In this document: in pieces, positions 1-64,000 of the stretch
Layout of the letters: each line of letters starts with the position of its first letter
Position numbering within the stretch: position 1 is the stretch's first letter
NCBI RefSeq assembly: GCF_020169335.1
Contig: NZ_JAIEZN010000001.1
Coordinates: 2,283,805-2,347,804, forward strand
Source of the DNA: Devosia aquimaris
GTDB taxonomy: Bacteria; Pseudomonadota; Alphaproteobacteria; Rhizobiales; Devosiaceae
Direction: 5' to 3'
Length of the DNA stretch: 64,000 nt
Notes under the pieces: generated by a model
Seen by the model: the letters and a program-made list of their open reading frames with translations, nothing else
The model's database searches: none
Told to the model about the DNA's origin: nothing
Position numbers and translations under genes: made by a program

Positions 1-1
1 G

Positions 2-829
2 GTCAATGCCAATGTCGCCTTCCCCAATGGCATGGTCGACCGCATCACGCCGGCGACGTCGGACCGGGAGCGGACGCTTTTGGCCAACAGCTTTGGCATC
101 GAGGACAATTGGCCGGTGTTCTGCGAACGCTTCCGCCAATGGGTGCTGGAAGACAATTTCCCCTCCGGCCGCCCCGCTCTGGAAAAGGTTGGCGTTCAGT
201 TCGTGCCCGACGTTGCTCCCTACGAGCACATGAAGATCCGCATTCTCAACGGCGGCCACGCGACCATCGCCTATCCTGCAGGCCTGCTGGACATTCACTT
301 CGTGCATGAGGCCATGGAGGACGCGCAGGTCCGCGCCTTCCTCGCCAAGGTCGAGCGCGAGGAGATCATTCCCGTCGTGCCGCCTGTGCCCGATACCAAT
401 CTGGATGAATACTTCGCCCTGTGCGAAACCCGTTTCGCCAATCCCAAGATCGGGGACACCATCCGCCGCCTCGCCCTGGACGGCTCGAACCGGCAGCCCA
501 AATTCATCGTGCCGTCGGCGCTTGACCGCGCAAAGGCCGGCCAGTCCGTCACTGGCCTGGCGCTGGTTTCAGCGCTCTGGTGTCGCTATTGCTATGGTAC
601 CACCGACTCCGGCGCCGTCATTGAGCCCAACGATCCGAGTTGGGATCGCCTGACGGCCCAGTCGCGCCTAGCCAAGGACAACCCGTCCCAATGGTTGGCG
701 ATGGCCGATATCTATGGCGATCTAGCCCAGAACGCGGCCTTTGCGGCGGCCTTCGCCACGGCACTTAACGCCTTGTGGGCGCACGGTACCCGCCACACGC
801 TCGACCTCTATCTCAACGACACGCTCTAG
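2..829 (+). CDS. mtlK: Mannitol/polyol 2-dehydrogenase, C-terminal part (5' end outside window)
   Basis: The reading frame is open from the left edge, so the N-terminal Rossmann half is missing and 275 residues remain. This family oxidises mannitol or related polyols to ketoses with NAD in the cytoplasm. The fragment starts in the conserved FPNGMVDRITP stretch and contains WVLEDNFPSGRP and the catalytic-type motif MKIRILNGGH, which supplies the Lys, Asn and His of the long-chain mannitol dehydrogenase family. The related fructuronate reductase UxuB is an alternative because uxuA lies about 23 kb away, but the sequence around the motif looks more like polyol dehydrogenases. An FGGY kinase follows 65 bp downstream on the same strand, as in polyol operons where the ketose product is phosphorylated. 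Confidence 0.85.
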   Translation, partial: VNANVAFPNGMVDRITPATSDRERTLLANSFGIEDNWPVFCERFRQWVLEDNFPSGRPALEKVGVQFVPDVAPYEHMKIRILNGGHATIAYPAGLLDIHFVHEAMEDAQVRAFLAKVEREEIIPVVPPVPDTNLDEYFALCETRFANPKIGDTIRRLALDGSNRQPKFIVPSALDRAKAGQSVTGLALVSALWCRYCYGTTDSGAVIEPNDPSWDRLTAQSRLAKDNPSQWLAMADIYGDLAQNAAFAAAFATALNALWAHGTRHTLDLYLNDTL

Positions 830-893
830 CCATGTAGCCAACCCGTCCGCCTTGCGATACCGTCCGGCCCGAACCGAACAAAGGGCGCAAGGC

Positions 894-2480
894 TTGACGA
901 CAACCCTTCTGGTTGCAGTGGATGTGGGAACCACCAGTGCCCGGGCCGGCGTGCTGACGCCCCAGGGCGACCTGCTGGGCCGGGCTGAGCATCTGATCGA
1001 TATGCATCGGCCCGATGCCAATCACGCCGAACACAACAGTGAGCAGATCTGGTCCGCAGTCTGTGGCGCCGTGCGCGAGGCCATGTCCATCGCCGGCGCA
1101 CAGCCCGAGCAGGTTGCAGGACTGGGTTTTGACGCCACCTGTTCGCTGGTGGTGCGTGACAGGGATGGCCGTCCCCTCACCGTCTCGACAACTGGCGAGG
1201 ACCGCTGGGACACGATCGTCTGGCTCGACCATCGTGCCCTTGGCCAGGCCGACGAGTGCAACCGCACGGGCCACCATGTGTTGCAGTATGCCGGCGGCGT
1301 GATGTCGCCGGAAATGGAAGTGCCCAAGCTGATGTGGCTCAAGCGCAACCTGCCAGACAGCTGGGCCCGGGCCGGCATGATGTTCGACCTAGCCGATTTC
1401 CTGTCCTGGAAGGCAACAGGCTCGCTGGCCCGCTCGCAGTCGACGCTCACCTGCAAATGGACCTATCTCGCCCACCAGGCGCCTGCCTGGCAGGCCGATT
1501 TTCTGGAGACCGTTGGCCTGGCCGATCTGCTCGACAAGGCCGCCCTGCCCGCAACGGCCACCCCGATTGGCGACTTTGTCGGCAGTCTCACGCCGTCGGC
1601 CGCAGCCGATCTGGGCCTGACGACAGCCTGCCGCGTTGGTGCCGGCCTGATCGATGCCCATGCTGGCGCCTTGGGTGTCCTGGGAGCCTTCACCCACGAT
1701 GTGGCCACCATCGACCGGCATCTGGCCCTGATCGCCGGGACGTCCAGCTGCGTCATGGCCCTCTCCGCCGAAGACCGCCCCACGCCCGGCGTCTGGGGCC
1801 CCTATTTTGGCGCAGTGCTGCCCGGCGTCTGGCTCAATGAGGGCGGACAGTCCGCAACCGGCGCCCTGCTCGACCATCTCATCCGCCTGCACAGCGCCGG
1901 TGGCGAGCCAACCACGCAGATGCATCGCGACATTGCCAGGCGCATCATGGAACTGCGCGAACATGAGGGCCTGGCTCTGGCCAACCGCTTGCATGTACTG
2001 CCCGACTTCCATGGCAACCGCTCGCCGCTCGGCGACCCTTTTGCCCTGGGCGTGATCTCGGGCCTGACGCTGGACAGCGACTTCGACTCGCTCTGCCGCC
2101 TCTACTGGCGCACCTGCGTCTCCATCGCCCTGGGCGTCCGCCACATCCTTGAAACACTCAACACCCGCGGCTACGCCATCGACACCCTTCATGTCACCGG
2201 CGGCCACACCAAGAATGCCGTACTGATGGAGCTTTATGCCGACGCCACGGGCTGCACGGTGGTCGAATCTGCAGCCAAGGACGCAACTCTTCTCGGCATG
2301 GCCATGGTCGCCGCCACAGCCGCTGGCCTTTATGCGAGCCTGGACGCCGCCTGTGTCGCCATGCAGCAAGGCGGACGCTCGCGCGCGCCGGACCTGTCCG
2401 CCCGCCCGCAATATGAAAGAGACTACGCCATCTTCCTCGAGATGCTGCGCCACCGGCAGATCATCGACACGATGGTCTGA
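894..2480 (+). CDS. FGGY-family carbohydrate kinase (pentulose/D-ribulokinase-like)
   Basis: Predicted cytoplasmic sugar kinase of 528 residues, a normal FGGY length. The N-terminus LLVAVDVGTTSARAGV is the phosphate-1 motif of the actin-like ATPase fold, and GLGFDATCSLVV, the LDHRA stretch and the C-terminal VTGGHTKNAVLMELYAD adenosine-binding loop match the pentulose-kinase branch (D-ribulokinase-like). I placed the start at TTG 894, just before the first conserved strand and downstream of an AAGG-type ribosome site. Longer versions would overlap the polyol dehydrogenase in another frame and add only arginine/serine-rich shadow sequence. It probably phosphorylates the ketose made by the upstream dehydrogenase; the exact substrate cannot be told from sequence. 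Confidence 0.88.
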   Translation: MTTTLLVAVDVGTTSARAGVLTPQGDLLGRAEHLIDMHRPDANHAEHNSEQIWSAVCGAVREAMSIAGAQPEQVAGLGFDATCSLVVRDRDGRPLTVSTTGEDRWDTIVWLDHRALGQADECNRTGHHVLQYAGGVMSPEMEVPKLMWLKRNLPDSWARAGMMFDLADFLSWKATGSLARSQSTLTCKWTYLAHQAPAWQADFLETVGLADLLDKAALPATATPIGDFVGSLTPSAAADLGLTTACRVGAGLIDAHAGALGVLGAFTHDVATIDRHLALIAGTSSCVMALSAEDRPTPGVWGPYFGAVLPGVWLNEGGQSATGALLDHLIRLHSAGGEPTTQMHRDIARRIMELREHEGLALANRLHVLPDFHGNRSPLGDPFALGVISGLTLDSDFDSLCRLYWRTCVSIALGVRHILETLNTRGYAIDTLHVTGGHTKNAVLMELYADATGCTVVESAAKDATLLGMAMVAATAAGLYASLDAACVAMQQGGRSRAPDLSARPQYERDYAIFLEMLRHRQIIDTMV

Positions 2481-2525
2481 GATCATCAGCACGATGATCT
2501 GAGATCAGCGACACGATGGTCTGAT
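2460..2525 (+). repeat. Tandem repeat, three copies of a 22-bp unit
   Basis: Copies lie at 2460-2481, 2482-2503 and 2504-2525. Each reads approximately ATCATCGACACGATGGTCTG plus two bases, with a few substitutions between copies. The first copy is the 3' end of the kinase gene, including its TGA stop; the other two are non-coding. The middle copy contains the small inverted repeat ATCATC/GATGAT. The unit length is not a multiple of three. Confidence 0.9.
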
Positions 2526-2618
2526 TTGCACGATGCGCGCTGGCGGTGTCGGTCAACACTGTTTAAGCTGATGCTCGGGAAGCCAAATTTCGTGGCCTGA
2601 AACGAGCAATGCGAACGC

Positions 2619-5600
2619 ATGTCGATCAAAGCCGCCGTCTATCATCTCACGCACTACAAATATGACCGTCCGGTCTATTTGCAGCCCCAGATCATTCGGC
2701 TGCAGCCGGCGCCCCATTCCAAGACCAAGGTGCTGAGCCACTCGCTCAAGGTATCTCCGGCGCTGCATTTCGTGAATGTGCAGCAGGACCCCTACGGCAA
2801 CTTCCTGACGCGCTTCGTTTTTCCCGAACCGGTGACCGAGCTCAAGATCGAGGTCGATCTCGTTGCCGACATGACAGTCTACAATCCCTTCGACTTCTTC
2901 GTCGAGGAGAGCGCCGAGACCTGGCCGTTCCAATATCCCGACGACATCCGGCCCGATCTGTCGATCTACATGCAGCCCGAGCCAATCGGCCCGCAGATGC
3001 AGCAGTTCCTTGACGGCATCGACAAGACCCCGATGAACACGGTGAACTTCGTCACCGCCATCAACGCCTCCATCCAGCGCCGCCTCGACTATGTCGTGCG
3101 CATGGAGCCCGGCGTCTGGGCACCCGATGAAACCCTGGCCAATGGCCGCGGCAGTTGCCGCGATTCCAGCTGGCTGCTGGTGCAGACCCTGCGCCATCTC
3201 GGCTTTGCCGCCCGCTTTGTCTCGGGCTATCTCATACAGCTCAAGCCCGACCTGGTCTCGCTCGATGGCCCGGCCGGCACCGACCATGACTTTACCGATC
3301 TGCACGCCTGGTGCGAAGTCTACCTGCCCGGTGCAGGCTGGGTGGGTCTGGATCCCACTTCGGGACTTCTGACCGGCGAGAGCCATGTGCCGCTGGCCGC
3401 GACGCCGCATTATCGCAATGCTGCGCCCATCTCCGGCTTTGCCTCCTTCGCCGAAGTTGATTTCAACTTCGAGATGCGCGTCGATCGCGTTGCCGAACAC
3501 CCCCGCATCACCAAGCCCTTCTCGGACGCCAGTTGGGACAAGCTCGACGCCCTGGGCCACCAGGTCGACAAAGTGCTGGCCGACAACGACGTGCGCCTGA
3601 CCATGGGTGGCGAGCCCACCTTCGTCTCCATCGACGATTTCGAGTCTGACGAGTGGAACACCGGCGCAGTCGGCCCGACCAAGCGCACCCTCGCCGATGA
3701 TCTCATTCGCCGCCTGCGCACGCGCTTCGCGCCCAATGGCATGCTGCACTATGGCCAGGGCAAGTGGTATCCCGGCGAAACCCTGCCGCGCTGGACCTTC
3801 TCACTCTATTGGCGCCTTGACGGCAAGCCGATCTGGTCCGACGACAAGCTGATCGCGCGCGAAGGCGTCAAGACCACGGCCACCCACGAGGATGCCCGGC
3901 GCTTCCTAAATGCCTTCGCCACCAATCTGGGGTTGACCGGAGAGACCATCGCCGAGGCCTACGAAGACCCGGGCGAATGGCTGCTCAAGGAAGCCAAGCT
4001 GCCCGACAACGTCGACCCCGCCAATTCCGAACTGGCCGACCCCGAGGCGCGGTCGCGTATCGCCAAGGTCTTCGAGCGCGGCCTGACCAAGCCCACCGGC
4101 TATGTACTGCCCGTGCAGCGTTGGAACGCGGCAGCGTCGAGCCCCTGGCTCACCGAAGTGTGGAAGACCCGGCGCGGCAAGCTCTTCCTCGCGCCCGGCG
4201 ACAGCCCCGCAGGCTATCGCCTGCCACTGAGCTCGCTGCGCCACATCAAGCCGGTCGACTATCCCCATGTCGTCCAGCAGGACCCTGGCGCGCCGCGCGG
4301 TCCCCTGCCCGATCCGGTTGAACTGCTGGCCCGCCAGAAGACTGGGTTGGAAGCCGATCCGCGCGCCCAGACCACATCGTCCTTCACCGCCTCCAGCGAA
4401 CAGCAGGACCGCACCGAGCAGGAGATCAGCGAGATCGAAGGCGTGGTGCGTACCGCCGTCACCGCCGAGATCCGCGATCACCGCCTCTGCATCTTCCTGC
4501 CCCCAGTCGAGCGGCTGGAGGATTATCTCGAGCTGATGGCTGCTGTCGAAGCTGCCGCCAAATCGGTCGGCCAGCCGGTTCACGTCGAGGGCTATGCCCC
4601 CCCGCACGATCCGCGTCTCAACGTCATTCGCGTGGCGCCCGATCCCGGCGTCATCGAAGTCAATATCCACCCGGCCTCAAGCTGGGACGATTGCGTGGCC
4701 ACCACCACCGCCATCTATGAGGAGGCTCGGCTCTCGCGCCTGGGCGCCGACAAATTCATGATCGACGGGCGCCACACGGGCACCGGCGGTGGCAACCACG
4801 TCGTTGTCGGTGGCGCCACCCCGCACGACAGCCCCTTCCTGCGCCGCCCCGACCTGCTCAAGTCGCTGGTGCTGCACTGGCAGCGCCATCCGTCGATGTC
4901 CTATCTGTTCTCGGGCCTGTTCATCGGCCCCACCAGCCAGGCGCCGCGCTTCGATGAAGCCCGGCACGACAGCCTCTACGAACTTGAAATCGCCATGGCG
5001 CAGGTGCCCCATCCGCAGTCGGGCCAACCCGCCCCGCTGCCCTGGCTGGTCGATCGCCTATTCCGCAACCTGCTGGTCGACGTCACCGGCAACACCCATC
5101 GCTCCGAGATCTGCATCGACAAGCTGTTCTCGCCCGATGGCCCCACAGGTCGGCTGGGCCTGGTGGAATTCCGCGGCTTCGAGATGCCGCCCAACGCCCG
5201 CATGTCGCTGGCCCAGCAGGTGCTGGTCCGAGCCCTGATCGCCCGCTACTGGACCGATCCGCTCGATGGCAGTTTCACCCGCTGGGGCACCAGCCTGCAT
5301 GATCGCTTCATGCTGCCCCACTACGTCTGGCAGGATTTCCTCGACGTCATCGCCGATCTCGAACGGCATGGCTTTGCCGTCGATCCCGCCTGGTTCAACG
5401 CACAGCTCGAGTTCCGCTTCCCCTTCTGCGGCGAGGTCGAGTACGACGGCGTCCGCCTCGAGCTACGCCAGGCGCTTGAACCCTGGCATGTCATGGGTGA
5501 ACAGGGCGCCATTGGCGGCACGGTGCGCTTCGTTGACAGCTCCGTCGAGCGCCTCCAGGTCCGGCTCGACGGTATCAATCCCGAGCGCTATGCCGTCACC

Positions 5601-5969
5601 TGCAACCAGCGCAATGTGCCCCTGCGCACCACCGACCAGGCGGGCACGGCCGTCGCTGGCGTCCGCTACAAGGCCTGGCAGCCCGCTTCGGGCATGCACC
5701 CGGCCCTGCCGGTGAACACGCCACTGGTCTTTGACATCTACGACCGCTGGACCCAGCGCCCGGTTGGCGGCTGCGTCTATCATGTTGCCCACCCGGGCGG
5801 CCGCAATTACGAGACCTTCCCGGTCAATGGCAACGAGGCCGAGGCGCGCCGCCTCGCCCGCTTCGTGCCCCACAACTACACGGCTGGTGGCTATGACCTG
5901 CGGGCGGAAAAGCCGGCGGACGAATTCCCGCTGACCCTTGACCTGCGTCGGCCGCCGCGCTTCTGGTAG
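2619..5969 (+). CDS. Transglutaminase-like protein with DUF2126 domain
   Basis: A 1116-residue protein. The N-terminal 270 residues form a bacterial transglutaminase-like cysteine peptidase/amidase domain: [12 protein letters not shown] is the typical N-terminal strand pair, and the catalytic triad is visible as Cys180 (GSCRDSS), His229 (LHAW) and Asp245 (LDPTSG). The remaining 800 residues are the DUF2126 region, with motifs such as [14 protein letters not shown] and [18 protein letters not shown]2126 has a glutamine-synthetase-like or carboxylate-amine-ligase-like reputation but no firmly known reaction. It is followed after 3 bp by the ATP-grasp/alpha-E gene and then a second transglutaminase, an arrangement common in proteobacteria and predicted to make or cut peptide/isopeptide bonds. 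No signal peptide, so cytoplasmic. Confidence 0.93.
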
Positions 5970-5972
5970 GCC

Positions 5973-8381
5973 ATGGAAATGCGGAATCAAAAGCGCGGCA
6001 AGCCCCCGGCCGGACCCAGCATCGTGGCAGGCTACCGCCTGCTTCCCGGCGTCCCCGACGAGATGATCGATGCCCAGGGCGCAGTGCGCCCGGGCTGGAC
6101 CAAGCTCATGGCTGCCTTCGACACGCTCGGACCCAGCGAACTGGCGGCACGATTTGAGCGGGCCGATCAATATCTGCGCGACGCCGGCGTGTTTTATCGC
6201 ACCTATGATGGCGCCGAGAGCAAGGAGCGCGATTGGCCGCTCGCCCATGTGCCACTGCTGATCTCGGAGGCAGACTGGGCCCGCATCAGTGCCGGTCTGA
6301 TCCAGCGCGCTGAACTGCTCGAAACCGTGGTCTCCGACATCTACGGAGACAACACGCTTGTACAACAGGGCCTGCTGCCGCCAGAGCTGGTGGCGCGCAA
6401 CAGCGAGTTCCTGCGCCCCCTGGTTGGCATCCGCCCCACGAGTGGGCACTTCCTGCATTTCTGCGCCTTTGAGCTGGGCCGCGGCCCGGATGGCGCTTGG
6501 TGGGTTCTGGGCGATCGTACCCAGGCACCGTCTGGCGCCGGCTTTGCGCTGGAAAACCGCGTCGCCACCACCCGCGCCCTCAGCGACATCTATTCCGACA
6601 TGAATGTGCAGCGGCTCGCGGGGTTCTTCCGCAGCTTCCGCGACACCCTGTTTGAGGACGCCAAACGTGACGGCGGCCGCGTTGGCATCCTCAGCCCCGG
6701 CCAGCTCAACGAGACCTATTTCGAGCACGCCTATATCGCCCGCTACCTTGGCCTCATGCTGCTTGAAGGCGAGGACTTGGTCGTCGAGGACGGCAAGGTG
6801 ATGGTTCGCACCGTCTCTGGCCTGAAACCGATCAGCGCGCTTTGGCGGCGCATGGACGCTTCCTTCGTCGATCCGCTGGAATTGCGCTATGATAGCCGCA
6901 TCGGCACGCCCGGCATGGTGGACGCCCTGCGCCATGGCTCCATCTCGATGATCAATGCCCTCGGTACCGGGCTTCTGGAAACCCGCGCCCTGGCAGCCTT
7001 CCTGCCGCGCATCGCCCGCAAACTGCTCGACGCCGACCTGCTGCTGCCCGAGATCGCCACCTGGTGGTGCGGCCAGCCTGGGGAGCAGCGCCATGTGCTC
7101 GACAATCTCGACAGCATGATGATCGGTCCGGCGTTTGCGACCAACCTGCCCTTTGAAGACCAGCAGAGCACCCGGCTGGGATCAGACTATTCGGATGATG
7201 AGAAAAGCGCCGTGCGCGAGCGCATCCTTGCCGATGGCGTCAACTTTGTCGGGCAGGAGCGCGTGCAGCTCTCCACCGCGCCGGTCTATGTCAACGGCCA
7301 GCTGCAGCCGCGTCCGATCAGCCTGCGCGTCTATGCGGCCCGCACCCGCGACGGCTGGACCATCATGCCGGGTGGCTTCGCCCGCGTTGGCTCCGGCGCC
7401 GATGCCTCCGCCATTGCCATGCAGCGCGGCGGCCAGGCCGCCGACGTCTGGGTCATGTCATCAAGCCCGGTCGAGCGCATTTCCCTGCTACCGCAGGATG
7501 GCCAGAAGCTGGTCCGCAACTCACCCGGAAGCCTGCCCAGCCGCGCCGCCGACAATCTGATCTGGCTGGGGCGCTATGCCGAGCGCTGCGAAGCCACCGT
7601 GCGCATTCTGCGCGCCTACAACGCCCGTCTTGCGGAATTGTCGCGGCCCGAAATGCCCTTGCTGAAGCATTGCGCGGCCTTCCTCGAGACGATCGACGTC
7701 GATGCCGCCGAGGGGATGCCGGAGGGCCTGCTGTCGGCCATCGACAGCGCTGTTCGCAGCGCCGGCCAGATTCGCGACCGTTTCTCCCCCGATGGCTGGC
7801 TTGCGCTCAATGACCTGCAAAAGACGGCCCTTCGCTTTGCGCGGCGCGTCCAGCCGGGTGACGACTCCACCCGCGCCATGACGGTGCTGCTGCGCAAGCT
7901 GGCCGGCTTTTCGGGCCTGGTGCACGAAAACATGTATCGCTTCGCCGGTTGGCGTTTCCTTGAGCTGGGCCGCCGTCTGGAGCGTGCGGTGCAGATTGCC
8001 CGCACCACGTCCTGGCTGACCCGGCCCGACGCCCCCGATGGTTCGGTGGAAATGCTGCTCGAGATCGGCGATAGTGTCATGACCCACCGTCGGCGCTATT
8101 CCGTGGCCGCCGGGTCCCAGAGCGCGATCGATCTTCTGGTGCTCGATCCGCTCAATCCGCGCTCGGTTCTGTTCCAGCTCACCGAGTTGCGCGCTCAGAT
8201 CGCCAAGCTCCCCGGCGGCGTCGAAGACGGCCAGCTGTCAGAAGCCGGCAAGGCAGCGCTTCGCCTGCACACCGACCTGCGCATCGTCGAACCCTCCGAA
8301 ATGACGCCGGAGCGGCTTGATCGTCTGGCCGCGGACATCGGCATCCTGTCCAGCCTCGTGGCTGCGGCGTACTTCGTGTGA
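5973..8381 (+). CDS. Circularly permuted ATP-grasp / alpha-E domain fusion protein
   Basis: An 802-residue fusion. Residues about 20-480 form the circularly permuted ATP-grasp domain, recognisable by FYRTYDGAESKERDWPLAHVP-type sequence, the ILSPGQLNETYFEH region and the PRPISLRVYAA and GWTIMPGGFARVG stretches. Residues about 515-795 are the all-helical alpha-E domain, starting near SRAADNLIWLGRYAER. In many genomes these are two separate genes, so this is the fused version. The ATP-grasp fold activates carboxylates for amide-bond formation; with the flanking transglutaminase-like proteins this suggests a peptide ligase with a matching amidase. The start at ATG 5973 is 4 bp after the upstream stop, and the stop overlaps the GTG start of the next gene, so the three genes are probably translationally coupled. 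Confidence 0.92.
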   Translation: MEMRNQKRGKPPAGPSIVAGYRLLPGVPDEMIDAQGAVRPGWTKLMAAFDTLGPSELAARFERADQYLRDAGVFYRTYDGAESKERDWPLAHVPLLISEADWARISAGLIQRAELLETVVSDIYGDNTLVQQGLLPPELVARNSEFLRPLVGIRPTSGHFLHFCAFELGRGPDGAWWVLGDRTQAPSGAGFALENRVATTRALSDIYSDMNVQRLAGFFRSFRDTLFEDAKRDGGRVGILSPGQLNETYFEHAYIARYLGLMLLEGEDLVVEDGKVMVRTVSGLKPISALWRRMDASFVDPLELRYDSRIGTPGMVDALRHGSISMINALGTGLLETRALAAFLPRIARKLLDADLLLPEIATWWCGQPGEQRHVLDNLDSMMIGPAFATNLPFEDQQSTRLGSDYSDDEKSAVRERILADGVNFVGQERVQLSTAPVYVNGQLQPRPISLRVYAARTRDGWTIMPGGFARVGSGADASAIAMQRGGQAADVWVMSSSPVERISLLPQDGQKLVRNSPGSLPSRAADNLIWLGRYAERCEATVRILRAYNARLAELSRPEMPLLKHCAAFLETIDVDAAEGMPEGLLSAIDSAVRSAGQIRDRFSPDGWLALNDLQKTALRFARRVQPGDDSTRAMTVLLRKLAGFSGLVHENMYRFAGWRFLELGRRLERAVQIARTTSWLTRPDAPDGSVEMLLEIGDSVMTHRRRYSVAAGSQSAIDLLVLDPLNPRSVLFQLTELRAQIAKLPGGVEDGQLSEAGKAALRLHTDLRIVEPSEMTPERLDRLAADIGILSSLVAAAYFV

Positions 8382-9265
8382 CCATCATGCTCTACGATAT
8401 CCGCCTCAGCCTGAACTACGACTACAAGGCCACGGTGCATGGCGGTCGCCACCTGGTGCGCGTGTCGCCTATATCCGTGCCGGGCGTGCAGCGCGTCGTT
8501 GCTTCAAGTCTGAGCTTCGAACCCCGCCCGCAGCGCGAAAGCAGCTTCACCGATTTCTTCGGCAATCTGGCCACGACCGTCACCTATATCGACCCGCACG
8601 ACAGCCTGGAGATCCGACTGACGGCTCGCGTTCAGGTCGAGGATGTCCCCCCGCCGGCCGACCTGTCGCCGACAATGCCGGAATTGCACGAAGCGATTGC
8701 GCGCTATTGGTCCGTCGAACCCGACAGTCCGCACCATTTCCTGGCCAGTTCACCACGGGTCCCGCTCGACACGGCCATCACGGCCTATGCTGCCCAGGCC
8801 ACGGCGACAGCGCCCTCGGTCTTCACCGCGGCCAATGCCCTGTGCCTGGCGATCCATCGCGATTTCGCCTACGACCCCAAGGCCACGGACGTGCAGACGC
8901 TGCCCTCGACCGTATTTGCCCTGCGCAAGGGCGTCTGTCAGGACTTTGCCCATGTCATGATTGCCGGTCTGCGCGGCCTTGGCATCCCGGCCGGTTATGT
9001 CTCTGGATTTCTGCGCACCAATCCCCCGCCCGGCAAGCCGCGCCTTGAAGGGGCAGACGCCATGCACGCCTGGGTGAGGGCGTGGTGTGGCCAGCATCTG
9101 GGCTGGGTCGAATTCGACCCCACCAACGCCATGATCGCCGGCGCCGACCACATCTCCATCGGCCATGGCAGGGACTATTCCGACATTTCCCCGATCGTGG
9201 GCGTCCTCAAGACGCATGGCTCGCACGAAACCAAGCAATCGGTAGACGTGCTGCGCGTCGAATAG
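8378..9265 (+). CDS. Transglutaminase family protein
   Basis: A 295-residue stand-alone transglutaminase-like protein with the bacterial N-terminal strand domain (LYDIRLSLNYDYK) and an intact triad: Cys187 (GVCQDFAH), His230 (MHAWVRAW) and Asp247 (EFDPTN). I used the GTG at 8378, which overlaps the preceding TGA by two bases; ATG 8387 three codons later is an equally plausible start. It has no signal peptide. It closes the transglutaminase/DUF2126-ATP-grasp-transglutaminase operon. The substrate is unknown; family members are predicted cysteine peptidases or amide-transferring enzymes. Confidence 0.92.
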   Translation: MTIMLYDIRLSLNYDYKATVHGGRHLVRVSPISVPGVQRVVASSLSFEPRPQRESSFTDFFGNLATTVTYIDPHDSLEIRLTARVQVEDVPPPADLSPTMPELHEAIARYWSVEPDSPHHFLASSPRVPLDTAITAYAAQATATAPSVFTAANALCLAIHRDFAYDPKATDVQTLPSTVFALRKGVCQDFAHVMIAGLRGLGIPAGYVSGFLRTNPPPGKPRLEGADAMHAWVRAWCGQHLGWVEFDPTNAMIAGADHISIGHGRDYSDISPIVGVLKTHGSHETKQSVDVLRVE

Positions 9266-9292
9266 CGCGTAAACACTTTCTTCACTTTTTAG

Positions 9293-9318
9293 GGAACCAA
9301 ACGGCCTCTCCCCCCGTT
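9293..9318 (+). promoter_or_regulatory. EcfG-type (general stress response) promoter
   Basis: GGAAC at 9293-9297 and CGTT at 9315-9318 are separated by exactly 17 bp. This fits the GGAAC-N16/17-cGTT consensus recognised by the EcfG (SigT/RpoE2) sigma factor of the alphaproteobacterial general stress response. It lies 85 bp upstream of the first of several small membrane-protein genes. Confidence 0.72.
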
Positions 9319-9402
9319 TAAGCTGTGTGACGCTCGTCGGCGTCATCTGCAGATGCCTGGTGCCTTTCGCTTGCGGCACCCGCATTCTTTCAGGGGGATG
9401 AA

Positions 9403-9564
9403 ATGACTACTTTGAACATTAAATCAGCAACCCGCGTCAGCCGACTGTCCGACATGTGGATCGGCCGCACCGGGCAGGCACATTTTGGTCGCGTATTGAC
9501 CGCCTTTGGCCCTGCTCTCCTCATTTTGGCCACGGCGGGCGTTATCATGGCTTCAATACTTTAA
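9403..9564 (+). CDS. Small membrane protein, 53 aa, unknown function
   Basis: A short frame with a strong Shine-Dalgarno (CAGGGGGATG, six bases of purine run just before ATG 9403) and a clean TAA stop. The protein begins MTTLNIKSATRVSRLSDMW, has a basic, polar N-terminal half and one hydrophobic C-terminal helix (FGPALLILATAGVIMASIL). It would be a tail-anchored or single-span inner-membrane protein. It is the first gene after the EcfG-type promoter and is followed 37 bp later by a DUF3309 gene, so stress-induced membrane function is an inference. I do not recognise a family. Confidence 0.6.
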   Translation: MTTLNIKSATRVSRLSDMWIGRTGQAHFGRVLTAFGPALLILATAGVIMASIL

Positions 9565-9601
9565 GCCTCGCCTGCACAACTTCATTGTCCGGAGATTTCC
9601 C

Positions 9602-9754
9602 ATGAGTACCATTCTGATCATTATTCTGATCCTGCTGCTGATCGGCGCGCTGCCCAATTGGGGCTATTCGCGCGGCTTCGGCTATTTCCCGTCCGGCATT
9701 GTCGGCGTGATCCTTGTCGTTGTCCTCATCCTGGCACTGACCGGTCGCCTTTGA
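9602..9754 (+). CDS. DUF3309 family small membrane protein
   Basis: A 50-residue protein with the DUF3309 pattern: a first hydrophobic helix (TILIIILILLLIGALP), a central WGYSRGFGYFPSG turn and a second helix (GVILVVVLILALTGRL). The two-helix hairpin should sit in the inner membrane. ATG 9602 was preferred over a longer in-frame start that would overlap the preceding 53-aa gene. Such proteins are widespread in alpha- and betaproteobacteria, often among stress genes; molecular role unknown. Confidence 0.85.
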   Translation: MSTILIIILILLLIGALPNWGYSRGFGYFPSGIVGVILVVVLILALTGRL

Positions 9755-9911
9755 TGATCATTGCCGCTTGACGGCGGCATCGGCACCGACACCTATAGTA
9801 TTGACGCCAAAGTGAAATGTGGTGGGCCAAGGCAGACAGTGTCGCGCTGGCCCATCTGAACGACCGGCGGTTCATTGGGCCGCAGGCAACAGCATCAAAC
9901 AGGAGCCTCAC

Positions 9912-10265
9912 ATGGCAACCACTTCCGACCTCGCACCCGGCCGCCGCAAGGCGGCTGCCAGCCGCGCCACCGCCAAGGCGCGTGAAGAGCAGCTCGAAGA
10001 CCAGATCGGCCAGCTGCAGAACGACCTCAAATCCATCGCCGCAACGCTGTCCAAGCTCACCGGTGAAAAGGTCAATGAGGCACGCGACGTTGCCAAGACT
10101 GAGTTCCGCCAGATCAGACGCCAGGGCCAGCATGTCATCGATGATGTGCAGGACCAGGCCAGCGTCGTGGAAAAGCAGCTCAAGGACACCATCCGGGAAA
10201 AGCCGCTGACCGCCGTGGCAGCGGCGGTCGGCATCGGCTTCATTCTGGCCCTGCTGTCGCGGTAA
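9912..10265 (+). CDS. DUF883 / ElaB-YqjD-like membrane-anchored protein
   Basis: A 117-residue protein with a long charged, probably coiled-coil helix (REEQLEDQIGQLQNDLKSI onward), a basic Ala/Arg/Lys N-terminus and a C-terminal transmembrane anchor preceded by the typical REKPLTAVAAAVGIGF motif. This is the architecture of E. coli ElaB/YqjD, inner-membrane proteins of stationary phase that associate with ribosomes. The start at ATG 9912 has AGGAG nine bases upstream. It lies 8 bp from the next gene, as yqjD-yqjE do in enterics. Confidence 0.88.
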   Translation: MATTSDLAPGRRKAAASRATAKAREEQLEDQIGQLQNDLKSIAATLSKLTGEKVNEARDVAKTEFRQIRRQGQHVIDDVQDQASVVEKQLKDTIREKPLTAVAAAVGIGFILALLSR

Positions 10266-10273
10266 CAGGTCCT

Positions 10274-10711
10274 ATGTATCTGTTGACCTCGCTGGCGAGC
10301 CTGCTGGGCTTCGAGCTTGAGACCATCTCTGAACAGGTCAAGCGCAAGCTTATCGCCGGTGTACTGATGGCAATGCTGGGCATGGCCGGGGTGATCTTCC
10401 TGGTGATTGCCGGCTACATTGCCCTGTCCGAACAGCTGGGTCCTGTGATTGCCGCGCTGATCTTCGGTGGTGGCTTCCTGGTGCTGACCTTGGCTGTCTA
10501 TCTTGGCACGCGCATCGGTGAAGCCAAGCGCCAGCGCGAGGCCGTGGAGCGCCGCCGCTCCAGCCAGACAGGCGCCTTCCTGACCACGGCAGCGCTGACG
10601 GCGCTTCCCGTGATGCTCAAGTCGCCATGGCTCAGGACGCTCGGCATTCCGGCCGCTGCCATTGCCGCCCTGCTGGTGGCCAGCAACAGTGGCGAAAAAG
10701 ACGACGAGTAA
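10274..10711 (+). CDS. Phage-holin-superfamily / YqjE-like inner membrane protein
   Basis: A 145-residue protein with two adjacent hydrophobic helices (about residues 28-52 and 57-80: AGVLMAMLGMAGVIFLVIAG and PVIAALIFGGGFLVLTLAVYLG), a basic segment (EAKRQREAVERRR) and a third weakly hydrophobic stretch near the C-terminus. This fits the holin 3_6/YqjE family (DUF1469). Despite the family name nothing here suggests a prophage; the gene is paired with the DUF883 gene as yqjE is with yqjD. Ends just before a strong bidirectional terminator. Confidence 0.8.
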   Translation: MYLLTSLASLLGFELETISEQVKRKLIAGVLMAMLGMAGVIFLVIAGYIALSEQLGPVIAALIFGGGFLVLTLAVYLGTRIGEAKRQREAVERRRSSQTGAFLTTAALTALPVMLKSPWLRTLGIPAAAIAALLVASNSGEKDDE

Positions 10712-10716
10712 ATCAG

Positions 10717-10741
10717 AAGGGGCCGCACGCTGCGGCCCCTT
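10717..10741. terminator. Bidirectional terminator between convergent genes
   Basis: Perfect 11-bp inverted repeat AAGGGGCCGCA / TGCGGCCCCTT with a 3-base loop. It lies between the end of the holin-like gene (+) and the end of the YdcF-family gene (-). Confidence 0.8.
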
Positions 10742-10762
10742 CCTGCATTTCAAGCCGCCACA

Positions 10763-11572
10763 TCAATCCCCGTTGGGAGCTTCGGGTCCCGGCAGCGCAC
10801 TATCGATCCGGCCAGTCGCCCAATAGGCCAGAAGGCCGATCCATTCCTTTAACGCCACGCCCGTGGTGACAAAGTTGAGCACCGGATTGACGATATCAAC
10901 GCCGATGCCCTCCTGCCCCGTGCTACGATAGTCCGTGGGCCAGGGGATCACCGACAGACCTGCCTTGCGGAACAGGCCCACGGATCGGGGCATGTGGAAG
11001 GCCGACGTTACCAGCAGCACCTGTCCATCCACCGCACCCAGCAGGTCGCGGGTCAGATCGGCGTTTTCATCGGTATTGCGCGACTGGTCTTCCAGCATCA
11101 GCCGGTCGCGATCGATGCCCATGTCGATGAACAGTCGCGCCGCGATTTCAGCCTCGGGCAGCACCTCGCCCTCAAGCGCCCCCGAGCCGCCACTGACAAG
11201 CACCCTGGCATCAGGGTAAAGCCGGGCCAGCCGCAGTGTCTCCATTAGCCGGTCCCCGGCATCATTGAGCTCAGTGATGCCGCGCACCGCACTCACCCGC
11301 CCCACGGTCGCCCCGCCCAGCATGATGATGGTCGACACGCCTTGCGGCATCTCCGCCGGCCGGGCGAAGCGATCCTCCAGTGGCCTGATCATCACAAAGC
11401 CCAGTGTGGTGAAGCTGCTCACCCCGAGCAGCAACACGCCCACGCCGGCCACGATCAAGCCCGCGCGTACCCTGCGTCGGGCCACAAGCACGCCACCGGC
11501 TAGGGCGAGCAGGAAAATCAGGCTCAGCGGCTGCACCACCAGCCAGAAGATCTTTGACAGCACGAAGAACAT
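10763..11572 (-). CDS. YdcF/SanA-family (DUF218) membrane protein
   Basis: A 269-residue protein with two N-terminal transmembrane helices (about residues 8-30 and 37-58) followed by a DUF218 domain. Visible family features are IIMLGGA, the VSGGSGALEGEVLPEA loop, LEDQSRNTDENA and VTSAFHMPRS. DUF218/ElyC/SanA proteins act in envelope or peptidoglycan-precursor homeostasis; the reaction is not established. I chose ATG 11572, which has GGGAG at a proper distance, over a longer start 20 codons upstream. Monocistronic and convergent with the small membrane-protein operon. Confidence 0.88.
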   Translation of the reverse strand: MFFVLSKIFWLVVQPLSLIFLLALAGGVLVARRRVRAGLIVAGVGVLLLGVSSFTTLGFVMIRPLEDRFARPAEMPQGVSTIIMLGGATVGRVSAVRGITELNDAGDRLMETLRLARLYPDARVLVSGGSGALEGEVLPEAEIAARLFIDMGIDRDRLMLEDQSRNTDENADLTRDLLGAVDGQVLLVTSAFHMPRSVGLFRKAGLSVIPWPTDYRSTGQEGIGVDIVNPVLNFVTTGVALKEWIGLLAYWATGRIDSALPGPEAPNGD

Positions 11573-11753
11573 GGCCGGGACTCCCTTAGGCACGTCCCCG
11601 ACGCGATAGCGCGTCCAGGCGATGCTGACCATGACGAATTCTGCTTGCTATCTCCCCGGCTTCTGCTTTTGTTGCAGGCGGAGAAGGTTGTCAGCCTCAT
11701 AAAAAGGCAACCACCAACAGGAAGGTGCCTGCCACGCGCAGGTCTGGGTGAGC

Positions 11754-12551
11754 ATGGCGATTGCGACGGCATCCGGTGAGCAGCAGATCCCAGTCGTCGC
11801 CGTGCGCGACCTGCATAAGTCCTTCGGCGCGCTTGAGGTTCTCAAGGGCATATCCTTTTCCGCCCGCGAAGGTGAAGTCGTCTCGCTGATCGGCTCGTCA
11901 GGCTCCGGCAAGTCCACGCTCTTGCGCTGCATCAACATGCTCGAAGTGCCCGATAGCGGCACCGTCAGCATCGATGGCGAGGAGATTCGCCTGCGCGGCG
12001 CAGCCCAGCAGCGCCAGATCGCGGACGAAAACCAGATCCGCCGCATCCGGTCCGAACTGGGCATGGTGTTCCAGAGCTTCAACCTTTGGGCGCACATGAC
12101 CATTCTGGAAAATGTCATGGAAGCGCCACTGGTGGTTCAGCGCAGGAACCGGGCTGAAGTCGAGCAGGAAGCCCTGGCCATGCTGGGCAAGGTTGGCATC
12201 CGCGAGAAAGCAGATGCCTATCCGGCCCAGCTATCCGGTGGCCAGCAGCAACGCGCTGCAATTGCCCGCGCCCTCTGCATCAATCCCCGCGTCATGCTGT
12301 TTGACGAACCCACCTCTGCGCTCGACCCCGAGCTGGAAGTGGAGGTGCTGCGCGTCATCAAGGTCCTGGCCGACGAAGGCCGCACCATGGTGCTGGTCAC
12401 CCATGACATGGAGTTCGCCCGCTCCGTGTCCGATCGCGTCATTTTCCTGCATCTGGGCATGATCGAAGAGGAAGGATCGCCCGAGGCCGTGTTCGGCAAC
12501 ACCCAGTCGCCCCGGCTCCGCCAGTTCCTCAACGCCGCAAACCACCAATAA
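11754..12551 (+). CDS. Polar amino acid ABC transporter ATP-binding protein (HisP-like)
   Basis: A 265-residue ABC ATPase: Walker [11 protein letters not shown]-loop in [12 protein letters not shown], signature LSGGQQQR, Walker [13 protein letters not shown] and switch His in LVTHDM. The insertion around [18 protein letters not shown] before the Q-loop is typical of the histidine/lysine/arginine/octopine (HisP, OccP) branch. GTG 11748 two codons upstream is an alternative start. First gene of an operon with a binding protein and two permeases; energises uptake across the inner membrane. Confidence 0.93.
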
Positions 12552-12558
12552 GCCGACC

Positions 12559-12580
12559 CGTCGCCGATCAACCGGCGACG
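12559..12580 (+). other. Intercistronic hairpin before the binding-protein gene
   Basis: Perfect 8-bp stem CGTCGCCG / CGGCGACG with a 6-base loop, between the ATPase and binding-protein genes and followed by the AAAGGAG ribosome site. No U-tract, so more likely an mRNA-processing or stability element than a full terminator. Confidence 0.5.
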
Positions 12581-12604
12581 CTAGAAGACCCAAAGGAGAT
12601 ACTG

Positions 12605-13357
12605 ATGAAAAAACTCATTCTCACCGCTGCTGCGCTCCTGGCGCTGGGCGCCTCCGCCCAGGCCCAGGAGACGGTGCGCATTGCCACCGAGGGCGCCTAT
12701 GCGCCCTGGAACTTCCTTGATGACGCAGGCAAGCCGGCCGGGTTCGAAATCGATCTGGCGGCCGCGATCTGTGCCAAGGCCGAGGTGACCTGCGAAGTCA
12801 TCACCAACGACTGGGATTCCATCATCCCCAACCTGCTGGCCGGCAACTACGATGTCATCATGGCGGGCATGTCGATCACCGACGAGCGCATGGAAACCAT
12901 CGACTTCACCCAGAACTACTTCCCACCCGATCCGTCGCGCTTCATCGCGCCGAGCGGTGCCGGCCTCGACATTGCCAATCTAGAAGGCAAGCGCGTCGGC
13001 GTCCAGGGCGGCACCATCCAGGCGGCCTATGCGGAAGCCAACCTTGCCGGCAAGAACACCGTCGTGTCCTTCGGCACCGCCGATCAGGCCATGGCTGATC
13101 TGGGCGCCGGCAATCTTGATACCATCCTGGCCGACGGGGCCTATCTTGAGCCCGTCGTGGCTGCCTCCGGCGGTGCCTTTGAACTGGTGGGCGAAGACGT
13201 GATGATCGGCAATGGCGTCGGCGCCGGCCTGCGCAAGGATGAAGCCGAACTCAAGACCAAGTTCGACGACGCCCTGACCGCCCTCAAGAAGGACGGCACG
13301 CTGGACGGCCTGATCGCCAAGTGGTTCGACGGCCGCGGCCCGTACTTCACCGAATAA
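12605..13357 (+). CDS. Polar amino acid ABC transporter substrate-binding protein (ArgT/HisJ-like)
   Basis: A 250-residue periplasmic binding protein of family 3. It has a signal peptide ending in GASAQAQE, the family opening VRIATEGAYAPWNF, the lobe motif FEIDLAAAICAKAEVTCE and MAGMSITDERMETIDFTQ, all typical of lysine/arginine/ornithine/histidine binders. The FPPDPSRFIAP stretch and the GRGPYFTE end resemble the rhizobial basic amino acid group. AAAGGAG stands before ATG 12605. It delivers ligand to the two permeases encoded downstream. Confidence 0.93.
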   Translation: MKKLILTAAALLALGASAQAQETVRIATEGAYAPWNFLDDAGKPAGFEIDLAAAICAKAEVTCEVITNDWDSIIPNLLAGNYDVIMAGMSITDERMETIDFTQNYFPPDPSRFIAPSGAGLDIANLEGKRVGVQGGTIQAAYAEANLAGKNTVVSFGTADQAMADLGAGNLDTILADGAYLEPVVAASGGAFELVGEDVMIGNGVGAGLRKDEAELKTKFDDALTALKKDGTLDGLIAKWFDGRGPYFTE

Positions 13358-13365
13358 TTCAACCC

Positions 13366-13405
13366 GCCCGGTCACGCGACCCTGTGAAGGGTGGCGCGAC
13401 CGGGC
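13366..13405 (+). other. Long imperfect hairpin after the binding-protein gene
   Basis: Arms of 18 bases (GCCCGGTCACGCGACCCT and AGGGTGGCGCGACCGGGC) pair with two mismatches around a 4-base loop. It lies directly after the binding-protein stop. Such structures commonly stabilise the upstream mRNA or partly attenuate transcription so that binding protein is made in excess over permeases. Confidence 0.65.
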
Positions 13406-13508
13406 ACCGCGCCAGGCGGACGAGGGAGCAGGCATTGCCTTTGCCGATCCAAACCACATCCAGTCGACCTCGCGCGTCCGTTCAGCACGCCCTCGGCCGG
13501 ACCAGCCC

Positions 13509-14318
13509 ATGATGGACGATGTCAATTTCTGGCTGGGCTACCTCACCAACGGCAAGCACCTCACCTGGTATGCCAGCTTCCAGTTCACCATTTTCGCGGC
13601 CGTGGTCGGCGGCTCACTGGCTGTTGTCTTCGGCCTGATTGGCGCCACCCTCAAGAACTCCCGCTTCTGGCCATTGCGCCTGATCGGCTCGACCTATTCG
13701 TCCATCGTGCGTGGCGTGCCGGACGTCCTGTTTTTCCTGTTCTTTCCGCTCGCCTTCGAGCAGGGCGTGGAATGGGTCATGGCCTCCCAGGTCTGCACGC
13801 CCGACACCATCGCCGCGCAGTCCGCCGCCTGGCCGCCCTGCAAGGAGGCCAACTGGTTCCTCGGCACACCCGAATACCTCATCCTGGCCTCTGTCTCGCT
13901 GGGCCTGGTCTATGGCGCCTTCGCCACCAACGTCATCCATGGCGCCATGCGCTCGGTGCCGCGCGGCCAGCTCGAGGCCGCCCGGGCCTATGGCATGACG
14001 GCCCGCCAGGTACTCTGGCGCATCCATATCCGCCAGATGTGGATCTACGCGCTGCCCGGCCTCTCCAATGTCTGGATGCTCATCGTCAAGGCAACCTCCC
14101 TGCTCTCGCTGCTGCAGATCGCCGACATAGTGCTCTGGGCCGACCGCCTGGGCGCGCCAAACTTCCTGCCCGCCGTGGGCCTGGTGCATGAAGACTGGCG
14201 CTGGCGCTATTACCTGGTGCTGTTTGTCTTCTACATTCTCGTCACACTGGTGTCCGAACGCGCCTTTGCTGCGCTGATGCGGCGTGCCGGGCGCGGCATT
14301 CTGGTGGAGGCACGCTGA
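13509..14318 (+). CDS. Amino acid ABC transporter permease (HisQ-like)
   Basis: A 269-residue inner-membrane protein with the HisM/HisQ-type fold: STYSSIVRGVPDVLFFLFF (the FxRGxP-type region) and the cytoplasmic EAA loop LEAARAYGMTARQVLW. It carries about 35 extra residues in a periplasmic loop (VCTPDTIAAQSAAWPPCKEANW) with two cysteines, which may form a disulphide. Starts at ATG 13509 (ATG 13512 also possible) and overlaps the next permease by one base (TGATG). Confidence 0.9.
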   Translation: MMDDVNFWLGYLTNGKHLTWYASFQFTIFAAVVGGSLAVVFGLIGATLKNSRFWPLRLIGSTYSSIVRGVPDVLFFLFFPLAFEQGVEWVMASQVCTPDTIAAQSAAWPPCKEANWFLGTPEYLILASVSLGLVYGAFATNVIHGAMRSVPRGQLEAARAYGMTARQVLWRIHIRQMWIYALPGLSNVWMLIVKATSLLSLLQIADIVLWADRLGAPNFLPAVGLVHEDWRWRYYLVLFVFYILVTLVSERAFAALMRRAGRGILVEAR

Positions 14319-15052
14319 TGGATCGCCTCCTCACCGAAATCGGCCTGTTCGCCCCGGCTGTCGTGTTCAACATCTATTTCGCCGCGGCCTCGATCCCGCT
14401 GGGATTCGTCATGGCCGTGTTCCTGGCACTGGGCAAGAATTCGACCAATCCGCTGATCTCGCGCCTTAGCCGGGGCTACATCTACGCCTTCCGCGGCTCA
14501 CCGCTCTTCATCCAGTTCTTCATGGTCTATTCCCTGGCGCTGTCGTTCAACGTCGGCGTGTGGAAGCCGCTGGGGATTTCGTGGTTCGTGCTGCATCCGC
14601 TGTTCATCGGTCCGCTGGTGCTGGTGCTGAACACGGCTGCCTACACCGCCGAGATCTTCTATGGCGCCCTGCGCGCCGTGCCGCGCGGCGAGGTCGAGGC
14701 GGCCCGTGCCTATGGCATGAGCCGGCGCCAGCAATTCCGCCATGTCATCTGGCCCAACCTCATCCGCCTGGCCTGGCCGGCCTATACCAATGAGGTTGTC
14801 TTCCTCTTCCACGCCACAGCCATCGTCTATTTCGCGCTGCCGGTGATCGGGCAGCAGAAGGATCTGATGATCACCGCCAAGGAGCTGTTCGAGCGCGACT
14901 ACAATGCCTTCCTGCATTTCTCAGTGGCCGCACTCTATTTCCTGGCTGTATCGCTGGTGGTGTTCTTCCTGTTCGGACTGGTCTATCAGCGGCTCATGCG
15001 TCATTTGCCGGCAACGCCCGGCATGCGCTTTGCGCCCAAGTGGATCCGGTAG
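14318..15052 (+). CDS. Amino acid ABC transporter permease (HisM-like)
   Basis: A 244-residue permease, partner of the preceding one. It shows YIYAFRGSPLFIQFF, the PLVLVLNTAAYTAEIFYG helix and the EAA loop VEAARAYGMSRRQQF that docks on the ATPase. Coupled by a one-base overlap to the upstream permease. Together with the ATPase and binding protein it completes a polar, probably basic, amino acid importer. Confidence 0.92.
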   Translation: MDRLLTEIGLFAPAVVFNIYFAAASIPLGFVMAVFLALGKNSTNPLISRLSRGYIYAFRGSPLFIQFFMVYSLALSFNVGVWKPLGISWFVLHPLFIGPLVLVLNTAAYTAEIFYGALRAVPRGEVEAARAYGMSRRQQFRHVIWPNLIRLAWPAYTNEVVFLFHATAIVYFALPVIGQQKDLMITAKELFERDYNAFLHFSVAALYFLAVSLVVFFLFGLVYQRLMRHLPATPGMRFAPKWIR

Positions 15053-15057
15053 CCAAA

Positions 15058-15360
15058 ATGAAGATCATCGCCGACCTCTGCATCGTCCCGATGGGCGTAG
15101 GCCCATCCGTCTCCAGCTATATCCGCGACGTTGCCGATATCATCGCGCGCTCCGGCCTTACCCATGTCATGCATGCCAATGGCACCAATATCGAGGGCGA
15201 GATGAGCGAGGTCACCGCGGTGGTCGAGGCATGCTGCGCCCATCTCAACCAGCGCGGCGTCGAGCGGGTGTTCTGCACAATGGTATTTTCCACCCGCATC
15301 GACAAACCTCAGACCATGGCCGACAAACTGGCCAGTCTTGCGCCCGAGGGCCGTCCATGA
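15058..15360 (+). CDS. MTH1187-family thiamine-binding protein
   Basis: A 100-residue protein of the MTH1187/YkoF-like ferredoxin-fold family: IIADLCIVPMGVGPSVSSYI, GLTHVMHANGTNIEGEM and the C-terminal RIDKPQTMADKLASL. Family members bind thiamine or HMP as tetramers; the physiological role is unsettled. ATG 15058 is 5 bp after the permease stop, and its own stop overlaps the next start (ATGA), so it is a true member of the ABC operon, which is an unusual place for it. Confidence 0.85.
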   Translation: MKIIADLCIVPMGVGPSVSSYIRDVADIIARSGLTHVMHANGTNIEGEMSEVTAVVEACCAHLNQRGVERVFCTMVFSTRIDKPQTMADKLASLAPEGRP

Positions 15361-16499
15361 CCTTCACATTGCACCAGACCGTCCTGGCCGGTGACACGCC
15401 CGGTGCCGCCACAACGCTCTGTTACTACACCATGGGGCCCGAGGACGCCGCGACCCGCGTGCATATCCAGGCGGCACTCCACGCGGACGAACAGCCCGGC
15501 ACCATGGCGCTGCACCATTTGCTGCCGCGACTGCGCGACGCCGATAGTGCGGGCCAGCTGCGGGCGCAAATCACCGTCTTCCCCTCGGTCAATCCGTTGG
15601 GCCTGGCGACATCCAGCCTGCGCCATCATATCGGCCGCTACGACACCCAGACCGGCATCAACTACAATCGACGCTGGCCTGACCTCTATCCGCTCATCGC
15701 CGCCGATCTGCAGGGCCGCCTCGGGCCAGACGGCGCGACCAATCTCCGCACCATTCGTGCCGCTGTGCTAGACTGGATCGACAGCCAGACGCCGGTCACC
15801 GCCATACAGCGCCTGCGATTGCTGGTCCTGCGCTCGGCTGCCGCCGCCGATATTGTGCTGGATCTTCATTGCGATGACGACAGCCTCAAGCACATCTTTA
15901 CCTCGCCCGAGCTGATGCCGGGCCTGCAGGATCTGGCGGACTGGATGGGCGTGGCGGCAACGCTGACCGCCGAGGACAGCGGCGGCGGCTCCTTCGATGA
16001 AGTTCTGCCCACGCTCTATCGCAAGGCGCGCTTGGCCCATCCTGACCATCCCGTCCCTATTGGCGCGGAAACGGCAACGCTTGAGTATCGCGGACGGGCC
16101 GACAGTTTTGACGATCTGGGGCAGGCCGATGCGGCAGGCCTGTTCGGCTTTCTGGCATCGCGTGGCCTGATTGCGGCCGACCCCGGCCCACGCCCACAGC
16201 CGGCGCCGCAGCCCACGCCCTTTGAAGCCACCGAAGTGTTGCGCGTCGATGCGCCGGGCCTTCTGGCCTACCGCGTTGCCTTGGGCGACCGCGTCACTGC
16301 CGGACAGCCCGTCGCCGATCTCATTGCCATGGATGGCCCCGAGGCCTTCCTGCAGCGCACGCCCATTCTCGCGGGCACCGACGGCTTCGTGCTCTCCCGT
16401 GTCATGGGCAAATATGTGCGCCGTGGCGACAGCATCGCCAAGATCGTTGGCACGGCCGTCTTGCCCACGCGGGCCGGCGGCTATCTGTTGGAAGACTAG
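15357..16499 (+). CDS. Succinylglutamate desuccinylase/aspartoacylase-family (M14-type) deacylase
   Basis: A 380-residue zinc-dependent deacylase. The ligands of the M14 AstE/AspA family are visible as H-x-x-E in AALHADEQPG and the second His in VLDLHCDDDS; GINYNRRWPDLYP is the substrate-binding asparagine/arginine region. The C-terminal 90 residues (FEATEVLRVDAPGLLAY, RTPILAGTDGFVLS) form the small beta domain found in rhizobial members. The start overlaps the upstream stop (ATGA). In this operon it may remove acyl groups from N-acylated amino acids taken up by the transporter; the substrate is an inference. Its last four bases overlap the convergent GGDEF/EAL gene. Confidence 0.85.
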   Translation: MTFTLHQTVLAGDTPGAATTLCYYTMGPEDAATRVHIQAALHADEQPGTMALHHLLPRLRDADSAGQLRAQITVFPSVNPLGLATSSLRHHIGRYDTQTGINYNRRWPDLYPLIAADLQGRLGPDGATNLRTIRAAVLDWIDSQTPVTAIQRLRLLVLRSAAAADIVLDLHCDDDSLKHIFTSPELMPGLQDLADWMGVAATLTAEDSGGGSFDEVLPTLYRKARLAHPDHPVPIGAETATLEYRGRADSFDDLGQADAAGLFGFLASRGLIAADPGPRPQPAPQPTPFEATEVLRVDAPGLLAYRVALGDRVTAGQPVADLIAMDGPEAFLQRTPILAGTDGFVLSRVMGKYVRRGDSIAKIVGTAVLPTRAGGYLLED

Positions 16500-18895
16500 C
16501 TGGCCAGCCGGCCCAAAGCGCGCTCGGCTTCGGCCTTCACCTCGGCGGCACGGCCGGGCACGTTCTTGAGCAGGTAGAGCGGCAGGTCGATACTGTCCAG
16601 CGGCCGCGAGAACAGGAACCCCTGCAGCTGGTTGCAGGCGATCCCAGCCAGGAAGTCGGCCTGTTCGCGCGTCTCGACGCCCTCTGCAGTGATCTTGAGC
16701 TTGAGCGTCTTGCCCAGCGAGGCAATGGCCTTGAGAATGTCGCGCGACACCTCATTGTCGCTCGATGCATGAACGAAGGAGCGATCAATCTTGATCTTGT
16801 CGAACGAGAACTTCTGCAGATAGCTCAGGCTCGAATAGCCGGTGCCGAAGTCGTCCATCGCGATGCTGACGCCCAGGGCGCGAATTTCAGCGAGCTTTTC
16901 CACCACCTGCTCTGGGTTTTCCATCAGCAGCCCTTCGGTGATCTCGATCTCGAGCCGCTCCGGGGCCAGACCGGACACCGCCAGAGCCCGCTGCACCACC
17001 TGCGAAATGTCCGAACGCCGGAAATGCTTGGCGGACAGGTTTACCGCCACCGTCAGGTGCTCCGGCCAGGTGACGGCAGCCTTGCAGGCCTCAAAGATGG
17101 TCCAGTCGCCGATGTCGACGATCAGATTGGAATGCTCGGCAATCGGAATGAACTCGGCTGGCGCCACCAGCCCCCGGATCGGATGGTTCCACCGGATCAG
17201 CGCCTCGAAACCGACAGGCTTTTCGTCGTGGGCTGACACCAGCGGCTGGTAGTAAAGCACCAGTTCGTCATTGCCGATGGCTTCGCGCAGGTCACCCTCC
17301 AGCAGCCGCCGTTCGCGCGCCTCCGAATCCATTTCGCTTTCGAACAGGCGATATATCGAACGGCCATCGGCCTTGGCGCGATAGAGCGCCAGGTCGGCAT
17401 TGCGCAGGATCTGGTCCGGACGCGTGCCGTTGAGCGGCGCCATGGCGATGCCGATGCTCACCCCGACGTTGACCTGCTCGTCATCGATGACATAGGGCTG
17501 CTTGATGTCGTGGATCAGCCGCTCGGCCAGCGCCACCACATCGGCCACTTCGCATTCGCTCGGCAACAGCAGGGCAAATTCGTCACCGCCCAGGCGGGCC
17601 GCCATGTCGGCGTCGCGCACGACATTGGCAATCCGTCGCGACACCTGCACCAGCAGCTTGTCGCCCGTCATATGGCCGCGGCTATCGTTGACGGACTTGA
17701 AGTGATCCAGGTCCAGGAACATCAGCGCGAATGGCGTGCCATAGCGCTCCAGCCGCGCAACGCAGCTGTTGAGGTTTTCGGTAAACTTGGTGCGGTTGAG
17801 CAGGCCCGTCATGGAGTCATGATGCGCAAGCATGGTGATGCGCCGCTCGGCCAGCTTGCGTTCAGTGATGTCCGAGCCGGTGCCGATATAGCCCAGATAG
17901 GTTCCCACCTCGTCAAAGGCCGGCTTGCCTGTCAGGCTCCACCAGCATTCCGTCCCGTCCGCCACCACCAGGAGGTTGACGTCCTGGAACGTCTCCCGGT
18001 TCGCGATATCGGCCTCTAGATGCGCAAACATCGGGTCGCCGGGCGGCGTGATGCAGCGCAGAAAATGGACGAAGTCGGCGCCCATCAGCGCATCTTCTGG
18101 CACGCCTGTCGCTGCTGTCAGCCCGGCCGATACTCGATTGATCGCGCCATCGGCATCCGTGCCCCAGATCCAGTCGGAAATGCTCTGTTCGAATTCACGC
18201 AGCAACAGGCCGATGATCTCGCCCTTTTCCTCGACCAGCGTTTCCGAGGCGCGATGCGCCACAAACGCCGAGGCGTGGTAGAAGCTGATTGTCACCAGGA
18301 TGAAGATGAAGATCAGCAGCAGCGCGCCTTGCGCCCAGAACTCGGGCCCATTGTCGAAGGCGGTCACCAGCCCCAGCGCGCCGTCGATCAGCGGGATGAT
18401 AAAGGCTGCCAGCGCTTGCGGATAGTTGACCAACGCCATCATGGCCACACAGGCCAGCCCGCCCGCGCCGATGACAGCGGCGCCGCGAATGGTGGCGCTG
18501 TCGGCGCTGGGCAACAGGTTGAGCACCAGAGCCCACGCAACCCCGAGCAACAGCGCATAGATGATCGTGCGCCGCCCGGTGGTGTTGGGAACTGAATGGG
18601 CCGTTGCCTGTGCATGCCGGAAGGCGAGATAAACAGAGTGCAGTTGCATCGCCACAATCACGCCGACGGCCACAGCCACCCAGATGAACCGTGGCGATCC
18701 CCAGCTCAGCATCAGGAATACTGCGGCCACAGCCACGGAGGCAGCCAGCATGGCAGGCGTCATTTCTGCCACTGAGCGCAACTGCTGATGCAGCAGCTTC
18801 TGGCGGACAAGTGGCGAAAGTCCGTCCGCGCCGATGGCGCGGTCGACAAAACGGTTCACCACTGAAAACAGGCCACTGCCCGGTATGCGGATCAT
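16496..18895 (-). CDS. Membrane-bound PAS-GGDEF-EAL protein (cyclic-di-GMP cyclase/phosphodiesterase)
   Basis: About 799 residues. Six or so N-terminal transmembrane helices (residues about 45-215) are followed by a PAS domain (about 235-350, ending GYIGTGSDITERK), a GGDEF domain and an EAL domain. The cyclase motif RLGGDEFALL is intact (about residues 436-440), with an inhibitory I-site RDAD exactly five residues before it. The phosphodiesterase motifs FEALIRW, DDFGTGYSS and AEGVE are also intact, so both activities are possible. Start: ATG 18895; a GTG at 18919 is in frame, and neither has a good ribosome site. It is divergent from the alpha-oxoamine synthase gene and shares its 200-bp control region. 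Confidence 0.92.
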   Translation of the reverse strand: MIRIPGSGLFSVVNRFVDRAIGADGLSPLVRQKLLHQQLRSVAEMTPAMLAASVAVAAVFLMLSWGSPRFIWVAVAVGVIVAMQLHSVYLAFRHAQATAHSVPNTTGRRTIIYALLLGVAWALVLNLLPSADSATIRGAAVIGAGGLACVAMMALVNYPQALAAFIIPLIDGALGLVTAFDNGPEFWAQGALLLIFIFILVTISFYHASAFVAHRASETLVEEKGEIIGLLLREFEQSISDWIWGTDADGAINRVSAGLTAATGVPEDALMGADFVHFLRCITPPGDPMFAHLEADIANRETFQDVNLLVVADGTECWWSLTGKPAFDEVGTYLGYIGTGSDITERKLAERRITMLAHHDSMTGLLNRTKFTENLNSCVARLERYGTPFALMFLDLDHFKSVNDSRGHMTGDKLLVQVSRRIANVVRDADMAARLGGDEFALLLPSECEVADVVALAERLIHDIKQPYVIDDEQVNVGVSIGIAMAPLNGTRPDQILRNADLALYRAKADGRSIYRLFESEMDSEARERRLLEGDLREAIGNDELVLYYQPLVSAHDEKPVGFEALIRWNHPIRGLVAPAEFIPIAEHSNLIVDIGDWTIFEACKAAVTWPEHLTVAVNLSAKHFRRSDISQVVQRALAVSGLAPERLEIEITEGLLMENPEQVVEKLAEIRALGVSIAMDDFGTGYSSLSYLQKFSFDKIKIDRSFVHASSDNEVSRDILKAIASLGKTLKLKITAEGVETREQADFLAGIACNQLQGFLFSRPLDSIDLPLYLLKNVPGRAAEVKAEAERALGRLAS

Positions 18896-18958
18896 GACCA
18901 CTATATCGCCCGGGAGCACTTAATATTGCGTATGCTCGTGCGCGGCCGCAGATCATCA

Positions 18959-18970
18959 GTTTCCGGAAAC
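18959..18970. promoter_or_regulatory. 12-bp perfect palindrome in divergent control region
   Basis: GTTTCCGGAAAC is a perfect palindrome between the divergent GGDEF/EAL and alpha-oxoamine synthase genes. It is a plausible operator for a dimeric regulator; the regulator is not known. Confidence 0.4.
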
Positions 18971-19028
18971 GTCTTGTTAATCGTTATCGAAACTCTTCTG
19001 TTACACGGAAAATAAACTCTAGGGCTTA

Positions 19029-19095
19029 AGCGGACTTTCAAGGACGCTCTCTAAATTCCGTGTGAAAGGACCAGAAAGGTCCGCTTGGAGAGCGT
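19029..19095 (+). promoter_or_regulatory. Leader with competing inverted repeats that cover the ribosome site
   Basis: Arm A (AGCGGACTTTC, 19029-19039) can pair with A' (GAAAGGTCCGCT, 19074-19085, one bulge). Arm B (ACGCTCTC, 19044-19051) pairs perfectly with B' (GAGAGCGT, 19088-19095), which contains the GGAG ribosome site of the gene starting at 19098. A third small hairpin, GGACC (19068-19072) with GGTCC (19078-19082), competes for A'. The interleaved order A-B-A'-B' allows a pseudoknot or mutually exclusive folds. Confidence 0.5.
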
Positions 19096-19097
19096 TG

Positions 19098-20447
19098 ATG
19101 AGTTCACATTTCGAATCCGTGCCGGAAGCTGCACTGACCGGGAGCCTGCGCGACTTCCGTTCGCCAGAAGGCCCAGACCTGATGAGCCGCATTACCGGCT
19201 TCTATGATTGGCAGAACCTGCGCCGTGAGCATCAGCTCTGGCCCTATGCCCGTTCCACCAGCACAGCGCCGACCGCCCATTGCGAAGCGCGCAGCGACAT
19301 TGGCGAGGCTTTCTCCGGCATCAATTTCGGCAGCCAGGACTATCTGAGCCTGTCCTCCCATCCCGCACTGAAAGAGGCTGCCATCAAGGCCATCGGCGAA
19401 TATGGCGTGCACAGCGCCGGTTCCGCCGCCCTGCTGGGCAACACCGCCAATTCGCTGCTGCTCGAACAGGGCCTCTCCGAGTTCCTCGGCGGCCGCGAAG
19501 TCGTGCTCTACCCCACTGGCTGGGCTGCGGGCTACGGTTCGGTGCAGGGCTTCGTCCGCGCCAACGACCATGTGGTGATGGATATCCTGGCCCATTCCTG
19601 CCTCCAGGAAGGCGCCAAGGCTGCCACGCAGAACATTCATTACCATGGCCATCTCAATCTCGACGCCCTGGCCCGCAAACTCGAGCGCATCCGCAGCGCC
19701 GATCCGGACAATGGCATCATGGTCGTCACCGAGAGCCTGTTCTCGATGCACTCCGATACGCCCGATATCGGCGCCATGCGCGCGCTGTGCGACCAGTTCG
19801 GTGCGACCCTGCTGGTGGACTGTGCCCATGATCTGGGCTCGATCGGTGACGACGGCCTGGGCCACCTGGGTCTGCAGAACATGATGGACGCCGCCGACAT
19901 CATTATCGGCAGCTTCTCCAAGACCTTTGGCTCCAATGGTGGCTTCATCGCCGTCAAGACCAAGGCCGCTGCGGAGTATCTCAAGTACTATAGCGCCACC
20001 CACACCTTCTCCAACGCGCTCTCGCCGGTGCAGGCTGCCTCGGTTCTGGCCGCCCTCAACATCGTGCGCTCCGAAGAAGGTCGCACGCTGCGCCGCAAGC
20101 TGATGGACAACATCCTTTACCTGCGCGCCCAGATGGCCAAAGCCGGGCTCGAAACCCTGGGCGATCCCTCGCCCATCGTGCCGGTGCGCCTGGGGCTGGA
20201 AGGCGTTGGCCGCTTTGCCTCGCGCAACCTGATGGCCCTGGGCGGCATTGCCAATCTGGTGGAATATCCGGCTGTGCCGCAGGGCGGGGCACGGTTCCGC
20301 TTCCAGGTCATGGCTTCCCACACCCGCGCGGACATCGACCAGGTCGTGCGCGTGTTGGCCGAGGCCATGCACAACGCCGACATCGAGTACCGGCTGGGCC
20401 ATGAAGGTCAGTCGGATGCAGTCTCCGGCGCAACAGCGGCCGCCTGA
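19098..20447 (+). CDS. Alpha-oxoamine synthase-family PLP enzyme (CqsA/LqsA- or serine palmitoyltransferase-like)
   Basis: A 449-residue fold-type I PLP enzyme. Family signs are the GINFGSQDYLSLSSHP opening, SAGSAALLGNT, the cofactor-binding stretch LLVDCAHDLGSIG and the Schiff-base lysine Lys275 in SFSKTFGSNGG. The family condenses acyl-CoA with an amino acid (AONS, KBL, SPT) or makes the alpha-aminoketone autoinducer precursor (CqsA, LqsA). The usual acidic residue after the PLP Asp (VDEAH/VDDAH) is Cys here. ATG 19098 has GGAG at good spacing. A response regulator follows 12 bp downstream, and a six-helix hybrid kinase is convergent, which favours a signalling role over biotin or heme synthesis. 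Substrate uncertain. Confidence 0.85.
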   Translation: MSSHFESVPEAALTGSLRDFRSPEGPDLMSRITGFYDWQNLRREHQLWPYARSTSTAPTAHCEARSDIGEAFSGINFGSQDYLSLSSHPALKEAAIKAIGEYGVHSAGSAALLGNTANSLLLEQGLSEFLGGREVVLYPTGWAAGYGSVQGFVRANDHVVMDILAHSCLQEGAKAATQNIHYHGHLNLDALARKLERIRSADPDNGIMVVTESLFSMHSDTPDIGAMRALCDQFGATLLVDCAHDLGSIGDDGLGHLGLQNMMDAADIIIGSFSKTFGSNGGFIAVKTKAAAEYLKYYSATHTFSNALSPVQAASVLAALNIVRSEEGRTLRRKLMDNILYLRAQMAKAGLETLGDPSPIVPVRLGLEGVGRFASRNLMALGGIANLVEYPAVPQGGARFRFQVMASHTRADIDQVVRVLAEAMHNADIEYRLGHEGQSDAVSGATAAA

Positions 20448-20459
20448 TCGGAACTTCCC

Positions 20460-20852
20460 ATGGGTCGTGCCCTGAAATTGCTGGCCGTCGACGACGATGC
20501 GCCGTCGGCTGAACTGATCGTCCGTGTTGCTGAACGCTGCGGGTACGAAGGTTTCGCGACCTCCGATCCCCGCGGGTTCATCAATCTGGTGGCTGCCCTG
20601 CAGCCCGATGTCATCACTGTGGACATTACCATGCCCCACATCGACGCCATCGAGCTGTTCGGCATGCTGGCACAACAGCACTTTGACGGCGAGATCGTCA
20701 TCATCAGCGGCCGCGATGAGCAGACCCTGCTCATCGCCCAGCGCGCCGCCGAAGCCCTGGGGCTGCGCCAGCCGTCCGTTCAGCAGAAGCCGGTCGATTT
20801 TGCCTTCCTGCGCAAGACGCTGAACGCCAATCGCCTCGCCCGCGCCAACTAG
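20460..20852 (+). CDS. Single-domain response regulator
   Basis: A 130-residue receiver domain with no output domain. Acidic pocket Asp11-13 (VDDDAPS), phospho-acceptor Asp55 (ITVDITMP), Ser83 (IISGRD) in place of the switch Thr, and Lys110 (QQKPVD) are all present. It follows the alpha-oxoamine synthase gene by 12 bp, so the two are very likely co-transcribed. As a stand-alone receiver it would relay phosphate or act through protein contacts. It ends seven bases before a perfect 30-bp hairpin. Confidence 0.93.
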   Translation: MGRALKLLAVDDDAPSAELIVRVAERCGYEGFATSDPRGFINLVAALQPDVITVDITMPHIDAIELFGMLAQQHFDGEIVIISGRDEQTLLIAQRAAEALGLRQPSVQQKPVDFAFLRKTLNANRLARAN

Positions 20853-20858
20853 ACAAGC

Positions 20859-20924
20859 GCCACACGCATGAATGACAAAGCCCCCGCCAGACATGGCGGG
20901 GGCTTTGTCATTCATGCGTGTGGC
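20859..20924. terminator. Perfect 30-bp inverted repeat between convergent genes
   Basis: Arms 20859-20888 and 20895-20924 are perfectly complementary over 30 bp with a 6-base loop. The inner core (AAAGCCCCCGCC / GGCGGGGGCTTT) is a normal bidirectional terminator, and the outer 18 bp extend it well beyond usual length. It separates the two response-regulator genes. Confidence 0.85.
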
Positions 20925-20929
20925 AGAGA

Positions 20930-21325
20930 CTAGAGCTGCACCATGGCGGCAGCCGGCGTCTTGGGGCCGAGCACAGCCTGCATCTTGCCAAGCAGGCGCG
21001 GCAGATCCACCGGCTTGGTGTCAAAGTCGATGCAGCCGGCCGCCAGGGCATTGGCCCGGTCGGATTCGAAGGCGCTCGCCGTCAGCGCGATGATTGGCAA
21101 TGCTGCCGTTTCCGGATCGGCGTGGATGCGGCGGGTGGCTTCGCAACCATCCATTTCGCCCAGCCCGATATCCATCAGGATCACGTCAGGCATCAGTGCC
21201 TTGGCCGCGGCAATCCCCTTTGGCCCGTCTTCGGCAAAACGAATGGAAAAGCCGCGGCGTTCCAGCCGCCGCCCCAGCACGTCGCGGTTGATCGGGTTGT
21301 CTTCGACAATCAGCACCAGAGCCAT
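20930..21325 (-). CDS. Single-domain response regulator (DivK/CheY-like)
   Basis: A 131-residue receiver with acidic pocket VEDN (Glu8, Asp9), phospho-acceptor Asp52 (ILMDIGLGEMDG), Thr82 (IALTAS) and Lys104 (DTKPVD); all key residues intact. The VEDNPINRDVL opening is the kind seen in receivers paired with hybrid kinases. ATG 21325 has a GGA-type ribosome site. It lies 20 bp downstream of the hybrid kinase gene and is probably its phosphorelay partner. Confidence 0.93.
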   Translation of the reverse strand: MALVLIVEDNPINRDVLGRRLERRGFSIRFAEDGPKGIAAAKALMPDVILMDIGLGEMDGCEATRRIHADPETAALPIIALTASAFESDRANALAAGCIDFDTKPVDLPRLLGKMQAVLGPKTPAAAMVQL

Positions 21326-21345
21326 TGTATCGTTCCGTTCTTTCG

Positions 21346-23229
21346 TCAGACGGCCTTGGCGCGGCCGCGGGTTGCCCGCACAGCCGCCAGCGCAGCTTTG
21401 ACCTTGGAGGCGTCGAGAGGTTTCATCACCACGCCGTCCGCGCCGGCCGCCAGGGCTTTGCTGCGTTCGGTCAGGATCGAGATCATGAACACCGGGATGC
21501 TAGCGGTGATAGGATCGGCCTTGAGCGCGGCCAGCACGTCCCAGCCGTCAAAGCCGGGCATCAGGATATCGAGGAAGATTGCCGCCGGCTTGACTGTCCG
21601 GGCGATCTGCAGCGCCGACTGCGGCGCATCGGTGCAGATCGGGGTGTAGTTTTCCTTGCTGAACAGACGCTCGGCCAGTTCAAGGAAATTGCGGTCATCG
21701 TCCACCACCAGCAGGCGCTCCTGCCGGTCATGGCCCGGCACATGGCCGCTCATGCCCGCATAGCCTGCCTTGCGCTGGCCCACGTCGGCCTCGCTCTCAT
21801 CGAGCAGGGCATCGTCCTCATGTGCGCGGCGCCGCACCACATGGATCGGCACTGGCTCGGATTTGACGGGCTCGGGTTGGACCGGCAGCCGCATGGTGAA
21901 ACAGCTGCCCTTGCCCAGTTCGCTGTCGACGCTGATCTCGCCGCCCATCAGCCGGCACAGGTTCTGGCTGAGCGAAAGGCCCAGACCGGTGCCGCCATAG
22001 ACGGCCGCGATCTTGGAGCTCGCCTGGGTAAAATTGGAGAACAGCGCCCGCTGCTGCTCCTTGGAAATGCCGATGCCGGTGTCCTTGACCGACACCTCCA
22101 CCCATTGCCCATCCCGCTTGGCACTCAACGTAATGGTGCCGTTTTGGGTAAATTTGGTGGCATTGGACAGCAGGTTGAAAATGGTCTGACGCAGCTTGGT
22201 GGCATCAAGACGGACCATGCCGATGTCGTCGCCGCGCTCCACCACCAGATTGTTGGTGTTCTTGGCAGCCAGGGGGCGTGCCGTGGCCTCCACCTCATTG
22301 AGCAGCTGGTCCATGTCGATGTTCTCGACATGCAGCGTCATCTTGCCGGCCTCGATCTTGGAGATGTCGAGGATGTCGTTGACCATCGCCAGCAGGTGCT
22401 TGCCGGCGGCACTGATCTTCTGCAGGTCGGCGATCTGCTCCCCACGACCATCCAGTTCGGCATCCTCGAGCAGGATTTCCGAATAGCCCAGCACGGCATT
22501 GAGCGGGGTGCGCAGCTCGTGGCTCATCTTGGCCAGGAATTCCGACTTGGCGCCGTTGGCACGCTCAGCCTCGTCCTTGGCGCTGGTCAGTGCCTTGAGG
22601 GTGAACTGGTGGCGATCGATTTCCTTGATCAGTTCAGACTGGCTGTCGACGACGGTGGCGTAGTAGGCGGCCATCATGAACACATAGATATTGGCACCCA
22701 GAGCCGAGAGGAGCCCCGCAACGACCATCTCGCTGACCGGGATGTTCTCGGGAAATTCGGCAAACAGATAAAGGCCATAAAGGGCCGCCAGCCCGCCGGT
22801 GATCAGGCTGATCACGAACACGCGCGCCGACCACGTCGAGCCCAGATACATGAAGGCCAGCAGCGGCACGAGCACCAGCCACACCAGGAACGGCGAGCTC
22901 GCGCCACCGTAGTTGTAGGTGCCCCACATCACGCAGAATGTCAGGTTCACCACCGAGGCCATGGCCAGTGGCGTGTAAGCGCGCGGGAACATCTTGACCA
23001 GCGCCAGGAACGGCCAGAAGCCATAGATCGAGGCGGCCAGGATCAGCACATGTGGCCAGGGCTGCGGGTCGGCAAACCACAGAAACAGCGGAATCGGCGA
23101 GGCGATGATGGGGCCGAAGATATGGCTGATGATGAACATCTGCACACGCTTGCGCGTGTGCAGGTCGCTGGCCATGTGCACCGGAATGAACCAGTTCACG
23201 AAAGCCTGGAAGCCAGACGGAATATCCAC
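21346..23229 (-). CDS. Six-helix membrane hybrid histidine kinase with C-terminal receiver
   Basis: About 627 residues. Six hydrophobic helices fill the first 195 residues, without a large periplasmic domain. Then comes a HisKA domain with the phospho-His in KMSHELRTPLNAV (codon 22519-22521), a HATPase domain (NLLSNATKFT, DTGIGI, GGTGLGLSLS) and a receiver starting LLVVDDDRNFLELA with phospho-Asp in AIFLDILMPGFDG. No histidine phosphotransfer domain is attached. Start: GTG 23229 has GAGG seven bases upstream; a TTG at 23271 gives 14 more residues but a poorly spaced ribosome site. Six short helices plus kinase plus receiver is the layout of CqsS. Confidence 0.92.
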   Translation of the reverse strand: MDIPSGFQAFVNWFIPVHMASDLHTRKRVQMFIISHIFGPIIASPIPLFLWFADPQPWPHVLILAASIYGFWPFLALVKMFPRAYTPLAMASVVNLTFCVMWGTYNYGGASSPFLVWLVLVPLLAFMYLGSTWSARVFVISLITGGLAALYGLYLFAEFPENIPVSEMVVAGLLSALGANIYVFMMAAYYATVVDSQSELIKEIDRHQFTLKALTSAKDEAERANGAKSEFLAKMSHELRTPLNAVLGYSEILLEDAELDGRGEQIADLQKISAAGKHLLAMVNDILDISKIEAGKMTLHVENIDMDQLLNEVEATARPLAAKNTNNLVVERGDDIGMVRLDATKLRQTIFNLLSNATKFTQNGTITLSAKRDGQWVEVSVKDTGIGISKEQQRALFSNFTQASSKIAAVYGGTGLGLSLSQNLCRLMGGEISVDSELGKGSCFTMRLPVQPEPVKSEPVPIHVVRRRAHEDDALLDESEADVGQRKAGYAGMSGHVPGHDRQERLLVVDDDRNFLELAERLFSKENYTPICTDAPQSALQIARTVKPAAIFLDILMPGFDGWDVLAALKADPITASIPVFMISILTERSKALAAGADGVVMKPLDASKVKAALAAVRATRGRAKAV

Positions 23230-23328
23230 GACGATGCCTCGCACGATGTGATCCCGCGAGAGTGGACGCAACCCTTTGAAAAGAGGTAAATTTGGCCTGA
23301 GAACCCCGATCTATCGGCGTTTTGCCGC

Positions 23329-24540
23329 CTATAGGCCCAGTTTCGGATGCTCGAACGCCGCGATCACACCGCGCAGTTCCGCCAGCCCCTTCATGCGGCC
23401 AATGGTGGGATAGCCCGGCTGCGACCGACGCCCCAGGTCATCCAGGATATCCTGGCCATGGTCAGGGCGCATCGGAATGGTGTGGTCAGGGCGTCCTGCC
23501 GCCTTGCGGCGGTTCTCTTCCCGCACGATGGCGGCAATCAGGGCCACCATGTCGGTATCACCACCCAGGTGTTCGGCCTCATAGAACGAGCCGATGAGAT
23601 CATCATTGTCGCGTTTGACGTTGCGCAGGTGCAGGAAATGCACCTTGTCGCCGAGCCGGTCCATCATGCCCGGCAGGTCATTGTCCGGCCGCGCGCCCAG
23701 TGAGCCCGAGCACAGCGTCATGCCATTGGCCGGACTGTCGACGGCCTCCAGAATGTAGCGGTAGTCGTCCTCGGTCGACATCACCCGCGGCAGGCCGAGC
23801 AGCGCGAACGGCGGGTCATCGGGGTGGCAGCACAGCCGCAACCCCAGGTCCTCGGCCACCGGCACCACTTCGTCGAGGAAATCAACGAAGTTGGCGCGCA
23901 GCCGCTCGCGGCTGATCCCATCATACTCGGCCAGATGGCCGCGCACATCGTCGAGGGTCATCGATTCCGTCGACCCCGGCAGGCCCATGGTCACATTGCG
24001 CGCCAGCGCCTTCTTTGCGGGCTCGTCCATGTCGGCAAAACGGCGCGCGGCCTCGTCCGCTATGGCATTGGTATAGTCTGCCGCTGCGCCCGGGCGCTCA
24101 AGAATGTGGATGTCGAACGTGGCAAAATCATTGATGTCGAAGCGCATGCAGGAGCCGCCATTGGCCACTTCCCAGCGCAGATCGGTGCGCGTCCAGTCCA
24201 GCACCGGCATGAAATTGTAGCAGATCACCTCGATGCCGCTGTCGGCCAGGTTCCGCATGGACACCTTGTAGTTGGCGATGTGCTCGCGCCAGGCGTTCTT
24301 CTGCTTCTTCATGTCCTCGGTCACGGGCAGGCTTTCCACCACGTCCCAGGTCAGGCCGGACGGCGTGCCATCCTTGCGCGTGCCGATCTCGGCGTGGCGC
24401 TTGGCGATTTCCTCGGGTGTCCAGACTACGCCATTGGGCACATGATGCAGTGCGCTCACCACCCCGGCGGCGCCCACCTGGGTGATGTCGTCAATGCTGC
24501 ACAGGTCTTTGGGTCCGAACCAACGCCAGGTCTGTCGCAC
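23329..24540 (-). CDS. uxuA: Mannonate dehydratase
   Basis: A 403-residue enzyme converting D-mannonate to 2-keto-3-deoxygluconate in glucuronate catabolism. It shows RQTWRWFGP at the N-terminus, GVVSALHHVPNG, YNFMPVLDWTRTDL, the metal-binding LCCHPDDPP, LCSGSLGARPDND, and HLRNVKR. I set the start at GTG 24540, which has GGAG seven bases upstream and gives the normal N-terminus; the longer ATG 24573 adds 11 residues not expected for the family. It fits the neighbouring uronate genes although it is separated from them by a channel protein gene and a peptidase-like gene. Confidence 0.95.
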   Translation of the reverse strand: MRQTWRWFGPKDLCSIDDITQVGAAGVVSALHHVPNGVVWTPEEIAKRHAEIGTRKDGTPSGLTWDVVESLPVTEDMKKQKNAWREHIANYKVSMRNLADSGIEVICYNFMPVLDWTRTDLRWEVANGGSCMRFDINDFATFDIHILERPGAAADYTNAIADEAARRFADMDEPAKKALARNVTMGLPGSTESMTLDDVRGHLAEYDGISRERLRANFVDFLDEVVPVAEDLGLRLCCHPDDPPFALLGLPRVMSTEDDYRYILEAVDSPANGMTLCSGSLGARPDNDLPGMMDRLGDKVHFLHLRNVKRDNDDLIGSFYEAEHLGGDTDMVALIAAIVREENRRKAAGRPDHTIPMRPDHGQDILDDLGRRSQPGYPTIGRMKGLAELRGVIAAFEHPKLGL

Positions 24541-24623
24541 GTCAACACTCCGATTCTTGTATGGTAGTGCCATGCCACACTGGCGGCTGGCGGAAAAGCC
24601 CCATTCTGCGCACCTGACCGGCC

Positions 24624-25238
24624 CTAGCGCAGGTCCTTGTCATAGACAAAGCGCGGCATTTCCCACTTGAGCAGGATAGCCGCCACGCGCAGGCTGAACC
24701 CCACTGCCACGGCACCGGCGATCACCAGGTCATGCGGCCAGCCCCAGCTCAGCCCGACGAAGTAGAGCGTGCCGGTTACGGCCGCCACGGTGGCATAGAG
24801 CTCCCCGCTGAACACAAGCGGCACGTCATTGCACAGCACGTCGCGCAGGATACCGCCCACGATGCCGGTGATCATCCCGGCCACAATGACAATCACTGGA
24901 TGCTGCCCCATCTCCAGCGCCACATTGCAGCCGATGATGGAGAACACCACCAGGCCCAGCGCGTCGAGCAGCAGGAACGGCCAGCGCAGCCGGTGCACCA
25001 CCCGCGCAATGGCAATGGTGAAGATCGCGGCGCCACACGCCAGCACCAGCAGCCAGGGATTGGCCACCCAGGTCAGCGGGTAATGCCCCAGGATGATGTC
25101 GCGCGCCGAACCGCCGCCCAGCGCCGTCACGCAGGCCAGCACGCAGACACCAAACCAGTCCATCCGGCGCCGCCCGGCTGCCAGCGCCGCCGTCATCGCT
25201 TCCACCGTCACGGCGATATAGAAGATTACGGTCAGCAT
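24624..25238 (-). CDS. TRIC-family (UPF0126) cation channel protein
   Basis: A 204-residue membrane protein with seven hydrophobic helices built from two UPF0126 repeats. Each repeat shows the glycine-rich GGG/GGI-x-RD motif (ALGGGSARDIILG and GIVGGILRDVL) that defines bacterial trimeric intracellular cation channels. The start at ATG 25238 has AAGGA upstream, preferred over a TTG at 25256. Probably a potassium-permeable inner-membrane channel; its physiological role in bacteria is not settled. Confidence 0.9.
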   Translation of the reverse strand: MLTVIFYIAVTVEAMTAALAAGRRRMDWFGVCVLACVTALGGGSARDIILGHYPLTWVANPWLLVLACGAAIFTIAIARVVHRLRWPFLLLDALGLVVFSIIGCNVALEMGQHPVIVIVAGMITGIVGGILRDVLCNDVPLVFSGELYATVAAVTGTLYFVGLSWGWPHDLVIAGAVAVGFSLRVAAILLKWEMPRFVYDKDLR

Positions 25239-25318
25239 GCTGGTCCTTGTGGTCAAATCCGGGTTGCGCCGCCCAAGCTATAGATCAATCTGCCGCCGTC
25301 CAGCCATCGGAGGTCGCC

Positions 25319-25945
25319 ATGCGTTCGCCCCAGACCGTCAGAGCGCTTGAAACGCTCGGCCGCGTCCGCCTCTCGGACAGCTTCTTCATGCGTGATTTCC
25401 TTTATTCCGAAATCGCCGCCATTGCCGGCCTGCCCAATGTCCCCGACGATCCCGAACTGGCCATTGCTGCGGGAACAGCGCTCTGCCAACACCTGCTTGA
25501 GCCGTTGCAGGCCCGCTTCGGGCGCCTCGCCATTCGCTCGTCCTATCGCTCGCCTGCGGTCAATGCCTTTGGCAACGCGCATGGTTTCAACTGCGCTCGC
25601 AATGAAGCCAACTACGCCGGCCACATCTGGGATCGCCGCGATGCCGCGGGGCATATGGGCGCCACCGCCTGCATCGTCGTGCCGAGCTTTGTTCCCCATT
25701 ACGAACGCACTGGTGATTGGGAGGCCATTGCCTGGTGGGTGCATGATCACCTGCCCTATCACGACATGCAGTTCTTTCCCCGCTATGCCGCCTTTAATCT
25801 CACCTGGCGCGAAAGCCCCGTGCGCAGCATCTATAGCTATATTCCGCCGCGGCGCGGCCAACTCACCCGGCCCGGCATGGCCAATTGGTCGGGCAACCAC
25901 GCTCAAGCCTATGCAGACCTGATCGCCGGCCAGCCTCAGCGTTAA
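25319..25945 (+). CDS. M15-peptidase-like protein of unknown function
   Basis: A 208-residue protein without signal peptide. The segment LAIRSSYRSPAVNAFGN looks like the SGYRSPxLN motif of M15 D-Ala-D-Ala carboxypeptidase-like proteins, and DMQFFPRYAAFNLTW could be the C-terminal core. However, the zinc motif HxxGxAxD is not intact: the nearest match is GHMGATACIV. It may be an inactive or divergent member; the assignment is weak. ATG 25319 has a strong GGAGG ribosome site. It converges on kdgF, and the two stop codons share bases (TTAA). Confidence 0.6.
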   Translation: MRSPQTVRALETLGRVRLSDSFFMRDFLYSEIAAIAGLPNVPDDPELAIAAGTALCQHLLEPLQARFGRLAIRSSYRSPAVNAFGNAHGFNCARNEANYAGHIWDRRDAAGHMGATACIVVPSFVPHYERTGDWEAIAWWVHDHLPYHDMQFFPRYAAFNLTWRESPVRSIYSYIPPRRGQLTRPGMANWSGNHAQAYADLIAGQPQR

Positions 25946-26277
25946 GTGAAGTCCTGCCGCATGGGCGTGAAAACATCCACCAACCGCCCGGCTTCCAGCG
26001 CCACCACGCCATGCACCACCCCGCCCGGCACGATGAAGCTGCCGCCAGCGCCGACCACTTCGGTCTTGCCGCCAATAGTCACCTCGAATCGCCCTTCGGC
26101 GACATAGCTCACCTGCACATGCGGGTGGCTATGCAGCGCCCCAACGCCGCCCTTGTCGAAGCCGAACTCAACCTGCATGAGCTCGGGCGTATGGATCAGC
26201 ACGCGCCGACGATTGCCCGGCGCGACCTCGACCCATTGGCTGGCCTCAGCCTGCGCAAAGAAAACCTGTTCGCTCAT
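25942..26277 (-). CDS. kdgF: Cupin KdgF, unsaturated-uronate linearising enzyme
   Basis: A 111-residue single-domain cupin. The metal-binding motif appears as GALHSHPHVQVSYVAEG followed by FIVPGGVVHGV, and the ends RRVLIHTPELMQVEFGF and VDVFTPMRQDF match KdgF proteins of pectin degraders. KdgF converts the unsaturated monouronate released by lyases into the linear 5-keto-4-deoxyuronate that KduI uses. ATG 26277 lies 5 bp after kduD with GAGG overlapping the kduD end. Position directly after kduI-kduD supports the call. Confidence 0.88.
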   Translation of the reverse strand: MSEQVFFAQAEASQWVEVAPGNRRRVLIHTPELMQVEFGFDKGGVGALHSHPHVQVSYVAEGRFEVTIGGKTEVVGAGGSFIVPGGVVHGVVALEAGRLVDVFTPMRQDFT

Positions 26278-26281
26278 CACT

Positions 26282-27043
26282 TCACCTCGCCAGCCAGCCG
26301 CCATCCACCGCAATGGTGGCGCCATGCATATAGTTGGACGCACGCGACAGCAGAAACACTGCCGCATCGCCGATATCGGATGGCACACCCCAGCGCCCTG
26401 CCGGAATGCGTCCCAGGATCGCCGCAGACCGCTCCGGATCAGCCCGCAGCGCCTCGGTATTGTTGGTCTCGATATAGCCCGGCGCGATGGCATTCACATT
26501 GATGCCCCGCGCCGCCCATTCATTGGCCAGAAGCCGCGTAATCCCCAGTACCCCGCTCTTGGACGCGGTATAGCTGGCCACCCGGATGCCGCCCTGGAAG
26601 CTCAACATCGAGGCCACATTGACGATCCGCCCGCCGCGTTCGGCCGCCAGCGCTTGCCGGCCAAAGGCCTGGCAGAGAAAGAACATGGACTTGAGGTTCA
26701 CATCCATCACCGCGTCCCAGTCTGCCTCGGTGAAGTCGATGGCATCGGCGCGCCGGATAATGCCGGCATTGTTGACGAGCCCGTCGATGGGCCCGTGCTC
26801 CGCCCAGGTCGCGTCCAACATGGATTGTGATGCAGCACTGTCGCCCAGATCAGCCTGTACGGCGACGAACGGCGCATCCACCGCCTGCATCAGTTCAGTC
26901 GTCTCATCCATGGACGAACGGCCCACGCCGATCACGCGACCGCCGGCCTGGCCGATGCTCAGCGCAATGCCCTGGCCGATGCCGGTATTGGCGCCGGTGA
27001 CCATGATGGTCTGCCCAGCCAGGCTGAACGCAGACAGATCCAT
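26282..27043 (-). CDS. kduD: 2-deoxy-D-gluconate 3-dehydrogenase / 2-keto-3-deoxygluconate-forming reductase KduD
   Basis: A 253-residue classical short-chain dehydrogenase: cofactor motif TGANTGIGQG, NNAG, catalytic Ser in NVASMLSFQGG, and YTASKSG with the active-site Tyr and Lys. LSFQGGIRVASYTASKSGV is characteristic of KduD. It reduces 2,5-diketo-3-deoxygluconate to 2-keto-3-deoxygluconate. It overlaps kduI by one base (TGATG). Confidence 0.93.
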   Translation of the reverse strand: MDLSAFSLAGQTIMVTGANTGIGQGIALSIGQAGGRVIGVGRSSMDETTELMQAVDAPFVAVQADLGDSAASQSMLDATWAEHGPIDGLVNNAGIIRRADAIDFTEADWDAVMDVNLKSMFFLCQAFGRQALAAERGGRIVNVASMLSFQGGIRVASYTASKSGVLGITRLLANEWAARGINVNAIAPGYIETNNTEALRADPERSAAILGRIPAGRWGVPSDIGDAAVFLLSRASNYMHGATIAVDGGWLAR

Positions 27044-27885
27044 CAGCGCAACTCGTCCATGCCGACCTTGTCGACGTCGGTATAGTCGACATTGTCGCCC
27101 GCCATCGCCCAGATGAAGGTATAGGCGCCAGTGCCCACGCCCGAATGGATCGACCAGGGTGGCGAGATCACCGCCTGTTCATTGCGCACGATCAGATGGC
27201 GCGTCTCGTCGGGCTCACCCATCAGATGCACAACCAGTGCCGCGGGGTCGAGATCGAAATAGAGATAGGCCTCCATGCGGCGGTCATGCACATGCGCCGG
27301 CATGGTGTTCCACACCGATCCCGGCGCAAAGCTGGTCAGCCCCACCACCAACTGGCAGGTCTTGACGCTGTCGGCATTCACATACTGGAAGATGCTGCGC
27401 TCATTGGCAGCCTCCCTGCTGCCCAGGTCGAGCCGCTTGGCGTCGGACTGGCGCAATAGTCGCGTAGGATGGCTGGCGTGGGCCGGCGCGCTGAGCAGGT
27501 AGAACTTGGCCGGGCTGTCGCTATTGGCCGAGGCAAAGCGGACATCCGTGTTGCCCATGCCGATATAGAGCATGTCCCTGGGACCGACGATGTGATCGAC
27601 ACCATCGACCTTGATGGTCCCTGCCCCGCCCACATTGGCCGCGATCAGTTCACGTCGATCAAGGAACGAACCCGTACCCGTCGGCTTGATGGCCTCAAGC
27701 GTCAACGCACTGCCCATCGGCATCGCGCCGCCCACCGCCATGCGGTCGTAGTGCGTATAAGTCCAGTTCACCGCACCTGGCGTGAACAAGGTCTCGATCA
27801 GGAAATGCTCGCGCAACTCGTCGGTGTTCATCGTGGCCGCGCTCACCGGATCGATGGCAAAGCGAATGTCGAAATCGGTGCTCAT
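27043..27885 (-). CDS. kduI: 5-dehydro-4-deoxy-D-glucuronate isomerase
   Basis: A 280-residue bicupin isomerase. Typical stretches are LREHFLIETLF, YTHYDRMAVGG, KFYLLSAPAHASHPT and the zinc site around WNTMPAHVHDRRMEAYLYFD. It isomerises 5-keto-4-deoxyuronate to 2,5-diketo-3-deoxygluconate for KduD. ATG 27885 has AGGA upstream. It lies 18 bp after the regulator gene in the same operon. Confidence 0.95.
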   Translation of the reverse strand: MSTDFDIRFAIDPVSAATMNTDELREHFLIETLFTPGAVNWTYTHYDRMAVGGAMPMGSALTLEAIKPTGTGSFLDRRELIAANVGGAGTIKVDGVDHIVGPRDMLYIGMGNTDVRFASANSDSPAKFYLLSAPAHASHPTRLLRQSDAKRLDLGSREAANERSIFQYVNADSVKTCQLVVGLTSFAPGSVWNTMPAHVHDRRMEAYLYFDLDPAALVVHLMGEPDETRHLIVRNEQAVISPPWSIHSGVGTGAYTFIWAMAGDNVDYTDVDKVGMDELR

Positions 27886-27903
27886 GGCATGGTCCTGTTC
27901 TGC

Positions 27904-28635
27904 TTATTGTTCGCGCAGGCGTTGGCGATAACGTTCCTGGCTGCGCCAGAGATGCTGCCGCATCGCCTCGCGTGCGCCTGTGGCATCCTGCGCCGAAATG
28001 GCCTTGAGAATGGCGAGGTGCTCCTGTTGCAGCCCCTGCTGGTATTCCAGCGTCAGCACGCTGTCGGTGCCCCAGGGCGACGCCACATCGCAGGGAATGG
28101 TGCGGCTGCCCAACCCGTCGAGCACCTCGATATAGAACGGATTATTGGTCGCTGCCGCGATAGCCCGGTGAAAGGCAAAGTCGGTCTTGCCTGTGGGCGT
28201 GCCGGCCTTGATCTGCCGCTCGAACTCGTTCCAGGCCTCTTGGATGGCAGCGTCCTGGCTCGAGCTGCGCCGCAGTGCAGCAAGCCCCGCGGACTCGATC
28301 TCGATGCCCATGCGCACTTCCAGCACATTGAGCGCCACCGAGATCTTGTTCGAGCTCTCGGCACCAATGGCGGTGAAGGCGCTTGCCGCATTGGCGACGA
28401 CAAACACACCCGCGCCCTGGCGCGGCTGCACCAGCCCGTCCGCCGCCAGCGCCGCAATCGCTTCGCGCACCACCGTCCGGCTGACCCCGAAGATACTGGT
28501 CATCTGGCTTTCGGTCGGCAGCTTGCTGCCGGCGCTGTATTCGCCCGCACTGATCCGCTTGCGCAAATTGCCGATCACCAGATCGGCCAGCTTGGGCTTG
28601 CGCCCCAGCGCCAGTGCTTCGTCATTCAGGCTCAT
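27904..28635 (-). CDS. FadR-subfamily GntR transcriptional regulator
   Basis: A 243-residue regulator: N-terminal winged helix (LPTESQMTSIFGVSRTVVRE, ending RQGAGVFV) and a C-terminal all-helical FCD ligand domain (FHRAIAAATNNPFY, RQHLWRSQERYRQRL). FadR-type regulators near uronate genes (UxuR, ExuR, KdgR types) usually repress until a hexuronate or its product binds. The start at ATG 28635 overlaps the TRAP permease stop by one base. It is therefore part of the operon it probably controls. Confidence 0.9.
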   Translation of the reverse strand: MSLNDEALALGRKPKLADLVIGNLRKRISAGEYSAGSKLPTESQMTSIFGVSRTVVREAIAALAADGLVQPRQGAGVFVVANAASAFTAIGAESSNKISVALNVLEVRMGIEIESAGLAALRRSSSQDAAIQEAWNEFERQIKAGTPTGKTDFAFHRAIAAATNNPFYIEVLDGLGSRTIPCDVASPWGTDSVLTLEYQQGLQQEHLAILKAISAQDATGAREAMRQHLWRSQERYRQRLREQ

Positions 28636-29921
28636 CAATTCCCCCGGAACAGCGCCGGCAACCACAGCGACAATGCGGGAACATAGGTCACCAGGCCCAG
28701 CACGACGATCCCCGCGCCATAGAAGGGCCAGATCGAGCGCATGGCTTCCCAGATCGATATCTTGCCCACGGCCGCTGCCACGAATTGCACCGGCCCCAGC
28801 GGCGGCGTGTTCAATCCAATACCCAGATTGAGGATCATGATCACCCCGAAATGCACGGGGTCCACACCGAACGATGTCACCACCGGCAGGAAAATCGGCG
28901 TCGTGATGATGATCAGCGGTCCCATATCCATGAAGGTGCCCAGCACCAGCAGGATCACATTGATCATCAGCAGGATCACCAGCGGATCGCTGGAAATACC
29001 GCTCATGAAATCGATCATCAGCGTGGCAATCTTGAGATAGGCCATCAGCCAGCCAAAGGCTGCCGCCGAGCCGATGATGAACAGCACCATGGCCGTCGTT
29101 TTGACCGCGCCAAGCGTGGAATGCACAAACTCCGACCAGGTCAGCGATCGATAGACCAGCAGTGTCACAAGCAGCGCATAGAGAACCGCGATGCATGAGC
29201 TTTCGGTGGCCGTGAAGACGCCCGAGCGCACGCCGCCGAATATGATCACAATCAGCAGCAGGCCCGGCACCGCCACCACCAGGTAATGCCCAGCCTTGCG
29301 GAAGCCCGGGAAAGGCTCGGTGGGATAGCCGCGCCGCCGCGCCACGATATAGGCGGTGATCATCAGGGCCAGCGCCAGCAGCAAACCGGGAATGACACCC
29401 GCCGTGAACAGGTCCGCAATCGAGATACGCCCGCCGCCCGAGATCGAATAGATGATCATGTTGTGGCTGGGCGGCAGCAACAGCGCAATCAACGCTGCCA
29501 TGGAGGTGACGTTCACCGCATAGTCGGCGCCATAGCCGCGCGCCTTCATCTGCGGCACCATGATCCCGCCCACGGCAGCCGCTTCGGCAACGGCCGAACC
29601 GGAAATGCCACCGAACAGGGTTGAAGCCAGGATATTCACCTGCCCCAACCCGCCGCGCACATGCCCGATCAGCGAGCCGGCAAAGGCGATGATCCGCGCG
29701 GCAATGCCACCGCGCATCATCAGGTCGCCGGCGAAGATGAAGAAAGGAATTGCCATGAGCGTGAAGAGGGACACGCCGGAGTTGAGCCGCTGGAACACCA
29801 CTACCGGCGGCAGGCCGAGATAGACCACCGTGGCGAAGCTGGCCAGGCCCAGGCAGAAGGCAATCGGCGTCCCCAGCAGCATCAGCGTGGTGAACACACC
29901 GAACAGGATTGCATATTCCAT
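28635..29921 (-). CDS. TRAP transporter large permease (DctM-like)
   Basis: A 428-residue membrane protein with about 12 helices and the DctM hallmarks TPIAFCLGLAS, IPFFIFAGDLMMRGG, LFGGISGSAVAEAAAVG, LPPSHNMIIYS and NLGIGLNTPPLGP. It is the sodium-coupled transport subunit. Between dctQ and the regulator gene on the same strand; together with DctP and DctQ it should import the hexuronate or unsaturated uronate used by the kdu genes. Confidence 0.95.
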   Translation of the reverse strand: MEYAILFGVFTTLMLLGTPIAFCLGLASFATVVYLGLPPVVVFQRLNSGVSLFTLMAIPFFIFAGDLMMRGGIAARIIAFAGSLIGHVRGGLGQVNILASTLFGGISGSAVAEAAAVGGIMVPQMKARGYGADYAVNVTSMAALIALLLPPSHNMIIYSISGGGRISIADLFTAGVIPGLLLALALMITAYIVARRRGYPTEPFPGFRKAGHYLVVAVPGLLLIVIIFGGVRSGVFTATESSCIAVLYALLVTLLVYRSLTWSEFVHSTLGAVKTTAMVLFIIGSAAAFGWLMAYLKIATLMIDFMSGISSDPLVILLMINVILLVLGTFMDMGPLIIITTPIFLPVVTSFGVDPVHFGVIMILNLGIGLNTPPLGPVQFVAAAVGKISIWEAMRSIWPFYGAGIVVLGLVTYVPALSLWLPALFRGN

Positions 29922-29927
29922 GGTGGT

Positions 29928-30455
29928 TCAGACCTCGGTGATTTCGCTGGCAACGCTGGCCGAATCCACCGGTTCGCCAGCCAGGCGCAGCGCCATGCGT
30001 TCGATGATGAACAGGCACATCAGCGCGCCCGAAACGATGATCGGAAAATAGGTGAATGCGGTGGACAGGCCCACGACCGGGATCTGCGTTGACCAGAACC
30101 GGATCGCCAGTTCGGAGCCGTAGAACACCATGCCGGCGGCAAAGATGAAGATGAAAATGTCGCTGATGCTGCGCAGCCAGGGCAATGCACTGTCGGGCAG
30201 CACATAGAGCAACACGTCAAAGCCCATGTGGAACTTTTCACGCACGCCGACAGCCGCGCCCAGGAAGATGAACCAGCTCATGATCATGATGGCGCCAGCC
30301 TCGGTCCAGGCGGGCGACGAATTGATCACAAACCGCATGAACACCTGGTAGGCAACCACGCTGGTCATCGCCACCAGCCCCAGGCCCGCCAGCCACATGA
30401 CGATGAGCGACAGTCGGGAAAGAATGCGGCTGAGCGCAAGTAGCCGGGCTTTCAA
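29928..30455 (-). CDS. TRAP transporter small permease (DctQ-like)
   Basis: A 175-residue protein with four transmembrane helices; VFMRFVINSSPAWTEAGAIMIMSW and VREKFHMGFDVL are typical of DctQ. It starts with TTG at 30455, chosen because a perfect GGAGG stands five to six bases upstream and no ATG fits better. It links DctP to the large permease. Confidence 0.9.
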   Translation of the reverse strand: MKARLLALSRILSRLSLIVMWLAGLGLVAMTSVVAYQVFMRFVINSSPAWTEAGAIMIMSWFIFLGAAVGVREKFHMGFDVLLYVLPDSALPWLRSISDIFIFIFAAGMVFYGSELAIRFWSTQIPVVGLSTAFTYFPIIVSGALMCLFIIERMALRLAGEPVDSASVASEITEV

Positions 30456-30499
30456 GTCAGCCTCCGCGATCGCGCGCCGTTGCGCGGGATGGATGAAGA

Positions 30500-30524
30500 C
30501 GGGCCGGCATCGGGTGCCGGCCCG
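30500..30524 (-). other. Intercistronic hairpin after the TRAP binding-protein gene
   Basis: Perfect 10-bp stem CGGGCCGGCA / TGCCGGCCCG with a 5-base loop between dctP and dctQ. No U-tract; probably stabilises or partially attenuates the message so that DctP is made in excess. Confidence 0.6.
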
Positions 30525-30530
30525 AGTGGC

Positions 30531-31511
30531 TTACTCCTGCGTCGCCTGGATGCGGGCAACCAGGTCCTGCAGCTTGGGATCGGTGACATATTTCGCGTAG
30601 ACCGGCTTCATCGCGTCGATGAACGGGGTCTTGTCGACCGTGTTGATCACAGCGCCGCCGGCTTCCACCTTGGCCTTGGATTCCACTTCCTTGGCCGCCC
30701 ACAGCTCACGCTGCTTGCTGACCGACTCCTTGGCCGCCGCGCGCACCGCAGCCTGATCCTCGGCCGACAGCTTGTCCCAGCTCAGCTTGGACATCACCAG
30801 CACTTCGGGCACCATGAGGTGCTCGTCGAGCGAGTAGTACTTGGCCACTTCCGAATGGCCTGCCGTGTCATAGCTGGGGTAGTTGTTTTCAGCGCCGTCG
30901 ATAACGCCGGTCTGGATGCCAGAATAGACTTCGCCATAAGGCATCGGCGTGGCATTGCCACCCAGCGCCGCCACCATGTCCACGAAGATGTCGGACTGCA
31001 TCACGCGCAGCTTCATGCCCGTCAGGTCGGCGGGCGAATTGATCGGCTTTTCGCTGTTGTAGAACGAGCGCGCGCCGCCGTCGTAGAAGGCCAGGGCCAC
31101 CAGATCCACCGCTTCAAAGGCGGCGAGGATCTCGTCGCCGATCGGACCATCCAGTACAGCGTGGAAATGGTCGGCCGAGCGGAAGATATAGGGCAGCTGG
31201 GTCACGGTGGCTTCGGGCACCTGCGTGCCGAAGGCGCCGATGGAAATGCGGTTGAGGTCGATCACGCCGAACTGGGTCTGTTCGATCGTGTCCTTTTCTT
31301 CACCCAGCTGGGCGGAGTGGAACACCTCGACCGAATAGCGGCCGTCGGTCTTTTCCTTCACCAGCTCGCCGAAATACTTCACCGCCTCGACAGTCGGATA
31401 ACCGTCGGGGTGGGTATCGGATGAGCGCAGCACCGTCTGGGCACTGGCCGTAGCAACCATCAGGCTCGCAACGGCAAGCGCCGTCACTGCCACTCTAGGC
31501 AGATGAAACAT
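30531..31511 (-). CDS. TRAP transporter substrate-binding protein (DctP-like)
   Basis: A 326-residue periplasmic binding protein. The signal peptide runs to about ATASAQT; the mature part begins [73 protein letters not shown] (with the ligand-binding Arg) and the [12 protein letters not shown] segment are typical of the DctP family members that bind sugar acids. ATG 31511 has GGGAGG upstream. First gene of the TRAP-regulator-kduI-kduD-kdgF operon. Confidence 0.93.
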
Positions 31512-31684
31512 GTAGTCCTCCCAATTGACTGGTGACATCGGCGAGGCTCGTCCTCCGCGCCTGAAAGGCCGATGCCATTCCCCCTAGGGCGCAGGCCTGG
31601 CCTGTCGCCACTCAGGCCACCGCCCCTCCTCCAAGGCTAGCGGACAACCCGATGTTCAAACTGGTATGGAAGTCCAAAACACAA

Positions 31685-31719
31685 GTCAACATACAATCGC
31701 TTGTATGTTGTATGATGAC
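31685..31719. promoter_or_regulatory. Candidate operator with three half-sites upstream of the TRAP/uronate operon
   Basis: Arms CAACATACAA (31687-31696) and TTGTATGTTG (31701-31710) form a perfect 10-bp palindrome with a 4-base spacer. A second right half-site TTGTATGATGAC (31708-31719) matches the left arm GTCAACATACAA (31685-31696) with one mismatch across 11 bases. It lies about 175 bp before dctP in the 293-bp gap 31512-31804 and is the best candidate site for the FadR-type regulator of the operon. Confidence 0.55.
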
Positions 31720-31754
31720 TGTGCCGTCACCGGGACGATGGACGGCAAACAAAA

Positions 31755-31779
31755 ACGCCGCCGGAAGTCCCGGCGGCGT
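31755..31779 (-). terminator. Rho-independent terminator of lpd
   Basis: Perfect 10-bp stem ACGCCGCCGG / CCGGCGGCGT with a 5-base loop, followed on the minus strand by a T-rich run (TTTTTGTTT). It lies 26 bp after the lpd stop and separates the TCA block from the uronate operon. Confidence 0.85.
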
Positions 31780-31804
31780 AATCTGCAACTGCTATGGGCG
31801 TCGA

Positions 31805-33214
31805 TCAGATGTGGATCGCACCATCGCCCAGCGACAGCGCTGCTTCGCGCACTGCTTCCGACAGGGTCGGATGGGCGTGAGTCGAGCGCGCCAGATCTTC
31901 GGCGGCACCCGAGAACTCCATCAGTACCACCAGTTCGTGGATCATCTCGCCGGCATTCTTGCCCACGATATGGGCGCCGAGCACGCGGTCGGTTTCCACG
32001 TCCGCCAGGATCTTCACAAAGCCCTGCGTGGCCAGCATGGCCTTGGCACGGCCATTGGCGGTGAAGGGGAACTTGCCGATCTTGTAGTCGATGCCCTCGG
32101 CCTTGAGCTCGTCCTCGGTCTTGCCCACCGAGGCGATTTCGGGATTGGTATAGACCACGGCGGGGATGGCAGCATAGTTCACATGCCCGGCCTGACCGCT
32201 GAGGGTTTCGGCCACGGCAATGCCCTCGTCCTCGGCCTTGTGCGCCAGCATCGGGCCGGCAATCACATCGCCAATGGCATAGATGCCGTCGATCGAGGTC
32301 TTGTAGTGTGCATCCACGCGCACCCGGCCGCGCTCATCCAGCGCCACGCCAACGATATCCAGGCCCAGCCCTTCGGTGAACGGCTTGCGACCGATGGCCA
32401 CCAGCGCCACGTCGGCGTCGAGGATTTCCATGTCGCCGCCCTTGGCCGGTTCAACCCGCACCTTGAGCGAGCCGTCCTCCTGCTTGTCGATGCCGGCGAC
32501 CTTGCTGGAGAGCTTGAACTCCATGCCCTGCTTCTGGAGGATGCGCTGGAACTGGCGAGCCACTTCGCTGTCCATGCCGGGCAGGATTCGGTCGAGATAC
32601 TCAACGACCGTCACCTGCGCGCCAAGGCGCGCCCAGACCGAGCCCAGCTCCAGCCCGATAACGCCGGCGCCGATCACCAGCAGCTTGTTCGGCACCTTGC
32701 TCAGGTTGAGCGCACCGGTGGAACTGACGATCGTCTTTTCATCGATATCGATACCCGGCAGGCCGGCTGACACCGAGCCGGTGGCGATCACAATATTCTT
32801 GGTCTCGATCTCGGTGGCGCTGCCGTTCTGTGGCGTCACATGCACCTTGCCCGGCGCAGCGATCGTGCCAATGCCGCGGAACACGGTGATCTTGTTCTTC
32901 TTGAACAGATAGTCCACGCCGCCGACATTGGCCGCCACGGTCTCGGACTTGTGGTTCATCATCTGCGGCAGGTTCAGCACCGGCGCCGGAATATCGATGC
33001 CCAGCGCCTTGAAGCCATGCCCGGCCTCTTCAAACAGTTCGGAAGCGTGCAGCAGCGCCTTGGACGGAATGCAGCCGATATTCAGGCACGTGCCGCCCAG
33101 CGTTGGCCACTTCTCCACCACTGCAACCTTCATCCCCAGTTGCGCCGCACGGATCGCGGCAACATAGCCGCCCGGACCCGAGCCGATGATGGTGAGGTCG
33201 AAAACGTCTGCCAT
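31805..33214 (-). CDS. lpdA: Dihydrolipoyl dehydrogenase (E3 of the 2-oxoglutarate dehydrogenase complex)
   Basis: A 469-residue FAD enzyme that reoxidises dihydrolipoyl groups with NAD. It has the FAD motif [12 protein letters not shown], the redox disulphide Cys43/Cys48 in [13 protein letters not shown], the NAD motif [19 protein letters not shown] and the C-terminal His-Glu pair in HAHPTLSE. Start ATG 33214 was preferred to an upstream TTG. Being in the odh cluster it is the likely E3 for OdhAB. A lysE-type gene ends 18 bp upstream. Confidence 0.97.
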
Positions 33215-33232
33215 TGGAAGCCCCAAAACTGT

Positions 33233-33865
33233 CTAGTGCTGCTGCGCCAGTGCGACGCGCACGGCCAGCAGGATGAACGTAATGCCGGTGACTCGATTAA
33301 ACCATCGGCCGAAGCGGAAAAAACCCTCCCGCACCCAGGCCGTAGTAAAGAAAACCGAGACCAGTGCGAACCAGGCAAAAAGCATGATGCTCATGCACAG
33401 GACATACACAACCTTCACGTCGCCGCCCGTGTGCGCGGAGACCAGGCTCGTGAACAGCGCCAGGAAGAACAACACGGCCTTTGGGTTGAGCAGGTTCGTC
33501 AGGAACCCCAGCGCAAAGGCAGCCATGTCGCCGCGCCGCGTCACGGCCAGTTCGCTCGCCTGCGGCGGCTTGGGCGGCGGACTGCGCAGTGCCGAGATCG
33601 CCAGGTAGACCAGATAGGCCGCGCCGGCCCACTTGAGAATATTGAACAGCAACAGGGACTGCCCGACGATCACGCCGACACCCAGCAGCGTATAGCTGCC
33701 GTGCACCAGGATCGAGGTAGCGATGCCTGCCGAGGTAAACAGCGCCGCGCGCCGATCGTGGGCAATCGACTGCCGCAGCACCATGGCGAAATCGGCGCCC
33801 GGAATGACTGCATTGATGCCGAAGGCCAGCATCAGCGTCGCAAACTCCAGCCAAGGAATCGTCAC
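33233..33865 (-). CDS. LysE/RhtB-family amino acid exporter
   Basis: A 210-residue membrane protein with six hydrophobic segments. INAVIPGADFAMVLRQSI is the LysE-family N-terminal signature and FLTNLLNPKAVLFFLALF the conserved central motif. It starts with GTG at 33865. Proteins of this family export homoserine, threonine, lysine or similar compounds; the substrate is not predictable. Placed between MAPEG and lpd on the same strand. Confidence 0.9.
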   Translation of the reverse strand: MTIPWLEFATLMLAFGINAVIPGADFAMVLRQSIAHDRRAALFTSAGIATSILVHGSYTLLGVGVIVGQSLLLFNILKWAGAAYLVYLAISALRSPPPKPPQASELAVTRRGDMAAFALGFLTNLLNPKAVLFFLALFTSLVSAHTGGDVKVVYVLCMSIMLFAWFALVSVFFTTAWVREGFFRFGRWFNRVTGITFILLAVRVALAQQH

Positions 33866-33937
33866 TTACACACCGTTGCCCGGGCTCACCGCCCTCTGTT
33901 GATCGACTGCCTGCATATCGCGTTGTGGCGCGCAGGG

Positions 33938-34327
33938 CTAGAATGCAACGCCAACAAACATCATCACCAGTCCCGCTGCCGACACCATCCAGATGCCGGA
34001 CCGCAGAAAAGGAATGCCCGAGATATAGGCCGGCAGATAGGCGATGCGCATGGCCAGCCAGATCTCGGCGCCCCATTGCGTCAACCCGTCGCTGCGCCCG
34101 GTCAATTCGGTGGCCACGGCCAGCGCAATGAAGAGGCCATATGTTTCCAGAAAGTTGCGCAGGGCCTTTTCGGCGCGGGCATTGAGCAGGCTGGGCGCCC
34201 GCTCGTTGTCGCGCGCCGAACCGGCAAACAGAATGCCATGGTCCATGCGATAAAAGGTCGACTGCACCAGGATATAGGCCGCAGCCACAGCCGCGCTCCA
34301 CACCAGGCACGTCATTTCGATGCTCAT
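33938..34327 (-). CDS. MAPEG-family membrane protein
   Basis: A 129-residue protein with four hydrophobic helices and the MAPEG pattern: RAEKALRNFLETYGLFIALAVA is the conserved Arg-x-x-x-Asn-x-x-E segment, followed by AYLPAYISGIPFLRS. Eukaryotic relatives are glutathione- or eicosanoid-metabolising enzymes; bacterial members are mostly uncharacterised. ATG 34327 has GGAG six bases upstream. Confidence 0.88.
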   Translation of the reverse strand: MSIEMTCLVWSAAVAAAYILVQSTFYRMDHGILFAGSARDNERAPSLLNARAEKALRNFLETYGLFIALAVATELTGRSDGLTQWGAEIWLAMRIAYLPAYISGIPFLRSGIWMVSAAGLVMMFVGVAF

Positions 34328-34399
34328 TGCCTACTCCGCGCTGGACAGTTTCCAGGCCCTCACCAAGCATTCCACCGGCGGCCAGGCAAGCTGCCCGGC

Positions 34400-34837
34400 C
34401 TACTGTGCAGCGATCTTTTGTGCTTTGGCCAAGGTGTCGGGCAGGCTCTTGTCGATGTCGAGCGCGCCGCTGTTCACCTGCTCGAGAAAGCCCTGGCAGA
34501 ACGCGTCCTTGTCCTCGGCCTTGTTATAGGCGCTCATGATCTGGCTACCGCCATAGGTCTCGGCCTTGGCGATCTCTTCCTCGCTCACTCCGCCCACACG
34601 GGCCGCCACGCGCATGGCCAGGTCGAGGAAGCCAACATTGCGCAGATACCAGTTCTCATTGGCCGTCTGATAGGCTGCATCCAGCCCGGTGGTTTCGTAG
34701 CAATGGGTGGTCATCACCGAAACAATTGCCTTGCTGCCCTGGAAGGCCATCAGCTCGCCCACCAGTTCGGGGTCGGCAGCCTCCTGCGCTTGTGCCGGGG
34801 CAACCAGCAGCAGGGCGATGGCAAACAGTTTCTTCAA
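34400..34837 (-). CDS. Secreted protein of unknown function
   Basis: A 145-residue predicted periplasmic protein. I moved the start to TTG 34837 because GGAG lies seven bases before it and this gives a textbook signal peptide (MKKLFAIALLLVAPAQAQ); the longer ATG version adds 17 residues in front of the signal. The mature part is helical and acidic with two cysteines (THCYETTG and DAFCQGFLEQ). I recognise no family. Confidence 0.7.
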   Translation of the reverse strand: MKKLFAIALLLVAPAQAQEAADPELVGELMAFQGSKAIVSVMTTHCYETTGLDAAYQTANENWYLRNVGFLDLAMRVAARVGGVSEEEIAKAETYGGSQIMSAYNKAEDKDAFCQGFLEQVNSGALDIDKSLPDTLAKAQKIAAQ

Positions 34838-34959
34838 CAGGCAGCTCCAGGCAGGTCGGTGCAGAGACAACCCTCCATAGCGGTCCAAAGCGCTACCATT
34901 GTGTTAATTCGTCTTGCGCCCACGCCTTCGTGAACGGCACCTAATGCGCAATGCCGGCC

Positions 34960-35718
34960 TCAGGGCACAATGCCCCGGCCGCCGGTCACGTCGATCACCG
35001 TACCGGTCGAATAGCGCGCCGCATCCGACATCAGCCACATAACGGCCTCGGCCACCTCGTCTGCCGTGCCGGGCCGCGGCATCGGCAGGTCCGGCCCAAG
35101 ACGGTGCGCGCGATCGGGGTCACCGGCGGAGGCATGGATGTCGGTGTCGATGATACCCGGGCGTACGGCATTGACGCGGATGCCCTCTCGCACCACCTCC
35201 AGCGCCAGCCCGACGGTGAAACTGTCGATCGCGCCCTTGGCAGCGGCATAGTCCACAAAAACCCCGGGAGACCCGAGCTTGGCCGCCACGGAGGTAATGT
35301 TGACAATCGACCCACCCTGCCCGCCATGTCGGCTCGACATGCGCCGCACGGCACGCCCCGAGCACAGCACCGTGCCATAGACATTGATGCCAAACATGCG
35401 CTGCAACCGCGCGAGGTCAAAATCCTCCACGCGGGCGGCCACATCGACGACCCCGGCATTGTTGACTAACCCGATCAGCCTGCCCATGCGGTCGGCCGCG
35501 GCAAACATCGCATCGACATCGGCCTCCACCGACACATCGCCGGCCACTGCCTCCGCCCGGCCACCCGCCGCCGCAATCTCGGCGCAGACAGCCTCGGCAG
35601 CAGCAACATTGCTGTTGTAATTGATCAGCACTGCATGGCCGCGCGCGGCCGCCATCCGGGCAATTGCAGCGCCAATGCCGCGCGATCCGCCGGTCACCAA
35701 AACGATGCCGTTTTCCAT
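34960..35718 (-). CDS. Short-chain dehydrogenase/reductase
   Basis: A 252-residue classical SDR: VTGGSRGIGAA, NNAG, ITSVAAKLGSP and YAAAKGA with catalytic Tyr and Lys, then RVNAVRPGIIDTDIH. The NYNSNVAAAEAVCAEI segment after the second strand suggests NADP(H) use. The substrate is unknown; glucose/3-oxoacyl-type reductases are the closest general class. Start ATG 35718 with a G-rich ribosome site. Follows odhB on the same strand, behind a terminator-like hairpin. Confidence 0.9.
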   Translation of the reverse strand: MENGIVLVTGGSRGIGAAIARMAAARGHAVLINYNSNVAAAEAVCAEIAAAGGRAEAVAGDVSVEADVDAMFAAADRMGRLIGLVNNAGVVDVAARVEDFDLARLQRMFGINVYGTVLCSGRAVRRMSSRHGGQGGSIVNITSVAAKLGSPGVFVDYAAAKGAIDSFTVGLALEVVREGIRVNAVRPGIIDTDIHASAGDPDRAHRLGPDLPMPRPGTADEVAEAVMWLMSDAARYSTGTVIDVTGGRGIVP

Positions 35719-35737
35719 CCTGTCCCCCACAAGTGGA

Positions 35738-35764
35738 AAGGGCCGGAGCATCGCTCCGGCCCTT
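35738..35764 (-). terminator. Hairpin terminator after odhB
   Basis: Perfect 12-bp stem AAGGGCCGGAGC / GCTCCGGCCCTT with a 3-base loop, six bases after the odhB stop, followed on the minus strand by only a short T run. Probably a partial terminator between odhB and the SDR gene. Confidence 0.7.
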
Positions 35765-35769
35765 GATGA

Positions 35770-37053
35770 TTAGAGGTCGAGCACGAGCCGCTCGGGCGCC
35801 TCAAGGCTTTCCTTGACGCGCACAAGGAACGTCACCGCTTCCTTGCCGTCCACGATACGGTGGTCATAGCTCAGCGCCAGATACATCATCGGACGGATGA
35901 CGATCTGCCCACCCACGACCACAGGACGCTCCTGGATCTTGTGCATGCCTAGAATGCCCGACTGCGGGGCATTCAGGATCGGCGTACTCATCAGCGAGCC
36001 ATAGACGCCACCATTGGAGATGGTGAAGGTGCCGCCCTGCATGTCGGCCATCGAGAGCTGGCCGTCGCGTGCCTTCTTGCCCAGCACATTGATCGACTTC
36101 TCGATCTCGGCAATGCTCATCTGGTCGGCGTCACGCACCACCGGAACCACCAGGCCCTTGTCGGTGCCCACGGCCACGCCGATATGCGCATAGCTCTTGT
36201 AGACCAGGTCATCGCCGTCGATCTCGGCATTGACCGCCGGGATTTCCTTGAGCGCATGCACCACAGCCTTGGTGAAGAAGCCCATGAAGCCCAGCTTGAC
36301 GCCGTGCTTCTTCTCGAACAGCTCCTTGTACTGGGTCCGCAGGTCCATTACCGGCTGCATGTCCACCTCGTTGAAGGTGGTGAGCATCGCGGCGGTGTTC
36401 TGTGCGTCCTTGAGGCGCCGGGCAATGGTCTGGCGCAGACGGGTCATCTTGACCCGCTCTTCGCGAGCACCCTCTTCAGCCGATACTGGCGCGCGCGGCG
36501 CAGCGGCAGGCTTGGACGCCTCGGCCGGCTTGGCGGCCGGTGCTGCCGGCGCAGGCGCCGCAGCCGGCTTGCTCATGGCCGACAGGATGTCTTCCTTGAG
36601 CACCTGACCGCGCTTGCCCGAGCCCTCGACCTCGGCAGGATTGATGCCGTTCTCGGTGGCCAGCTTCTGGGCGGACGGAGCCGGAGCCATGCTGGTCGGG
36701 GCGGCAGGTGCCGCAGCCGGTTCCGGCTTGATCGGCTCGGGACCTGCTGCATTGCCGGCCGGAACCTCGGCCTTGGCTGGCTCGGCAGCAGGCTTGGCCG
36801 CCGCTGCACCGGCACCGCCGGCCGCAATGGCACCCAGCAGGGCGCCGACGTCCACGGTCTCGCCGGGCTTGGCAGCAATGGCTTCCAGCACGCCGGCGGC
36901 AGGCGCCGGCACTTCGATGGTCACCTTGTCGGTTTCGAGCTCAACGATGGGCTCATCGGCGGAAACGGTGTCCCCGACCTTCTTGAACCACTGGCCGATC
37001 GTGGCCTCGGTCACGCTTTCGCCAAGGGTGGGGACGCGGATTTCAGTCGACAT
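35770..37053 (-). CDS. odhB: Dihydrolipoyllysine-residue succinyltransferase (E2 of 2-oxoglutarate dehydrogenase)
   Basis: A 427-residue E2. Lipoyl domain with Lys43 in [15 protein letters not shown], then a long Ala/Pro/Lys linker (about residues 78-195) containing a peripheral-subunit-binding segment ([17 protein letters not shown]), then the catalytic domain with [12 protein letters not shown] and [11 protein letters not shown] carrying the active-site His and Asp. Transfers succinyl groups to CoA. It lies 12 bp after odhA. Confidence 0.97.
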
Positions 37054-37065
37054 TGTTCTGTCCTT

Positions 37066-40000
37066 TTATTGCGCGAACGCTTCGTCGAGGAAGGCTTGCA
37101 GCTGGGCAAGATGCGTCCGCATCAGGCCCGTTGCCGTGGATGCGGAAGCCGGGCGGCCGGTGTAGCGCACGCGCTGGCCCGTCCGGCCCATCTGGTCAAA
37201 TACCCACTCAACATAAGGCTGAATGAAGGCCCAGGCACCCATGTTCTTAGGTTCTTCCTGGCACCAGATCACTTCGGCATTCTTGAAGCGGTTCAACTCG
37301 TCCAGCAGCGCCTTGGCCGGGAACGGGTAGAGCTGTTCGATGCGCAGCAGATAAACATCGTTGATGCCCTTCTTCTCACGCTCTTCCAGCAGGTCATAAT
37401 AGACCTTGCCCGTGCACAGGATCACGCGACGGATCTGCTCGTCACGCACCAGCTTGGTCGTGGTCTTGGGCATGCCGGGGGCTTCTGCGTCGTCCCACAG
37501 CAAACGGTGGAAGCAGGAGTCCGGACCCATTTCGACCAGGCCCGAGGTGGCGCGCTTGTGGCGCAGCAGGCTCTTGGGCGTCATCAGGATCAGCGGCTTG
37601 CGGAAGTCGCGCGTTACCTGGCGGCGCAGGGCGTGGAAATAGTTCGCCGGCGTCGTGCAGTTGGCAACCTGCATGTTGTCTTCTGCGCACAGCTGCAGGA
37701 AGCGCTCCGGACGCGCCGAGGAATGCTCGGGGCCCTGGCCTTCATAGCCATGCGGCAGCAGCATCACCAGGCCCGACATGCGGAACCACTTGCGTTCACC
37801 CGAGCTGATGAACTGGTCGATCACCACCTGCGCGCCGTTCACGAAGTCGCCGAACTGGGCTTCCCAGATGGTCAGCGCCTTGGGCTCGGCCAGCGAATAG
37901 CCATACTCGAAGCCCAGCACGGCCTCTTCGGAGAGCATCGAGTTGATGACCTCGTAGCGGCTCTGGTCCGCTTCCAGATTGTTCAGCGGCGTATAGGTCT
38001 TGCCGTCGACTTCCTGGTCATTGAGCACCGAATGGCGCTGGCTGAATGTGCCGCGTTCGCAGTCCTGGCCGCTCAGGCGCACCGGATGGCCTTCGGTCAC
38101 CAGCGTACCGAACGCCAGCGCCTCGGCCGTTGCCCAGTCGATACCCTCGCCCGATTCGATCGCCGCCAGGCGGTTGTCCATGAAGCGCTTGACCGTCTTG
38201 TGGACGTTGAAGCCCTCTGGAATGCGCGTCAGCGCCGTGCCGATCTTGCTCAGGCGATCGACGGGCACACCCGTCTCGCCACGACGCGGACCTTCCTGGT
38301 CGGCGGGGCGGAAATCCTTCCACGCACCGTCAAGCCAGTCAGCCTTGTTCGGGCGATAGTCCTGCCCGGCTTCGAACTCGGATTCGAGCTTGGCGCGCCA
38401 GTCGGCCTTGAGCTTGTCGACTTCGGCAGCCGTCAGCAGCCCTTCGGCCACCAGCTTTTCCGAGTAGATCTCGAGCGTGGTCTTGTGCGCGCGGATCTTG
38501 GAATACATCAGCGGCTGGGTGAAGCTGGGCTCGTCGCCTTCGTTGTGGCCGAAGCGGCGATAGCAGAACATGTCGATCACGACCGGCTTGCCGAACTTCT
38601 GGCGATATTCCACGGCCACCTTGGCCGCGAACACCACAGCTTCCGGATCGTCGCCGTTCACATGCAGCACCGGCGCCTCGATCATCTTGGCGACATCGGT
38701 GGGATAGGGAGACGAGCGCGAATACATCGGGCTCGTGGTGAAGCCGATCTGGTTGTTGATCACGAAGTGGATCGAGCCACCCGTGCGGTGACCCTTGAGA
38801 CCAGACAGACCAAGGCATTCGGCGATCACGCCCTGCCCGGCAAAGGCCGCATCGCCATGGATCAGCAGCGGCAGGACCATGGAGCGGTCAGGCTTGCCCT
38901 CGGTGACCATGTTGACCAGGCGGCCGTCAGGGGAGATGTGCTGATCCTGCTTGGCGCGGGACTTGCCCAGCACCACCGGATCAACGATTTCCAGGTGGCT
39001 CGGATTGGCCGTCAGCGACAGGTGCACCTTGTTGCCGTCGAAGTCGCGGTCCGAGGAAGCACCCAGATGGTACTTCACGTCGCCCGAACCTTCCACGTCG
39101 TCCGGATAGAACGCGCCGCCCTTGAACTCGTGGAACAGCGCGCGATGCGGCTTGCCCAGCACCTGGGTCAAAACGTTCAGGCGCCCGCGGTGGGCCATGC
39201 CCAGCACGATGTCCTTGATGCCCAGCGCACCGCCGCGCTTGATGATCTGCTCGAGCGCCGGAATGGTGGCTTCCGCGCCGTCCAGACCAAAGCGCTTGGT
39301 GCCGGTGTACTTGACGTCGATGAACTTCTCGAAGCCCTCGGACTCAACCAGCTTGTTCAGGATTGCCTTCTTGCCCTCGGCAGTGAAGGTGATTTCCTTG
39401 TCCGGCCCTTCGATGCGCTCCTGGATCCAGGCCTTGGCCTCGGGATCGGAGATATGCATGAATTCAATGCCCACGGTGCCGCAATAGGTGCGCTGCAGGA
39501 TCGCCAGCATCTCGGGGATCGTGGCGTATTCCAGGCCCAGATAGTTGTCGATAAAGATCTTGCGGCCATAGTCGGCTTCGGTGAAGCCATAGCTGCGCGG
39601 ATCCAGTTCCGGCGCCGGCTCGTCGGCCTTCATCTTGAGCGGATCGAGATCGGCATGCAGGTGGCCGCGCATGCGATAGGCGCGAATCATCATGATGGCG
39701 CGGATGGAATCGCGCGTGGCCTGCAGCACATCGGCTGCGCTGGCCGGGGCAGCGCCCTGGGATTCGGCCTTCTTGGCAACGGCCTTCTCGGTCTTGACGG
39801 CGATCTCGCCCCAATTGCCATCTAGCGCACTGACCAGTTCGCCATTGGCGCTCTGCGGCCAGTCCTTGCGGCCCCAGCTGGGACCGTCGGCGTTCTTCTG
39901 GGCCACGCCCTCGCCGTCGTCGAGCTTGGAAAAGAAGCTCTTCCAGGTGTCGTCCACGCTGGCCGGATCAGTCTTGTATCGGGAATAGAGCTGTTCGATG

Positions 40001-40068
40001 TAGTCGGCGTTCCCACCATAGAGGAAGGAAGTCAGCAAGAACTGGTCGTTCTTTTCCTGTCGTGTCAT
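37066..40068 (-). CDS. odhA: 2-oxoglutarate dehydrogenase E1 component
   Basis: A 1000-residue thiamine-diphosphate enzyme decarboxylating 2-oxoglutarate. The N-terminus (NDQFLLTSFLYGGNADYIEQLY), the AHRGRLNVL motif, IHGDAAFAGQGV, YRRFGHNEGDEPSFTQP and the C-terminal domain AQFGDFVNGAQVVIDQF, LPHGYEGQGPEHSSAR are all canonical. Start ATG 40068 gives the usual MTRQEKNDQF-like beginning; an in-frame ATG at 40101 would add 11 residues. Upstream 233 bp separate it from sucD, so it probably has its own promoter. Confidence 0.97.
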   Translation of the reverse strand: MTRQEKNDQFLLTSFLYGGNADYIEQLYSRYKTDPASVDDTWKSFFSKLDDGEGVAQKNADGPSWGRKDWPQSANGELVSALDGNWGEIAVKTEKAVAKKAESQGAAPASAADVLQATRDSIRAIMMIRAYRMRGHLHADLDPLKMKADEPAPELDPRSYGFTEADYGRKIFIDNYLGLEYATIPEMLAILQRTYCGTVGIEFMHISDPEAKAWIQERIEGPDKEITFTAEGKKAILNKLVESEGFEKFIDVKYTGTKRFGLDGAEATIPALEQIIKRGGALGIKDIVLGMAHRGRLNVLTQVLGKPHRALFHEFKGGAFYPDDVEGSGDVKYHLGASSDRDFDGNKVHLSLTANPSHLEIVDPVVLGKSRAKQDQHISPDGRLVNMVTEGKPDRSMVLPLLIHGDAAFAGQGVIAECLGLSGLKGHRTGGSIHFVINNQIGFTTSPMYSRSSPYPTDVAKMIEAPVLHVNGDDPEAVVFAAKVAVEYRQKFGKPVVIDMFCYRRFGHNEGDEPSFTQPLMYSKIRAHKTTLEIYSEKLVAEGLLTAAEVDKLKADWRAKLESEFEAGQDYRPNKADWLDGAWKDFRPADQEGPRRGETGVPVDRLSKIGTALTRIPEGFNVHKTVKRFMDNRLAAIESGEGIDWATAEALAFGTLVTEGHPVRLSGQDCERGTFSQRHSVLNDQEVDGKTYTPLNNLEADQSRYEVINSMLSEEAVLGFEYGYSLAEPKALTIWEAQFGDFVNGAQVVIDQFISSGERKWFRMSGLVMLLPHGYEGQGPEHSSARPERFLQLCAEDNMQVANCTTPANYFHALRRQVTRDFRKPLILMTPKSLLRHKRATSGLVEMGPDSCFHRLLWDDAEAPGMPKTTTKLVRDEQIRRVILCTGKVYYDLLEEREKKGINDVYLLRIEQLYPFPAKALLDELNRFKNAEVIWCQEEPKNMGAWAFIQPYVEWVFDQMGRTGQRVRYTGRPASASTATGLMRTHLAQLQAFLDEAFAQ

Positions 40069-40194
40069 CGCTTTTATGTCGCGAGGCCCACGCCCCGCCA
40101 TCCTTCTGAACAGACCGGCATATTGCCGGTCAAATGCGCGGTCACCAAAGTTGCAGAATAGTGCCCGCTCTTCCTTTGCATCTTATTAAGACTT

Positions 40195-40216
40195 GCGGCG
40201 CCCCAGAAGGCGCCGC
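40195..40216 (-). terminator. Hairpin between sucD and odhA
   Basis: Perfect 8-bp GC stem GCGGCGCC / GGCGCCGC with a 6-base loop in the 233-bp gap 40069-40301. It lies 85 bp after the sucD stop, without a clear T run. Either a weak terminator for the sucCD transcript or part of the odhA leader; I see nothing else in this gap. Confidence 0.45.
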
Positions 40217-40301
40217 GGCTCATTCACACTCTACTGCCGCAAATCACAGCCGACTTATCACCGTTCTGTGTCCGAAGCGCGACCGCCTTTGGTCTATGTC
40301 C

Positions 40302-41207
40302 TCAACCCTTGAGAACTTCGGCCAGCGTGCGGCCGATCCGTGCCGGCGACTTCGACATGCGGATGCCCGCTGCCTCCATCGCGGCAATCTTGTCTTCCGC
40401 GCCGCCCTTACCGCCCGAAATTACGGCACCAGCATGACCCATGGTGCGACCCTTGGGCGCCGTCAGACCGGCAATGAAGCCAGCCATCGGCTTCTTGCGG
40501 CCGCGCTTGGCTTCGTCGATCAGGAACTGCGCGGCGTCTTCCTCGGCCGAACCGCCGATTTCGCCGATCATGATGATCGACTTGGTGGCTTCGTCGGCCA
40601 GGAACATTTCCAGCATGTCGATGAATTCGGTGCCCTTGACCGGGTCGCCGCCGATACCGACGGCTGTCGTCTGGCCAAGGCCTTCGTTGGTCGTCTGGAA
40701 CACAGCTTCATAGGTAAGCGTGCCCGAGCGGGAAACAATGCCCACCGAGCCCTTCGAGAAGATCGAACCGGGCATGATGCCGATCTTGCATTCTTCCGGC
40801 GTCAGCACGCCCGGGCAGTTTGGCCCGATCAGGCGCGACTTGCTCTTTTCCAGCTTGGCCTTGACGCGCACCATGTCGAGCACCGGCACGCCTTCGGTGA
40901 TGCACACGATCAGCGGGATTTCCGCGTCGATGGCTTCTTCGATGGCCGCAGCGGCGCCCGCCGGCGGCACATAGATCACCGAGGCATTGGCGCCGGTCTT
41001 GGCCTTGCCTTCAGCCACCGAGGTGAAGATCGGCAGTTCGGTGCCATCAACGCCCGAAGACCAGGTCTCGCCGCCCTTCTTGGGATGGGTGCCACCCACC
41101 ATCTTGGTGCCGTAGTAGGCCAGCGCCTGTTCGGTGTGGAACGTACCGGTCTTGCCGGTCAGGCCCTGCACGAGAACCTTGGTGTCTTTGTTGACGAGGA
41201 TCGACAT
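40302..41207 (-). CDS. sucD: Succinate-CoA ligase, alpha subunit
   Basis: A 301-residue CoA-binding subunit: [52 protein letters not shown] and the phosphorylated His in [14 protein letters not shown]. Works with SucC to make ATP or GTP from succinyl-CoA. It is separated from sucC by a gene for a small secreted protein, which is unusual. Confidence 0.97.
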
Positions 41208-41269
41208 GGATTTCTCTTTCGTCGTTGGGCGCTCGGCGCCGTCATCCGCCTGAACACAGGCGCCGTTGG

Positions 41270-41794
41270 TTATGGGGTCTTGGGTCTGGGGCGTACGATG
41301 GACAGCTGCATTACGAGGCTGCCATCAGCCCAATGGGCCAGCAGCTGACGGGACGAATCGTCCTTGCCCATCAGGCTGGCATAGTGGTTGTCGTCTGTGG
41401 TCGTGGTGTCACCCACATAGCTCCCCAGGTCGAGGATGGACTGGAACGCTGCCAGGCCATCGCCACTCACATCGATCATGTCGATGCGGCAATAGCCGAA
41501 TGTGGTTTCAGGATAGGTCTCGAACAGCGAAAACATGTCGGCCCGCCCCAGATTGGGGAACTCCCGGCTGCCGCCAAAAGACTGCACATAGGGGCTTTCG
41601 GCATTCTGGGCATAGGCTTCCCAGCCCAGCGCCATGGCGTTCTCGACTGCCAGCACATCGCCGCTGGCAAACTTCTCGCACACGTGCAGTGCAGCCACCG
41701 CCGGCGGCTCGCCCCCGTTCTTGACCTTGCCCTGCGCCACGGCAGGCGTGGCGCAGCAGGCAAGTGCGATCATGAGAGCGAGGCCGGCGCGCAT
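41270..41794 (-). CDS. Secreted protein of unknown function inserted between sucC and sucD
   Basis: A 174-residue protein with a signal peptide ([21 protein letters not shown]) starting at ATG 41794, only 4 bp after the sucC stop. The mature part has two cysteines ([18 protein letters not shown]), ends in a basic proline-rich tail (VRPRPKTP), and contains [16 protein letters not shown], which faintly recalls a calcium-loop pattern. I know no family for it. Its position inside the sucCD pair is conspicuous because the products of sucC and sucD are cytoplasmic partners. Confidence 0.75.
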
Positions 41795-41798
41795 GCCG

Positions 41799-42992
<1,194 letters not shown>

Positions 42993-43032
42993 TGTCTTGA
43001 CCCTTCGTGAGGCACCTGGTGGTGCTCTGGGA

Positions 43033-43054
43033 GCCATCCGCCGCAGCGGATGGC
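43033..43054 (-). other. Intercistronic hairpin between mdh and sucC
   Basis: Perfect 9-bp stem GCCATCCGC / GCGGATGGC with a 4-base loop. No T run, so probably an RNA-processing or stability element within an mdh-sucC transcript. Confidence 0.5.
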
Positions 43055-43091
43055 GTGGATTTTGAGAACCGGCGAGGCTGTCAGAGCGCCA

Positions 43092-44060
<969 letters not shown>

Positions 44061-44205
44061 TCATCCCAGACTGCGTTGAATTGGCGCACGTCTTAACCCT
44101 GTCGGCCAACAGGGGCAAGTGAACCCTTCGTCGTAAAGCCATTTTGGCCCTTGCTGATAGGCGAAGGGGGCATGCCGAGGGGGCATCAATCACCTAGAGC
44201 GGACA

Positions 44206-44883
44206 TCAATCGAGGGCACGGCTCGCGGCGGCCTGCGTGTAGATGCCGATTGAATAGAGGCAATAGTCCACAACGAACCGGCTCTGATACTCAGGTTTGA
44301 TCGCCTTGAGCAGAAAGTCCGCGCTCAGGTAGGCGTGAGGGAGGACAGTGGTAAGGGCGATCCACTTGTCCCTTTCCCGCGCTTTGAGGGTCCAGGAGAT
44401 GGGCGGCGGAAACATGGGGTCGCCGGCGCGGGGCGTAACAGACTGGGTTGTGTTGATGAAATCGGGAAGCGTCCCGAAGGTCCTGATATCCTTGCCGCCA
44501 AGATGGATCGGCAGCTTGCCTGCCGTGATCTGCGGATAGGGAAACGGCTCCTGACGCACACCGTCCGTCCCGGAGATGTTCATCAGTCCCTGCTCGGTGC
44601 TGACCGCGCCTTGCACCTGCCAGGTCAGCTCATCGGCAGAAATGCCGTACCAGAAGCCTTGCCAGACACCGTTGGCATCAAACAGAAACGAGACCAGATC
44701 GGCCTCATAGAGATGCCAGCCCGGTGATGGATCGCCCCGGTCGATGAGAGACTTTCGCTTGATTCTGGTGATGTCGAGCACGCTGTCCAGCGTGCTGCGC
44801 CCCAGAACCAAAGGGTGCCCAATCTCGTCAGGCGCGGTTGTCGCCTGCACCAGCAGGTCCAATGGCGGCTCTTGCTTGGCCAT
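44206..44883 (-). CDS. Protein of unknown function between zapE and mdh
   Basis: A 225-residue protein with no signal peptide or membrane helix. Notable stretches are GRSTLDSVLDITRIKRKSLI, a Trp-rich core (WHLYEADLVSFLFD, GVWQGFWYGISADELTW) and a C-terminal YSIGIYTQAAASRALD. I do not recognise a family. Its start overlaps or abuts the zapE stop (44884), so it may be co-transcribed with zapE. Base composition looks slightly less GC-rich than its neighbours. Confidence 0.7.
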   Translation of the reverse strand: MAKQEPPLDLLVQATTAPDEIGHPLVLGRSTLDSVLDITRIKRKSLIDRGDPSPGWHLYEADLVSFLFDANGVWQGFWYGISADELTWQVQGAVSTEQGLMNISGTDGVRQEPFPYPQITAGKLPIHLGGKDIRTFGTLPDFINTTQSVTPRAGDPMFPPPISWTLKARERDKWIALTTVLPHAYLSADFLLKAIKPEYQSRFVVDYCLYSIGIYTQAAASRALD

Positions 44884-46017
44884 TCAGCTCTCCGTGGTCG
44901 GCGCCTCCCGCAGACCCTGCGCCAGATAATCTTCCGACTGCATCTCGACCAGCCGCGACAGCGTCCGCTCGAACTCGAAAGCGGTCTTGTCGTCCTGACC
45001 CAACTGCTCAAGCGGCACCGCGAAGCTGGCACCCAGCTTGACACCCCTGTCGTATAGGCTGTCGATCAGCAGGATGAAGCGCTTGGACGCGCTCGACATC
45101 GTCTTGTCCATCTGTGGCACGCCATCGATGATGATGGAATCGAACACCTGTGCGATGTGCACGAAGTCCCGCGACCCCAGCGGCTTCTCGCAAAGGTCGG
45201 CAAAGTCAAACCGTGCCGCGCCCATGGCCGTTGCTGGCACCGCGATCTTGCGTCCGATGCTTTCCACCACGCCGGGCTCGCCGGCAACGCCACCGGTGAT
45301 ACGCAGCCATAGCCGATCCATCTCCGCCCGCACCTCTGGCCCCGTGCCAAAGGCATAGACATGCTGTCCGGCAAACTTGAGCCGACGATAATCCTGCGCC
45401 GCCGGCAGCGCAGCCACCCGGACATGCGCCTTGAGCCGCGCGATGAAGGGCAGGAAAAGTTGCCGGTTCAACCCGTCGCGATAAAGGTCATCCGGAGCGA
45501 CATTGGATGTCGCCACCAGCGTCACCCCCTGCGCGAACAGCTTGTCGAACAGCCGGTCCAGCAACATGGCATTGGTTATGTCGTGGACGTGGAATTCATC
45601 CAGGCACAGCAGCCGCAGGCCCGAAGCAACCATGGGCTTGACCACCGCCTCGACCGGGTCGGCATCCTTGCCCTTCTTGCTCTTGCGGAACGCCGCCATG
45701 CCGGCATGCACTTCGTCCATGAAGGCATGGAAATGCACCCGCCGTTTGCCCGAGATCGGCGCAGCGGCAAAGAACAGGTCCATCAGCATGGTCTTGCCGC
45801 GCCCGACCTCGCCATAGAGGTAGAGCCCGGCTACCGGCTCCGGCTTGCGGTCAAAAAGCCTGCCAAGCAGGCCCTTGGGCTTATCGGCTTCCAGCCCCTC
45901 CAGCACAGCATCGAGCAGATGCGCTGCCTCGCGCTGGGCCGGATCCGCCACCAGCGCACCACGCGCCACCAGATCGGCATAGGCGGCAGTGACGGCGCCA
46001 GATGTTGGCTCAGGCAT
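44884..46017 (-). CDS. zapE: Cell division ATPase ZapE (AFG1 family)
   Basis: A 377-residue AAA-like ATPase with Walker A LYGEVGRGKTMLMD, Walker B LLCLDEFHVHDI, the sensor region VTLVATSNVAPDDLY and HVRVAALPAAQDYRRL, all diagnostic of ZapE/AFG1. It modulates FtsZ ring constriction in E. coli. I chose ATG 46017; in-frame starts further upstream (46080, 46149) would add unusual proline-rich sequence. It sits upstream of mdh as commonly seen in this order. Confidence 0.93.
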   Translation of the reverse strand: MPEPTSGAVTAAYADLVARGALVADPAQREAAHLLDAVLEGLEADKPKGLLGRLFDRKPEPVAGLYLYGEVGRGKTMLMDLFFAAAPISGKRRVHFHAFMDEVHAGMAAFRKSKKGKDADPVEAVVKPMVASGLRLLCLDEFHVHDITNAMLLDRLFDKLFAQGVTLVATSNVAPDDLYRDGLNRQLFLPFIARLKAHVRVAALPAAQDYRRLKFAGQHVYAFGTGPEVRAEMDRLWLRITGGVAGEPGVVESIGRKIAVPATAMGAARFDFADLCEKPLGSRDFVHIAQVFDSIIIDGVPQMDKTMSSASKRFILLIDSLYDRGVKLGASFAVPLEQLGQDDKTAFEFERTLSRLVEMQSEDYLAQGLREAPTTES

Positions 46018-46155
46018 GGCTTGGGGGGGACGCGCAGACAACAGGGGCGCTCTCGATGGGCCAGACCTCGGCAGGATCATGGCACGATGGACGGCGCGAC
46101 CGCTCGGCAAGGGCTCGCCATCCGGTCGACTGGGCTCAGGCGCAGTCACTCAAGA

Positions 46156-46183
46156 CAAAGCCGGCCGCGACCGGCCGGCTTTG
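46156..46183 (-). terminator. Terminator after the Omp19/Inh gene
   Basis: Perfect 12-bp stem CAAAGCCGGCCG / CGGCCGGCTTTG with a 4-base loop, 12 bases after the stop of the lipoprotein gene (minus strand). Confidence 0.75.
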
Positions 46184-46194
46184 CCAGGCGATCC

Positions 46195-46797
46195 TTAGCG
46201 GGCCATCGAGATGGCCTGCCCACCGCTCATGGTGCCGATATAGCGACCATTGCTGGGGGCGAGGAAGGCGGCAATATTGCCGTTCTCATCATAGAGCTGC
46301 AGCTGGCTGCCAACCTGCTGCCAACCCGACACCGAAGCCAGCGCCGGAATGGTGCAGCCTGGCGACGACGCGCGATAATAGGACGTGCCGGTCTTGGCCG
46401 TCATGGGCAGGTTGAGGCGGCACTGCTGCGCGCCGGCCACCACGTTCCACACGCCTTCCGGCCCGCTCGATACCGCACCCGGCTGCGCCAGCGGATCCAG
46501 CGATACCACCGACCCCAGGGCTGCAGTTTGCGTGGTCTGTCCGGCAATGGTGGGGTTGGCGGCAACGCCACCCAGAACGGGCTGGCCCGACAGGCCCGGC
46601 GCCGGCGTACCGGTCGCACCGATGGCCGGCAGGCTGCCCTGCTGCACCACCGAATTCTGCACAGGCTGCAACTGCGCCGGGGCGCCGATCGTGTTCAGCC
46701 CGGCCGTATTGGACTGAGTGGAGGCACAACCGGCCATCAACAGTGCAACGCCCACGATCCCAACGGCCGACAACGATCCGCGCATCCAAATCGTCAT
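46195..46797 (-). CDS. Protease inhibitor Inh/Omp19-family lipoprotein
   Basis: A 200-residue lipoprotein: signal peptide with lipobox LMAGCAS, a low-complexity Gln/Pro/Ala linker (about residues 25-100), and a C-terminal Inh/Omp19 beta-barrel domain starting SGPEGVWNVVAGAQQCRLNLP and containing the disulphide-type cysteines (QQCRLN, SPGCTIP). Brucella Omp19 and Pseudomonas AprI belong here; they inhibit proteases or act as outer-membrane lipoproteins. ATG 46797 has AGGAG upstream. Confidence 0.88.
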   Translation of the reverse strand: MTIWMRGSLSAVGIVGVALLMAGCASTQSNTAGLNTIGAPAQLQPVQNSVVQQGSLPAIGATGTPAPGLSGQPVLGGVAANPTIAGQTTQTAALGSVVSLDPLAQPGAVSSGPEGVWNVVAGAQQCRLNLPMTAKTGTSYYRASSPGCTIPALASVSGWQQVGSQLQLYDENGNIAAFLAPSNGRYIGTMSGGQAISMAR

Positions 46798-46917
46798 GAG
46801 TTCGCTCCTGCCCAAAGGCTTAACTATTGTTAACAAGTTGATGGCTTATAGCCAAACCATGTGACTGGTACAACCGCCTGATAAGACCGCCACCCAGCCC
46901 ATAGCAATGTGGCGCTT

Positions 46918-47151
46918 TTAGGGGTCTTCACCCGCCATTTCCCGCAGCAGGTCCGCCGCCAGCAGCCGCCCATCGGCTGCCTCGTCCTCGGGCACCTGCA
47001 CTGGAACACCGTCGGGTCCGAACAAGTTTGGCAGGCCGGGCAGACCACCTTCACCCTGTTCGAGCGGGTGGAAGCCGTGCGCACGCAGCGCTGCCACCAG
47101 CACACGCGCCGTACTGGGATTGTCGACGGTGGCAATAATCTCATAGCTCAT
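46918..47151 (-). CDS. DUF2007-like small protein
   Basis: A 77-residue cytoplasmic protein beginning MSYEIIATVDNPSTARVLVA, with the N-terminal beta-alpha-beta pattern of the DUF2007 'putative signal transducing protein' family and a C-terminal helix EAADGRLLAADLLREM. ATG 47151 has GGAG seven bases upstream. Function unknown. The 230-bp gap to yejB (47152-47381) holds both divergent promoters; I see only a 5-bp GTCAG/CTGAC hairpin at 47171-47183. Confidence 0.75.
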   Translation of the reverse strand: MSYEIIATVDNPSTARVLVAALRAHGFHPLEQGEGGLPGLPNLFGPDGVPVQVPEDEAADGRLLAADLLREMAGEDP

Positions 47152-47381
47152 GGCAGGGCTCCGCTTTGCTGTCAGATCCTGACGGCGATTGACGACCGGG
47201 GCAAGCCCAACTGTCGGGATCAGGACCCGCCCGCTTGCCGAACGCTTCACCAGCGCCCCCGGCTTGCATTGCCGTCATCAAAATGATGCAATTGCGGCTA
47301 GGTCCTTTCACTGCATGGTGATTTGCCCGACACGCCTGGCCGGCGCTTAGCTTGCCTGACCCCTGTCCTCCTGGAGATCCG

Positions 47382-48476
47382 ATGGGCGCCTACATCGTTC
47401 GCCGTCTCCTTTTGATGATACCGACCGTGTTCGGCATCATGGCCATCTCATTTCTCATCACCCAGTTTGCCCCCGGGGGCCCCGTGGAACAGGCCCTGGC
47501 CAATCTGTCGGGGCAGAATGTGTCCATGTCCTCCCAGCTTTCTGGCAGCGAGGCCGGCGATTTCACTGGCCAACCGGCCCAGAAGGGCGGCTCGACCTAT
47601 CGTGGCAGCCAGGGTCTCTCGCCCGAACTGGTCGCCCGCATCGAAAAGCAGTTTGGCTTCGACAAGCCCCCGCTCGAGCGGTTCGGCATGATGCTGTGGA
47701 ACTATCTGCGCTTCGACTTTGGCGACAGCTATTATCGCGACATCTCGGTCATCGATCTCATCAAGGAAAAGCTGCCCGTCTCGATCTCCTTGGGGCTCTG
47801 GATGACACTGCTGTCCTATGGCATTTCCATTCCGCTGGGCATTCGCAAGGCCATCAGTGATGGCTCGCGCTTTGACGTCTGGACCTCAACCCTGGTCATC
47901 GTTGGCTATGCCGTGCCCGGCTTCCTGATTGCCATCGCGCTCATCATCCTGTTCGCCGGCGGCAGCTTCTGGTCCATCTTCCCCCTGCGAGGGCTCCATT
48001 CCAGCGGCTCGGCAAACTTCCCCTTCCACATCTGGGTGCTCGACTACCTCTGGCATCTGGTGCTGCCCATCATCGCCATGGGCCTGGGTGCTTTCGCCAC
48101 CACGACGCTGCTGACCAAGAATTCGTTCATCGACGAGATCGGCAAGCAATATGTCACGACCGCCCGCGCCAAGGGCCTGACGGAAAACCAGATCCTCTAT
48201 GGCCACGTTTTCCGCAATGCCATGATGCTGATCATCGCCAGCTTCCCCGCAGCCTTTGTCGGCGCCTTCTTCGGCGGCTCTTTGCTGATCGAAACCATCT
48301 TCTCTCTCGATGGCCTTGGCCTTTTGGGCTTTGTCTCGGTGGCTTCGCGCGACTACCCGGTGGTCTTTGCCACGCTCTATATCTTTTCCCTGCTCGGCCT
48401 TGTGGTCTCGCTGATTTCGGATCTGGCCTATATGTGGGTCGATCCGCGGCTCGATTTCGAAAGCCGCGAAGTATGA
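47382..48476 (+). CDS. yejB: Peptide/microcin C-type ABC transporter permease YejB
   Basis: A 364-residue permease of the DppB/OppB family in the YejB branch, recognisable by the long periplasmic insertion after helix one (residues about 45-90, ending RGSQGLSPELVARIEKQFGFD) and by TARAKGLTENQILYGHVFRNA as the EAA loop. GGAG precedes ATG 47382; a start ten codons upstream was rejected. First gene of a four-gene operon in the order B-E-F-A. Confidence 0.93.
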   Translation: MGAYIVRRLLLMIPTVFGIMAISFLITQFAPGGPVEQALANLSGQNVSMSSQLSGSEAGDFTGQPAQKGGSTYRGSQGLSPELVARIEKQFGFDKPPLERFGMMLWNYLRFDFGDSYYRDISVIDLIKEKLPVSISLGLWMTLLSYGISIPLGIRKAISDGSRFDVWTSTLVIVGYAVPGFLIAIALIILFAGGSFWSIFPLRGLHSSGSANFPFHIWVLDYLWHLVLPIIAMGLGAFATTTLLTKNSFIDEIGKQYVTTARAKGLTENQILYGHVFRNAMMLIIASFPAAFVGAFFGGSLLIETIFSLDGLGLLGFVSVASRDYPVVFATLYIFSLLGLVVSLISDLAYMWVDPRLDFESREV

Positions 48477-49609
48477 GCGCGCACGCTGCCCCGGCCCAAT
48501 CCCCCGTGCGCCGTGGCTGGTTGAGCCCGCTCAACCGCCGCCGCTGGGATAATTTCCGCGCCAATCGTCGCGGCTGGTGGTCACTCTGGCTATTCCTGGC
48601 CATGTTCGTTCTGACCCTGGGATCCGAACTCATCGCCAACGATCGCCCCATCGTGGTGTCCTACAAGGGCGAACTGCTGTTCCCGGCATTCGTGGACTAT
48701 CCCGAGACGCGTTTCGGCGGCTTCCTGGGCATGCCCATTTACACCAGCGACTTCATGGTCAAGGAAATCGCCGACAATGGCTGGGCCATCTGGCCACCCA
48801 TCCATTTCAGCTACAACACCCGCGATGGGCTCCAGCCCGGCTCGGGCGCTACCCCGCCCAGTTGGCTGCTCAGCCGCGACGAGGCCTGCGCGCGCTATCC
48901 GCTTGAGGCCGACGATCCGAACTGCAATTGGAGCAATTTCCACTGGCTGGGCACGGACGGCGAGGCGCATGACGTCTTGGCGCGCCTGCTTTATGGCATG
49001 CGCATCTCGATCCTGTTCGGCTTCACCCTCACCATCCTGTCCTCGGTCGTTGGCCTGGTCGCTGGTGCCGTGCAGGGCTATTTCGGCGGCTGGGTCGATC
49101 TGGTCTTCCAGCGCTTCATCGAGATCTGGACCTCCATTCCCGCGCTTTACCTGCTCCTGATCATCTCCAGCGTCATCGCCCCCACCTTCTGGGTGCTCCT
49201 GGGCATATTGCTGCTGTTTTCCTGGGTATCGCTGGTCGGCATTGTCCGGGCCGAATTCCTGCGCGGCCGCAATTTTGAGTACATTACTGCAGCTCGTGCG
49301 CTGGGCGTCTCCAACGCCACCATCATGCTGCGCCACCTTCTGCCCAATGCCATGGTCGCCACGCTCACCTTCATGCCGTTCATCCTGTCGGGGTCGGTTG
49401 TGACCCTCACCTCGCTCGATCTGCTTGGGTTGGGTTTGGAAGCCGGCACGCCTTCGCTGGGGGACCTGCTGTTTCAGGGCAAGGAGAACCTCCAGGCCCC
49501 ATGGCTCGGCCTCACCGGCTTTTTCGCCATTGCCATCATCATGACGCTGCTGGTGTTCATCGGCGAAGCAGTCCGCGACGCCTTCGATCCGCGCAAGGCC
49601 TTCGCATGA
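48473..49609 (+). CDS. yejE: Peptide/microcin C-type ABC transporter permease YejE
   Basis: A 378-residue DppC-type permease. N-terminal region [19 protein letters not shown], a large periplasmic insertion ([36 protein letters not shown]) and the EAA-type loop [22 protein letters not shown] are typical of YejE. ATG 48473 overlaps the yejB stop (ATGA), and its stop overlaps yejF the same way. Confidence 0.93.
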
Positions 49610-51249
49610 CCGTCCCCCTGCTCTCGGTTCGCGACCTCTCCATCACCTTTGGCGCCAACACCGCCACCCGCAATATCTGCTTTGACATCGCCCCCGGCGA
49701 AACCCTGGCGCTGGTAGGGGAAAGCGGCTCGGGCAAGTCGGTGACCGCCCTCTCCATCCTGCGCCTACTGCCACCGTCAGCCCGGCTGACCGGCGAAATC
49801 GTCTTCAAGGGCCAGGACCTCGTCACCGCCCCGCCAGCCGAACTGCGCGCTGTCCGCGGCAATGACATCTCCATGATCTTCCAGGAGCCTATGAGCTCCC
49901 TCAATCCGGTGCACACCATCGAGCGCCAGATTGGCGAAGTTCTCGCGGTTCACCGCGGCCTTCGCCCCAACGCTGCCCGCGCGCGCACGCTGGAGCTGCT
50001 CGACGCGGTCGGCATCGCTGATCCGCGCAGCCGCCTGGCCGCCTATCCCCATCAGCTCTCGGGCGGGCAGCGCCAGCGCGTCATGATCGCAATGGCCCTG
50101 GCCAACGAACCCGACCTGCTGGTCGCCGACGAGCCGACAACCGCGCTTGATGTCACCGTTCAGGCCCAGATCCTCACCCTGCTCAAGTCGCTGCAACAGC
50201 GCCTGGGCATGGCCATGCTCTTCATTACGCATGACCTGGGTATTGTCCGCTCCATTGCCGACCGCGTGTGCGTCATGACCAATGGCGACATCGTCGAGAC
50301 CGGTCCGGTCAGCACCATTTTTGCCACGCCCCAGCACGCCTATACGCGCCATCTTCTGGCCGCCGAACCCAAGGGCACCCCGCCAGTCAGCAACCCGGAT
50401 GCACCAACCATCGTTGATGTGCATGATCTCAAGGTGTGGTTCCCCATCAAACGCGGCATCCTGCGCCGCACCACCGGCCATATCCGCGCCGTCGATGGTG
50501 TCGACCTCACCATCCGCCAAGGCGAAACACTGGGCGTAGTCGGCGAATCCGGCTCCGGAAAATCCACCCTTGGCTATGCCCTGTTGCGCCTCGTGCCATC
50601 GACCGGCACCATTGTCGTTCTGGGCAATGCCCTGCAACAGCGCTCCTGGAAGGCCATGCGCGCCCTGCGCGCCGATCTCCAGATCGTCTTTCAGGACCCC
50701 TTCGGCTCGCTCAGCCCGCGCCTGTCGGTGGATCAGATTATCGGCGAGGGTCTGGCAGTCCACCGCCCCCATCTCACCGCTGCAGAACGCGACGCCCGCG
50801 TCGTCACCGCCCTCGGCGAAGTGGGCCTGCCGCCAGAGTCCCGTTACCGCTATCCGCACGAATTCTCCGGCGGCCAGCGCCAGCGTATCGCCATCGCTCG
50901 CGCCATGGTGCTCGAACCCAAATTCGTCGTGCTCGATGAACCCACCTCGGCGCTGGACGTCTCCATCCAGGCCCAGGTCGTCGATCTGCTGCGGGAGCTG
51001 CAGCGCCGCCATGGCCTGACCTATATGTTCATCAGCCACGATCTCAAGGTCGTGCGGGCCCTGGCCAATCGCCTCATCGTCATGCGCAATGGCAAGATTG
51101 TCGAACAGGGCGAGGCCGCAGACATCTTCTCCGCGCCCCAATCCGACTACACCCGCACGCTCATGGCCGCCGCTTTCAATGTCGCGGTGCTGGCGCCCGA
51201 CGGGTTGCCACGCACAGTTGAGCAGCCCCCCACTGTTGCACCGTCATGA
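49606..51249 (+). CDS. yejF: Fused ABC transporter ATPase YejF
   Basis: A 547-residue protein carrying two complete ABC ATPase domains. First half: Walker [19 protein letters not shown], Walker [13 protein letters not shown]. Second half (from about residue 268): Walker [19 protein letters not shown] (LSGGQ variant), [11 protein letters not shown]. The fused form is typical of YejF/dipeptide GsiA-like proteins. Starts at ATG 49606, overlapping yejE. Confidence 0.95.
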
Positions 51250-51295
51250 TTGCCCCTAGTCTCATCTCAAACTCGCGCCTGCCCGGAGCCGCCCG

Positions 51296-53143
51296 ATGAA
51301 ATTCGCCCCCCTCCTCGCCCTTGGCCTCCTGCTCGGTCTCGCCGCACCTGCCCTAGCGCAGACCAAGCCCGGCGTCTGGACCCACGCCTTCACCATGCAG
51401 GGCGAACCCAAATATGCCGAGGGCTTTGCCCATTTCGACTACGTCAATCCGGACGCCCCCAAGACGGGCGTTGTCCGCATAGGCGACATGGGTGGCTTTG
51501 ATACCTTCAACCCCATCCTGCCCAAGGGCGAGGCCGCCGGTGGCCTGGGTCTGGTCTACGAGACCCTGCTCACCCCTTCACTGGATGAGAACAACACCTA
51601 TTACGGACTTCTCGCCAAGAGCCTGATGATCGCGCCTGACTACAGCGCCGTCACCTTCCGCATCGACCCTGCCGCCAAATGGCAGGATGGCGAACCCGTC
51701 AGCGCCGAGGATGTCGTCTGGTCGTTCGACAAGTCACGCGAGCTCAATCCCAACTCGGCGCAATACTACGCTGATATCACCAAGGCCGAGGTCACCGCGC
51801 CCGGCGAAGTCACCTTCAGCTTCTCCAAGACCGACAACCGCGAGCTTCCCCTTATCCTGGGCCAGCTCACCGTGTTGCCCAAGCATTGGTGGGAGGGCAC
51901 CGATGCCAAGGGCGCCAAGCGCAACATCGGCCAGTCGACGCTCGAAAAGCCCATGGGCTCGGGCGCCTATGAGCTGGCCAGCTTCGACGCTGGTCGCACC
52001 ATCACCTACAAGCGCCGCGCCGACTATTGGGGGGCCAGCCAGCCCACCCAGGTCGGCACTGACAATTTCGACGAATATCGCATCGAATACTTCCTCGATC
52101 TGACCGTGCAGTTCGAGGCCTTCAAAGGCGACCAGTTTGACTGGTGGACCGAAAACCAGGCGCGCCGCTGGGCCACCGCCTATGATTTCCCTGCCGTCGC
52201 CGATGGCCGCGTCATCAAGGAGCTTTTCCCCCAGGACTATGCCGGCAACGGCGTGATGGTCGCCTTCGTCCCCAACATGCGGCGCGACAAGTTCAAGGAC
52301 GAGCGCGTGCGCGAAGCCCTCAACTATGCCTTCAATTTTGAGGAGCTGAGCAACACGCTGTTCTTCGGCCAGTATGACCGCATCGACAGCTACTTCTTCG
52401 GCCTGCCCTTCCGCTCCTCCGGCCTGCCCGAGGGCCAGGAGCTCGACATCCTCAATTCGGTCAAGGATCTGGTGCCGCCCTCGGTCTTTACCGAGCCCTA
52501 TACCAATCCCGTAGGTGGCGATTCCACCAAGCTGCGCGAAAACCTGCGCACCGCGCTGACCCTGCTGACCGAGGCTGGCTACAAGCTCGACGGCACGCGC
52601 CTGGTCGATGCCAGCGGCACCCAGCTCAGCTTTGAGATCCTGCTCAATGGCCCCACCATCGAGCCGGTGGCCGCCAATCTGGTGGCCAATCTGGCCCTCA
52701 TCGGCGTCGAGGCCAAGGTCCGCTCGGTCGATAGCCCGCAGTATATCAACCGCGTCCGCAGCTTTGACTATGACGTCATCTACACCGGCTGGAGCCAGTC
52801 CTTCTCGCCGGGCAATGAGCAGCGCTATTTCTTCGGTTCCGAAAACGTCGACAAGGAAGGCGCGCAGAACTACGCCGGCATCGCCGACAAGGGCGTCGAC
52901 GCCCTGATCGAACAGCTCATCGCCGCCAAGGACCGTCCCACCCAGGAAGCCGCGGTCAAGGCGCTCGATCGCGTGTTGCTGCACCATCACTATCTGGTGC
53001 CCAGCTATACCCTGCGCAATACGCGTGCCGCCCGCTGGGATCGCTTCAGCCACCCCGAAACCCTGCCGGAATTCTCCTCGGGCTTCCCCACCATCTGGTG
53101 GTATGACGCCGAAAAGGCCGCCAGGACCGGCGGAGCGCAGTAG
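51296..53143 (+). CDS. yejA: Extracellular solute-binding protein YejA (family 5)
   Basis: A 615-residue periplasmic binding protein. Signal peptide ends APALAQT. HAFTMQGEPKYAEGFAHFDYVNPDAPKTG and GGFDTFNPILPKG are strongly YejA-like, as are LAKSLMIAPDYSAVTFRIDP and YTGWSQSFSPGNEQRYFFGS. YejABEF in E. coli imports microcin C and peptides. In this window the binding-protein gene is last rather than first. Confidence 0.93.
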   Translation: MKFAPLLALGLLLGLAAPALAQTKPGVWTHAFTMQGEPKYAEGFAHFDYVNPDAPKTGVVRIGDMGGFDTFNPILPKGEAAGGLGLVYETLLTPSLDENNTYYGLLAKSLMIAPDYSAVTFRIDPAAKWQDGEPVSAEDVVWSFDKSRELNPNSAQYYADITKAEVTAPGEVTFSFSKTDNRELPLILGQLTVLPKHWWEGTDAKGAKRNIGQSTLEKPMGSGAYELASFDAGRTITYKRRADYWGASQPTQVGTDNFDEYRIEYFLDLTVQFEAFKGDQFDWWTENQARRWATAYDFPAVADGRVIKELFPQDYAGNGVMVAFVPNMRRDKFKDERVREALNYAFNFEELSNTLFFGQYDRIDSYFFGLPFRSSGLPEGQELDILNSVKDLVPPSVFTEPYTNPVGGDSTKLRENLRTALTLLTEAGYKLDGTRLVDASGTQLSFEILLNGPTIEPVAANLVANLALIGVEAKVRSVDSPQYINRVRSFDYDVIYTGWSQSFSPGNEQRYFFGSENVDKEGAQNYAGIADKGVDALIEQLIAAKDRPTQEAAVKALDRVLLHHHYLVPSYTLRNTRAARWDRFSHPETLPEFSSGFPTIWWYDAEKAARTGGAQ

Positions 53144-53151
53144 GGCCAGAC

Positions 53152-53178
53152 GGCCATGAGGGCAGCGCTCTCATGGCC
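53152..53178. terminator. Hairpin between convergent yejA and methyltransferase genes
   Basis: Perfect 9-bp stem GGCCATGAG / CTCATGGCC with a 9-base loop, nine bases after the yejA stop and 18 bases before the methyltransferase end. No strong T run; plausible bidirectional terminator. Confidence 0.5.
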
Positions 53179-53195
53179 ATTGGGTGTGGCCGGCC

Positions 53196-53798
53196 CTATT
53201 CGGGCTTGCGCGCCACCAGGTCGATCAGCGCCGACGGCCCGGCATGGGCAGTCCCTTCACTCAATTCAGCGTCATAGCTTTCAAGGCTGATGATCTCGAG
53301 CGCGGCAAAGCGATCCCGCAGCAGCTCTTCGGTGTAGAGATTTTCCAGCTGCGACGGCCCGCCGGTCCCATAGCCAAGTTGCTCGGGCCGGTAACCCTCG
53401 AGGAGCAAGATCCCGCCCGGCTTGAGCGTCTGCACCATGCCCGCGAACATCGCATCGCGCATGGCAGGCGGCGCGAACTGGATGAAGATCGCCGCCACCA
53501 CGTCAAAGGCCGCCTCGGGCCAATCGTAGGCGCCAATATCGCCGCATTGCGTGGTGAGCGACACGCCCCGGTTGCGGGCCAGCTTCTCCGCCTTGGCCAA
53601 TCCCACGGGCGATGCATCAATCGACAAGACGTCCAGCCCCTGCTCGGCCAGGAAAACGCCATTGCGCCCCTCGCCATCGGCCACTGCCAGCGCATTGCGA
53701 TAGCCCCTGAGCCGGTCCGCATTGGCCGCGACGAACCGGTTCGGCGCCTCCCCGAAGATATAGCCGTCCTGACTGTAGCGCGTGTCCCAGAAGCTCAT
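53196..53798 (-). CDS. Class I SAM-dependent methyltransferase
   Basis: A 200-residue methyltransferase with FWDTRYSQDGYIFGEAPNRF at the start (a TehB-like N-terminus), the SAM motif I region ALAVADGEGRNGVFLA, acidic VLSIDASPVGL, and LKPGGILLLEGY. Resembles the TehB/thiopurine-type group of small methyltransferases; substrate unknown. ATG 53798 was preferred to a GTG at 53825. Confidence 0.88.
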   Translation of the reverse strand: MSFWDTRYSQDGYIFGEAPNRFVAANADRLRGYRNALAVADGEGRNGVFLAEQGLDVLSIDASPVGLAKAEKLARNRGVSLTTQCGDIGAYDWPEAAFDVVAAIFIQFAPPAMRDAMFAGMVQTLKPGGILLLEGYRPEQLGYGTGGPSQLENLYTEELLRDRFAALEIISLESYDAELSEGTAHAGPSALIDLVARKPE

Positions 53799-53935
53799 GT
53801 CCTGCCCATTGCTCGTGCGGAACACCGATCATAGCGCGCGTGCCGCACGCTTCGCCATCACGTCAGCGTCTAGATCGTAACCTTTTGCGACCCGCTGTCG
53901 AATGAGCCAGTACCCACCCTCATGGAGACCAAGCC

Positions 53936-54631
53936 ATGTCGCACCATCTGCCCGCTTCGCTTGCCATGTTGCTCGCCACCCTTGCCGCCGTCCCGTCCGC
54001 CCAGGCTGACTCCCGCCCCGTCACGGTGGTCGAACTCTTCACCAGCCAGGGGTGCTCGTCCTGCCCGCCGGCCAATGCCAATTTGATCACGCTCAGCCAG
54101 CGTCCCGGCGTGCTGACCCTGAGCTATGCCGTGACCTATTGGGATCGGCTGGGCTGGAAAGATACCTTCAGCAAGCCCGAATTCACCGATCGCCAGGTTG
54201 TCTATGAACCAGCGCTAGACCAGTTTGGGCCCTATACGCCGCAGATGGTCGTCAATGGTGCCAGCACCGCTATTGGCAACCGTATCGCCGAGGTCGACAC
54301 GCTGATTGCCGAGACAGCGCCCCTGGCCGGTCCGGACCTTTCGCTCGATGGCCAAAGCCTTGCCCTGGGTGGTGGCGACGCCCCAGCCGATGGCGCCGAC
54401 ATTTGGCGTGTCAGCTATGATCCCCACACCGTCGAAGTCGAAATACCCCGCGGCGAGAACGCCGGGCGCACACTCGCGCATACCCATGTGGTCCACACGC
54501 TCGAACACGTCGGAGTCTGGACCGGCCAGCCCCTGCAAACAGTCCTGACGCCGGCGGTTGACGGCCTGCACACTGCCATTCTGGTGCAACAGATGAACGG
54601 CGGCCCCATCCTCGCCGCCGTGACCGACTAG
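53936..54631 (+). CDS. DUF1223 secreted thioredoxin-like protein
   Basis: A 231-residue protein with signal peptide (ends SAQADS) and the DUF1223 opening VTVVELFTSQGCSSCPPAN, where CSSC occupies the position of a thioredoxin active site. Further family segments are LSYAVTYWDRLGWKDTFS, YTPQMVVNG and the C-terminal HVVHTLEHVGVW. Probably a periplasmic redox-related protein; function not established. ATG 53936 has GGAG upstream. Its last four bases overlap the convergent tamB gene. Confidence 0.9.
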   Translation: MSHHLPASLAMLLATLAAVPSAQADSRPVTVVELFTSQGCSSCPPANANLITLSQRPGVLTLSYAVTYWDRLGWKDTFSKPEFTDRQVVYEPALDQFGPYTPQMVVNGASTAIGNRIAEVDTLIAETAPLAGPDLSLDGQSLALGGGDAPADGADIWRVSYDPHTVEVEIPRGENAGRTLAHTHVVHTLEHVGVWTGQPLQTVLTPAVDGLHTAILVQQMNGGPILAAVTD

Positions 54632-57600
54632 TAGTCGCGCTCGTAGAACACGCCCAGGCTGGTGTTGCCGTTCTGATTGGCTGCGCCAGTGACCTTGAGG
54701 TCGTCGGTGACGTCGAGGTTGATCGTCACCTTGCTCTGCCCACCGGCGCCGGCCTGCACGCCAAGATAGACATTGTCCTGCAAATACGTGCCCGCCTGCA
54801 CGGCGACATTGCCCTTGTCGTCGGTCACCACGTCGAGGTCGGCGAGGCCAGCTGCGCCGCGCAGGCTGTCCACCAGTCCATTGCCGCCGCCGCCCACAAG
54901 CTCCGCCGCAGCCCCGGCCAGCTTGGCCAGTTGCAGCGGCGACAGTTCGCCCATCGAGCGCTTGAAGATCAGCCGGCTCAACACTTCGTCCTGCGGCAAC
55001 ATGGGACTTGAGGAGAAGCTCACATCGATATTGGAGGCGCGGCCCGACACCGTCACGAACACGGTGATGCCCTCGCCCTGCGTCCGCGCCACCAGGTTGA
55101 GCACCGGATCGAGATCGCCCACCAGCGTCACCGTTCCGGATTCAAAAGTCACCCGCTGGCCCAGGATCGAGAGACGTCCGCGATTGAGCGAGAAGGCGCC
55201 CACGGGCTGGATATCGCCAATCGGTCCAGTGATGCGCACCGATCCGCCCACTTCGGCATCCAGTCCGCGCCCGCGAATAAAGATCTGGTTGGGCGCACTG
55301 ACCGTGATGTCGAGCACCACGCCCTTGGGTCGGGTCTGCGGAATGGGTGCACCGGTACGGTCATCGATCCGCGCCCGCTGCAGCGTCTGCTCAACCGCCC
55401 TGGGTGCGGCCACATGGTCCACATCGATCAGTGTTGCGCCGCCGCCGAAATTCTCCGGCACCGTGATATCGGCCTTTTCCACCCGCACGGCGCCCGACAG
55501 CAGCGGCGAACCCGCCAGATTGCCGGTCAGCGCCAGATCGCCCGACACCGTCGCCACGAACAGATTGCCGTCAGCATAGCGGGCCGAATTGAGCCCGACG
55601 CGCACATCAGCCGGGAAGCCGCCCGTCAGTCCCACCGTGCCCGAGCCGGACACCGATCCGCCGGACGCCAGATTGGCGCTGATGCTATCGATACGCAGGC
55701 TCTGCCCGTCAAGGCGCGCCGATGCAGCAATGCCGACCAGTCGCAGGTTGAGCTCAGGGTCGACATAGCCGGCGCCGTTTGTGGTGACGCGCCCACCATA
55801 TTGCGGTGCCGCCAGCGAGCCGCTGACCTGCGCCTCGATATTGACCACCCCGCTCAACTGGCCACCACGATCGGCCACGAAACGATTGCCCAGCGCCAGC
55901 GGCGCCGAACCGCGCAGCGCCACGTTGAGGCCGCCACCACTCAGCGGCACCGTGCCCGAGCCGGTCACCGACAGACCACCCTGGCCCTGTGCAGTCAGCG
56001 AGGCCAGCGTCACACTGTTGTTGGCATAGCTGCCATTGGCAGACAGGCTCAGCGGCGTGATGCCAAAGCCATTGATCGCGGCAGCGCCGATACCGTCCGC
56101 CCGCGCCGAAAACTGAACCTGGGGATTGCTGCCCGTCCCCGTCACCTGCGCCTGGGCGTTGAGCGTGCCCGCCAGCCCCAGTTCCGGCAGGATCGTATTG
56201 GCGATCGACAGCGGCAGGGCCGTCACGTCGAGCGCGATGTTGAGCCGTTCACCAGCCGACCCGCTGGCGGTGATCGAACCCGAGCCCACGTTGAACCGCA
56301 CGGCATCCAGCGACACGCTCGATCCGGCGACTTGCACCACTGTCGGCTGCGCCAGCCGCGCCGCCAGCTGGCCTTGTTGCAGTGCCGCCCTGTCCAGGGC
56401 CAGTCGGTAGCCATCCTGGGTTGGTGTCAGCGCGCCGGCCACATCCACATTGGTCCCGGTCGCAAGCGCCGCCTGCGCATCAAAGCGCGTTGTGTCACCG
56501 CTCTGGCTGGCCTTGGCCGCCAACGTGTCGATGTCCAGCCCTGCCGCGGCCACGCCGCGCGCATTGATCGCGCCGTCCACCATCGGCACGCCGAACAGAT
56601 CGCCGATGCTGGCCGATACATCAGCCGAGGCCACGGCAATATCGTTGACCTTGAGACCGCTCACATCGGCGCGGATCGTGGCACTCTGCTTTTCGCCATC
56701 GGGCGCCAGCCGAAGGTCGGCATTGACCGCGCCCTCGGCGTCGACCAGCGCCAGCGCTGCCGCCACCGACACATCCGGCGACACAATCGTCAGCCCGCCA
56801 TTGATCAGCCCGGTCAGAGACACGCGCGCCAGCCCGCCACTGATCTGCGTCCCTGCGGCCTGGAAGTCGATATTGCTCAACGTCTGCTCGGCCGGTGTCA
56901 CGGCGACATCGGCAACCAGACTCGTACGGTGCCCATCAAGGCCCGCCGCACCATCAATCTTGCCCACGAGCCCGGCGTCGCTGTACTGCCCGGCAAAACC
57001 CAGCGCACCATCACGCAGTGCGCGCCCGGCGAGCGCACCCTGGGCAACCTTGGCGTCGAGATTGAGATCGATCAGCCCATCCTGTCCCTTGGCAGTGCCC
57101 ACCACGGCCAAGGCGCCCTGCGCCTGTTGGGACAGCAGCGCCAGGTCGCTCAGATCCAGAGTGAAGCCAAAATCGGCCAATGCATTGGAATAGGTGCCGT
57201 CTGCCAGCACCTGCAGCTGGTCATTGCCGATGCGGAACTGCTCGGCCGTGATGCCGGTTTCGTCGCGCGCCACACGTCCGCTCAGCTTCACCGTGCCCTG
57301 CAGCAGGCCGTCGGCAATGGCGTCGTCGATCGTCAGGTTGGTCCCCGTGCCATCCAGCGTCAGGTTGAACCCGCCGGTCAGCGGCGCAATCGTACCTGAG
57401 GCTTTCAGCGACAGTCCGCCGCCAAGCGTCCGGTCGGCCAGTCCCGAAAACGGGGCAATGCTCGAGGTCTCGATGCCGACATCCCCGGAAAAGTCCAGTC
57501 CATCGAGCTGGCCGGACAGCGCCGCCGTCAGCACGCCGCCCACCACGCGCAATTGCGCCAATTGCACCGGCTTGCCGGCCTCGTATAGGCCAGCCAGCCC

Positions 57601-58950
57601 GATTCCGATGCTTTGCCCCAGCGCCGCTTCGATGGCGTCGCTAGCCGCGATGCCAGTCAGCGTACCGTCGCCGTTGAACGTCACCATGCGTGCCGCGGGA
57701 TCGTCGAGTGCACTGGCCACCCCACCGGCCTTGAAGCTCAGATTCTCGGCCGCGAAGCCCGGCTGCGTGAAACCGCTCACCGTCAGATCGCTGGTCCAGT
57801 CCTGCGGACCAACGTCCGCCGTCCCGCCGAAATTGACATTGATCACGGCCGCATCGACCCGCGTAGCGCCGCCAGCAACCGGCAACACCACTGGATCGCC
57901 CGCCGGATCGGCCACGCGAGCTGTCAGCGACAGCTGGCGCAGGAAATTGTCTGCCGTGGTCTGCGCCGAGGCCTGCAGCGACAGCTGCCCGCCGCTCAGG
58001 CGCAGGCTGCTGATATCGAGCCCGCCGGCCGAGCGCACCAGAGCATTGGCGCTCAGGGCCGTCTCTTCACCGAAGAAGGGCCGGTAAGGCATCGCCACAA
58101 GCGTCGACAGTGGGCCGTGCAGATCGGCCGATACGGCGAAACCGTCGGCCTGTTGCTGCACTGTAGCCGCGCCGCTCAAGGCGGTCTGCCCATTGGCCTT
58201 GAGCTCCAGCGTGGTCTGCAGATCCGCCACCGGACCCTTGCCCGTCAGGTTCAGCGTCACCGCCGGCTTGTTCTCGATGCTCAGCAAATTGGCCAGCACG
58301 CCGTTTTCCGGCTCCACCAGCGATAGCGCGATGTCGACGCTATTGTCGGCGCGCGTATAGGCCAGATCCAGGTCAAGATTGCCGCCCGGGCCATCGAGCC
58401 GGACCACATCGACCTTGGTGTCGAGATTGCCGCCCTCAAGCGCAAATGCTCCCTCGACTGAGATCTCCGAACCCAGGCCGAACACGCTCTCGCCAAACGT
58501 CACCTTCGGCACGCTCAGCTGCTGCAGGACAATGGCCACCGGGAACTCCGGCACGCTGAAGCTGCCCGCTTCGGCCGGCGGCAGGTCCACAGCATCGCTG
58601 GGCACCGCATTGCGCAGATACTCGATGGAGTCCGCAGTCAGCGACCGCACGTCAAGCCGACCGGTGAACAGCGCCGCCTGGTTCCAGTTCAGCCGCGCAT
58701 TGGTCACGCGCAGCCAGACGCCCTGCTCGTCCGAGATGGTGATCTCGCGCACCGACACGTCCGATCCCAGCGCGCCATCGATATTGGAAATGCGGATCTG
58801 CCGCTCCGGCGTGGACAGACGATCCTGCACGAAGCTGGTCAGCCAGTCCTTCTGCTGATCCTCGTTCATGCTCAGCACGTCCTGGGCAAACAACGCCGCC
58901 GGCGCACCCAGGCCAACGATCACCAGCAAGACAAGCCACAACCGCCGCAT
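54628..58950 (-). CDS. tamB: Translocation and assembly module subunit TamB
   Basis: A 1440-residue envelope-spanning protein: N-terminal signal anchor (LWLVLLVIVGLGAPAALFA), a long beta-helical groove built of repetitive strands, and the conserved C-terminal TamB/DUF490 domain (SINRGR-type ...FSLNRGRLSILGQRVTFESG, SSPMLPQDEVLSRLIF, LGVFYERDY at the end). TamB bridges inner and outer membrane and is thought to move lipids or beta-barrel proteins outward together with TamA. The start overlaps the tamA stop by one base. Confidence 0.95.
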   Translation of the reverse strand: MRRLWLVLLVIVGLGAPAALFAQDVLSMNEDQQKDWLTSFVQDRLSTPERQIRISNIDGALGSDVSVREITISDEQGVWLRVTNARLNWNQAALFTGRLDVRSLTADSIEYLRNAVPSDAVDLPPAEAGSFSVPEFPVAIVLQQLSVPKVTFGESVFGLGSEISVEGAFALEGGNLDTKVDVVRLDGPGGNLDLDLAYTRADNSVDIALSLVEPENGVLANLLSIENKPAVTLNLTGKGPVADLQTTLELKANGQTALSGAATVQQQADGFAVSADLHGPLSTLVAMPYRPFFGEETALSANALVRSAGGLDISSLRLSGGQLSLQASAQTTADNFLRQLSLTARVADPAGDPVVLPVAGGATRVDAAVINVNFGGTADVGPQDWTSDLTVSGFTQPGFAAENLSFKAGGVASALDDPAARMVTFNGDGTLTGIAASDAIEAALGQSIGIGLAGLYEAGKPVQLAQLRVVGGVLTAALSGQLDGLDFSGDVGIETSSIAPFSGLADRTLGGGLSLKASGTIAPLTGGFNLTLDGTGTNLTIDDAIADGLLQGTVKLSGRVARDETGITAEQFRIGNDQLQVLADGTYSNALADFGFTLDLSDLALLSQQAQGALAVVGTAKGQDGLIDLNLDAKVAQGALAGRALRDGALGFAGQYSDAGLVGKIDGAAGLDGHRTSLVADVAVTPAEQTLSNIDFQAAGTQISGGLARVSLTGLINGGLTIVSPDVSVAAALALVDAEGAVNADLRLAPDGEKQSATIRADVSGLKVNDIAVASADVSASIGDLFGVPMVDGAINARGVAAAGLDIDTLAAKASQSGDTTRFDAQAALATGTNVDVAGALTPTQDGYRLALDRAALQQGQLAARLAQPTVVQVAGSSVSLDAVRFNVGSGSITASGSAGERLNIALDVTALPLSIANTILPELGLAGTLNAQAQVTGTGSNPQVQFSARADGIGAAAINGFGITPLSLSANGSYANNSVTLASLTAQGQGGLSVTGSGTVPLSGGGLNVALRGSAPLALGNRFVADRGGQLSGVVNIEAQVSGSLAAPQYGGRVTTNGAGYVDPELNLRLVGIAASARLDGQSLRIDSISANLASGGSVSGSGTVGLTGGFPADVRVGLNSARYADGNLFVATVSGDLALTGNLAGSPLLSGAVRVEKADITVPENFGGGATLIDVDHVAAPRAVEQTLQRARIDDRTGAPIPQTRPKGVVLDITVSAPNQIFIRGRGLDAEVGGSVRITGPIGDIQPVGAFSLNRGRLSILGQRVTFESGTVTLVGDLDPVLNLVARTQGEGITVFVTVSGRASNIDVSFSSSPMLPQDEVLSRLIFKRSMGELSPLQLAKLAGAAAELVGGGGNGLVDSLRGAAGLADLDVVTDDKGNVAVQAGTYLQDNVYLGVQAGAGGQSKVTINLDVTDDLKVTGAANQNGNTSLGVFYERDY

Positions 58951-60830
58951 CAGAACGCCTGCCCGATGCCGACATAGACCGCATAGTCGGAGTCACCGGC
59001 CTTCTTGTTGAGTGGCACGGCGACGTCGAGGCGCAGCGGCCCCAGGCCCGTGTAGTAGCGCACACCGGCACCCGCGCCAATGCGCAGGTCCGACAGGCCC
59101 GGGAACACATCGGCCGCCACATAGCCGCCATCGACAAAGCCGACAACGCCAATTGTATCTGTCACCTTGGCCCGCGCTTCCAGCGAACCTTCCAGCAAAT
59201 AGCGGCCGCCCGTCACAGTACCGGTGCCATTGTCGACGCCGATCGATTTGAAACCATAGCCGCGCACGGAGCCGCCGCCGCCGGCAAAGAACAGCTTGTC
59301 GGGCGGGATTTCCGCCAGGCTTGGTCCGAGCAGTACGCCAGCCTTAAGCCGGCCCGCCAGCACATAGGCGTCATTGTCGCCAAAGCCGAAATAGGTGCGC
59401 GCTTCCAGCGTCGCCCGCGCACCGGCATTGCCGTAGCGGAACTCGTAGAACGGATCGAGCGTGCCCTGAACATAGAACCCGGACGTCGCATCAACGCTGT
59501 CGTTGCGGAAATCGAACGTGCCTTCGCTGTAGAGCCCGGCCGTCGCGAAATCGCGCGTACCGAAGCTGTCGTCGAACCGGTTGCGCTCGAACTGCAGACC
59601 ACCCGAGACGGTGATCTGGTCAGAGAGGAAGTGACTGAGCCCCAGCTTTCCGCTGGCCGACGTCTCGGTATATTTCGGATAGACCGTGCGTTCCGCCGAA
59701 ATTGCCGCCACCAGATCGGTGTCCGGTGTCAGCAGTCCCGGCTTGGTGAACGTACCGCCGAACATATAGTCGAACTTGTCCGTCTCTATGGGGAAGGCAA
59801 TGCTCGCCACCCGCGCATCGAGCCGCAGCCGCTCGGCCTGGCCAAACAGGTTTCGCCACAAATGATAGGCTTCCAGCCCCAGGCCGTCGATAGAGGCATA
59901 GGTGGCGCCAAAGCCGAAGCGCGCGCCGGGTAGCTCCTGCACGATCAGCGTATAGGGCAGCAGTCCGTCTGCGCCCACCTTGTCGGCAGCTTCCAGCCGC
60001 GCCGCCCGGAACACTTCGAGCCGGTCCAGCCGCTTCTGCGCCCGCACCAGGGCATCCGGGTCGTATTCCTCGCCCACAGCAAGGCCCGTCTGCCGCCGCA
60101 CGAACGCGGGGTCCATGCGTTCGGTGCCGGTCACGGTGACGTCGCCAAAGGCGGCCTTGGGGCCGGGTTGAACGGTGATGGTCACATCGACCGTGGTGCT
60201 CTGATGGTCGGCCACCACATCGCGCGTGGCGATTTCCGCCTTGGGATAGCCTTGCTGCCGCCAGGCCTCGAGCGCCAGCGTTTCCGCCCTCAGGATGACG
60301 CTTGAGCGCGCGATCTGGCCAGTGCCAAACCCTTCCGTCATCGGCTGGGGCACCTGATCCCAGGGGTCACTGGTCGGCTGCGCCTGATTGATGATGTTGA
60401 CGCTGTTGAAGCGGAACAGGGGACCGGGGTCCACCACCAGCGCCACGTCCACCGGATCGGGCAGGTTGACGTCCGGCGCCAGCTTGGCTGCCTCCTGCCC
60501 GCCCACGCGGATGCTCACCGTGCCGCCGTAATAGCCTTCATTGTAGAGCGCAGCCACGATGCGGCGGTAGTCACCCCGCGCCTTGGCCAATAGGCCCGCT
60601 GCGCCCGAAGCCGGTTCGCCCGCATCGGCCACCAGCGCCGAGGCATTGCGCACAACGCTCTCGAGCGCGCTGTCGGCATTGACCGTCACAACGACACTAT
60701 AGGGCTGCGGGTCGGCGATGACGGCATCGGGATCGACCGCATTGGCGTCCTCGAACAGTCTGATGCCGAAAATTTCGAACGCACTGGCCGGTGCCGCGCC
60801 CAGGCCGAATCCGGCTGTCGCAACGCACAC
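58950..60830 (-). CDS. tamA: Translocation and assembly module outer-membrane protein TamA
   Basis: About 626 residues: POTRA-like repeats in the first 300 residues (VSIRVGGQEAAKLAPDV, VTVTGTERMDPAFVRRQTGL), then a C-terminal Omp85 barrel with GGGSVRGYGFKSIG, the conserved (V/I)RG-F/Y loop motif, and an aromatic C-terminus (YVGIGQAF). The start is unclear: GTG 60830 leaves a signal sequence without a basic end, and an in-frame stop lies about 50 bp upstream with no ATG between. Co-transcribed with tamB (TGATG overlap). Confidence 0.9.
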   Translation of the reverse strand: MCVATAGFGLGAAPASAFEIFGIRLFEDANAVDPDAVIADPQPYSVVVTVNADSALESVVRNASALVADAGEPASGAAGLLAKARGDYRRIVAALYNEGYYGGTVSIRVGGQEAAKLAPDVNLPDPVDVALVVDPGPLFRFNSVNIINQAQPTSDPWDQVPQPMTEGFGTGQIARSSVILRAETLALEAWRQQGYPKAEIATRDVVADHQSTTVDVTITVQPGPKAAFGDVTVTGTERMDPAFVRRQTGLAVGEEYDPDALVRAQKRLDRLEVFRAARLEAADKVGADGLLPYTLIVQELPGARFGFGATYASIDGLGLEAYHLWRNLFGQAERLRLDARVASIAFPIETDKFDYMFGGTFTKPGLLTPDTDLVAAISAERTVYPKYTETSASGKLGLSHFLSDQITVSGGLQFERNRFDDSFGTRDFATAGLYSEGTFDFRNDSVDATSGFYVQGTLDPFYEFRYGNAGARATLEARTYFGFGDNDAYVLAGRLKAGVLLGPSLAEIPPDKLFFAGGGGSVRGYGFKSIGVDNGTGTVTGGRYLLEGSLEARAKVTDTIGVVGFVDGGYVAADVFPGLSDLRIGAGAGVRYYTGLGPLRLDVAVPLNKKAGDSDYAVYVGIGQAF

Positions 60831-61078
60831 CGCGCAAATACTCGTGACCAGACGCGCTATATGCAGTGGACCAATTCCCGCCCGTTACGCTTCAACCAGA
60901 CAAAGGCTGAAGCCAATTTAGCCCCTTGGTCGCAACAGACCATTAACAGTGCGCCCACCTGCCGGGCAGACGGGAGATGGCGTTACTGTACCGGCTTTGC
61001 GCCCTGCCACACAAGCAAGCTGGCTCCGGCAATGGGAAATTGTGATCGTCCGGCAACAGCCCGACACTGGCCCAGCCA
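60831..61078. other. Intergenic region between macB and tamA
   Basis: A 248-bp gap; both flanking genes are on the minus strand, so it should hold the tamA-tamB promoter and the macB 3' end. I could not identify a convincing promoter. An inverted repeat CACTGGCCC/GGGCCAGTG (61065-61073 and 61087-61095) straddles the macB stop and might act in termination. Confidence 0.5.
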
Positions 61079-63028
61079 CTATTCGCGGGCCAGTGCCTCT
61101 ACCGGGTCGAGCCGCGCTGCCGAGCGGGCCGGCATGAAGCCGAACACCACGCCGATCACGCTGGCCGACAGGATCGCCAGCATGATCGATTCCGTCGAAT
61201 AGGCCAGCACGGCCCCCGGCACCATGGTGGTCAGCAGGGCACCCAGCCCAAAACTCAACCCCACGCCGGCAGCGCCGCCGATGAAGCACACCAGCACCGC
61301 CTCGATGAGGAATTGCCGCAGGATGTCGCCGCGCCGGGCGCCCACCGCCATGCGAATGCCGATCTCCTTGGTGCGCTCGGAGACGCTGACCAGCATGATG
61401 TTCATCACCCCGATGCCGCCCACTACCAGCGAGATGACGGCAATGGTCGAAATCAGCAGCGTCAGCGTCGCCGAGGTCGATTCGATGGTGTCGCGGATAG
61501 TGGCGGTGTTCTGCAGGAAAAAGTCGCTCTTGCCGCCATGCAGCCGCGTTACCAGTTCGGTGATCTCGCTCTCGGCCTGCGCCATGTCATAATCGTCGCT
61601 GACCCGCACCGAAATCGAGCTGAGATAGGATCGGCCCAGGATACGGTCCATGGCGGTGGTATAGGGCACATAGACATTGGCCGAATTGCCGCCCGGGCCG
61701 AATCCGCTGACCGTGTCCACGACACCGATCACCCGGACCGGCACCTTGCCGAGCAGGATCACCTGTCCAACGGGGTCTTCGCCATTGACGAAAAAGGCGT
61801 CCCGCGCATTGCCGTCGATCACCGCATCCTGCGTCCGCTGGTTGATGCTCTGGGCAGTGAACCCCGTGCCGGCTGCGAAAGTGCGGCCATTGACCTGGAA
61901 ATAACCCTCGCCCACCCCGGTGACCGTGGCATTGGACGAGGTATTGCGAAAGAGCACCGTCGCATTGGTCGACACCTGCGGCGAGACGCTATTGGTATAG
62001 GGCTGTTGCGCGAGCGCCGCCGCGTCGCTGGGCACCAGCGTCTGGATGCGGTTTGAGCGCCGATCGCCAAACCCCGATCCGGGATAGACATTGATCGTGT
62101 TGGTACCGATCGAGGCGATATTGGCCAGCACGGTCTGCTGGCTGCCTTGCCCCAGCGCCACTACGCTCACCACCGAAGCGATGCCGATGATGATGCCCAG
62201 CATGGTCAGGAACGTACGCAACTTGTGCGCCACCATGGCGCGCACGGCCATGCGGAGCGCTTCCGTGCCGCGGTCGATGCCCTCACGCCAGCGCGCGATG
62301 CGGCGGATGCTCTCCTTGGGTCGCGCGACCACAGGCGCCTCGCCGGTGCGGCGGTCGGCGATGATTCTGCCATCGGAAATCTCGATCACCCGCTCGGCCT
62401 GCGCGGCAATGGCCGGGTCATGTGTCACGATGATGATGGTGTGCCCGTCCCGGTGCAACTCACCCAGCAGCGCCAGCAGTTCCTTGCCGCTCTTGCTGTC
62501 GAGCGCGCCGGTCGGCTCGTCGGCCAGGATCACCTCGCCGCCGTTCATCAGCGCGCGCGCCACGCTGACACGCTGTTGCTGGCCGCCCGACAGCGCATTG
62601 GGCCGATGCGTCAGCCGCTCGCCCAGCCCCAGCCGGGTGAGCAGCGCCGTTGCCCGCTTGCGGCGTGTCGCCCCCGCGATGCCCGCATAGATCGCCGGCA
62701 TCTCCACATTTTCGACAGCGTCCAGATCGGCCAGCAGCTGATATCGCTGGAAGATGAAGCCGAAATGCTCGCGCCGCAGCTCGGCCAGCGCATCGGGCGC
62801 CAGCTTGCTCACATCGCGCCCGGCAAAGGTGAACGTGCCGCTGGTGGGCCGGTCCAGGCACCCCAGGATGTTCATCAGCGTCGACTTGCCCGAACCCGAC
62901 TGGCCGATGATCGCCACCAGCTCGCCCTGGGCAATGTCGAGATCGACATTGTCGAGCACCGTCACCGCTTCCGCGCCCGTCTGGAACCTGCGCGTCAGCC
63001 CGCGGACCGAGATCAATGGCGTGCTCAC
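61079..63028 (-). CDS. macB: MacB-type ABC transporter (ATPase fused to permease)
   Basis: A 649-residue protein. Residues 1-230 are the ATPase (Walker [28 protein letters not shown], Walker [13 protein letters not shown]). Then come one transmembrane helix (near 285), a large periplasmic MacB domain ([35 protein letters not shown]) and three C-terminal helices with the FtsX motif [22 protein letters not shown]. Starts with GTG at 63028, overlapping the macA stop (GTGA). Members export macrolides, peptides, toxins or siderophores; the substrate here is unknown. Confidence 0.93.
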
Positions 63029-64000
63029 GGCCGCCCGCCGATAAACCCGCCTGCGCCGCCAAATCGGCTGCCGCCAGCGCCGCCGGCCCGATTGCCCGCG
63101 CCCCGCGCCCCGCCGCCCGACACAACCTCGTCGCCTTCGTTCAGCCCACTGGTAATCTCGGCCATCACATTGTTGTTCAGGCCCACCTCGATCCTGCGTG
63201 GCGTCGTGGTCTGCGTTGCCGGGTCATAAACCATCACCATGGTTTCGCCCCGGGGGTTCTTCTGCGTCACCAGCGCCGAGCTCAGCGTCAGCACATCATG
63301 CGCCTCATCCAGCACAATGGTCACCTGCGCAGTCATCGAGATGCGCAGCTTGTGGTCCGGGTTGGGCACGTCGAACAACCCGTTGTAGTACACGGCCGTA
63401 TCCGTGCTGCTGCTGTCCGAATTGATCGAGGTTGGCGCAGGCTCCACCTCGCGCAGCTTGGCATCGATCTGCACGTCCGGTTCCCCCAGGATGGTGAAAT
63501 AGACCCGCTGCCCGGCTGCCACGCGCACCACATCGGCCTCCGAGATTTCGGCCTTGATCACCATGGTGTCGAGATCGGCGATCTTGACGATGGTCGGAAT
63601 GGTCGAGTTGGCGTTGACGGTCTGTCCCTGCTCCACCAGCAGCGCCACCACCGTACCGTCGCTGGGCGCCACGATCTTGGTCCGTGCCAGGTTCAGCTCC
63701 GCCGATTCCACACTGAGTTCGGCCTGCGCCACCTGCGCATCGAGCTGGTCGATCTGCGCCGCCGCTGAATCAACCGCTGCCTGTGCCGTGTCCAGGTCGG
63801 TCTGTGAGACAAGGCTATTGGCATTGAGTTGCTTGTTGCGCTCCAGGGCCGCAGTGGCCTTGACCAGCGTCGCTTCCTGGCTGCGCTTTTGTGCCTTGAT
63901 ACCGGCCAGCACCGCCTGCGCCGTTTTGACAGCATTCTCCTGGTCGAGGCTGTCGATCTCGGCGATCAGATCACCCTTCTTGATCGACTGCCCCAGCGAG
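63025..64000 (-). CDS. macA: MacA-type periplasmic adaptor, C-terminal part (5' end outside window)
   Basis: At least 324 residues, open to the right edge. The lipoyl half-motif [27 protein letters not shown] is followed by a coiled-coil hairpin (about [16 protein letters not shown] to [13 protein letters not shown]), the second lipoyl half [17 protein letters not shown], a beta-barrel and a membrane-proximal domain. This is the membrane-fusion protein partner of MacB. The C-terminus is a Gly/Arg-rich tail ([17 protein letters not shown]), unusual for adaptors. The gene overlaps macB by four bases. Confidence 0.92.

Follow-up and report, generated by a model that had tools for sequence, protein, structure and literature searches.

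We consider it probable that the locus described here, from a 64,000-nucleotide stretch of Devosia aquimaris DNA (the window), encodes an independent signalling system in which an alpha-oxoamine synthase (AOS) makes a lipophilic signal for a receptor family of its own, and which works like alpha-hydroxyketone signalling. Despite this likeness in working, the locus does not belong to the Cqs or Lqs systems. Computation gives the clade of the enzyme and the catalytic residues it keeps, the family of the receptor, linkage and co-occurrence, and the change of output domain; the association between synthase and sensor is real.

Gene content and layout of the locus

The open reading frame list and a domain scan confirm four genes in the window, encoding an AOS enzyme, two receivers and a six-helix hybrid kinase. 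As the preliminary description of this DNA had reported, a synthase and a receiver are convergent to a hybrid kinase and a second receiver. With the neighbouring gene, the features are:

16496–18919, minus strand: GGDEF-EAL protein, 807 aa, divergent from SYN
19098–20447, plus strand: alpha-oxoamine synthase (SYN), 449 aa
20460–20852, plus strand: single-domain receiver (REC1), 130 aa
20930–21325, minus strand: single-domain receiver (REC2), 131 aa
21346–23271, minus strand: hybrid histidine kinase, 641 aa, with six-transmembrane (6TM) sensor domain, HisKA, HATPase_c and REC
22597–23217, minus strand: 6TM sensor domain of the hybrid kinase (hydropathy, AF2 model), related to that of DivJ-like kinases

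The gap between SYN and REC1 is 12 bases, and REC2 follows the kinase after 20 bases. The kinase starts with TTG in the open reading frame list, its exact start codon being unsure; its boundary, 23271 here, differs slightly from the 23229 given earlier. The divergent GGDEF-EAL protein, absent from the earlier list of parts, has a hydrophobic N-terminus, a PAS domain and intact GGDEF and EAL motifs. A promoter and terminator scan at the locus returned sites not above the level of shuffled sequence.

Relatives of REC1 occur in 26 of 36 layout-A loci, and relatives of REC2 in 35 of these 36 and in all 22 layout-C loci. Both proteins consist of a receiver only, whereas LqsR of Legionella has further N- and C-terminal parts (PMC3376566). 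Of the parts compared earlier with Cqs and Lqs, the synthase, the six-helix kinase and the presence of receivers are shared; the receivers are unlike LqsR.

The synthase clade

In the alignment, SYN keeps H166, D241, H244, K275 and R401, which we take to be the AOS catalytic residues, K275 being the PLP lysine. These residues and the fold family are common to SYN and the SPT, BioF, KBL and ALAS enzymes; however, SYN stands in a separate clade, outside all four groups in the trees and below their curated NCBIfam cut-offs, and identity with any of them is thereby ruled out. On this point the phylogeny sides with the preliminary description, which had named a firm grouping with SPT, BioF or KBL as refuting. 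The SYN clade is supported by an SH-aLRT value of 100 and carries the signature Q80, H105, G145 and S309. CqsA forms a separate clade, and SYN scores 169.4 bits against the curated CqsA model (NF005526), below the cut-off of 428; the AU test does not reject a topology that joins CqsA to the SYN clade (p 0.467). Judged from sequence, SYN represents a separate AOS clade that is not CqsA, SPT, KBL, BioF or ALAS. One copy (L048, from G238), with an internal stop and no frame of 300 aa, was left out of all trees; a second tree was built without L065, L031, L049 and L050, and a third also without L027, owing to long or odd branches.

The six-helix domain as usual partner of the synthase

Six hydrophobic stretches precede HisKA in the kinase (best windows 46–64, 74–92, 98–116, 128–146, 151–169 and 182–200). 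The AF2 model of the sensor domain (pLDDT 94.6, pTM 0.88) consists of helices joined by short loops, and hence the kinase is predicted to lack a periplasmic domain. Hydropathy, AF2 and Pfam thus agree on the CqsS/LqsS-type arrangement that had been described earlier, in which HisKA is preceded by six transmembrane helices without a periplasmic domain.

The kinship to CqsS that the preliminary description expected, and whose absence it had itself named as refuting, is not supported. Comparison with 11 CqsS-type domains revealed no detectable sequence relation (hhalign probability 1.3, E 0.041), and with the sensor profile none of the CqsA-neighbouring kinases rose above noise (best E 5.3). Instead, the domain matches the membrane domain of DivJ-like kinases over 192 columns (hhalign probability 99, E 3e-18), in rows that came from the sensor-profile search, and so are not an independent sample, and which are identified as DivJ by NCBIfam matches below the cut-off. 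As far as such comparisons reach, the relation to DivJ-like kinases appears clear, and none to CqsS is detectable. The window kinase scores 150 of 1000 bits against the DivJ NCBIfam model, within the kinase core (residues 217–468) only. It differs from DivJ in its C-terminal REC, in its partner synthase and in the domain scan, which found no PAS between membrane domain and HisKA, whereas the DivJ-like kinase that was scanned has one. A Foldseek search of the sensor-domain model against solved structures returned nothing at E ≤0.001; the best match, an adiponectin receptor (E 0.47), was dismissed as evidence.

Across relatives, 67 of 80 named loci, or 67 of 76 counting loci with enough flank, have the sensor domain at most ~5 kb from the synthase, either in a kinase or fused to GGDEF-EAL. 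Four of the 13 loci without a linked sensor end close to the synthase; nine are well flanked, and two of these, L140 and L144, appear to be G824 and G736, genomes with an unlinked sensor. The neighbourhood is kept well beyond one order (Devosia, Rhizobium, Bradyrhizobium, Phenylobacterium and others), and the conservation that had been proposed as a check is borne out. Strong sensor-domain matches (E below 1e-70) occur in exactly the 8 genomes of the order draw (297 genomes) with a synthase at least 54% identical, the sensor being unlinked in two; the class draw (385 genomes) holds 5, all among its 6 synthase genomes, again with two unlinked. The two draws together contain 12 genomes with a strong match; each of these encodes the synthase, and in four the two genes are unlinked. 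G552 has the synthase (E 3e-169), and no sensor-domain match was found there; nor was one found in the genomes with more distant synthases at 43–48% identity (G226, G072 and G238). Synthase and sensor distances correlate over 45 single-sensor loci (Mantel r 0.855, shared species history included).

The output domain changes while the membrane domain stays: in nine loci it is fused to GGDEF-EAL in place of the kinase, beside the same synthase; Ciceribacter/Rhizobium has a 6TM-GGDEF-EAL protein of this kind. Because the output domain swaps, it is the membrane domain that remains with the synthase, as a receptor would. Features of the 6TM proteins include a conserved histidine in SHxFGP and a YGGxSSP motif. 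A separate GGDEF-EAL gene is present in 25 of 36 layout-A loci, and a fused or separate one in 45 of 67 sensor-linked loci; these counts come from a separate recount, the GGDEF cluster of the neighbour clustering (56 deduplicated loci) being inflated by receiver matches. Among the first 40 clusters, the recurrent neighbours are generic genes (porin in 13, ABC ATPase in 10 and SDR in 8 of the 56 loci), with no exporter, tailoring enzyme or reductase in more than a minority.

CqsA/CqsS of Vibrio, LqsA/LqsS/LqsR of Legionella and JqsA/JqsS/JqsR of Janthinobacterium are alpha-hydroxyketone quorum-sensing systems that, like this locus, pair an AOS-fold synthase with a six-helix kinase lacking a periplasmic domain and with one or more receivers. 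They differ from it in the synthase clade and in the c-di-GMP enzymes that, in 45 of the 67 loci, stand in or beside the sensor; CqsS differs in its membrane domain and LqsR in its architecture. A further likeness to Cqs is that relatives of the locus sensor domain also adjoin CqsA: in three alphaproteobacterial genomes (G559, G727 and G889), a kinase with such a relative and a true CqsA-family synthase (489, 461 and 453 bits, cut-off 428) are encoded divergently. The second CqsA of G559 adjoins a CqsS-type kinase (E 2.3e-49). In G735, G896 and G777, sensor relatives are present and neither synthase was found.

Alternative readings and a proposed mechanism

The enzyme might instead supply a private metabolic monitor, making a membrane lipid or sphingoid-like base whose level the kinase senses inside the producer, with no exchange between cells. 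SPT belongs to the AOS enzymes, bacterial SPTs are the best phmmer matches of SYN in the PDB, a lipid would suit a membrane sensor, and exporter and tailoring genes recur in no more than a minority of the loci. Yet the trees place SYN outside the SPT rows, no sphingolipid pathway gene is recognised among the recurrent neighbours listed, CqsA autoinducer synthases are partnered by sensor relatives, and the patchy presence of the synthase (2 of 7 genomes in one genus) is easier to square with an accessory signal than with a structural lipid; we regard such a monitor as unlikely. We hold it still less probable that the locus is a cell-cycle or polarity module, with the kinase a DivJ paralogue binding protein partners and the synthase altering the membrane or loosely connected. 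The homology of the membrane domains and the c-di-GMP enzymes close by speak for such a module, as does the recruitment of DivJ by SpmX, with its membrane tethers, in Caulobacter (PMC5347347). Against it stand the missing PAS, the strong membrane-domain matches that track the synthase, and the GGDEF-EAL-fused domain that still adjoins it.

Orthology to CqsA/CqsS or LqsA/LqsS, with a product like CAI-1 or LAI-1, would agree with the gene types and with the joint clade that the AU test leaves standing. Descent of this kind, which the preliminary description had favoured, is nevertheless contradicted by the CqsA score (169 against 428 bits), the fully supported SYN clade and the membrane domain, as well as being at odds with the single-domain receivers; we give it a very small chance, although the product chemistry could be convergent. 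Least credible of all is that functionally unlinked genes lie together by chance: G552 and the nine well-flanked loci without a linked sensor fit this, but the 67/80 linkage and the genome-wide co-occurrence, which persists even where the genes are unlinked, show that the grouping is not chance.

For the independent signalling system that we favour, we infer substrates, product, ligand-receptor match, export, density dependence and direction of the response. SYN would be an active PLP enzyme that condenses an acyl thioester with an amino acid or a carboxylate donor of similar kind; the lipophilic, alpha-aminoketone-like product may then be converted to a hydroxyketone. The kinase would read this product inside the membrane by means of its six-helix domain; ligand binding would shift the kinase/phosphatase balance and, with it, the passage of phosphate to the receiver of the hybrid kinase and to REC2/REC1. 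A point against the receptor reading is that membrane domains of the DivJ type may be there to contact proteins, not to bind ligands. Cyclic di-GMP is a messenger for attachment and biofilm, and in many relatives the output would be its turnover. A REC-GGDEF-EAL protein, a GGDEF-EAL protein encoded separately, which is the case in this locus, or a direct 6TM-GGDEF-EAL fusion would bring this about.

More tentatively, and with rather more doubt than confidence, we propose that Alphaproteobacteria have, in the six-helix domain, a hitherto unnamed family of receptors for ketone signals that AOS enzymes make. Two synthase clades would supply it, the SYN clade and, in some genomes, CqsA. In Rhizobium-type loci, two genes, those for the synthase and for a single 6TM-GGDEF-EAL protein, would suffice for a circuit leading from signal straight to c-di-GMP. 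Since DivJ-like kinases carry a relative of the domain, the cell-cycle kinase DivJ may have arisen from a lipophilic-ligand receptor, or may be one to this day.

If true, Alphaproteobacteria including Devosia, Rhizobium, Bradyrhizobium and Phenylobacterium would signal by a system other than that of acyl-homoserine lactones, with an enzyme clade and a receptor of its own; in some lineages this system would connect directly to c-di-GMP. A search for LuxI-type synthases gave a match above cut-off in 1 of 14 sensor-bearing genomes. The DivJ membrane domain would gain a hypothesis on its ligand, and two unrelated receptor types serving one CqsA family would make a natural experiment. Altogether, a conserved synthase related to the enzymes behind ketone signals and a receptor unlike known ketone receptors, often accompanied by c-di-GMP enzymes, suggest an unstudied signalling system.

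The synthase locus and its enzyme

In the locus, the hybrid kinase and receiver REC2 are convergent to the alpha-oxoamine synthase (AOS) SYN and receiver REC1, and the GGDEF-EAL gene is divergent from SYN:

16496-18919, minus strand: GGDEF-EAL protein with PAS and a hydrophobic N-terminus (Pfam and motifs)
19098-20447, plus strand: SYN, alpha-oxoamine synthase (Pfam aminotransferase class I/II)
20460-20852, plus strand: REC1, receiver (Pfam Response_reg)
20930-21325, minus strand: REC2, receiver following the hybrid kinase (Pfam Response_reg)
21346-23271, minus strand: hybrid kinase (Pfam HisKA, HATPase_c, Response_reg)

Open reading frames, Pfam, hydrophobic stretches and an AF2 model uphold the preliminary description of a synthase, two receivers and a six-helix hybrid kinase. 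Upstream of kinase residue 241 no Pfam domain was found, and six hydrophobic stretches precede HisKA. The AF2 model of this membrane part (hereafter the sensor domain), built with 28 relatives as input, is confident (mean pLDDT 94.6, pTM 0.88) and contains only helices and short loops, the final helix extending towards HisKA. The GGDEF, EAL, DDFGTG and AEGVET motifs of the GGDEF-EAL protein are all intact. A kinase (L310:3165-4637) near the CqsA/CqsS pair of genome G559 carries a region weakly related to the hydrophobic N-terminus of this protein (E 8.6e-7), and this N-terminus may be a further membrane domain linked to AOS signals. Elsewhere in the window's genome, a LuxI-family match lies below threshold (G000:C2:341704-341991; 21.8 bits, cut-off 24), as is also seen in sister genome G179.

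SYN passes none of its NCBIfam cut-offs, every match being far under: BioF 248 bits (cut-off 426), SPT 225 (640), KBL 221 (460), CqsA-type NF005526 169 (428) and ALAS 165 (339). In three maximum-likelihood trees (quick method; 83, 79 and 82 AOS proteins), SYN and its relatives form a single clade on a long stem (SH-aLRT 100), separate from the CqsA, ALAS, BioF, SPT and KBL rows. Among these reference rows, 11/11 CqsA, 8/8 ALAS, 3/4 KBL, 1/4 BioF and 1/5 SPT exceed the curated cut-off, the labels of the remaining rows reflecting best score only, and KBL and SPT rows are intermixed with unlabelled order rows. Scores and clade thus place SYN outside the SPT, KBL and BioF rows, in keeping with the preliminary description. 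A topology uniting SYN with CqsA is not rejected (AU p 0.467), so that CqsA is one possible sister group of the clade. SYN preserves H166, D241, H244, K275 and R401, which we take to be the residues carrying AOS chemistry, and its clade has a signature of Q80 and G145 (both N in the five reference groups), H105 and S309. Catalytic residues and signature together suggest that SYN is probably an active enzyme, with probably its own substrate pair.

Linkage of synthase and sensor domain

The clade alignment, run against the genomes of named species, found 316 loci, of which the best 80 were taken. They come from Devosia, Mesorhizobium, Nitratireductor, Rhizobium, Ciceribacter, Bradyrhizobium, Microvirga, Phenylobacterium, Sphingomonas and Minwuia, and also include Kordiimonadales, Rhodospirillales and three bins labelled Betaproteobacteria. 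In 67 of these 80, the sensor domain lies within 5.1 kb of the synthase, so that the proposed conservation of the neighbourhood holds for this domain; it was not found in 13, four of which (L110, L117, L133, L169) stop close to the synthase. Three layouts were observed. In layout A (36 loci), there is one six-helix protein without GGDEF-EAL fusion, with the kinase core in frame in 34/36 (L102 and L103 have broken frames), accompanied by REC2 in 35, REC1 in 26 and a separate GGDEF-EAL protein in 25. Layout B (9 loci) joins the same membrane domain to GGDEF-EAL in a single protein, with both motifs intact in 9/9. Layout C (22 loci) has two six-helix kinases, with the kinase core in both frames (22/22), REC2 in 22/22 and GGDEF-EAL in 11/22, ten of these with a receiver in front. 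The constant neighbour of the synthase is therefore the membrane domain and the variable part is the output module, a pattern which, as judged from sequence, fits that expected of a receptor for the SYN product.

The two also co-occur genome-wide. In the order draw (297 genomes), a synthase is found at ≥43% identity in 11 genomes and at ≥54% in 8, and the sensor profile reaches E < 1e-70 in precisely these 8 and nowhere else; in G174 and G272, the sensor lies on a different contig from the synthase, in a layout-C arrangement that includes REC2 and REC-GGDEF-EAL. The sensor profile has no match in the genomes of the 43-48% relatives (L046, L047 and L295 in G226, G072 and G238, the last interrupted by a stop), which may have a different role. 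In the class draw (385 genomes), the synthase occurs in 6 and a strong sensor in 5, all within the 6; G552 is the sole synthase genome without one, and in G736 and G824 kinase and REC2 are distant from the synthase. Pooling both draws, 12/12 strong-sensor genomes carry the synthase. Among 13 genomes of the family to which the window belongs, 3 have both and 10 neither. Synthase and sensor distances in 45 single-sensor loci are correlated (Mantel r 0.855; 0/2000 permutations equally high), which is weak support for the link because these distances include shared species history.

Kinship of the putative receptor

The preliminary description had likened the kinase to CqsS and LqsS. The membrane domains of 11 kinases near CqsA (from the 11/299 phylum genomes above the CqsA-model cut-off) were aligned and compared with 28 sensor domains, and no relation was detectable (probability 1.3, E 0.041); for the sequence of this domain, the likeness to CqsS is thus not borne out. 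By contrast, eight further kinases of the order draw match the sensor profile weakly (E 1e-11 to 1e-16), and in one of them PAS separates membrane domain and HisKA (Pfam). Against NCBIfam, DivJ ranks first for four of five of them and third for one, all below its 1000-bit cut-off. The membrane domains of these DivJ-like kinases align with the sensor family over 192 columns (probability 99, E 3e-18), a full-length alignment, albeit of a non-independent sample retrieved by the sensor profile itself; against CqsS they find no match (probability 0.5).

The class draw also yields intermediate sensor domains (E 1e-24 to 1e-42). In G559, G727 and G889, a kinase with such a domain is divergent from an AOS gene scoring 489, 461 and 453 bits, respectively (CqsA cut-off 428), and joining CqsA with SH-aLRT 100. 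The sensor tree places the CqsA partners of G727 and G889 in one group with orphan kinases from G727 and G816 (support 98), and the G559 partner is closest to this group, on a branch that lacks support; G816 has two CqsA genes away from its orphan kinase. CqsA is encoded in 4/4 of these genomes and in 0/12 others, in a hand-chosen, non-random selection. As the second CqsA of G559 adjoins a CqsS-type kinase (E 2.3e-49), one enzyme family, known for ketone autoinducers, is paired there with two unrelated receptor types, one a relative of the window type. No other observation argues as strongly that the window kinase may read AOS-made ketones through its membrane domain. Of 17 class-draw sensor genes, six adjoin a synthase, three SYN (G000, G727, G889) and three CqsA; two further genomes (G736, G824) carry SYN elsewhere, and for several remaining genes neither kind was found.

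Two orphan hybrid kinases with a related six-helix domain (L286:2544-5315 and L299:2802-5585), whose genomes encode CqsA elsewhere, are candidates for a second receptor of the same signal. On a G816 contig (C86, L309:6146-9766), an MMPL exporter domain (Pfam) is followed by a CqsA-type AOS (residues 827-1189, above the CqsA cut-off) in one 1207-aa frame, amid pump-like genes and a second CqsA, possibly an exporter-synthase fusion for a ketone signal.

Alternatives and a putative mechanism

The main alternative, less probable but still plausible, is an intracellular lipid monitor, the lipid being sensed within the cell. A cell-cycle role of the kinase is possible given the kinship of its sensor domain to DivJ, yet the strong sensor domain tracks the synthase.

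Cqs/Lqs systems have been described, with relatives in Ralstonia, Nitrococcus, Burkholderia and Polaromonas (PMC3376566), to which Janthinobacterium was added (PMC3566124). Among the titles and abstracts listed from a library that covers a minority of subscription journals and preprints, none concerned an AOS of Alphaproteobacteria paired with a DivJ-type sensor. The proposal of an alphaproteobacterial Cqs/Lqs version is probably right as to a working similar to alpha-hydroxyketone signalling, but not as to membership, both enzyme and receptor falling outside. Starting from the directly computed enzyme clade, residues, receptor family, linkage, co-occurrence and output change, we propose a signalling route in which SYN would make a lipophilic aminoketone by condensing an amino acid and an acyl thioester; this product would be bound within the six-helix domain and alter kinase activity, as CAI-1 does for CqsS (PMC3310172). 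Phosphate would then pass to the receivers, and the outcome may be altered c-di-GMP.
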